DNA of 35,740 bases from Chrysochromulina tobinii (taxonomy: Eukaryota; Haptophyta; Prymnesiales; Chrysochromulinaceae), in assembly GCA_001275005.1 (NCBI GenBank), contig JWZX01002239.1, positions 1 to 35,740 of the forward strand, read 5' to 3'. The notes below the pieces were generated by a model. The model made no database searches. It was not told where the DNA came from and was given only the letters and a program-made list of their open reading frames with translations. Below are positions 1-35,740 of the stretch, piece by piece. Position 1 is the stretch's first letter. Each line of letters starts with the position of its first letter. The translations under genes and the position numbers were made by a program.

Positions 1-179
1 ACCGGGCTGATTATCAGAGAGCATCACACTGTTCTTCCGTTGGTGTAACGTTGTGCCATAATGACGGATAACGCGTGCGGTCGTGTGGGCTACACATGAG
101 TACAGGAGCGGAAATAGAAACTGCGCTGTGTATTCTGGAATTTGCTCTCTACCGCTCTACGTACGTAAGCCCTAGGTAT

Positions 180-1075
180 TACACGCGGAAACTCGGAATC
201 TGGGAATTTGCGAGTCCCTCTTGCTGCGACCCAAGTGCCAAGAGGGGTCCTCGGAAACTCGGAAACTCGGAATCTGGAATTTGGGGGGATTTGGGAGTCC
301 CTCTGCCTTGATCCGAAGAGGGAACCTCGGAAACTCGGAAACTCGGAATCTGGAATTTGGGGGTGGTGCTCCTTAGGTGCTTTCCCTTGGGCTTGGACCC
401 AAGAGGGGGCCTCGGAAACTCGGAAACACGGAATCTGGAATTTGCCCAGGAATATCCTGGAATCTGCACACTCGGAATCTTGGAATCTGGAATTTGCGGA
501 GGAGTATCCTGGAATCTGCCCACCAGGAAAGAGGAAACAAGGAATTTGGAAATTGGGGTCCCTCCGCGGACCCACAGAGGGGCCTTGGAAACTCGGAAAC
601 TCGGAATCTGGAATTTGCAGAGGAGTATCCTGGAATCTGCACACTTGGAAACATGGAATCTGGTTTTTGGGGTCCCTCTGCGGACCCACGGAGGGGCCCC
701 GGAGACGCGCGTTCTGGCCAAGACGTTGCCGGGGGCCTTGCAACGTTGCAAGGGCCTTTCGCGTTGCGGGAAACGTGCATACATGCAGTACCGGCAAAGT
801 GATCGCAGTTTCCACTTTCCAAGATTCCGAGTTCCCTAGGCCCAAGAAAAAAGAAAGGAGCGGTACCGGTTCAGAAACACAGGGGGAACAGTTGTACCAG
901 TTTCCAAGAACCGGCGCGGGCCATCCAGAATCCAGATTCCGTGCCTCGCCGCGGATTTTGGAACCTGGACAGATTTCAAGATCCAGATATCGCCATGCAG
1001 AATCCAACTTACGCACCTCGCCCTGCGATTTGGAAATTGAAAGACAAAATACAGATTCCAAATTCCGAGACAGCA
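180..1075. repeat. Block of direct and inverted short repeats with hairpins
   Basis: The 18-nt core CTCGGAATCTGGAATTTG or a close variant recurs near 193, 267, 343, 428, 480 and 601, often preceded by GGAAACTCGGAAA. Spacing of the first copies is about 75-85 bp. Between copies lie short stem-loops, for example CCCTCTTG pairing with CAAGAGGG near 217-248, and similar CCCTC/GAGGG stems near 297-332, 570-582 and 673-695. A second motif, GGAGTATCCTGGAATCTGC or a variant, occurs at 449, 501 and 622. Towards the right end the core appears in inverted, imperfect form near 937-955 and 1052-1069. The block is open in several frames on both strands because the repeats lack stops. I see no protein domain in any frame and read it as a non-coding repeat, possibly a decayed non-autonomous mobile element. 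Confidence 0.75.
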
Positions 1076-1350
1076 GTTTCTGTTTACGCTCCTGTACTCT
1101 GACTTCATCTTGACTCTTCGGGATCGTCAAAGTGGTCAGACGTCACGCCTCAGAGCACCGACGAGGCGCTCAGATCTCAGTCATGTCCGAGACACCTCGC
1201 GGCGAGAGAGAGAAGCGTCCGGATCGGAGACGGAGAGCGCCTGCGCCAGGCCGTAGCCAGAGTCGCAGTCCTCCGCACCTACTGATGGCGTTCGCAATAA
1301 CGTCTCTGCTCTTTCGCGTTGTCCGTTGAGTCTTGACGGAGATGAGACGC
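1070..1350. other. Spacer with no recognisable gene
   Basis: This stretch lies between the repeat block and the 3' end of the minus-strand LKxAGF-repeat gene. Only short shadow frames are open and nothing in it resembles a domain, RNA gene or repeat. Confidence 0.5.
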
Positions 1351-2592
1351 TCATGCAAACAAGATCCTTTCTAGATCGGGCTCCTCCAACGGGATTTGTG
1401 CTAGACTCAGGTTGAGTTTGACGGTGGTCAACTTGCTGCTGAAAAAACGACCAGGGCCCTCTGTTGTCGTCGTCGTCAATTTGCACTTGACCTCGACCTT
1501 GAGCGAGTAGGCGTCTAGGTCTGCTGCCTTTGGCTGATAGCCCACGAGCGTCAGTTCGGCAAGTGGCACCCCGAGCGGAACGAGGTCGTCTGCGCCGAAG
1601 CCGCCCTGAATGAGGTCCGCGAGGGTATAGCGAAGCGTCATAAGCTCGGCCGCCGAATACCCTGCGGCCCTCAGCAGCTCGGTTGTTGGGTAGCCTCCAG
1701 CCTTGAGCTCCGCGAACGAAAAGCCGACTGTGATCGGCTCGCCTGCAGGGTAGCCCGCCTCACGCAAGTCACGAGCCGTGAAGCCCGCCTGCTTGAGCTC
1801 CACGAGCGAGAAACCCGCTTCACGCAGATCCGCCGCCTTGTACCTGGCTTCCTTGAGATCGGCTGCCGTGAATCCTGCAGACTTCATTTTGCCGGCTGTG
1901 TAGCCAACATCCTTGAGCTGCTGCGGTCGGAATCCGGCGTTTTTGAGGTCGACAGCTTTGAATCCGGCCTCTTTCAGAAGCTGGGCGCTGAAGCCGACGG
2001 ATTTAAGCTCGACGGCGCGGAAGTGAGCATTCTTGAGGTCCTCAGCCGAGAAGCCCGCCGCCTTGAGCTCGTCGAGCGTGAAGCCGGCCGACTTGAGGTC
2101 CGCAGCGGTGTGTTGGACCGCTCGAAGCTGTGTGGCATGGTATCCAGCTCCCTTGAGCTCTGAGAGAGGAAAGCCAGGCCAACGCTGGCTGGCCTCGTGC
2201 TTATTCAGAACCAACGAATCGGACGGCGACCGTTTAGAGCTCGACGCCTGCGAGCTCATTGCGCGAGCACCGTATGAGATCGCAGAAGCTATTCTGTCAG
2301 TGTGAACAGTGAGCTCTTTGCTTGCGCTCCTTCGTCGTGCTTTTGCAGATCCGGCCTCTTTGCCGTTGTCCTGCTTGTGGCCAGACGCCCCCCAATCGTA
2401 CCTGTCTGCCTCATCATCATGCTTGCCCCAGCCCGATGGCAGATCGGAAGCATCACTTGCAAGACCAAAGGAGGCGTGGGCGCCGACTCGTTCGCTCGCT
2501 GAGCCCACGCTGGAGGCGGCAGCAACCGAGTCGGACGCCGTGCCACGGCCACGATTCTTAGATGGCGCGGGCGTCTTCGGTGCCGGTGGCAT
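1351..2592 (-). CDS. Decapeptide LKxAGFxAxD tandem-repeat protein
   Basis: The protein has 413 residues from the first in-frame ATG (2592); the frame is open slightly further upstream but has no earlier ATG. Residues 1-139 are Ser/Ala-rich, charged and probably disordered. Residues about 140-350 are some 21 consecutive 10-residue units with consensus (F/Y)-x-A-x-(D/E)-L-K-x-A-G, for example FTAADLKEAR and FSAEDLKNAH, with only one 11-residue unit (YPTTELLRAAG). The C-terminal 60 residues are unrelated, with a Thr run. Such Leu/Ala/Gly decapeptides would form short helices in a regular solenoid; similar repeats occur in many protist proteins without a firm function. No catalytic domain is visible. 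The gene is divergent from the methyltransferase that starts 290 bp away, so the two may share a promoter. Function unknown. Confidence 0.8.
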   Translation of the reverse strand: MPPAPKTPAPSKNRGRGTASDSVAAASSVGSASERVGAHASFGLASDASDLPSGWGKHDDEADRYDWGASGHKQDNGKEAGSAKARRRSASKELTVHTDRIASAISYGARAMSSQASSSKRSPSDSLVLNKHEASQRWPGFPLSELKGAGYHATQLRAVQHTAADLKSAGFTLDELKAAGFSAEDLKNAHFRAVELKSVGFSAQLLKEAGFKAVDLKNAGFRPQQLKDVGYTAGKMKSAGFTAADLKEARYKAADLREAGFSLVELKQAGFTARDLREAGYPAGEPITVGFSFAELKAGGYPTTELLRAAGYSAAELMTLRYTLADLIQGGFGADDLVPLGVPLAELTLVGYQPKAADLDAYSLKVEVKCKLTTTTTEGPGRFFSSKLTTVKLNLSLAQIPLEEPDLERILFA

Positions 2593-2883
2593 CGCTCGAC
2601 GGCCAAGAAATCGGACGTCTTCGCCCAAAGCAAAGGGCGTTTCGGCGCGCGATAGCGGGCGATCTTCGAGTAGCCGGCGATCTTCGAAGAGGAGACAAGC
2701 CGCGTCGTGGGCATACAGTCGTCAATTAGTCAGTCCCTGTGAGAATGTATTCGCGACATTTGCTCGTCACGACCCGTGCGCAAACTAAAACATCCGCGAG
2801 AGTTCCGCGCGGGGGGCGCGGCAAGCTCTCTCGAATGCGCGTCGGTCGGTGCACCTGCTCACAAACTCAACTCATCAGGGTTT
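2593..2883. promoter_or_regulatory. Shared 5' region of two divergent genes
   Basis: The 291 bp between the two opposed ATGs must hold both promoters. No TATA box or clear motif stands out. A near-duplicate GCGATCTTCGA / GCGATCTTCGA occurs at about 2658-2692. Confidence 0.4.
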
Positions 2884-4050
2884 ATGCCTGAGCGTCAGCG
2901 GCCCGCACGACGGGTACACATCGCGTACCTGATGTTCTCGTGGCTCTACCTGGCGCTGCCCTGCGCGAGCTTGAGAGTGCAGCCCAGCGCTTCGCTCGAT
3001 GCGACACTTTTGCTCCGTTTGCGCCAGACGACAGAGGTGGCCGAGCAGGTGCTGAGTTCGGAAGGCAGGGATATCACGCGCTGGTGGGGTAACATGGGCC
3101 ACAGCGGCCAGGTTGGTCCCGAGATTGCACTGCTGCGAAGGCTGGTGACAAATCAGTCTGTCAAGACAGTCTGTGAGATCGGCATGAATGCTGGGCACTC
3201 TGCTGTGGCGCTTCTCGAGGGGCTGGATACTCACCTCGTTGAGTTTGATCTGCTTTCTCTTCCTTACTCGAATGCATCTCGAGCTGCGCTCGAGCGGGCT
3301 TATCCAGGTCGTACGCAATTCTTCCAGGGCAAGTCGCAAATTCAGGTTCCGCTGTATGCCGATCTGGTCCGCCGGCACATGCAACCTCCATGTGATCTGT
3401 GGTTTGTGGATGGTGATCACGAGCACGGTGCTATCCTTGATATGAGGGCGGCGCTGACCGTCTCCAGTGACGGCGCTCTCTTGGTGGCTGATGACTGTTC
3501 GACACGTCACAGGAAGGTGATGTTCGCGTTTCGTCAGCTGGTGGAGGAGGGCCACCTGGTTGACGCTTGGAATTCGACTGTCCACCTTCCGCACCCCACG
3601 GGCACCAAAGGGTGGTGTGTTGGCCGGTTCCGGCGTGATGAGAAGCTAGCCCACTTATTGGAGCCCACTTGGCTCGCAACGGCCAGTGTCTTGAACCGAT
3701 TCGTCGACGGCGTCAGCATGTACTGGTGGAGGGAAAGGAACGGCTTCATCAACCGCCCGTTTTATTGGTGCGCCGTCATTGGTGGGCCGCGTGACGGCGT
3801 CCGTCGCGTGTACAACGTGAGCGACTGCCAGACGGCACGCATGCAACAGAGTACAGCAGCGTACGGGCCCAATGAGAACATCACCACGGAAGTGTTGGCT
3901 AAGGCCAAGCATGCAGAGGAACATCGGAAACTGTACTGCAACAGCCAGAGTGGAAAGGACCGTGCTTGGATTGACCGGTGCATCAGCTCGGCAGCACCAG
4001 CGTGGACATCCTTGCGCAGAGCACAAAATTTCACTAAAGCCCCCACCTGA
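2884..4050 (+). CDS. Membrane-anchored class I SAM-dependent methyltransferase
   Basis: This is a 388-residue protein from the first in-frame ATG at 2884. Residues about 12-30 are a hydrophobic segment (LMFSWLYLALPCASL) that fits a signal peptide or type II anchor, so the enzyme probably faces the secretory lumen. The Rossmann fold is clear: motif I VCEIGMNAGHS at about 97-107, the acidic loop VDGDHEHG at about 175-182, and a following strand ending in ADD at about 202-204. This is the pattern of the Methyltransf_24 group, whose members act on sugars or small molecules. NxS/T sites (NQS, NAS, NST, NVS, NIT, NFT) support a luminal location. The roughly 130 residues after the core, with several Cys and Trp, are not recognised. 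The substrate cannot be told from the sequence. The prolyl hydroxylase gene follows in the same direction. Confidence 0.8.
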   Translation: MPERQRPARRVHIAYLMFSWLYLALPCASLRVQPSASLDATLLLRLRQTTEVAEQVLSSEGRDITRWWGNMGHSGQVGPEIALLRRLVTNQSVKTVCEIGMNAGHSAVALLEGLDTHLVEFDLLSLPYSNASRAALERAYPGRTQFFQGKSQIQVPLYADLVRRHMQPPCDLWFVDGDHEHGAILDMRAALTVSSDGALLVADDCSTRHRKVMFAFRQLVEEGHLVDAWNSTVHLPHPTGTKGWCVGRFRRDEKLAHLLEPTWLATASVLNRFVDGVSMYWWRERNGFINRPFYWCAVIGGPRDGVRRVYNVSDCQTARMQQSTAAYGPNENITTEVLAKAKHAEEHRKLYCNSQSGKDRAWIDRCISSAAPAWTSLRRAQNFTKAPT

Positions 4051-4373
4051 TCATCTGTCACAATCCCGCCCAGCAGCATCTACGGCTTGCGAGCGGCAGG
4101 GATCACCCTGTGCGCTGGGAGAGCACGACCTCACCAGCAACAATTTGGGTGCTACTTTGTACTTTGTGTTGATGAAGCGCAGCGACTGTGTCTGACAAAA
4201 CCCAAGTTTCAAGTTTGCCATTGTAGTTCGGCCGTCCCCCCTGGCGGAGACGCGACGCGACGTTCGCTCGCGTGTTTGTGTTCGTCCCGAACGTGACCGG
4301 CATTCGGAGTTCATCGCGGGGTACAGTACAGCGATTGCGTGTCGCTGCTGTGTCCAACCGTGCCGTACAGATC
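4051..4373. other. Intergenic, 5' region of the prolyl hydroxylase gene
   Basis: This stretch holds the 3' end of the methyltransferase transcript and the leader of the next gene. The hydroxylase frame is open from 4272 but lacks an ATG before 4374. No motif was recognised. Confidence 0.5.
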
Positions 4374-5657
4374 ATGGGGAAAAATAAGAAGCCGGAGAAC
4401 AACAAGATCGTGAGTCAATCCAAGCAAACCGACAGGTCCGACCATACGTCATCCTCTGCCGCGGCCCCGCTAGCAGCAGAAGCGCCTTCTTCCAAGCAAA
4501 AGAAGAAGGAAAAGGAATTGTCGTCCACCAATCCGCTGAATGCTTGGGCAGTTTGGCTGCTGGTGATGCTGCTCGCTCTTGCATACGTGGCGATCGTGCC
4601 GCCACCAGGGGCCGTGACTCTCGCTATAGCGCCAACAAGAAGCGCGTCAGGCAGCGTCGTGGAGCCTCCGAGAGTGTCGTTTGAGGAGGCTCACGCCGGG
4701 GGGGCGAAGCTGCGGCAGCAGTCCACATCGTCACGCTCAACTCCGCCACCATCGCCAAAGCCCGTGCCAAAGCCTGTACCCACACCCATGGTCATTGCAA
4801 CCCCGCCCGATTGCAAAGATGAAGAGGATAAGAGGGATTGCGAGTATTGGAGCTCTCAGGGCGAGTGCTCCAAAAATCCTACCTTCATGCTCGAGAAATG
4901 CAAAAAGTCGTGCAACGCGTGCAATGCGCCGAAAAAGGTCGACCGATGTGCGTGGGACCCGTCGCCCGACGTGCCGATGGGCGTGCCGCCCGGAGGAATG
5001 GCCTCGATTCGCGCCAAGGCTCTCTCCCTACCCCTCCTCGAACCAAGCGTCTTGTCCGAGGATCCGCTCATCCTACAGTTTGACAACTTCATCCAGCCAA
5101 CCGAGGCCGATGCGATCATGGCCGCCGGCGCGAAGATGGGCTACCAACCGTCCGAGGTGCTTGACAAGGGACATGGCGACTGGAAGCGCTCGATGCACCG
5201 CACGTCGTCCTCGACGCACTGCCATGCGAGCCAGCCTTGCTGGAAAGTGATGGAGCCCCTCCTTACGCGCGCGTTCCCAATCGTCGGCATGGGCGAGCGG
5301 CATGCCGAGGTGCAGCTGCTCGAATACGCTGAGGGCCAGTACTACAAGAGCCATTCGGACTTCCTCGGAGGGTCTGAGAATTTCATGGCGGGCCCGCGCG
5401 CACTCACACTCTTGATGTACCTGGACGATCCGCCGGAGGGAGGCGAAACCGCCTTCCCCGAGATCGGGCTTACGGTGCAAGCTAAGCGTGGGCGCGCGAT
5501 CCTATGGCCCTCGGCACTGGATCAGAACCCGCGCGTCAAGGACACGCGCACCAAGCACCAAGCGCTGCCCGTCTTGCGCGGTGGCAAGCACGCTGTCAAT
5601 ATCTGGTACTACCAACGTGACTTTTGGGAGGCGAGCAGCAAAGGGTGCATGGGGTGA
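4374..5657 (+). CDS. Prolyl 4-hydroxylase with N-terminal ShKT domain
   Basis: The product is a 427-residue 2-oxoglutarate/Fe(II) dioxygenase, expected to hydroxylate peptidyl proline in the secretory pathway. A Lys-rich cytosolic tail (1-56) is followed by one membrane helix (57-75), a Pro/Ser stalk with PKPVPKPVPTP, and a six-Cys ShKT domain (Cys147, 156, 165, 176, 180, 183). The catalytic domain (about 228-417) carries the iron ligands His327-x-Asp329 and His395, and Lys405 for 2-oxoglutarate, spaced as in the family. The start is the first ATG of the frame (4374), in good context. Plant P4Hs that carry ShKT have it at the C-terminus; here it lies between the membrane anchor and the catalytic domain. 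A plausible substrate class is SPPP-rich secreted proteins such as the one at the right end of this window; that link is inference. Confidence 0.92.
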   Translation: MGKNKKPENNKIVSQSKQTDRSDHTSSSAAAPLAAEAPSSKQKKKEKELSSTNPLNAWAVWLLVMLLALAYVAIVPPPGAVTLAIAPTRSASGSVVEPPRVSFEEAHAGGAKLRQQSTSSRSTPPPSPKPVPKPVPTPMVIATPPDCKDEEDKRDCEYWSSQGECSKNPTFMLEKCKKSCNACNAPKKVDRCAWDPSPDVPMGVPPGGMASIRAKALSLPLLEPSVLSEDPLILQFDNFIQPTEADAIMAAGAKMGYQPSEVLDKGHGDWKRSMHRTSSSTHCHASQPCWKVMEPLLTRAFPIVGMGERHAEVQLLEYAEGQYYKSHSDFLGGSENFMAGPRALTLLMYLDDPPEGGETAFPEIGLTVQAKRGRAILWPSALDQNPRVKDTRTKHQALPVLRGGKHAVNIWYYQRDFWEASSKGCMG

Positions 5658-6505
5658 CGCACATGACGCACGGCCGCAACCGGCCGCTACGCAAGACGAG
5701 ATGCCGCGGCACCGGAGGGGAGCGGGACTCGCGTCTCGGAACAAGAGCGGAATGTATCTGGGTGACAGATTAAATCTGCAAGATTAAATCTCCCGGATCC
5801 AACGGATAATGCAGGTGACAACACGCGCCGTCGACCCGTCACCCTCGCGACCCCTGACGCCTGACGACCCGGGCATGCACGCATGCTGCACCGGCTCGAC
5901 GGACGCGGCCGGACCGCCCGCCTGAAAGGTGAAAGCCTCTAGCCCCTGTAGCTAGCCGCTCACGCCCTCACCGACTGCGGGCGGGGCGCGCGGTCAGATG
6001 GCGCTGCCTGGACTGATGCTTACACTGCTGTACTTTTGACTGACGCTTAGAGTTTACGACCGGACCGGACGCATCTGACGCTTACGAGTTACGTGTACGG
6101 GGGGATCCGGAACTGCTATCGTATTATTTCCCGACACTGCTCACTGGGCGCTCCCGTCGCGCTACCGCGGCCGGCCTGATTGGTTATTGCACCTCGGCTT
6201 TTCTGGCTACACACAACACGCGAGCTGGAAATCTGGTCTCTGATATCGTGTAGGACGGTGGACACGATCCATTTGAGGAAATCTCATCGTCGTTCTCAGA
6301 GTGGGGATCCGCCTGATGGGGGATGCAATCAAGGAAGGTCATCGTAGATTCGTAGTTCTCTCGGTGGGGATCCGCCAAACGGAATGTCTAAAGAGGCAAT
6401 TGCTCGCCACTTTCTTACGCTCTGCTCCATCAGCAGAGCGCTCATCAGGTTGTGCTCGCGCTCGTCTCTGATCGTTGGCCGTGAGGAGCTGCGCCGGCGC
6501 CAACG
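5658..6505. other. Gene-free stretch between convergent genes, with a small duplication
   Basis: The stretch holds the 3' flanks of the prolyl hydroxylase (+) and the chromodomain gene (-). GTGGGGATCCGCC occurs twice, at 6301-6313 and 6364-6376, each preceded by a GTTCTC-containing segment, which suggests a degenerate 63-bp tandem duplication. A near-duplicate GATTAAATCT occurs at about 5767-5790. The only frame over it (minus, 6184-6378) merely translates this duplication. No gene was seen. Confidence 0.5.
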
Positions 6506-7158
6506 TTATCGCCCGTGAGTTGCAAAGCCGATCGACGGCATCATCGCTGACGCTGACGACATCATCGCCGACGACAGCATCGTCTTGCGCCGCTTGGCGG
6601 TCGGATCTCCGGCGGCCGGTCCGGCCATGTCGGCAGCGTGCGCGTGAGCGGGCACGGCCGCCCCAGCCGCCGTACCGGTCGCCGCACCGGCTGCGGGCGG
6701 CTCTGCGGGCTTCCACACCCCTGGCACGCCTTGGAACGCACCGTGCTGCACCTGCTCTTCAGAGTGGTCGTACTCTGACGGTGCGACGGCGCCGGTGGAG
6801 GACACCGGCAAGGAGCAGGCTGCTGGCGAGCCGAGGCGCGTGAGCCGCGGCTCGCTCCCTTCAGACGTCGTGTGCGGCAGCGATGCGTAGCGGACCTCGT
6901 TGACGACCTCCGCTGCCCAGCGCACGGTGCGGCGCATCTTGTTGGGCGCCGGCTCGAGCGCCGGCGGTGCGCTGCAGCCTACGTACGGGCTGGCGAGGGA
7001 CGAGTCGCTCGTGCCCGCCACGCTGGCCACCTCGCTCGCGCCGAGCTCGCTCGCCGCATCGCTCGTCGCATCTGACGGCTCGTGAGTGGTCTCGGACATG
7101 GCGTCGTCATCGGTGGCACCGTCGCTTGCGAGGCCGCGCTTCGCTTCACGCTGGATCG

Positions 7159-7200
<42 letters not shown>

Positions 7201-7960
7201 GCTGCACGAGGAGCGCTTTGTAGCCCTCCAGCCGCACATCACGCGTCACCGTCGCCGGAGGCATCTGCGGCCGGCGCACGATGCCAGCAGCCTTAGCGAC
7301 CGAGGTCGACAGGAGAGGCGGCGGCGGCGGCGGCGCAGGCAGCGGGCGCGGTGGCGCAGGAAGCGACGCTAGCGGAGGCTGCGGCACTGGCTCAGGCTGA
7401 AACACAGACGCTGGCCGTGGCGTAGGCAGTGAGCACGGCGGCGGAGGCTGCTGCGGCGCCGGAGGCTGCGACCACGACGGCGCTGGCGCGGCCGTCGGAG
7501 TGACGACGATAATGGGCGGCGCCGCGTCGTCGTCGCCGTCGGAAACGATTGGAGTGGCGGCGGGGTCAACGGGCGGGGCGACGGATGTATCGGCGTCATG
7601 AGCAGCACCATCAGTTGAAGGAGCGCCGGTGACAACTGCAGGGGTGACGGCCGCCGCAGCAGCAGACTGCGCCGTGGCCGTGGGCGCGTTGCGAACACAA
7701 GGTTTTAGGTGGCTGCGCTTCCATGCGGCGAGCACCTCGCCGGCCCCGGCGAGGTTGGCCTCGAACTCCCATGTGTTATCCTCCGTCGGCCAATTGAGCC
7801 ACTTGACCAAGTACTCAGTGCCCTTCCGTGTGCGGCGCTGTGCGACGATTGCCTCGACCTCGTAGTCGTGCTCCTCGATGGCGACGAAGGAGCACACACC
7901 CTTGTGGTCCTTCTCAAGACAGCAGCCCGATTCGCCGCAGATGCCCCGCCACTTGCGCAT
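6506..7960 (-). CDS. Chromodomain protein with Cys/His knuckle and polyQ
   Basis: This 484-residue protein is probably nuclear. The N-terminus has Cys8, Cys13, Cys14, His19 and Cys23 in a C-x4-C-C-x4-H-x3-C pattern that could bind one zinc. A chromodomain follows at about 32-80: Tyr33, Trp54 and Trp57 fit the aromatic cage that reads methyl-lysine on histone tails, inside the expected VExIV...EYLVKW...NTWE framework. The rest is low complexity: an Ala/Pro-rich region (about 90-225), 12 consecutive Gln encoded by pure CAG, a Ser/Ala/Asp region, and a basic AKRRKT near the C-terminus that could be a nuclear signal. No chromoshadow or enzymatic domain was found, so it resembles a reader or adaptor rather than a remodeller. 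The start is an ATG immediately before the knuckle. Confidence 0.85.
7160..7195 (-). repeat. Pure CAG trinucleotide repeat (12 units)
   Basis: Twelve uninterrupted CTG units on the plus strand encode 12 Gln on the minus strand inside the chromodomain protein. The absence of CAA interruptions predicts length polymorphism. Confidence 0.9.
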
Positions 7961-8385
7961 CGTACGCTTTCGGCTCGAGTTCTGATCGCTCTCGCTTGCT
8001 CGACCACGTGGAGAGTCAAGACAAGTGAAGTCAAGTCAAGTCAAGTCAAGAGAAGGCGGCGGCGCAGCGGACAAACGCCCGCAAAACACTAACGGTACTG
8101 TGGATTTCAACTCCGATCGGCGACCTTGAGTTCGGAGATCCTTGAAGACGAAACAATTGCTCACGTCGGCCTCGGCTTCGTGCTCAATACGCTCACACCT
8201 CCCCGTTTTCTCCACAGGGGAGTCGGCCCGGCTCGGCGTGGGTGCCCCGTTCACTTTTTGAGAAAGTAGGCCTCAACTTCGCTCCGAGGACCTCCGACTC
8301 CGAGGCTCTCGGGCGGTCGGGCCTGTAGTCCCGCAAGCTCTCTGCCAGCATCCCACCTAGGCGCCAGCCCACCCCTATTCCTTAA
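7961..8385. promoter_or_regulatory. Shared 5' region of chromodomain and pirin genes
   Basis: The 425 bp between two divergent ATGs contain a (TCAAG)4 microsatellite at 8031-8050, with further related pentamers just upstream, in the presumed leader of the minus-strand gene. An in-frame TAA sits directly before the pirin ATG, so the pirin start is not further upstream in this exon. No core promoter motif was recognised. Confidence 0.5.
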
Positions 8386-9597
8386 ATGAGTAAGCTGCTG
8401 GTCGCGGACCCGGCACTTCTTGCGCTGCCTCCGCTTGCGCCCGGAGAATCGATTGCCGAAACCGGCGCGCGTCATGTCGAGGCCATAACCGAGGCGATCC
8501 CCAAGATGGGACCAGGCTACAGCCTGTTTGGGGTTCACGACATCCGGGGCCGTGGCACGCACGTCGAACCCTCTCCTCACTGTGACCCATTCATCATGTG
8601 CCAGGCGGTGTCTCTGCCGGCAGGCATGAAACCGCCCTTCTGCGCCCATCCTCACTGCGGAGCTTCAATCGTGTCAATCCTTTTGCAGGGCACCGCGATG
8701 CGGCCGTGGGACAACGTGCAGGGCCCAGAGCCGGAGCCACTGGTGCCGGGAGGCCTCTACCATGTGGACACGGGCGCCGGCTGCGTGCACGACGAACCGG
8801 TGGAACCGATTGCACTGCGGCCGCCCACGGCGCCTGGCTTTGCCGACGAGGATGACGCTATCCTTCCCGCCACCTCACCGTTGGTGATGATGCAACTCTG
8901 GTGGAATGCAGTGGACACCGATGCACCTGTCGGCACGCCGCTCCGCGCCGTGCGGACGCAGGTGGTCTCACCCACCGAAGTGCCTCGTGTGTCGCTCGAA
9001 GGTGGCATTCACCTTCGCTGCCTTGCCGGAGGATACGCTGGTACCAAGGATACGCTCGCGGAGAGCGCCACGTACCCTATCTTGCTCCTCCATGTGCGGC
9101 TCGAGCCGCAGGCCGATGGGCTGCTCAAAGAGCTGCCGAGCTTGTTCAACGGCTTCCTGTGGGTTTTGGAGGGCAGCGTGCTTGCCGGCGGCGCCGTCGC
9201 GCCTGCCGACGAGGGCATGGCGAACGCCGCCCAGGCCACTGCCGGCGCCCATGGCTTTCTCAGGTTGCCTCCGGGTGGTGATGTCTTGCGGCTTCGCAAC
9301 CCGAGTTCGGATGGGCGGGCGATGGTCATGATTGGTCTCGGCCGCCCACATCGCAGGCCCTACTACAAGTACGTCGGCTACGGCGGCGGTCTGATCCACC
9401 GTTCCGTGGAGGAGGTGCAGGCAGCCATGGATGAGTACGAGGCGGACCCAAAGAACTTTGGGCGGCGAGCGGCCAAGGCTACAGCCAAGGACGTCGACAT
9501 GTCTGGCTACCGGCTCGTGCCCGGCTTCCAGTCGGATGGTGGAGAGATGATGGAGCGCCCGCCCGAGGCGCTCGCGCGCTTCGCATATTGTCATTAA
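8386..9597 (+). CDS. Pirin-family bicupin protein
   Basis: This is a 403-residue protein of the pirin family (two cupin barrels, an N-terminal metal site; members act as nuclear cofactors, redox sensors or quercetin-type dioxygenases). The four metal ligands of pirin are visible: His88 and His90 in the HPHCGAS motif, and His135 with Glu137 in the VHDEP motif. The segment MMQLWWN corresponds to the conserved LQLWVN that joins the halves. The C-terminal half holds the second cupin (LLLHVRLEP to LWVLEGSVLAGG) and the usual ending GLIHRSVEEVQAAMDEYE. The protein is longer than typical pirins (about 290 residues) because of an N-terminal extension and several loop insertions. The start is fixed by a TAA codon immediately upstream. 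Whether it is an enzyme or a regulator cannot be told. Confidence 0.9.
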   Translation: MSKLLVADPALLALPPLAPGESIAETGARHVEAITEAIPKMGPGYSLFGVHDIRGRGTHVEPSPHCDPFIMCQAVSLPAGMKPPFCAHPHCGASIVSILLQGTAMRPWDNVQGPEPEPLVPGGLYHVDTGAGCVHDEPVEPIALRPPTAPGFADEDDAILPATSPLVMMQLWWNAVDTDAPVGTPLRAVRTQVVSPTEVPRVSLEGGIHLRCLAGGYAGTKDTLAESATYPILLLHVRLEPQADGLLKELPSLFNGFLWVLEGSVLAGGAVAPADEGMANAAQATAGAHGFLRLPPGGDVLRLRNPSSDGRAMVMIGLGRPHRRPYYKYVGYGGGLIHRSVEEVQAAMDEYEADPKNFGRRAAKATAKDVDMSGYRLVPGFQSDGGEMMERPPEALARFAYCH

Positions 9598-10181
9598 ACA
9601 TAAAGAGGACGGGCCTCCACGGTCCACGCTCATGACGCGCGAAGCATTGGCTTTCCGATTTGAGACGAATACATTCGTCGATTGGAGACACTAATAACGA
9701 GGTCGAGGAACCAGGTGAGGAATGGTGTCAGTTGTGTGCCGCCTCCCACGCACACCTTTTCGGGGCTTGAATAAAGGTGTCCGGTGTGTGTCTGCGGTGT
9801 GTGTCTGGCCGAGAGGGCCGTGAAACGAACGAACGAAATGGCATTAAATCGTGAATTCGAATCACGAATGGCACGAACGAACGGTGTGTGTCAGTTGAGT
9901 GGTGATTGCGGGGGTTCCGCAACGAAACTGACCGTCGAACGGGCTGTGTGATGAGGAATTCGAATCGGTGAGGAATTCGAATCAGGTTTGAGTCGAGCCT
10001 ACTAGATCACAAACTTGTGGAATTCCTTCTCTTGGAATTTGATGTCCAAAAGAGGAATTTGACCAATTCATTCAGGAAGAAGATTGCAGATGTTCTCTTT
10101 TTTGCGTCAGATCTCTTCTCGACGCTTCGAGAACAACGCGAGGTGATTATTTTCCTGATAGACGAAACGCGTTCATCGCGA
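9598..10181. other. Gene-free stretch with short dispersed repeats
   Basis: This stretch lies upstream of the pseudokinase gene. GAATTCGAATC occurs three times (9853-9863, 9956-9966, 9973-9983), GGTGTGTGTC several times between 9780 and 9895, and CGAACGAACG on both sides of the first GAATTCGAATC. The pseudokinase frame is open from 10017 but has no ATG before 10182. These motifs may be promoter or leader elements; no gene was seen. Confidence 0.5.
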
Positions 10182-11639
10182 ATGGCGGGCAACCACCCTC
10201 AGGTGCCCATGCACCCCCGTGCAGGGCCAATAGACAGCGAAATGCCACCGTATCCAAACTCCCAGGTCGTCGGGTGTGATATGTGCGACATTATGGTGCC
10301 CATGCACACCTTCCGCGACGACCAGCACCTGGTCAACGACCGCATCGTCAAGGCCATCCAACCACGTGTGCCGCTCTTCAAGCTGGAGCCGTCCGAAAGT
10401 GAGACGCCGGCGCACATACAAGGCCTCGTGCAGACGCTCCGCATCGTGAAGTCACCCGACAGCGCCGAGGAGCACCGTGAGCTCTGCTCGGCTGACCTCT
10501 TTGACGCTGTGCTCTCCTCGGGCGGAGCCTTGACAGGAGGCGACTTGTCTCAAGGGTGAGTGCGCAATGACATGAGTGTCTGCATCCCCGACTGGGCCAT
10601 GCTGCTCTCCCGCGCCTGCGATGCGTCCCACCACGCGCCACCCCTGAATTGCCTCTCGGTCGTCCTCCGTCGCCTTGAATCTGACCCTTGTACTTTGTCT
10701 CTCGCCTCCTGCAGGTTGGAGTGGTTTTCACAGATTGCGACGACTGTCGCGCAGTGCCACGCGTACGGCCTGACACACGGCCAGCTACGCCCCGAGCACG
10801 TGCTCCTGAGTGCCGACGGCCAGACCGTCAAGCTCCTCGGCTTCGACCCGCAAAGCTGGCGCCAAGTCCGCTTCGGCCCGAATCTGGATGGGCAGCTAGC
10901 CCTCCGGCCGCCCAACCCGCACGACGCGCCCGAGCTGAGCGGACGGACGCACGCGAGCGCGTCCGAGCTCGCCGCAGCCGACATGTGGTCACTCGGCGTG
11001 CTGCTCACCGCCGTCCTCGTCGAGTATCCTCCGGTCTATGATCACAGCACGTCGCTCATTCAATGGCCTCAGGCTCTGCACGCCGCGCCTCCAGCATTGC
11101 GTCACTTGCTCGAGTGCCTGCTACACCCGCAGCCTAGCCAGAGGCCCTTGAGCGCGGCCGTCGCGGCGCATGCGCACGCTCTGCTCCGCTCGCGAGCCCA
11201 GTGCGCACCCATGGCAAGCGGGCTGGAGCTCTCAAAGGCGAGCGCACCGCCGCCACCATCGACAAGCTCCTCGACGCCGCTCGACTCTTTGCGGAGCGAG
11301 AACCGGTGTGAAGGCCGGTGTGAAGGCCTCTCCTCGAGTGACCTGGACTGCCGACTCCCCGAAGAGTGGATGCCAAGTGGGCGGCCGCGCATCGAACCCT
11401 TGCCACGATTCGATCGCACCGAGTCCACCCACTCGCTGTCGTCAGCAGAGAACACCGCGTTGCCCGACGACCTGTCTGAGGCTCCCACGCGCGCCTCCTC
11501 GCTGCTTGAGCTCGAGGAGTCCGTCGCGAAGCGGCCTGCCCTCTCGAAGTGCGAGATGCTCTATGTACAACTCCGCATGCTCGAGGCGCGCGACAAGCTT
11601 GACGCGCGGCCCCTCAAACTAAGCGCGACAGACGTTTGA
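10182..11639 (+). CDS. Pseudokinase, two exons (10182-10555, 10715-11639)
   Basis: Splicing of two exons gives 432 residues with a protein-kinase fold related to the CAMK/SNF1 type. Exon 1 ends in a hinge-like ELCSADLFDAVLSSGGAL. Exon 2 continues with WFSQIATTVAQCHAYGLTH, then the catalytic loop as HGQLRPEH (146-153) instead of HRDLKPEN. The DFG position reads GFD (167-169). APE (196-198) and DMWSLG (from 214) are intact, so the fold is real but catalytic Asp, Lys and Asn are all replaced. No glycine loop or convincing beta-3 Lys is visible in the short N-lobe. A CDMCD pair lies before the N-lobe. The roughly 150 residues after the kinase domain are Ser/Pro-rich. The protein is probably a scaffold or allosteric partner. 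The start is the first ATG, in the context GCGAATGG. Confidence 0.82.
10556..10714 (+). other. Spliceosomal intron of the pseudokinase gene
   Basis: The donor is GTGAGT and the acceptor CTCCTGCAG, 159 bp. Removal joins two frames in phase 2 and makes a continuous kinase helix (GGDLSQG then LEWFSQIA). Unlike the other three introns here, it has no flanking direct repeat and no internal tandem repeat. Confidence 0.88.
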
Positions 11640-12737
11640 GGGGCCGGTAGTTCCCAGGGCGAACTGAGCTGCCCAAGCCGCAGCGCTAGCCAGTGGCCAG
11701 TGGCTACGGTGTGCGCGCGGCCCATCCCGAGGATAACCGCCGTCACGCAGCAGAGGCGCTCTCGATCCGGGAAGCTCGCGGCGCCACTCGTGGTGCCGCC
11801 CCTGTACCCCTGGGAAGGGATCATCCCGAACGGACAGCTGTAGACACTTGCATTTGCACTCTTGCTCAGAGACACTCTTTCACTCCGTCGTTCGCACTAG
11901 ACTGGCATGTTCTATTGTACGGTACAATCATGGGCCTTGCAAGTGTAATCTGTGTGCGCATGCGGCTTGGACGCGGCATCGGTGTGGGTCCTACCTGGGG
12001 GGGCATGCGGCATGAACCATGATCCGCAAATGGCGGCGCAGCCGCCACACCTGCGCATGACCATGAGCAAGAGCATCGCCCCGTGACACACTGACAGCGG
12101 CGGGGGCGAGGAAGGTGTCGCATGACCATGAGCCAGTCCGATCATGATCCATCTGAGTTATATTTATCGCTGACGCGTTAACCGTCGGTTACCCAAACCG
12201 AGGCCGGGCGCGGACCGCCCGATGCCGCATCCGCGAACCGCGCGGCCGCGGGCCCAGGGCTAGCTACGGTTCCGCGTCCGGATCGTCATATGTTTATCTC
12301 GCCTCTCATTAATCATATGATACATGACTCTATCCAGCCAGCACGCTGAGGGGTACACATTTTCTTGAAACTCGACATGGTGGAGTCCAATGCCAAGTGT
12401 CTCCGCTCTCCTCCCCAAGGCGCACGCGTGTCGGCTGTCGCGGGACACCGGAAATAACGTCGTCGTCCCGTCCCCTCCGCCATAACTCCGCCACACATTA
12501 CCGCAATCCGGAATGCCGAATCCGAATCGCGCGCTCTCACCTATACGGGTAAATATGAGAACTCCCGTCATGGTAATATCTTGGGCATCTTGGCGGTTCC
12601 TGACTCATCCCCACTCTGAGCAGGGTTGAGCTACGGCTGCATTTAGTCGGAACTCTTTGGGTCGAGGCTGGTGCTCGTTGGCCCCAGTGGCCGTGCCCTG
12701 ATAGTGCTCTCGATGGTTCCGATAGACTCTTCATGCT
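11640..12737. other. Gene-free stretch between convergent genes
   Basis: About 1.1 kb lies between the 3' ends of the pseudokinase (+) and CoA-binding (-) genes. GCATGACCATGAGC is duplicated at 12055-12068 and 12120-12133. An AT-richer patch lies near 12285-12330. Open frames are short, lack domains and overlap on both strands. No gene or RNA was recognised. Confidence 0.5.
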
Positions 12738-13187
12738 TCACCGACTCCCAAACTCAACTATGACGCAGCCCTGGAATATTTCGATGCCATTCTCACGACA
12801 GAGCGCCAAGATCTCCTCGGATCCAGCGCCTGGCTGGATCCAAATCTGCTTGATGCCCATCGACACCATTTGCTCCACCTGTTTGAGTCCATCGCGCGAG
12901 TTGATGATGAGATCAACGACCTCCACAGGATCTTCGACGGCGCTTAGGGTCGGCTTACACGTGCCCGTCTTGTCCCGCGGATTGACCAGGTGCACCGTCT
13001 TGCCAGCCTCCCGAAGTGTGGAGACAACACGCGCGGCGGGCTTTGCTTCGTTTAGGACATCGCCAATGACGACCCAGTTTTGCTTGTCCATGAAGCCCGA
13101 AGAACTGGTCCGTGCGAGCATAGAGAGGCGCGACGGGGATGCGGCAAGTGCGAGAGATCCCACGACGCCGAAGCCAGCGCGCAACAT
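12738..13187 (-). CDS. CoA-binding domain protein, probably organelle-targeted
   Basis: This is a 149-residue protein of the CoA_binding_2 (YccU-like) family, a single Rossmann domain that binds CoA or a related nucleotide. The first 30 residues are Ala/Ser/Arg-rich without acids (MLRAGFGVVGSLALAASPSR) and fit a mitochondrial or plastid presequence. The core starts at about 36 with NWVVIGDVLNE, continues with TVHLVNPRDKTG, and has the family signature IWIQPGAGSEE (115-125) and the ending IEIFQGCVIVE with Cys141. Length without the leader matches bacterial homologues. The partner pathway is not known for this family. Its stop faces the pseudokinase gene, and the glycosylase gene lies 230 bp upstream on the same strand. 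Confidence 0.87.
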   Translation of the reverse strand: MLRAGFGVVGSLALAASPSRLSMLARTSSSGFMDKQNWVVIGDVLNEAKPAARVVSTLREAGKTVHLVNPRDKTGTCKPTLSAVEDPVEVVDLIINSRDGLKQVEQMVSMGIKQIWIQPGAGSEEILALCRENGIEIFQGCVIVEFGSR

Positions 13188-13417
13188 GCCACAGGAATGA
13201 AAGATGCCGCTGTGAATTGGCTGCTACGGCACACTTGGCTATGAAGGGAGGTGTTGAGAAGGGGCGAGGGTTCCAGGTGTAAAGGTTGGGGGGTACTTTG
13301 AGGTCTCAAAGGAGAAGTGATAAGATGTGAGTGCGGTGTGATACACAGACTTTAGTCATACCGCATACTCGTTGTTACTTGTTAGGCCCCGGGCTCTTCC
13401 CGGCTGGCCTTGGCAGC

Positions 13418-14449
13418 TCAGGCCGGCCGGCCGCGTGTCTGCTTCTCCGGCACCCAGAAGATGGATCTCCCATGAGGGCCCTCCTCCTGCCGCACGGGCA
13501 GACCATCCGCCTCCGAGCGACGATAGACGAGCAGCTGGAATGCCGGCTCCATCTCTGCAAACGTACCGTACGTTGCGGAGAGCGCCCCATCTCCCGCCGC
13601 TGCGGCGAGCGCAGCCTGCGAGGCATAGGATGCAACAGTGGTTCTCGACGCCGCTTCGTGCAGTGCGGCCCAGTCGGCATTGCTCAGATCGCCGCAAACG
13701 GCAAACGGATGGACCTGAGCTTTATAGAGCGATTCCGAGAGCAGATAATTTCCGATGGAAGCGACCTTCGACTGATCCATCAAGAACTTGGCCACAGGCA
13801 CGGCGCGGCCAGCTTTTTTGGAGCGCTGGCGATCGACAATCTTCATGAACTCATCCAGCGAAAGGCCATTGGGCTGCAGCCACGACGGCCCGAGCGACTC
13901 CAGCTTCTTCTCCAGCAGTGCCTGGTCCAAACACACGGTCAGAGTGCCAAACATGCGCTGGTCATTGAAGAAGAGCCGGAGCGCCGCTTCTTCCTGCGGA
14001 GCACCCGACACCGCCGAAGGCCGAGAGAGCTCAAATACGATGCGCGAGTGCGCCGAGCGTTGGCGTGCCCACGAGCCCGACATCCCGAGTGTTGACCAGA
14101 AGCTCAAGTGCGGCCGCGACCTTGAATGAACGAATTCCCACCATATGAACTTGCCGTGATTTTTGACGTGCTTCACGGTCGCAGGCAGCAATTCCTGGAA
14201 CGTGCCCCAATGTGCGGGAGGCCCACCGCGCCCAGGCACACCCTCACCGAGGTACCGGCCACTGAGAATGGTCGCTCTCAACAGCGTGTACCCTTGAAAT
14301 GCATCGTTCAGCCGCTCTGCGTGCACTTGGCACTCAGGACCCTCTGGCATGAAAACTGGCGGTGTGCGACGAAAAGTACGTGCGTGACGGTGCATGGGCG
14401 CAAAGGTGTGGAGGATGGCGCTTTGCGTGGGTGCCAGCAGAGCCATCAT
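13418..14449 (-). CDS. Fpg/Nei-type DNA glycosylase, zincless
   Basis: This base-excision repair glycosylase/AP lyase carries the invariant MPEGPE N-terminus, the strand NHGKFIWWEF with its conserved Lys (Lys67 counting from the Met of MPEGPE), the H2TH domain from VAKFLMDQ to AQVHP with the GN pair (about 185-215), and a C-terminal hairpin ending GRSIFWVPEKQ that keeps the DNA-contacting Arg (295). The four zinc-finger cysteines of bacterial enzymes are absent, as in NEIL1 and plant FPG. The frame has an ATG at 14449, giving a 33-residue Arg/Ser/Ala-rich extension, and the ATG of MPEGPE itself at 14350. Catalysis uses the N-terminal Pro, so either translation starts at 14350 or the extension is a presequence cleaved to expose it. 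Confidence 0.9.
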   Translation of the reverse strand: MMALLAPTQSAILHTFAPMHRHARTFRRTPPVFMPEGPECQVHAERLNDAFQGYTLLRATILSGRYLGEGVPGRGGPPAHWGTFQELLPATVKHVKNHGKFIWWEFVHSRSRPHLSFWSTLGMSGSWARQRSAHSRIVFELSRPSAVSGAPQEEAALRLFFNDQRMFGTLTVCLDQALLEKKLESLGPSWLQPNGLSLDEFMKIVDRQRSKKAGRAVPVAKFLMDQSKVASIGNYLLSESLYKAQVHPFAVCGDLSNADWAALHEAASRTTVASYASQAALAAAAGDGALSATYGTFAEMEPAFQLLVYRRSEADGLPVRQEEGPHGRSIFWVPEKQTRGRPA

Positions 14450-14634
14450 GCTCGAAGACACTTTTCGGCGCGATTGTGGCGCGAGCGCGCGGACGAATTA
14501 GAATCCGTGTATATGTCAAAGACACCAAGAATCAAGAGCTTGCGGAAAGTCTTTTCTCTCCTCGTAGAAAATCTAACCTCCGTTTTTCCCAAAACTGATC
14601 TCATCAAAACGCCGAGTTGCGATCACATGCGATC
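14450..14634. promoter_or_regulatory. Shared 5' region of glycosylase and SET-domain genes
   Basis: Two divergent genes start at 14449 (or 14350) and 14635. The region is AT-richer than the genes around it. No specific motif is identified. Confidence 0.35.
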
Positions 14635-16074
14635 ATGAAGGCCTTCCTCTACACGTGTGCGCTCTCGCTCGCTGCAGCGGCGCTGAGTGTGCCTTCTGCT
14701 GACCGAGCCGCCGTCCAAGCGATGAACGGGATCATCAGGAACAGGGGAGGAGTTTCAAACGTCGTCGGCGGACCTACTCACCATGGACTCGGCTTACTGG
14801 CTGCCGAAGAGCTGAAGGCTGGTGATGTCGCCGTGCGTGTCCCGCAAAGCTGTCTGCTATCCGAAGCGCAGATGACTGCCGAGCTTCGCAGTCTGTATGA
14901 TGCAGTCCCTGCCGAATTCTGGGCGGCTCGACTCGGCCTCATCCTCCTCTCTGAGAGGTCTAAAGGAGCAGCCTCCTCTTGGTCCAGCTATATTCAGACT
15001 CTCCCGGCAAGCTACACCGTGCCACTCTTCTGGACGCCCGAGGCGATCCAGCGCCTCCAATACCCTGCCTTACGTGCACGGCTCCTCAAGCGGGCGCGCT
15101 TCGTCTCCAGCTTCGCGGCCGAGCACCTCGCTTCTGCCTCCGCCTCCGCCGCCTTCTCCGGCCGCTCCGCCAGCGCTGATGCACTTGGGTGGGCCATCGC
15201 CGCGTGCTCCTCGCGAGCAGCATTGGTGGGCAGCCAGCGAGTCCTCTGCCCCATCATCGACGTTGGCAACCATCGCGCCAAAGGCGACGCCAATTGCGAG
15301 ATCCGCGCCACGCAGGGCGGTGCGCTTGAGCTCGTTGCGACCAGACCAATCAGCCTCGGTCAGGAGTGCTGTTATTGCTATGGCGAGCTGACCGATGACG
15401 ACTTCCTGCTTGATTACGGCTTCATGCCGCCGCACAACTCCCATGACTCGGCCGACCTCACATGGGCAGATGGCGCGCTGCTTCGTTCTGCATGCGTCGC
15501 GGCAGGCGTCAAGACCCCATCGACCGACTGGCAACGTGTCGCGTTGCGCTCGGCGTTGCCAGTCGGCTTGGAGGCTGTCTCGATCCGGCGAGACGGGCTC
15601 GAGCCGCGCGCCCTTGCCGCGTGCCGTATCGCCGCGGCGCCGGACGCTGCATCCCTCCGTAAGTCCTCCAACGGTCGCAAGCCACTCTCCCAAGCGGCGG
15701 CTGAGATGACCGCTCTGAAGATTGGAGCCGCCATCGCCGCAATCGGCCTCGCTGGCCTGCCGGACCAACACGAAGGAGCGGCCGTTGAAGCTTCGTCAGG
15801 TTCGGACGGCGTGGCCGACGCGTCGCAGGTCGACGTTGGCGTCGGCCTCGCGGAGTGCTTCATGAGTCGCAAGCGAGAGCTGTGCGCCGCATCGCTCGCG
15901 GTACTCGGCGAGCGGATCAAAGCACTGCAGAATGGCGAGGCCCGTGCTGGTATGCGTGGGAACGCCAAGGGCAAGCAGGTGACTGGACTGAGGAAGCAGT
16001 CGGCGCGTGTGGGCGCGGTCTCGGATCGCCCCAAGGCGAGTGGATTTCGTGCCACCCGGATCAGCGACGTGTAA
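14635..16074 (+). CDS. SET-domain methyltransferase, Rubisco LSMT/SETD3 type, with targeting leader
   Basis: This is a 479-residue protein-lysine methyltransferase of the split-SET group that includes Rubisco large-subunit methyltransferase and SETD3. The leader MKAFLYTCALSLAAAALS (2-18) is a good signal peptide; in algae with secondary plastids such leaders often begin a bipartite plastid signal, and the next residues are Ala/Arg-rich. The SET core includes GLGLLAAEELKAGDVAVRVP near 50-70, CPIIDVGNH (205-213, the NH motif that binds SAM), GQECCYCYGELTDDDFLLDYGF (about 242-263) with the conserved YGEL and LDYGF. The C-terminal substrate-binding part is only loosely conserved and ends in a basic tail. 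The start is the ATG at 14635; the frame upstream has no ATG. Plastid targeting is inference. Confidence 0.87.
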   Translation: MKAFLYTCALSLAAAALSVPSADRAAVQAMNGIIRNRGGVSNVVGGPTHHGLGLLAAEELKAGDVAVRVPQSCLLSEAQMTAELRSLYDAVPAEFWAARLGLILLSERSKGAASSWSSYIQTLPASYTVPLFWTPEAIQRLQYPALRARLLKRARFVSSFAAEHLASASASAAFSGRSASADALGWAIAACSSRAALVGSQRVLCPIIDVGNHRAKGDANCEIRATQGGALELVATRPISLGQECCYCYGELTDDDFLLDYGFMPPHNSHDSADLTWADGALLRSACVAAGVKTPSTDWQRVALRSALPVGLEAVSIRRDGLEPRALAACRIAAAPDAASLRKSSNGRKPLSQAAAEMTALKIGAAIAAIGLAGLPDQHEGAAVEASSGSDGVADASQVDVGVGLAECFMSRKRELCAASLAVLGERIKALQNGEARAGMRGNAKGKQVTGLRKQSARVGAVSDRPKASGFRATRISDV

Positions 16075-16106
16075 CGTTTCTTCGCATTTTTCTAGTTACG
16101 CGAAAG

Positions 16107-16667
16107 ATGAGTTTCGTCGTCCTGGAAACCACAATCCGCAAACCCACACAAGCACGGCCAACGCCTCGCCTAACGATTGCGGGTTTCATGTGTTCAAGCG
16201 CCGCGCCGGAGTCATCAGCGCCCGCTTCGCTGGGAGTGTCGCCCGCAGCAGCGGCCGGGGAGGAGATGAACCCTGCCGCCGTCGAGGCCGCGGACCCGGC
16301 CGCGCCCGTTGCCGACGACGACGATGCTGCGGGTGCTGGGGAGGAAGGAGACGATCCGATGGCACGATTCGCAGTGGCGGCTGCGCGACAGCAGGCGGCG
16401 GAGCGCGGCGAGGACGAGGACGCGGGCGTGGACATGAACTTTATCAATCGCGCGCTTGCTGAGAGCCGGCGCATGCGTGCGGCCGCAAACAAGGACCAAA
16501 TGAAGCGCAAGGAGCAGCTAGCGCAGCTCTGCGCGCGGCACGGTGAATCGAGCGCGCAGTACATGGCAGACGCCATGCAGGAGCACGCGGCCGAGGTGCT
16601 CACCGAGCAGCAGCAGCAGTCGTTGGCGAGCGTCGACGAGCAGGAAGACTCCACAGCCATCTGTTGA
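16107..16667 (+). CDS. Small acidic coiled-coil protein of unknown function
   Basis: The predicted product has 186 residues, starting 33 bp after the stop of the SET gene; a second in-frame ATG at 16188 would shorten it by 27 residues. Residues about 40-85 are Ala/Asp/Glu-rich (PVADDDDAAGAGEEGDD), and the C-terminal half is a strongly helical, charged stretch (DMNFINRALAESRRMRAAAN, then KEQLAQLCARHGES) ending in a QQQQ run and an acidic tail. I do not recognise a family. Composition and the absence of stops over a non-repetitive C-terminus favour a real gene, but the very short gap to the upstream gene leaves open that it is an artefact or an alternative 3' exon. Confidence 0.5.
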   Translation: MSFVVLETTIRKPTQARPTPRLTIAGFMCSSAAPESSAPASLGVSPAAAAGEEMNPAAVEAADPAAPVADDDDAAGAGEEGDDPMARFAVAAARQQAAERGEDEDAGVDMNFINRALAESRRMRAAANKDQMKRKEQLAQLCARHGESSAQYMADAMQEHAAEVLTEQQQQSLASVDEQEDSTAIC

Positions 16668-17253
16668 ACTTTCACATGATTAACTATTGTTTAACGGCTT
16701 TCGCAACCAAGAAGCCATGCTGCGTGTCCATGGTACTCCATACACGAATCTCCAATCTGACACACTTCTCCCATCAGAGTTGATACGTATACACATGTGA
16801 GACTTACCATTTTGGATTTTGGTATCTTCCCGACCGGACGGCGTCACGACGCGTCGACCGGTACACGCCTACACCGCTACCGACGGTCAACTCAAGGGTT
16901 AGTGTACGTGGTAAGTTCCGTCGGTCGGTCGGCTCGTCGCGGCTGGCGGGCGCTCGGGGGCCCCGAGCCCGTTCCCCCGCCCGCCCCCGGTTCCGCCCGT
17001 CGCCGGGTGGCGGGTGGCGGGTTCCATTGTGGCGCGGCGGGGCGGCCGCGGGCGCAGGGCGCACCCTGAAACTGCGGAAGATCTCAGAGTATCCGGATAC
17101 ATCTAGCGAAGTTAGAAGACCGCCGGGGGGAGCCGGGACACACACGATTCACACTCATTACTTGTGTTGATTGAGAGGTGCGGAGGGTGAGAGCGCGGGG
17201 GGACCGCGACCCTGTACCTATTCACAGGTCATTCCCGCTACATTCGAAGGTCG
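16668..17253. promoter_or_regulatory. Upstream region of the myosin gene, with a C-run tract
   Basis: The 586 bp before the myosin ATG contain four C-runs at 16968-16988 (3, 5, 3 and 5 C), whose complement fits a canonical G-quadruplex, followed by three GGG runs at about 17004-17021. No gene or TATA box was seen. Confidence 0.45.
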
Positions 17254-20200
17254 ATGTCGCAGGCCGTGTGGCTCGAGCGCCAGAGCGGTCTCTTCGCGGC
17301 AGGCAGCCTGCTGGACGCTGGCGACAGCGAGTCCTCCGCAGTCGTTGAGGTCGACGGCGCGGTCGAGCACGCGCCCACGGCGCGCGTCCTCCCGCGCAAC
17401 GCCGAGGACGCGGGCGAGGCGGATGACATCGCGACACTCGTGCACCTGAACGAGCCGTGCATCGTGCACGCGCTCGCCCTGCGCCACAAGCGCGACGCCA
17501 TCTACACCAGCTGCGGAAGTATCGTCGTAGCGGTCAACCCGTGGCGGCGGCTTCCGGACCTTACCTCGCCGGAGACCCTCCAGCGCTACCTGGCTGCGGA
17601 GAAGGGGCTCGCGCCACACCCGTTCGCCGTCGCGTGCGACGCGTACGGCGGGGTACTTCGCGGCGAGCGTCAGTCGATCCTCGTCTCGGGCGAGTCAGGC
17701 GCAGGGAAGACGGAAACGACCAAGATTCTGCTTCAATGCCTCGCTGCGAGCGCCCGCGGCGTGACAAGCGACGACGACAAGGGCGCCGCCAGCGCCTTCA
17801 GCGCCAGCGGCGTGCAGGCGATGCTGCTCGAGGCCAACCCGATCCTCGAGGCATTCGGCAACGCCAAGACTCTTCGCAACCACAATTCGAGCCGCTTCGG
17901 CCGGTGGGTTGAGATCGGTTTCGACTCGCGCGGCGCCCTCTGCAGCGGCGCTGTGCGCACGTATCTGCTCGAAAAGTCGCGAGCTGTGGCGGTACCGTCG
18001 AGTGAGCGCTCGTTCCACGCCTTCTACCAGCTGCTGGCGAGCGGTGGCGTGCTGCGTGCCGCCGCGGAGGAGCACGCCGTGCGTCTCCCCGCCTCCGCCT
18101 CTGGTTGCCGCTACCTTAGCGGCGGCGTCGCCCCCAACGCGCCCGATGCACCGTGCGTGCTCGCGCCGGGCATAGACGACGAGGCGGACGGCGCACAGCT
18201 CGTGAAAGCTTTGAGCGTCATGGGCCTAGGAGGCGAGCTGGGCCGCATCGCGCGCGCGCTCGCGGCCTGCCTGCTCCTCGGCAACGTCAGCTTCTCCACG
18301 GCCGCCGCGGCTTCGTCCACTTCGCTCGACGCCGATGCGGCCACTTGCGAAGCCGCGGCTGTGGCGGACACCGCCTCGCACGCGGCACTCGAGGCCGTCG
18401 CCGGCGCTCTTGGCGTCGCGCCCGCCGCGCTCGCCGCAGCGCTCACCGTCCGCGAGCTGCAGCTGCGAGGGGAGACAATGCGCTCTCCGCGAACGCCGTG
18501 CCAAGCCGCTGAGGCGCGCGATGCGCTCGCCAAGGCGCTCTTCGAGGGCCTCTTCCGTCTCGTCGTGCGCGGCATCAACGCGTGCCTGCAATCGCCTGGC
18601 GCCGCACCGGCGCCGCCGGGAGCGTCGGTCGCTTCCTCGGGCGCGTCGTGCGGCGCGGGCTCCGCTGATAGCGCTCATGTGAGCGCTCCGTCGGACGTTG
18701 GCGCTCCTGTATGCCGCATCGTGGGCGTGCTCGACATCTTTGGCTTTGAGACGTTTGCGACCAACGGCTTCGAGCAGCTCTGCATCAACTACGCCAACGA
18801 GAAACTGCAATGGCAGTTCAACGCCGTCACCTTCGAGGCACAGGCGCGGGAGTACGAGGCGGAGGAGGTGCCGTGGACTGCAGGCGAGCGCTGATGACCA
18901 CTGATGACCACTGATGATCACTGATGACCACTGATGGCCACCGATGGCCACTGATGACCACGGATCGTGTGGACTTCAGGCGAGCACACGTCGAATGGGG
19001 CGACGCTCCAGCTTCTCGAGGGGCGGATCGGTCTCCTCGCACTGCTCAACGAGCAGTGCCGTCTTCCGCGCGGCGACGACGCCACCTTCGTGGCGGCCGT
19101 GCGCTCTACGCATGCGAGCCATCCGTCGCTACGCGCTCCCAAGCTGCCACAGACCGTCTTTGTCGTCGCACACTACGCGGGACAAGTGGCCTATTCGTCC
19201 GGCACATTCGTGGCTAAGAGCCGCGACGCGCGCCCCGAAGACCTCGTGTCGCTCCTTGCGCACTCCGCGTGCGCCTTCACCCGCGCGCTCCTCCTCACGG
19301 ACGCTGAAGTGGCCGCCAACGGCGCGCCCATTTGCGGCGGCACAGGCGGCGGCGGCGGTGGCGGCACTGGTAGCTCGTCGCTTGGTCTGCAATTCAAGGC
19401 ACAGCTGGGCGTGCTGCTCGAGACGATTGGTCGCGGGGCGTCACACTACGTGCGATGCCTGACACCCAACCATGCCAAGCTCGCCGGTGTCTTCGAGCCT
19501 CTGACTGTGCTGCACCAGCTGCGCTGCTCCGGTCTGATCGACGCCGTGCGCGTGGCACGCCAGGGCCACCCGTCGCGCCTGACCCATCATGCCTTTCTCG
19601 AGCGCTACCATTGCCTCGCGCCCCACGCCGCCATCGCAGCTTCGTCCGCTGCCGAGGCGGCGGAGGCCATAGGGGCGCAGGACGCCTCGCCGGAACGCGT
19701 GAGGCGCCGGGCGGGTGCCCTGATCGACGCGCTGCGAGCGTCAGCCTCGCTCGGCGCGTCGTGGGCCGAGGCCGCCGCCGCCCTAGGCCGCACCAAGGTG
19801 TTCCTGCAGACGGCGCAGTACCGAGCGCTTGAGGCGCGCCGCGCCGCCACTCTCTGCAGCGCCGCCCTCGACTTGCAGCGGATGTGTCGCGGCCGGGCAG
19901 GCCGGCGCCGCCTCGCCCTCGCGCTCGCGGCGGTGCGGTGCATCCAGCGCACTGGCCGTGGGACGATCGGACGCGCCACACTCCACGCGTTGCGCCGTGA
20001 GCGCGCAAGCTCGCTGCTACAGTCCGCGGCGCTCGGCTGGCTCGAGCGGCGCCGGCGCGCCGCGGCTCTCATGGCATCGTCTGCGGCGTCCCGCATCGTG
20101 GCCGTTTGGCGCTGTCACCGTGCCCAGCGTACCTTCCACGTGAAGCGTCACGCGGCGGTCGCGCTGCAGTGTGCGGCGCGCTGCCGCACAGCGCGCGGCG

Positions 20201-22747
20201 CACTCAAGGGTCGCCGCAAGCAAGCGCGCGACCTCGCGGCGGCAGCGCAGAAGGCGGCACAGGACGTGGCGGCGCTGCGGGCTGAGAATGCGACGCTGCG
20301 GGCGGCACTGAGCCGCGCCGATGATGCGGCGGCCAGAGCGACGATCGCGGCAGCTGCGGCTGCGACGGCTGAGCCGGAGGAGAAGGAGAAGGTGAAGGTG
20401 GAGGCACTGGCCAAGGCGGAAGCAAAGGCGGTCACGGACTCATCTGAGCTCTGCCAGCTTCGCTCGGCTCTGCAGGAGCAGCAGGCAGCAGCAGAGTTGT
20501 TCACATTAACTCTGCAGGAGCAGCAGGTCGAGTTGGCCAAGCTACGGGCCAAGCTAAGCGAGCAGGAAGCATCGAGCTCTCGGCCGCCCCTGATGCCGCC
20601 CGCGTCGCCCAAAGCGACGGTCCCAAGCGCTCCGACGCAAGACAAGGAGAATTCGTCAAGCGCTCCGACGCAAGACAAGGAGAATTCGTCAAGCGCTCCG
20701 ACGCAAGACAAGGAGAATTCGTCAATTAATTCGTCGCCCAGCGCGCGCTCGCTCGGGCTCGTGCTCTCACCAGCTCTCGCAACGGCGTCGGCGTCAGCCG
20801 CTCCGCCCCCGCAAGGCACACGAACCGTCGAGGGCAGCTTAGCGCGCGCGCTGGCGGCTGAGGCCGAAGTGAGCCGGCTCAAAGCTCAACTTCGGATGCT
20901 GCAACGGGAGGTCGACGGTCGCGGCTCTGACAAGGTGGTGGCGCTCAAGACGGCGCTCAACGGCCAGGTCCGCCAGCTCGAGGCGGACGTGGCCTCCGAG
21001 CGGCGGCACGCGGAGCTTGCGGCGGCCAAGGTCGCCGCCGAGGCAAGGGCAGAGCAAGCCGAGGAGTGTGTGCGTCGTCAGGAGCGGATCACGGCCAAGC
21101 TGCTCAAGGAGCTACGCGAGACCAAGACGGCGCTCGGTGCGCAGCAGTGTACTGCCTCCATGCTGCTGCGTCTGCGTGGCGATCTGCTTGCGGCCATCGA
21201 GGGCGCCGTCACGCGCCTGGGCACGGTGAAGGCAAGCCTGGACAGTGCCCTTGCGCCTGCGGCGGACCGTTTCGCGTCGGCGGTACTTACGGACGCACAC
21301 CAAGCGGAAGAGCACGTGGCGGCTGTCGAAGAGGCTGCCGCCGCCGCGTGGGCCAACGCTGAGGCGGCTGAGGAACGCACGCAGCGCGCCGAGAGGCTTC
21401 TGGAGACGCTTGAGCAGCGCGTTGTAGCACAGGCGGGCCTGGTGGCCGCGCTGCTGCGCCGCGCGTCGGACCGCTCGGACCGCTCGCCCGATGCACTGTC
21501 GACCCGACGCATGGGGAAGAGAGCAGGGGATGCGGATGCGAAGGTGGACGGCGCAGAGGTGGAGGACGCAGAGGAGAAGGCCCTCGAGCCGATGTCGCCT
21601 TCGCCAGTGGGGGTGCTTGACCATACCCTTATTACTTCGCCCTTTGCAGCTGCGGCTCGCCGGTTGAGTGCCGCGTTCACTCCAGCGGCCATCAGCATGG
21701 TGCGCGTCAGCTCGGTCACCAGATCGCTCAAGGGAGTGATCGGGGTTAGCTTCGGCGCCTGCGATGACGACGACGGCCGCACTGGCCGTGCAGGCGGCGG
21801 TGAGTGCGGTGGCAGCGGCGGCCGCTACGTGGCAATGCTCGAGGACGAGCTACGATGCACCCTGGATCACCTCGAGGCACAGCGAGAGGTGAGCCCTGGG
21901 CCAGTTGCATGCTGATTGCGCTCTGATTCCGCCTGATTGCATCTGATTGCGCCTGATTGCGCTCTGATTGCGCCTCTGGAGCTCGCAGGTGAGCCGTGAG
22001 CTCAGCCACGAGCTTGCGCGTCTCGCCATGCCCGGCGCCCTTCCATTCCCACCGCCGCCGACAGCCCACGACACGGACGTGCCGGCGACGGACGTGGACG
22101 TGCCCGATGATGTAGCCTCGCCCCTCGCATCGCCGATAGAGGGCACCCCCATCGCTCGCAAGCTACATGCTGCTCTGATGGAAGATTGGCGTGACGGCGA
22201 GGGGCAAGGCGCCTCGTCCGCTGACAAGGCGGCGGCTCTGGCGGCAGCGGAGGCGGCGGCAGACGCTCTGATCTTTGGGGACCGGGGGCTGCCAACCAAG
22301 CTCCCAGCCGAAATGCAAGATGCAGAAGCCGCCGCAGATGCGCTCCTCAAGGCCGATCTCGCGTTTGATCTCGCGCGCCAAAGCCAAGGCGGCGGCGGGA
22401 GCCATTCGAGAGCCTTTGCAGCGCAGCCTCCCAGCCCCGTGCGCAAGCCCGAGACAGTGCTTGACAGCATCAAGCACCAGGCGGCGGCCGCGGCTCTGCT
22501 CGACGATCTTCGGAACGAGACGCTCAAGAGCACGCGCCTTGAGAAGATCATCTCGAGGCTCGTGGGCGAGCTGCGGGCAGCCAAGGTGCATGCGGCATCG
22601 GCCAGCCTCGGAGGAGCCGAGAGCGCTCTGGCCACCTTCAAGCAGCTCCACTCACGGCTCGAGCAGCAGCTCCTGGACAATAGCGCAGCGGTTTGCATGC
22701 TGCAGGGCGAAGTGCGCCGCGGGCTTGAGGCAGTCACGACCGCATAG
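17254..22747 (+). CDS. Myosin heavy chain, three exons (17254-18883, 18980-21888, 21989-22747)
   Basis: Splicing gives 1765 residues. The motor (about 55-825) has the P-loop GESGAGKT (146-153), switch I NAKTLRNHNSSRFG (203-216), switch II DIFGFE, the actin-binding PHYVRC-like SHYVRCLTPN, LRCSGLIDAVRVARQG and the end motif TKVFLQ. No SH3-like N-terminal domain is evident. About five IQ-like motifs (first: LQRMCRGRAGRRR; about 835-960) would bind light chains or calmodulin. The tail is Ala/Glu-rich coiled coil interrupted by a Ser/Pro segment with three perfect SAPTQDKENSS repeats, then a second coiled-coil region across exon 3. No known cargo domain (FERM, MyTH4, DIL) was found, so the class cannot be assigned; it probably belongs to a protist-specific class. 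Exon joins were chosen because each restores conserved or helical sequence in frame. Confidence 0.9.
18884..18979 (+). other. GC-AG intron with flanking direct repeats and 10-bp internal repeats
   Basis: The 96-bp myosin intron begins GCGAGC and ends CTTCAG. GTGGACTGCAGGCGAGC (18873-18889) and GTGGACTTCAGGCGAGC (18969-18985) straddle the two junctions exactly 96 bp apart. The interior is seven 10-bp units, consensus CTGATGACCA, at 18891-18960. Removal joins VPWTA to GEHTSNGATLQLLEG in phase 1, as expected for a myosin motor. Confidence 0.88.
20626..20724 (+). repeat. Three perfect 33-bp tandem repeats in the myosin tail
   Basis: Units at 20626, 20659 and 20692 are identical at the nucleotide level and encode SAPTQDKENSS three times. 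Perfect identity implies a recent expansion or conversion. Each unit holds a Lys-Glu-Asn (KEN) triplet. Confidence 0.95.
21889..21988 (+). other. Intron with flanking direct repeats and 10-11 bp internal repeats
   Basis: The second myosin intron is 100 bp, GTGAGC to CTCGCAG. AGGTGAGCC spans both junctions (21887-21895 and 21987-21995), exactly 100 bp apart. Six units with consensus CTGATTGCGC, some with one extra T, fill 21912-21973. Removal is phase 0 and joins EAQRE to VSRELSHEL. Confidence 0.88.
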
Positions 22748-23294
22748 AGGGCGAGGGCGGCGCGGTGGTCTTCGGTGCGCCACACTTTTGGACCAGCTTG
22801 CTGGGCACGGTCGAGATTGAGATTGGGAGCAGAGCCGCCGTTGTTACTTGTTTCGGCAGGAAACCAGGAATGCGTCACAGAACACGCCTTGCAGACGCCT
22901 TGCTACCGGTGTACAGAGATGAATTGTGCCGCGCGTCACAAATTCGAAAATAATACACGTTGCCCATCAAAATACAAAGTTTTCGATTGCACAGCGTAAA
23001 CCGTATCCAACATGTGTATGCTGAGAGGCGTAACTACGGGGTAACTATGAGGTGGATACTGCTTACTGGATTATCGCGGCGTGGAATTAATGCTGTGCGG
23101 CGGACCACAGGGTAGAAATCCCACAGACACACTTTCACGTTCACACATGCCGATCTGCCTGGTGCGAAGCCAAAACTAGCTCTCCAGTGGTGGCGAGACG
23201 CGAGGCGCGCATACCCAAGGTTTTCCCCACAGCCCTTTTTCACGCTGGACGAAGCTCGAAGGTCGACTCCCTCCGACTCCCCTGCAGCGGCCCG
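22748..23294. other. Gene-free stretch between myosin and SGNH hydrolase
   Basis: This holds the 3' flank of the myosin gene and the leader of the hydrolase. The hydrolase frame is open from 23187 without an ATG before 23295. An AT-richer patch lies near 22940-22990. A short upstream exon carrying a signal peptide cannot be excluded. Confidence 0.45.
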
Positions 23295-24821
23295 ATGCCG
23301 ATCGGGTCGTACATAGGCCGTTCGTGTCCCATCGTGCCACCACTGCAAGAAGTGGTGTTCCCAAGACCGAGTATATCGGCACTGGAGAGTGCCGTACCAC
23401 TTGTGGATGATCGCCCGCTTGCTTGCTTGGCCGACAAGCTCCTGCGATCGGAGCCTGTACGCATCGTCTTCTATGGAAGCTCAGTCACGGCAGGGATTCG
23501 ATGCAACCACAAGCGCCAGCGGAGCGTCAACTTTCCACAGCAAACGGTGCAACTTCTCGAGCAAATCTTTCCGCGGTCAAACGTGACTATCGATGTCTAC
23601 GGATACCCTGGCGCGTCGCCGAGCTTTCTAAGGGCTTGCCACAGCACGCTGATGCGCACCGATGCCGCCGACCTGTACGTCATCGAGATGACCGACAATC
23701 TCGCGGACGGGTATTCCGGTGTTGGCCAATCGGTTGAGGCGCTCATGAGCTCGGTGCAGCAACGCGCTCCGAATGCAGCACTCGCGCTGCTGGCGCCCAT
23801 TCCGCAGCGATGCGTGCGCGCGCTGAAGCGCATGAAGCCCTTTCAGCACGTACCGAAGGACGACGCCTCGACGCTGCGAATCTTGCGCGAAGACTGCTTC
23901 AGCAATAACACCGTTGCCGCGAGTTTTGAGGACGTAGGCGCTGCTCACAGTGTGACGACCATCTCAGCGCGTCACCTCATCCGTGAGGAGCTCTTTGACA
24001 AGCCAGCAGCAGCCACCGCTACCATTGGCCGACTGCACTACGATGCGGTTCACCCAAATGGCGCAGGAAACTGGGAACTCGCCGTCGCGCTCGAGCATGC
24101 GATTACGCGCTACGCTCGGGCCGGTTCATCCTCGCAGCGTCGTTCCGCGTGCAGCGTGCGACCGGCAGGAGCGCTTGAGATTGCAAACATCTTCGCACCT
24201 CGCAAGCGCACCACGGACGCGATGGTCTGCGCCGTGGGTGAGGAACTGCGACAGTACGTGCTGCGCGCCTCGGGCTGGACGTACATTGTCGAGCGAAACG
24301 CTCAAGGCTTACCTAAACCGGGGTACATCGCCGTCGAACCCGGGTCCATCATGGACCTTTGCTATCGGCCCGAGCTCAAGAAGGAGAGCATGGCTACCGC
24401 TGGGCTCCATTACCAGGTAACTGTTGCATGGAGTCTCGGCTACCTGATGAGCTACGAGCACATGGGCCAGATGCGGGGCGAATGCCTCAGTCAAGTGCAA
24501 GGAAGTAGCTGCACATGCGGCTCGCGTGTGTTCAACGCACACTGGCGGTTGCCCGTGTCGCAGCCGCACGTCTCGCGGCTCAAGCTGCAGATCCATTACG
24601 GTCGCAAAGATGCGACGGGCCTGCTCGTTCCCAGAGCCGCAATAGGAGCAGATGCTGCTGCGGCGGCTTCTATGTGTCCATGCATCATTCGCCTCACATT
24701 GCTCAACGAGACCAGTAGCAATGGCAAGAAGTTCAAGCTCGTGTCATTGATGAGTGGCTTCTACACGGGCACGATCGTATCCGACGCCGTGGGATGGGCG
24801 GCGCGTTATGATCTCATGTAG
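23295..24821 (+). CDS. SGNH/GDSL-type hydrolase
   Basis: The 508-residue protein has an N-terminal SGNH hydrolase domain (about 54-285): block I RIVFYGSSVTAG with the candidate nucleophile Ser63, block II YGYPGASPS with the oxyanion Gly, block III as EMTDN, and block V HYDAVHP with Asp250 and His253. Members hydrolyse esters of carbohydrates, lipids or cell-wall polymers. The C-terminal 200 residues (from about EIANIFAPRK) hold several Cys (CSCTCGS-like spacing near SSCTCGSRVF) and are not recognised; they could be a carbohydrate-binding beta-sandwich. The start is the first ATG in the frame; the frame upstream to 23187 has none. No signal peptide is visible at this start, so a missing 5' exon is possible. 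Confidence 0.8.
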   Translation: MPIGSYIGRSCPIVPPLQEVVFPRPSISALESAVPLVDDRPLACLADKLLRSEPVRIVFYGSSVTAGIRCNHKRQRSVNFPQQTVQLLEQIFPRSNVTIDVYGYPGASPSFLRACHSTLMRTDAADLYVIEMTDNLADGYSGVGQSVEALMSSVQQRAPNAALALLAPIPQRCVRALKRMKPFQHVPKDDASTLRILREDCFSNNTVAASFEDVGAAHSVTTISARHLIREELFDKPAAATATIGRLHYDAVHPNGAGNWELAVALEHAITRYARAGSSSQRRSACSVRPAGALEIANIFAPRKRTTDAMVCAVGEELRQYVLRASGWTYIVERNAQGLPKPGYIAVEPGSIMDLCYRPELKKESMATAGLHYQVTVAWSLGYLMSYEHMGQMRGECLSQVQGSSCTCGSRVFNAHWRLPVSQPHVSRLKLQIHYGRKDATGLLVPRAAIGADAAAAASMCPCIIRLTLLNETSSNGKKFKLVSLMSGFYTGTIVSDAVGWAARYDLM

Positions 24822-25252
24822 ATCGTTGGAAAATGACAAAACATTAATCTCGACACAGGGCGCGCTGCGGTTCGAAAAAAGTTAAAGGACGTCTAGCGCT
24901 CTCCGCCGCTCTAGGGATCCTCCATCCACGGACCCCTCAAACGCCGGCGTCACGCTCTCGCACACGCTCAGGTCGTGCGGTGCCCAGTGCCGCTATATCA
25001 TTCACTTCCTTGTCTTTTCCATGCGCTGCGCTCTTCCCTCAGCGGCCATCACGACCGCATGCGCAACCGATCTTCAACCATAATGCGATGAACATGTCCT
25101 GCAATCATCCACATTGCCCGACACGTCAGTCGGGCACTCACTTCTTTCACAACCCTTCGTCATCATACCTCGCCAGCACTTTGCAGACGCAGCCTTGCAA
25201 TCTGGGCGCAAGGTTTCCGCAATCGCACGCCCACCGAAGCCAAGCAACGAGC
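24822..25252. other. Gene-free stretch between convergent genes
   Basis: The 431 bp hold the 3' ends of the SGNH hydrolase (+) and the EF-hand/TIR-like/LRR gene (-). A plus frame running through it is a shadow of the minus gene. Nothing else was recognised. Confidence 0.5.
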
Positions 25253-28162
25253 TTAGTCCTTCTTGACAATCGGCTCGATGCGGAATTCGTAGCCGGTGGC
25301 AAGCTGGAAGGAGGTGGCCGTGCGCACAACATTGGTCTTGTTCGATTGCGCTGCCGGGTCCGAGCGCGTGCGCGAGCCGTCATCCGTGGACTTGCGCTGG
25401 TCCATGACCGCCTGCTTGGCGGATTTCGTTGCGTACGGGTTGTTCGACAAGTCGATGATGTTCATGTTGATGGTGGAGCGGTAGGCCTTGGTTCCTGGCT
25501 TGAGGGCAAGTTCGAGCGCGCGCATGCCGTTGTTGTCGATCTTATTGTCCGAGACATCGAGAGAGTCGACCATGCCGCACGAGCCCGAGGCCATCGAGGC
25601 GCAGAGCAGGATGAGGTCTGCCGAGGTCAGCCCGAGCTTGGGCAGCGAGATGTTGCTCAGCAGCGGGATGCGCTCACCTACCAATGATATCTTCGGAAAT
25701 TGTTGGCTGTACGCGACGATCGCGATCGTCGTGGCCGCTTCATGCCCAAACGGGCAAGGCATCCCGAAGCTGACCGACTGGAGCTCGCGCAGATTTGTTG
25801 GCGCGGTCGCGAGCGCCTGCGCGAGCAGCCGTGCACCGTCGGCCTCGATCGTATTAGACTCGAGCGTGAGGTGGCGCAGCTTCCTTTGGTAACCCTCCCC
25901 CAGCCGGGCTGCGAACTCGCTCACGAAGGCGCGGCCGCTCTCAGTCGCGACGTCCCTGAAGATGAAGGTGAACTTCTTGAGAGAGGTCGGTAGGGAGCGG
26001 GCGAGCGCCTTGGCCATCGACTCGTCGAATGGGGAGCAGCCGGATAATAAGACAAAGGCGTGCGGAGTGCCCGACTGCCCGATGGCGCGGATGCAACTTT
26101 GGTACGCCGGCCCAGGGCCGAGGTTGGCAGAGTTACGCAGGGTTGCGAGTGCCACACGCCCAGCAATAGCCCGGTCGACCTGCAGGTAGGCCTCTTCCTC
26201 AGCGGACTGCGTCACGCCCAGCGGCCCATTCTCCCGATAGATTTTGAGCCACCCGGCGTTCCATTCATCCAAGTCAATCTCGCCATCCTTGTTGGTGTTG
26301 ACTTCGGCGACGATCATATCAATCTTCGCCTCCTCTACCACGCTCGTCTCGCGTAGGTAAGCCTTCATCGTGGCGATCGGGATGCGTGCCTCCTTCTTGG
26401 CCACATCGATCTGGTTCACCTTGGCCACGGCCTTGAAGATGTTCTCACCAGCGACGGCCGTGAGGATGGCCTTCCGATCGGCTTCGACCGAGGTATGAGC
26501 TTCGAGGAGGCGAGACTCTAACCCCCTCAGAGCGAGGCGCAGCGGGAAGAAGTTTTCGCGCGTCGGCTTGTTCACTTGGCATGCGTGGAAGTCGGCCGCC
26601 GCGTAGTCCCCCTCAAGAAGACCGACCGCCGTGCAATGTCGGTGCTTGGTCCCATCGATGCGACCCGCGGTGACACGCATCGTGGTGACGCACACGTGCG
26701 TTCGCGCGGTGTACAGATCCCATTTATGGTCTGCCTTGACCAATGAGAGATAGGTCTCGTACAGGCACCACGAGCGGCGCAGGCACACCCCAGCCGCATC
26801 AAGCACCGTCACAGTCCCGATGCAGTTGCGCAGCGCCTTTTGGAACGTGGACCAATAAAAGGCCGGGTCGGGCCGCCACTGGTTGTTGGCGAAGGCAGAG
26901 ATGAAATATGCGCAGTGGTCGGGCACGCCGCGGTCGCGCGCGTGCTGCTCGAGGCAGTCGAGCAGGTTGCGGAAGCTCTCACCCCACCAGCTGCACACAA
27001 ACCAGACGGGCGGCTGCACGTCCTGCGCGATTCGCTCGATGTAGCTCGAGCGCTGCTCCTGCGTGCTCGGCTTGATGATGTAGCGCGTCACGTCGTACAT
27101 GGTCACGTCCGCCACTCTCAGCCGGCGCCCATGCACACCCATCCACCCCTCGTGGTCGCACCGAGCCTCTATGTGCCTCATAATGTCGCGCAGCTGCGAG
27201 AGCGTGATGCCGCGCTCCTCGCCCCTCGGGATGCGACGCGGCGCTCGATGCTTGTGCAGGTCGGCAAAGTCCACCGTGTAGTGGTGTGAGACGAGGTCGA
27301 GGAGCAAGTTGAGGCCTCGCTGGTCTTGCCCGAGGATCGCGCCCTGTCCAAAGCCCGCCTCATGGTACCCCTTGATCCACTCCTCGCGGCTCACCGAGCC
27401 CGAACCATCCTTGTCAAGGGTGGCGAAGAGCGAGGCGACCTTATCCGGATCGAGGCGGCCGCGGAAGAAGCGGTAGAGCTCGTCGCGCGATACGTGGCCG
27501 CTCTTGTCCTTGTCGATGATGTCGAAGACCACGTCCGGCCCCGTCCACGACTTGAACGGCGGACGGCCCACCTCGAGCTCCTTGAGGTAGGAGCCTTGAG
27601 GAGCCGGGGCCGTGTTTGGGCGCCGATTGGACTGGCTCATGTCAAACTTGACCTGCGCGCTGATCACGTCGGACTCGGAGGCCATATAAGCCAAGTATTT
27701 GGACGTCGTCTGCCGCGGTAAGCCCATCAGATGAGCCGCACTTGCAGCATGAGACGCAGAGGCGCTCTTGATGGAGCTTGCAGATGCAGCTTGCAGATGA
27801 GTCGAACTCTTTGCAGCATGCAGATGAGTCACGCTCGCTGCGTGCAGGTCGGGCTCCCTTCTCAGCAGCTGCGGCCGATGCGACAGCTCGTGCATGGATG
27901 AGACACGGCGCAAACTCGGATTGTGGAGCTCGACAATTGAACTTGACGAACGCAGCGCTGTCGTGCGAGAGGCTGGCCGCCATCGGTCGAGGAAAGGTTG
28001 GATCGACTGAGAGTCCATCTGACTTGGCCAAGCTCCATTTCGCCTCGCCAGTTCCGGTGAGAGCACGGGCTCACCGACAAAGTGCTGTTGTGTGAGCGCC
28101 GACCCAGATGGGTCGAAGAGTGTAGCCTTGCTCGGCGACGAGATGCGTAACCCTACTCGCAT
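25253..28162 (-). CDS. EF-hand / TIR-like / EF-hand / leucine-rich-repeat protein
   Basis: The product is 969 residues from the first ATG (28162). A Ser/His/Ala-rich N-terminus (1-190) is followed by two canonical EF-hands with loops DKDKSGHVSRDE (217-228) and DKDGSGSVSREE (250-261). Residues about 385-480 resemble a TIR fold: WFVCSWWGESFRNLLDCL, then YFISAFANNQW, then FQKALRNCIGTVTVLD and RRSWCLYETYLSL, whose WCxxE (Glu469) matches the place of the catalytic Glu in NADase-type TIR domains. A third EF-hand has the loop NTNKDGEIDLDE (622-633). The C-terminus holds at least three leucine-rich repeats (LRHLTLESNTIEADGARLL, VDSLDVSDNKIDNNGMRAL, NIIDLSNNPY). Similar TIR-like modules occur in dinoflagellate and haptophyte proteins without assigned function. 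The whole looks like a calcium-responsive sensor; this is inference. Confidence 0.82.
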   Translation of the reverse strand: MRVGLRISSPSKATLFDPSGSALTQQHFVGEPVLSPELARRNGAWPSQMDSQSIQPFLDRWRPASRTTALRSSSSIVELHNPSLRRVSSMHELSHRPQLLRREPDLHAASVTHLHAAKSSTHLQAASASSIKSASASHAASAAHLMGLPRQTTSKYLAYMASESDVISAQVKFDMSQSNRRPNTAPAPQGSYLKELEVGRPPFKSWTGPDVVFDIIDKDKSGHVSRDELYRFFRGRLDPDKVASLFATLDKDGSGSVSREEWIKGYHEAGFGQGAILGQDQRGLNLLLDLVSHHYTVDFADLHKHRAPRRIPRGEERGITLSQLRDIMRHIEARCDHEGWMGVHGRRLRVADVTMYDVTRYIIKPSTQEQRSSYIERIAQDVQPPVWFVCSWWGESFRNLLDCLEQHARDRGVPDHCAYFISAFANNQWRPDPAFYWSTFQKALRNCIGTVTVLDAAGVCLRRSWCLYETYLSLVKADHKWDLYTARTHVCVTTMRVTAGRIDGTKHRHCTAVGLLEGDYAAADFHACQVNKPTRENFFPLRLALRGLESRLLEAHTSVEADRKAILTAVAGENIFKAVAKVNQIDVAKKEARIPIATMKAYLRETSVVEEAKIDMIVAEVNTNKDGEIDLDEWNAGWLKIYRENGPLGVTQSAEEEAYLQVDRAIAGRVALATLRNSANLGPGPAYQSCIRAIGQSGTPHAFVLLSGCSPFDESMAKALARSLPTSLKKFTFIFRDVATESGRAFVSEFAARLGEGYQRKLRHLTLESNTIEADGARLLAQALATAPTNLRELQSVSFGMPCPFGHEAATTIAIVAYSQQFPKISLVGERIPLLSNISLPKLGLTSADLILLCASMASGSCGMVDSLDVSDNKIDNNGMRALELALKPGTKAYRSTINMNIIDLSNNPYATKSAKQAVMDQRKSTDDGSRTRSDPAAQSNKTNVVRTATSFQLATGYEFRIEPIVKKD

Positions 28163-28311
28163 GGCTTCGTCCGTCGACAAAGAGGAAAGGGTTGTAAAGC
28201 GCCTCGCCTTTTCCTCTTCGGTGAAACGTGCGCCGCCGGTGCGGGGTCGCGTTGTTTAGGTTTATGTTTCAAACAAGTTTGAGAGCAAATGAGCTCAAAA
28301 CGACGCCTTGC

Positions 28312-29937
28312 TCACTTGAGCCGCCACGCGGCGACCATCATGTCTTCGAAGTACTCGTCTGTCTCGAAGAGCGGGGAGATCCACTCGTACCTGTCGGCGA
28401 ACTCTCGAAGGGTCACCTCGTCGTCGAGGTGGGCGGGATCGTCGCGCCACGGCGCGAGGAAGGCCAGCGCCACGTCTTCCTCCGTGAGCACCCCTTCGTG
28501 CACGCCAATGTGCCGTGAAGCGTCGTATCGGGCGGCCAGGTGCTCGGGTTTGACCTGCTTCTTGTTCGCGTCCTCCTTGAGCGCCGCGTAGGCGGAGCGC
28601 ACGAGGCGCACGCGCTCGGGTCCCATGGGCGGCCCGCGCACCGCGAGTGTGAACTCGTCGAACGAGAAGAGAGGCCCTTGCTCGGTGCCACGCCCAGGGC
28701 CACGTGGTGTCGTCGCTGGGGGCTCGAACGCGTCGACGAGCGCGTTGAGATCGGCGTCGCTCAGGGTGACGCGACACAGAGTGGCAAGCGACAGGAGACC
28801 ATTGATGAAGAGCTTGGCGGGCAGCGTGCCCGTAGGATAGCCTCCCTCCTTGTGCGCCGCGTACCAGCGCGCATCTGCAGCGCGCAGAGCGTCATACCCG
28901 CCAGCTTCCCGTTCCAGACCCTCCCGGAGCCGTCCAATGGTATTTGTCACTCGACCACTCGCGCGCCCGTCGGAGCGCGGCGCGCCCACGAGCGCGCGGT
29001 GGAAGTCTTCGGCCGGCACCGAACCCGAACGCGCAAGGTCGCACCGTGCAAAGAGCGCGGCGAGCACCTGATGCGAGCGTGGGACGACTGATGAGGAAGG
29101 CAATCAGAAGGCGATGAGAAGCAATGAGATGGCAAGCCGATGGCAAGTAGATGGCAAGCAGATTGGAAGCAGATGAGCGCGCACCTGATGCGAGCTCGGT
29201 ACGGCGCCCCTGCCAGGGAAATCGTAATTGAGCTTGCGCCCGATGGTGTCGACAAAGGGGCCCAAGAGGACGCGGCCCGAGCGGTGCGGGTCGCACTCGG
29301 CGAAGTAGGCGCGCGCTGCTAGCCCCGCTCCGAGGTGGCGCGTGCCGGTGGCCTCCACCTCCCCCAGCCGGCGGCGAAGCGTCTCCTCGAGACGTTCGAT
29401 GTAATGGACCTCGACGGGGACGGCGAGGGTCCACGCCTGCCCGATGACGCGCTTAGCGCGCAACTCAGCCTCCTCCGCCTCGAGCTCCTGCGCCGAGGGC
29501 GGCTTATCCCCGTACAGACGCTCCGCCATCCAGACCGCCTGCGCCGGCCCTTCGTAGGATCCGAGCTTGTCGTCGTCCTTCTTGGGTGCCGTCGCGGCGC
29601 CGCTGAGCTTCGAGCGCCAGCGCTCGGCCTCAACGACGGCACCGAACGTGTACTCTTTGTCTTTGTTCTTGGGGACTGGCTTCGGCCCATCCGAAAGCTT
29701 GAACGCGTCGCGCCAACCTGAACCGGAGCCCGTGAGGGATGAGGAGGCGGGGGCGGGAGCGGACGCCGCGGGCGCTGGAGCGGACTCCCTGTAGCGGTTA
29801 AGAGACATGGATGCCACCTTGCTGCTGGCGTCGGAGACGATAACGTTGCGCACCGGCGTCGCAGGACCGATTGATCGCCCACCGCCAGCCGAGCTGCCAA
29901 AACCAATCACTCCACGACCAGGCGCCAGCGAGGGCAT
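28312..29937 (-). CDS. Calcyphosine-like EF-hand protein, two exons (29937-29185, 29067-28312)
   Basis: Splicing yields 502 residues. The N-terminal third is Ser/Ala/Gly-rich. EF-hand-like units are visible at YFAECDPHRSGRVLLGPFVD and LFARCDLARSGSVPAEDFHR, both with Asp at loop position 1 but imperfect later ligands, and degenerate ones at LSDADLNALVDAF and GVLTEEDVALAF. The end REFADRYEWISPLFETDEYFEDMMVAAW follows the pattern of the calcyphosine group, where a (D/F)YY-x-x-(V/I)S-x-x-(I/F) helix precedes D-x-x-F-x-x-M(M/L)-x-x-AW. Such proteins are frequent in cilia and flagella. It lies 150 bp upstream of the EF-hand/TIR-like gene on the same strand, so two EF-hand genes stand in tandem. Exon phase is 0. 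Confidence 0.8.
29068..29184 (-). other. Intron with flanking direct repeats and 11-bp internal repeats
   Basis: On the minus strand the 117-bp intron starts GTGCGC and ends CATCAG. GCACCTGATGCGAGC (plus-strand reading) occurs at 29064-29078 and 29181-29195, spanning both junctions exactly 117 bp apart. Four 11-bp units (GATGGCAAGCC, GATGGCAAGTA, GATGGCAAGCA, GATTGGAAGCA) lie at 29128-29171, with more degenerate ones beside them. Removal joins PSSHQ to VLAALFARCD in phase 0. Confidence 0.88.
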
Positions 29938-30406
29938 TCTTTAAGTGGAGCTACGATGGCAGCTACGAGCGAGGCCGTGCGCAGCCATGGTACCGCATTG
30001 GACGAATTTCGCGTCTGGACGAGTTTCTGGACGTTTCTTGGTATTGGCCTTCACTTGAAGGGACTTCTCTCTTCAAAATCCGTTTCGTCTCGGCAGTCGG
30101 AGCGCAAAAAACTCCGTGACTCTAAGCTACATGTAGCAAGCAAGCAAGACTTGACTCTAAGGACGGCTCCGCACCCCTCGGTCAACTCAAGGCCCGGAGG
30201 CGCATGCCGAGGCGGCACCCGACCAAATAACTCCGTCTCAATGGACAATGCAAACAGGGCGCAGCTTCACGTCTATCATGTGAACACACTGTCTTGGCAA
30301 AGTCAGCCTGGTAGGAATTCAAGCCTAGTTGGAAGTCTGCACTTTTCGATGATTTGGACTTGGTCTCAGTGTAGTTTGAGCTGAGCTACTGAAGTACTGT
30401 AGGCTC
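29938..30406. other. Gene-free stretch between two minus-strand genes
   Basis: The 469 bp cover the 3' end of the PARP gene and the promoter of the EF-hand gene. Plus-strand frames here show no domain and one of them starts inside the promoter. No gene is supported. Confidence 0.45.
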
Positions 30407-32140
30407 TCAACGTGAGCGGCGCGCAGGAGCCACATTGGCTTTGGATCCTCGCGTTCGGTAGGGCGGCGGCGCCGGCGCCGATGCGGATGGCGGCATCGGC
30501 ATGCTTGCCAGCCCAAAGCTGGAAAGCATGCCCGAAGTGGCATGCTGAGGGAAAAGCTGAGCCCAAGCAGAGCCCAACTGCGGCGGCATGCCCGCGGGCG
30601 CGGCGCCCGCGGCCCTCTGAGCCCAAGCTGAGCCCAGCCGCGACGGCATGCCCGCGGGCGCGGCATTGCCCAGCAGCGGCGGCATTGTCCTGAGCATCTC
30701 GAGCGCGCGTTGCTCAAAAGTGATGACGAAGAGAGGAAGCTGATGCTCGCTCTTGTTGATCACGACAATGCCCTGCTGTCGCTTGGTGAGGCCCGAGCGG
30801 TCCATAAGCACGGCAAAGACGAGCATGCGCTTCGAGCCGGCGCAGTACGGGATCGAGATGGCGGGAGTTTCGGCAAAGTACTCTCCCGCGCCGAGCACCT
30901 GACCATTCAGGCCACGCCGCGTCGGGTCGAGCCCGTGTGTGCAGATCTGGTCGATGTTCTCGGCACGTGTGCCGTGGAACACGAGGCGCACGGCCTTGTC
31001 GCTCGCCGCCTTGAAGGCAGCGGCGAAGCGCTCGTACAGCAGGCCGCCGGGCTGCGCGCTCGGGTTTGCCCACACATCCTTGACATGCAGCTCCTTTGCC
31101 TTGTCGCTCAGCCACTCGCGCACGCGTGCCCGCTGCGCGCGGAGCAGGTCGTGCGGCTCGGCGGCTGCGGCACTCGGCTCGAGGCCCGCCGCCAGCTGCT
31201 CCTGCACGCGCCGCGCGAGCCTTTCGTCCTCCGCTGCACGCCTCACACGCCGCACCTGCTCCGCGTGCTCCTCTGCGTCGAGCTGCGTTTGCAGCCGCGC
31301 CGCCATCGCAGCGTCCGGATCCGCGTTGTCGTCGTCGTTGTCGTCGTCGTCGTCGAGCACTATGGGCGCGATCGGCGCGCCGCTGCCGCTGCCGCTGCCG
31401 CCGCCGCCGCCGCTGCCGCCGCCGCCGCTGCTGCTGCTGCTGCCTATGCTTTTGCTGCGGCCGACTTGGGGTGGCACTGGATCAGCGGCCTCGCCCAGGT
31501 CGGCGAGCTCCATGATGTCGTCCAGATCAAAGTCGTCTTCGTCGAAGAGCACGTTGAGTGAGCTCGCGAAGAGCGAGCCCTCAGCATCTGTGTCGTCGTC
31601 GCAGAGGTCGATGGCGAAGCCGGAGGCGCCGCGCGAGGACACGGCTAAGGCGTCGCTGGCGGCAGTAGCTGCGGTGGCACGAGGAGCTGCCGCAGCAGCG
31701 GTGGCAACAGGCGCGAGCGCTAGTGCTGACGCAGCGACAGCAGCTGCAGGAAGAGCATCAGTCGTTGTGTTGGCAGCGGTGGCCCGAGCGGCGGCCCGCG
31801 CAGTGGCCACCGGAGGCGGCTCATCGAGGGTGAGGTCAAACTCCTCTCGAGTGTCCTCGCGCGCGCGCTTGCGGCGCGCCACCGCTCTTGGATGCGCCTC
31901 AGCCTGATCGATGTCGACCCAAGCTTGCATTTGCACTTGGCGGCCGCCCACTGCCCTCCATCCCGGCTGCACATCCCGGCGGATTTCGTTAGTTTTCCAG
32001 TTACGGAGTGGCGAGTACAACAGTACAAAGGTGCATTGTACCGAGCGGCAGGTGATCGGGTGGACTCCGGCAGCTTCTTTGCGACTCGGTCCACACCGCG
32101 CTGACCACACCGTCTCAAAGGACGGCTCGACATAACTCAT
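30407..32140 (-). CDS. PARP-type ADP-ribosyltransferase with SUMO-interacting motifs
   Basis: The frame gives 577 residues; the first 70 look like leader sequence, and ATG 31930 (Met71, followed by a basic RRKRARED nuclear-type signal) is a strong alternative start. Acidic hydrophobic motifs that fit SUMO-interacting motifs occur at about 175-183 (FAIDLCDDD) and 257-268 (IAPIVLDDDDDN). Residues 279-320 are charged helices (AARLQTQLDAEEHA, ERLARRVQEQL) that resemble ubiquitin-interacting motifs. The catalytic domain (about 380-480) has the donor-loop start LVFHGTRAENIDQIC with His389 and GAGEYFA with Tyr421. The third catalytic position falls in HQLPLFVITF, which has no Glu, so mono-ADP-ribosylation is more likely than chain synthesis. 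The C-terminus is Pro/Met/Ala-rich with a 20-residue tandem repeat. Confidence 0.86.
   Translation of the reverse strand: MSYVEPSFETVWSARCGPSRKEAAGVHPITCRSVQCTFVLLYSPLRNWKTNEIRRDVQPGWRAVGGRQVQMQAWVDIDQAEAHPRAVARRKRAREDTREEFDLTLDEPPPVATARAAARATAANTTTDALPAAAVAASALALAPVATAAAAAPRATAATAASDALAVSSRGASGFAIDLCDDDTDAEGSLFASSLNVLFDEDDFDLDDIMELADLGEAADPVPPQVGRSKSIGSSSSSGGGGSGGGGGSGSGSGAPIAPIVLDDDDDNDDDNADPDAAMAARLQTQLDAEEHAEQVRRVRRAAEDERLARRVQEQLAAGLEPSAAAAEPHDLLRAQRARVREWLSDKAKELHVKDVWANPSAQPGGLLYERFAAAFKAASDKAVRLVFHGTRAENIDQICTHGLDPTRRGLNGQVLGAGEYFAETPAISIPYCAGSKRMLVFAVLMDRSGLTKRQQGIVVINKSEHQLPLFVITFEQRALEMLRTMPPLLGNAAPAGMPSRLGSAWAQRAAGAAPAGMPPQLGSAWAQLFPQHATSGMLSSFGLASMPMPPSASAPAPPPYRTRGSKANVAPARRSR
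30558..30664 (-). repeat. 60-bp tandem duplication in the PARP C-terminus
   Basis: A 47-nt stretch beginning TGAGCCCAAGC recurs at 30558 and 30618 with few differences, giving two copies of AAPAGMPxxLGSAWAQ in the protein. A further degenerate copy may lie near 30498-30525. Confidence 0.8.
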
Positions 32141-32365
32141 CAGGAGCCGGTCGATAACGGTACGATACTCGCAATGTCGTTATGTCGGGACACGGGTGTG
32201 TGTCGGGGCTCGGGCGGAGTTCTCGCTCTGGGGAAGAGCACACCATATATTCCACCCCAGTTTCTCTGTGTGTTGGTGGTGCATTGTGAAGGAAATAGGG
32301 GAAAAATAAAGTGGCAACAACGTCAACAACCGTCACACGGCATCGGGCATGACGGGCAAAAGTGT
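32141..32365. promoter_or_regulatory. Short intergenic stretch upstream of the PARP gene
   Basis: The 225 bp (435 bp if translation starts at 31930) hold the PARP promoter and the 3' end of the next minus-strand gene. The AT-richer part near 32230-32320 includes ACCATATATTCC. Nothing else was recognised. Confidence 0.35.
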
Positions 32366-34891
32366 TCAGATCTCGCCCAGCAGTCTGCTGTCGCCCCCGG
32401 CGCCGCGATGCCTCGCCTGTCCGGCCCTACCACCTCCGCTGCCGCCCACGCCGCTCTGGCCAAGCCGGCCGCCTCCACCTCGGTCCCTCTCGGTGCCGCC
32501 TCGGCTACCCAGTACGCCTCCGTGTATAGAGAGCCGCGTGCTCAGCGCACGCAGTAGCTGCCGGCCACGGCTGTTGCGCTGGCACAGCTGCATGCCCATC
32601 CATGCTAACGCCACCAGCTGCAAGAGTGTGAGAAGCCCACCAAAGTAGCCCACCTGGCCCATAACGCCCACGACGGCGCCGAAAACGGTGCGCGCCGCCA
32701 CGTCGCCGTGCAGCTCGTCGAAACGAATGGCCCGTCGGTGGGCGCCCACGATAAAGCCCTCGCCCGGCTCAGCACCCGCCGCGGCGGTGCTCAGCACACT
32801 GCCGACGTTCCGCTGGCCACGCAGCGCCAGCAGCTCGCTGAGGCCGGCCTCCGAGTCGCCATCGGACTCCACATCGGAAGCCGCCGCGGCCGATACGGCA
32901 GAGGCTTCGTCAGAAGTTTCGTCAGACGCTGCTGCGGAGGCGTGCTTCTCGTCGCCGTCGTCCACGTCGACCGCGGTACCTACTGAGGCGTGTGCTGAGG
33001 TGTCCGCCTTCCTGCTGTGACTATCGCTACCCACACCAGCCATGCCCTTGCCGCCGTCGGTGGCGGTGTCACTGTGAATGTCGCTGTGAATGTCGCTGTC
33101 GGCATCGTCGCGCGCTTGGCTAGCTGCTGGCGGCTCGACGTGAGGCGGCTCGAGCTTGGCACTCGTAACGGCGCTCTTCTTCCTTCGTGACGCCGCGGAA
33201 GAGGAGGAGGAGGAGGAGGAGGAGGAGGAGGAGGAGGAGGAGGAGTGTGTGGCTGTCGACGCTCGTCGTCGCGCTGCGAGCGCAAGCTGAGCCTGAACTA
33301 GACTGGGTGAGCCGAAACGCAGCCCCTCGTACCCATCGCCGCCACTCATCCCGAGCACTGCGGGCGAGGCCTCGCCTGGCGCGGGTCCGTCCGACGGCCT
33401 CGAAAGGAATTGGCTGTATCGGTGCCGATGCGCGGTGACGTGCGAAAAGGTGGCCGCAAACCAGCCGGGGACTACCTTGGCCGGTGCAAGGTGGCGGCAC
33501 ATCTGATAGCTCTTGTTGCACCCGTCGAGACACGGGAAGGGCCGCTCGGTGGGACACAAGCCCGTGAAGTGACTCTGCATGCAAGTGGCGTACCGCTCAT
33601 CACCGTGGCCCTCTGGGGCTGTGAAGGGGGCTGTGAAGCCACAGAGAGTCTTGAGCGACATGCGGTAGCACTCGGAGACAGAGCCAATGTACTTTTGGGC
33701 GAAGACGTCCCAGGGCGACTTGCCATCCTGCACAGGCCGTTGCTCCATGGTCAAGCCGTCTCCCACGTCAATCGGGAAGAGCTCGCCGGCACGCCAAACG
33801 ACGTTCCATGGCGCTGGGTCTTGGAAGACGGGCAGTGAGAGGAACATGAGGATGAGCACCTGGCGTGCCGCCTCAGCCGCGTCCACAGCTGCGCCAACCG
33901 GCTCGCCCTGCAGCGAGAGCAGCGTATGCATGTTCATCGAGCCCGTCTCAAACGGGATGTGCCGGCCCGTTTGCGTATTTGTCATGTTCATTCGGCCGCT
34001 GACGAGCGACGCGGTGCGCGCCGTTGGGTTCTCGGGGTCTGCCGCGTCGTAGATCATTCGGTACGTGCGCCGCGTGTGCGTCTTGCAGCCGCCCAGGCAG
34101 TAGTGGTGCCGGTTGAGGCGATCCATATGCAGCAGCGTCACGCGCCACACCTCGTACTCGCAACCGTCGAGCGCCACGCCGCGCGTCACGCGCCGCACGC
34201 TCAGGCGCAGCCCAAACGCCCTGCCGGCGGCCTCGAGTCGCATGGCGGACGCCAATGCAGCCTTGCCGGGCGTCACCGACGCATACGTCCATTGCGCAAG
34301 CCGGTTGTCGCGGCACACTGCGCGCTGATCCGGTGCGGGCAGCAGCATGAGAGTGTACCGCGCAAGCGAGAGAAGGTGGCCGATGTACTTGTCGATCTGC
34401 TGGAGACGCTCGACGCTGATCGAAGACCCGTGGTCGAACGGGCGCGCCGTGTGCAGAGAGAGCAGCAGCTGGCCGTCCAGAAATTCGTTGGAATGAGCGA
34501 GGGCCTCGGCCACCTCGTAAGTGAGCGGATTATTCGCAAAGACGACGTTCGCGCGGCGCTGCATGCGCGCAAGCGACGCATGATGCGCCCACAGGCTGCG
34601 GTTCGGCTCGAGCGCCACCAACGTGCCGCGTGGAAATCGTTCGCTCACAGCGAGCGAGAATAGTCCACTCCACGAGCCATGCTCCAGCAGTGAAAAGGTC
34701 GGCTTTCCAGCCCGCACCTGCTCCAAAAACGGTGCGACGGCTTGATCGAACAGGGCCGACGCGTCCAGCACGGGCGGAGATGGTGGCGGCGATGGTGATG
34801 GTGTCGGCGATGGTGGCTGCGGCCGAGTCTCGACGCCTCTTGATGAGGCGGTGGCGGCGTCGGGGAAAAAGCCACCAAGGCCACCAAGCAT
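32366..34891 (-). CDS. Methyltransferase-like / kinase-like membrane protein
   Basis: The product is 841 residues from the only early ATG (34891). After a Pro-rich PSPTPSPSPPPSPP segment, residues about 60-150 look like a Rossmann methyltransferase: FSLLEHGSWSGLFSLAVS (E70-x-G72-x3-G76) and TLVALEPN. Residues about 300-420 hold a kinase-like signature: FQDPAPWNVVW (Asp358, Asn362) followed by ELFPIDVGDG (Asp375-x-Gly), the spacing of the catalytic loop and DFG in atypical kinases such as the FAM69/DIPK group. A Cys-rich stretch follows (about 417-465: C-x8-C...C-x8-C-x6-C-x3-C). A run of Ser encoded by (GAG/CTC)15, an acidic Ser/Asp region and one membrane helix (near VVGVMGQVGYFGGLLTLLQLV) come next, then a Gly/Arg-rich tail. 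Both domain assignments rest on motifs only. Confidence 0.65.
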   Translation of the reverse strand: MLGGLGGFFPDAATASSRGVETRPQPPSPTPSPSPPPSPPVLDASALFDQAVAPFLEQVRAGKPTFSLLEHGSWSGLFSLAVSERFPRGTLVALEPNRSLWAHHASLARMQRRANVVFANNPLTYEVAEALAHSNEFLDGQLLLSLHTARPFDHGSSISVERLQQIDKYIGHLLSLARYTLMLLPAPDQRAVCRDNRLAQWTYASVTPGKAALASAMRLEAAGRAFGLRLSVRRVTRGVALDGCEYEVWRVTLLHMDRLNRHHYCLGGCKTHTRRTYRMIYDAADPENPTARTASLVSGRMNMTNTQTGRHIPFETGSMNMHTLLSLQGEPVGAAVDAAEAARQVLILMFLSLPVFQDPAPWNVVWRAGELFPIDVGDGLTMEQRPVQDGKSPWDVFAQKYIGSVSECYRMSLKTLCGFTAPFTAPEGHGDERYATCMQSHFTGLCPTERPFPCLDGCNKSYQMCRHLAPAKVVPGWFAATFSHVTAHRHRYSQFLSRPSDGPAPGEASPAVLGMSGGDGYEGLRFGSPSLVQAQLALAARRRASTATHSSSSSSSSSSSSSSSSAASRRKKSAVTSAKLEPPHVEPPAASQARDDADSDIHSDIHSDTATDGGKGMAGVGSDSHSRKADTSAHASVGTAVDVDDGDEKHASAAASDETSDEASAVSAAAASDVESDGDSEAGLSELLALRGQRNVGSVLSTAAAGAEPGEGFIVGAHRRAIRFDELHGDVAARTVFGAVVGVMGQVGYFGGLLTLLQLVALAWMGMQLCQRNSRGRQLLRALSTRLSIHGGVLGSRGGTERDRGGGGRLGQSGVGGSGGGRAGQARHRGAGGDSRLLGEI
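33201..33245. repeat. Pure GAG/CTC trinucleotide repeat (15 units)
   Basis: Fifteen uninterrupted GAG units on the plus strand encode a poly-Ser run on the minus strand in the methyltransferase-like/kinase-like protein. It is likely to vary in length between strains. Confidence 0.9.
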
Positions 34892-35172
34892 GCACACAAG
34901 ACTCGACCGTTTCACGACGCCATAGGGCACGACTACCTTTCAACTGTGCGTTGGTGCTTCTCGACCTTTTCACTGCGCCGCAGGCACGACCTTTTCAACT
35001 GTGCGGGTGCACGCTCCGGCTCACAGCCGTTTCACAGCCAATGTTTATAAGGCTCGAAGAACTCGAGCGAAAAATCTCGAGAAAGATCAAAATGGGTGCT
35101 GCAACCCTCGAGCAGGGGTGTTGCACGCCTGCGACGCAGCGCGAAACGCCTCCAGCCACCACGACGACCAGA
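34892..35172. promoter_or_regulatory. Shared divergent promoter with duplicated element
   Basis: GGCACGAC followed by a pyrimidine stretch and CAACTGTGCG occurs at 34926-34950 and 34983-35005, with a partial third copy (TCGACCTTTTCACTGCG) between them at 34961-34977. TTTATAAGG at about 35043-35051 is a TATA-like candidate for the plus-strand gene. The duplicated element could serve both genes. Confidence 0.5.
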
Positions 35173-35740
35173 ATGACTACATTTCTGCGCGGAAGTGCTG
35201 GAGCGCTCGTCATGACTCTGGCACTATTCTGTGATGTATCAGTCGCAACATCGTCACGAGCGGCGCCCGAGCTGTCACGTCTTGAACCGGCGCCGCCGCC
35301 TGCCTCGTCAACGCCGCCGCCTGTCTTGTCAACGCCGCAGCCAATCGTTCCAACATCTGGAATGCGAGCATTCGAAAGGCGTTTACAGACGGACGCAAAC
35401 GGGTGCTTGTGCACAAATACGTGTCACTATGCCGAGGATGCCCTGTGCGACGATGGAGGCCCCCAATCCTATTCCGGCCATTGCAGCTTCTCGAGCGACT
35501 GCGCAGACTGCGGTGTGAGATGCTTGCCACCACCGTCGCCGCCTAGACAACCTCGACCATCGCCACCGCCACCCAGCCCTCCACCTTCGCCACCACCGAG
35601 CCCACCACCACCAAGCCCTCCACCTTCGCCGCCCCCCTCGCCCCCGCCACCCACACCACCGCCCTCTCCCCCGCCCTCACCTCCCCCGTCGCCCCCGCCC
35701 TCGCCCCCGCCCTCGCCGCCGCCCTCGCCGCCGCCCTCTC
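35173..35740 (+). CDS. Secreted Cys-rich protein with SPPP tail, 3'-truncated by window end
   Basis: The frame is open from 35092 (ATG) to the last base with no stop, so the gene continues beyond the window. The ATG at 35173 is preferred because it opens a signal peptide (MTTFLRGSAGALVMTLALFC, then DVSVATSS). After a Pro/Ala/Thr linker, a domain with eight Cys in about 40 residues follows: CLCTNTCHYAEDALCDDGG, then HCSFSSDCADCGVRC. This pattern (CTNTC-x-YA-x-D ... CDDGG ... DC-x-DCG-x-R) is common in haptophyte and dinoflagellate secreted proteins; its role is not established. The rest is SPPP and SPPPP repeats of extensin/pherophorin type, likely hydroxylated on Pro and O-glycosylated. It may be a cell-covering component; the C-terminus is not visible. 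Confidence 0.8.
   Translation, partial: MTTFLRGSAGALVMTLALFCDVSVATSSRAAPELSRLEPAPPPASSTPPPVLSTPQPIVPTSGMRAFERRLQTDANGCLCTNTCHYAEDALCDDGGPQSYSGHCSFSSDCADCGVRCLPPPSPPRQPRPSPPPPSPPPSPPPSPPPPSPPPSPPPSPPPPTPPPSPPPSPPPSPPPSPPPSPPPSPPPS
35560..35740 (+). repeat. SPPP-coding low-complexity repeat running off the window
   Basis: Iterated CC(N)CC(N)CC(N)(T/A)(C/G)(N) codons give (SPPP)n, becoming more regular (CCGCCCTCGCC) towards the window end. Such tracts often collapse in assemblies. Confidence 0.85.

Follow-up and report, generated by a model that had tools for sequence, protein, structure and literature searches.

The window (the whole stretch of DNA analysed, 35,740 nucleotides) is contig 1126 of a draft assembly of 53.15 Mb in 2253 contigs. 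It contains a myosin gene on the forward strand that is interrupted by two short predicted introns, each carrying a tandem array and bounded by direct repeats. The features of this gene are as follows.

17191..18883, + strand: myosin exon region before intron 1; open reading frame (ORF) with Myosin_head profile positions 2-357
18873..18889, + strand: left copy of the 17-nt duplication, covering the donor; matches the right copy at 16 of 17 positions at offset 96
18884..18979, + strand: predicted myosin intron 1, GC-AG, 96 bp; copy-register junction CAG|GCGAGC ... TTCAG|GCG; in-frame stops; frame and Myosin_head restored on removal
18891..18965, + strand: 10-bp array, CTGATGACCA repeated 7.5 times, with the branch-site-like motif CTGAT; Tandem Repeats Finder, 89% matches
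18969..18985, + strand: right copy of the 17-nt duplication, covering the acceptor; same 16 of 17 match at offset 96
18980..21888, + strand: myosin exon between introns 1 and 2; ORF with Myosin_head profile positions 415-649
21887..21895, + strand: left 9-nt copy AGGTGAGCC of intron 2; sequence match
21889..21988, + strand: predicted myosin intron 2, GT-AG, 100 bp, with an array of the CTGATTGCGC type at 21912-21975; ORFs end and start inside it, and the frame is restored on removal
21987..21995, + strand: right 9-nt copy AGGTGAGCC of intron 2; sequence match
21989..22747, + strand: last myosin exon, to the stop codon; ORF, with the frame open after excision

The initial annotation had described intron 1 as a 96-bp GC-AG intron whose junctions are covered by a 17-nt repeat with one mismatch and whose interior consists of seven 10-bp units in perfect register. 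The repeat is borne out: GTGGACTGCAGGCGAGC (18873-18889) and GTGGACTTCAGGCGAGC (18969-18985) are identical at 16 of 17 positions, with a spacing of exactly 96 bp. Since CAG|GCGAGC is the sole AG|G(T/C) in the copy register, the predicted GC-AG intron at 18884-18979 also stands. As for the interior, Tandem Repeats Finder reports a period of 10, so that the register is as described, but the copies are not perfect (7.5 copies, 89% matches). The array closes the reading frame: an ORF at 17191-18894 ends inside and another at 18958-21915 begins inside, and both contain Myosin_head (profile 2-357 and 415-649, respectively). When introns 1 and 2 are both excised, a single open frame of 1786 codons runs from 17191 to the stop at 22747; when intron 1 alone is excised, 11 stops remain. 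After removal of intron 1, one Myosin_head match (155.5 bits) spans the junction, and 119 of 121 homologues compared (P0001 plus the 120 matches listed out of 340) align across it. The two that do not cross are P0004, which is the window's own exon, and P0001, which starts in the intron. Elsewhere in the myosin coding sequence, a 33-bp repeat (SAPTQDKENSS) occurs in about three exact copies at window positions 20624-20725, and tandem repeats of 52 and 114 bp are found near the contig start, at 418-698.

Two further candidates of the same plan lie on the reverse strand of the window.

29068..29184, - strand: probable GT-AG intron, 117 bp, with an 11-bp array; 19-nt copies at 29177-29195 and 29060-29078; frame open across the excised junction
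6313..6375, - strand: possible GC-AG intron, 63 bp, with the tail TTGATTGCATCCCCCATCAG; 27-nt copies at 6350-6376 and 6287-6313

No Pfam match was obtained in the two ORFs beside the first of these, and the second is the least certain of the four window introns.

The sequences that make up intron 1 are dispersed through the genome. An exact dimer of the unit has 153+213 genome matches (366, overlaps counted) and none for the reversed control, and three CTGAT motifs at short spacing have 7755+8692 matches (overlaps counted) against 15+31 for the control; because overlapping matches are counted, these numbers exceed the number of arrays. The tail CTGATTGCNNNCCTCATCAGG has 473+478 matches (951), again with none for the control. 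In the arrays that were read, the step from one CTRAT to the next is exactly 10 bp in 731 of 873 cases. Many sequence-similar candidate introns thus recur at unrelated sites, which is one criterion for introners. For example, at one locus (L017) nearly the same element is found with four different duplicated targets inside 3 kb. Scaled up to 53 Mb, the 27 arrays in 163.7 kb read would amount to about 8,800, a rough estimate because the sample is small and uneven; the genome may contain several thousand to ten thousand CTRAT arrays in total. Arrays of one contig resemble each other no more closely than they resemble those of other contigs (permutation value 0.48), and local spread is therefore unsupported. 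Near-identical arrays at matching spacings occur in two contig pairs, C1238 (L006) with C114 (L008) and C101 with C235, which are perhaps two haplotypes or a duplication. Viral carriage was considered and rejected, since the unit and tail patterns each have 0 matches in viral_contigs, a collection that may omit records very close to this genome. The host itself has 58 light-harvesting complex (LHC) profile matches in its genome and is therefore a photosynthetic alga. The LHC at locus L055 is closest to chains named 'Light harvesting protein', iFCPI-7 and FCPI-7 (285, 272 and 238 bits; next, 171), which we take to be haptophyte structures, and the host is probably a haptophyte.

The sample combined the first 8 kb of 16 contigs selected by number with the window, the loci that the searches had given, and 60 short stretches; the search-returned loci and these 60 stretches, which were picked for arrays, are biased towards arrays. 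From 175 CTRAT chains, 161 arrays were retained after dropping 11 that lay too near an end and 3 duplicates. Chains are present in 7 of the 16 contig starts. Their density is very uneven (L039-L054): L040 and L049 carry 8 CTRAT blocks each, and 9 of the 16 starts have none. Each array was scored by the best ungapped repeat between its two 90-bp flanks (match +1, mismatch -2), with array-like matches set aside both here and in the mismatched control.

The initial annotation had expected junction-spanning repeats to exceed chance, and they do. A flank repeat scoring at least 12 is found at 90 of the 161 sampled arrays, compared with 4.0 expected from mismatched flanks; at thresholds of at least 20 and at least 30 the counts are 50 against 0.4 and 25 against 0.0. 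The 16 contig starts and the window alone give 15 of 27 arrays at the threshold of 12, and among 59 control arrays that lack the motif on both strands, 5 reach it. With array-like matches set aside, 71 of the 161 arrays have no flank repeat of at least 12. The 90 duplications have a median length of 24 nt and a range of 12-64 nt (89 at 12-45 nt, one at 64), and 63 are at least 20 nt long. Note that detection required a score of 12, so that repeats scoring lower are not in the set and the short end of the size distribution is open; the copies of window intron 2, for instance, are 9 nt. After extension, which enters the arrays in compound loci, the median identity of the duplications is 0.967, and 30 of the 90 are identical. 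No target-site consensus is seen in base counts. Compound loci of the form copy-array-copy-array-copy were found at L011, L018, L033, L063, L089 and L110, as if such introns had been hit or expanded more than once. One array, L049:2693-2729, lies on the strand opposite to its neighbours, with a duplication of 22-25 nt and no in-register AG|GT; it is possibly an insertion that is no intron. Coding repeats swamped a scan of the window and the 16 contig starts for all direct repeats with an in-register AG|G(T/C), and it was set aside: without CTRAY arrays it gave 71 against 29 for the reversed-motif control, and with arrays 13 against 1.

The duplications are rich in potential splice junctions. 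In a first set, AG|GT or AG|GC stands in register in 29 of 40, where shuffling of the copies predicts 8.2; the commonest tetramer is AGGT. In the larger set, such a junction is present at 57 of 90 and absent at 33. The predicted donors at these 57 sites are GT at 44 and GC at 13. Both predicted splice sites fall in the duplication at 45, the acceptor falls in the element at 9 and the donor falls in the element at 3; the figure for the acceptor is a lower bound, since chance can also place an AG within the duplication.

The consequences of removal were examined with a retrained codon model at those clean sites (no neighbouring array) that have an in-register junction. With 120-nt flanks, the frame is continuous after removal of one period at 22 of 24 such sites. 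In particular, at the 11 sites whose period is not divisible by three, it is continuous at all 11 after removal and at none without it. The strand carrying CTRAT is the coding strand at 23 of the 24. Other flank lengths give similar numbers: with 75 nt, the frame is continuous at 23 of 26 sites (10 against 0 of the 11 whose period is no multiple of three) and CTRAT is in sense orientation at 24 of 26, and with 180 nt the corresponding values are 15 of 16, 8 against 0 of 8, and 15 of 16. Over all 90 sites, 57 of which have other arrays in their flanks, the 120-nt test gives 52 continuous and 45 in sense orientation. An earlier, small codon model discriminated weakly: of 44 clean sites, 30 were continuous with the period removed and 21 with it left in. 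Ten excised translations were also chosen from 88 junction-spanning segments for Pfam searching. A domain spans the excised junction in six of them (myosin, C2, an EF-hand pair, TTL, PI-PLC-Y and Arm), although the TTL match extends only about 49 residues downstream of the junction and 5 upstream; in the other four, one domain stops short of the junction and three translations have no match.

CTRAT matches the usual branch consensus. In the period-10 arrays (69 arrays, 614 units), the mismatch to the consensus is 4.0% in the CTRAT half of the unit and 8.2% in the other half, and it is lowest, at 2.5%, at the A of CTRAT. This fits constraint on the motif, short of proof of branch-site use. We infer that CTRAT would serve as the branch site and that the arrays would be spliced out.

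Proteins of relatives give a view of the same sites elsewhere. P0001, an ENA protein that is 99% identical to the window myosin, begins at a GTG inside intron 1 and carries the variant residue of the right copy; therefore, intron 1 is present there too. The same protein departs from the window myosin after ...RGTIGR (window position 19976), which may reflect an extra intron absent here or a misassembly. In P0005, a myosin relative at 57%, protein comparison indicates a frame open across the intron 1 site. For the gene at L004, proteins of relatives at 95-97% run on into the same intron; another, at 87%, starts within an array, and one at 44% is uninterrupted. Another relative, P0128 (74%), starts with MITDGLPHCMQ directly before a site that is uninterrupted in this genome. 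The back-translation of this peptide has 6 exact genome matches and 36 within one mismatch, with 0 for the control, and the element family therefore seems to be present in that relative at another site. As judged from proteins only, at 44-74% identity, P0005 and P0127 seem to be without inserts present here, and P0128 to have one absent here. This suggests that relatives may lack some of these introns and carry others. The initial annotation had also suggested that the intron-generating process is active, which is plausible, given that 30 of the 90 duplications are still identical and that protein read-through suggests differences in site between relatives.

Short repetitive DNA appears to have been inserted in many genes of this genome, copying a stretch of the target that enables its removal as an intron. 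We regard it as probable that intron 1 is one copy of a dispersed, introner-like minisatellite, which was inserted blind to splice sites and kept where it could be spliced. The element would be a head-to-tail array of units of about 10 bp, each with a CTRAT able to act as a branch site, and part of the copies would carry, after the array, a tail that brings an acceptor of its own (CTGATTGCNNNCCTCATCAG). It would insert into exons, and probably elsewhere too, irrespective of splice sites, with a target duplication that is mostly 12-45 nt long. If AG|GT or AG|GC in the sense direction lay in the duplication or at its edge, the spliceosome would remove exactly one copy plus the array, so that under this proposal the protein would be unchanged and the insert would survive as an intron. 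Blind insertion with retention where splicing is possible would explain the mixed origin of the splice sites, the orientation of the arrays and the restored frames. Of the two models in the initial annotation, this corresponds to the first, an introner-like element that gains a splice site through its target duplication. That model is well supported, since the units and the 3' tail are common to many loci, different sites duplicate different targets, and removal restores frame and domains. The interpretation in the annotation as a whole is partly supported.

As to the chemistry, array DNA may be captured or copied at staggered breaks in a process that involves microhomology. Microhomology of at least 3 nt is found at flush junctions in 13 of 32 cases on the left and 9 of 27 on the right, against 5% in simulation, although these sets include the compound loci L105, L110 and L116, which inflate the counts. 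No clear terminal inverted repeats are seen: those of at least 7 nt occur in 4 of 52 (1.9 expected) and of at least 8 nt in 1 (0.25 expected). Microhomology at the array ends together with the lack of clear inverted repeats favours break repair or template switching over cut-and-paste transposition, and the filling of staggered breaks with captured or copied array DNA is in our view the most likely route. A more far-reaching reading, which we put forward tentatively and would not quite back, is a splice-site-blind intron factory, in which a minisatellite of branch sites spreads through repair or template switching, leaving 12-45-nt duplications and microhomology at both ends. Each insertion would bring both a branch-site array and a duplicated stretch, so that an AG|GT target would yield a clean intron at once. 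If true, this would be mass intron gain without a transposase and without splice sites carried by the element.

The strongest competitor, which we nevertheless think unlikely, is retroposition, in which the RNA of an excised intron would be copied into nicked DNA by reverse transcription, starting at its 3' end (...CATCAG), in a LINE-like manner. It predicts target duplications of variable length, together with a 3' end that is fixed and a 5' end that varies. The duplications are indeed variable, the acceptor is borne by the element at 9 or more of the 57 predicted introns, the tail occurs at 951 places, and the genome has 26 RVT_1 matches, 22 of them over the cut-off. However, the CATCAG tail is found at the right junction of only 10 of 60 elements; most end inside the array and are thus without a fixed end, which is unusual for a mobile element. 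Moreover, both splice sites are counted in the duplication at 45 of 57, and microhomology occurs at both ends. Since some copies do have a fixed tail and acceptor, we keep retroposition as a candidate.

Far less probable is the second model of the initial annotation, in which an AG|GT proto-splice segment was duplicated in tandem, with subsequent local growth of the 10-bp repeats by slippage. Introns are known to arise by tandem duplication (PMC3443670), in-register AG|GT is enriched in our duplications, and the compound loci described above would suit such a process. However, local growth does not account for units and a tail that are common to many loci, and the element interiors are hardly closer to their own exon flanks than expected (a score of at least 12 in 2 of 23 clean loci, 1.0 expected). 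Still more doubtful are ordinary DNA-transposon introners, with a transposase, terminal inverted repeats and a short target-site duplication, whose interiors are repetitive by happenstance. Such introners are known to derive one or both splice sites from the target (PMC9860276), but here there are no clear inverted repeats and no target consensus, and the duplications are mostly 12-45 nt rather than 3-9 bp. Finally, an assembly artefact driven by repeats, conceivable in a draft of 2253 contigs, can be practically dismissed, because removal of one period restores frames and domains, and because P0001, in another record (ENA), starts at intron 1's own GTG with the right-copy residue, and P0124 and P0126 both extend into one intron of a different gene, in records that may come from independent samples.

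The bulk origin of new introns is still argued; here, the insert, the duplicated stretch and the AG|GT used can be read directly. With arrays in such numbers, insertion preferences, microhomology and the decay of splicing signals are measurable in one species. The structure also suggests that an insert may require little beyond a tandem branch-site array to turn into an intron. Among the titles listed in the literature searches, none concerned tandem-repeat introners in haptophytes. The Emiliania huxleyi genome paper reportedly mentions repeat-rich introns, and an earlier haptophyte description may exist.

In the introners of PMC9860276, target duplications may supply one or both splice sites, the mRNA length is usually unchanged, and GC donors occur. 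Duplications of 3-9 bp are given for earlier-described families, terminal inverted repeats are reported in 72 of 177 families, and the one Chrysochromulina MAG family shown has 4-bp duplications; the terms 'tandem repeat' and 'direct repeat' are absent from that main text. Our candidates resemble these introners in being dispersed, similar introns with target-derived splice sites and GC donors, but differ in having duplications mostly of 12-45 nt, no clear terminal inverted repeats and a 10-bp minisatellite body. In Daphnia, where introns arose during the repair of staggered breaks, the exon-matching repeats measure 4-12 bp (PMC4202315). These introns share with ours the direct repeats at intron ends, the internal repeats and, as proposed here, insertion at breaks, whereas the repeats here are longer and the inserts belong to a shared element family, which the available portion of that paper does not describe for Daphnia. 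Amoebophrya introners (PMC7789003) have direct repeats of 3-5 nt, inverted repeats of 8-20 nt and mostly non-canonical sites, and the same paper mentions MITEs with direct repeats of 10-15 bp. Like ours, these introns recur and carry direct repeats across their exon borders, but ours have no clear inverted repeats and have predicted GT/GC-AG sites. In tandem genomic duplication of an AGGT-containing segment, AGGT in both copies provides both splice sites (PMC3443670), as it would here, although the stretch that separates our copies does not replicate the local exon. A survey of 213 intron borders found direct repeats of 4-30 bp, with a mean of 11.4 bp (PMC11782384); our introns also have direct repeats at their borders, but that survey covers all kinds of introns, with copies that mostly differ, whereas ours have longer, near-identical copies and a single element family. 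What is new relative to known introners and repair-derived introns is the combination of a minisatellite body, long duplications and no clear inverted repeats.
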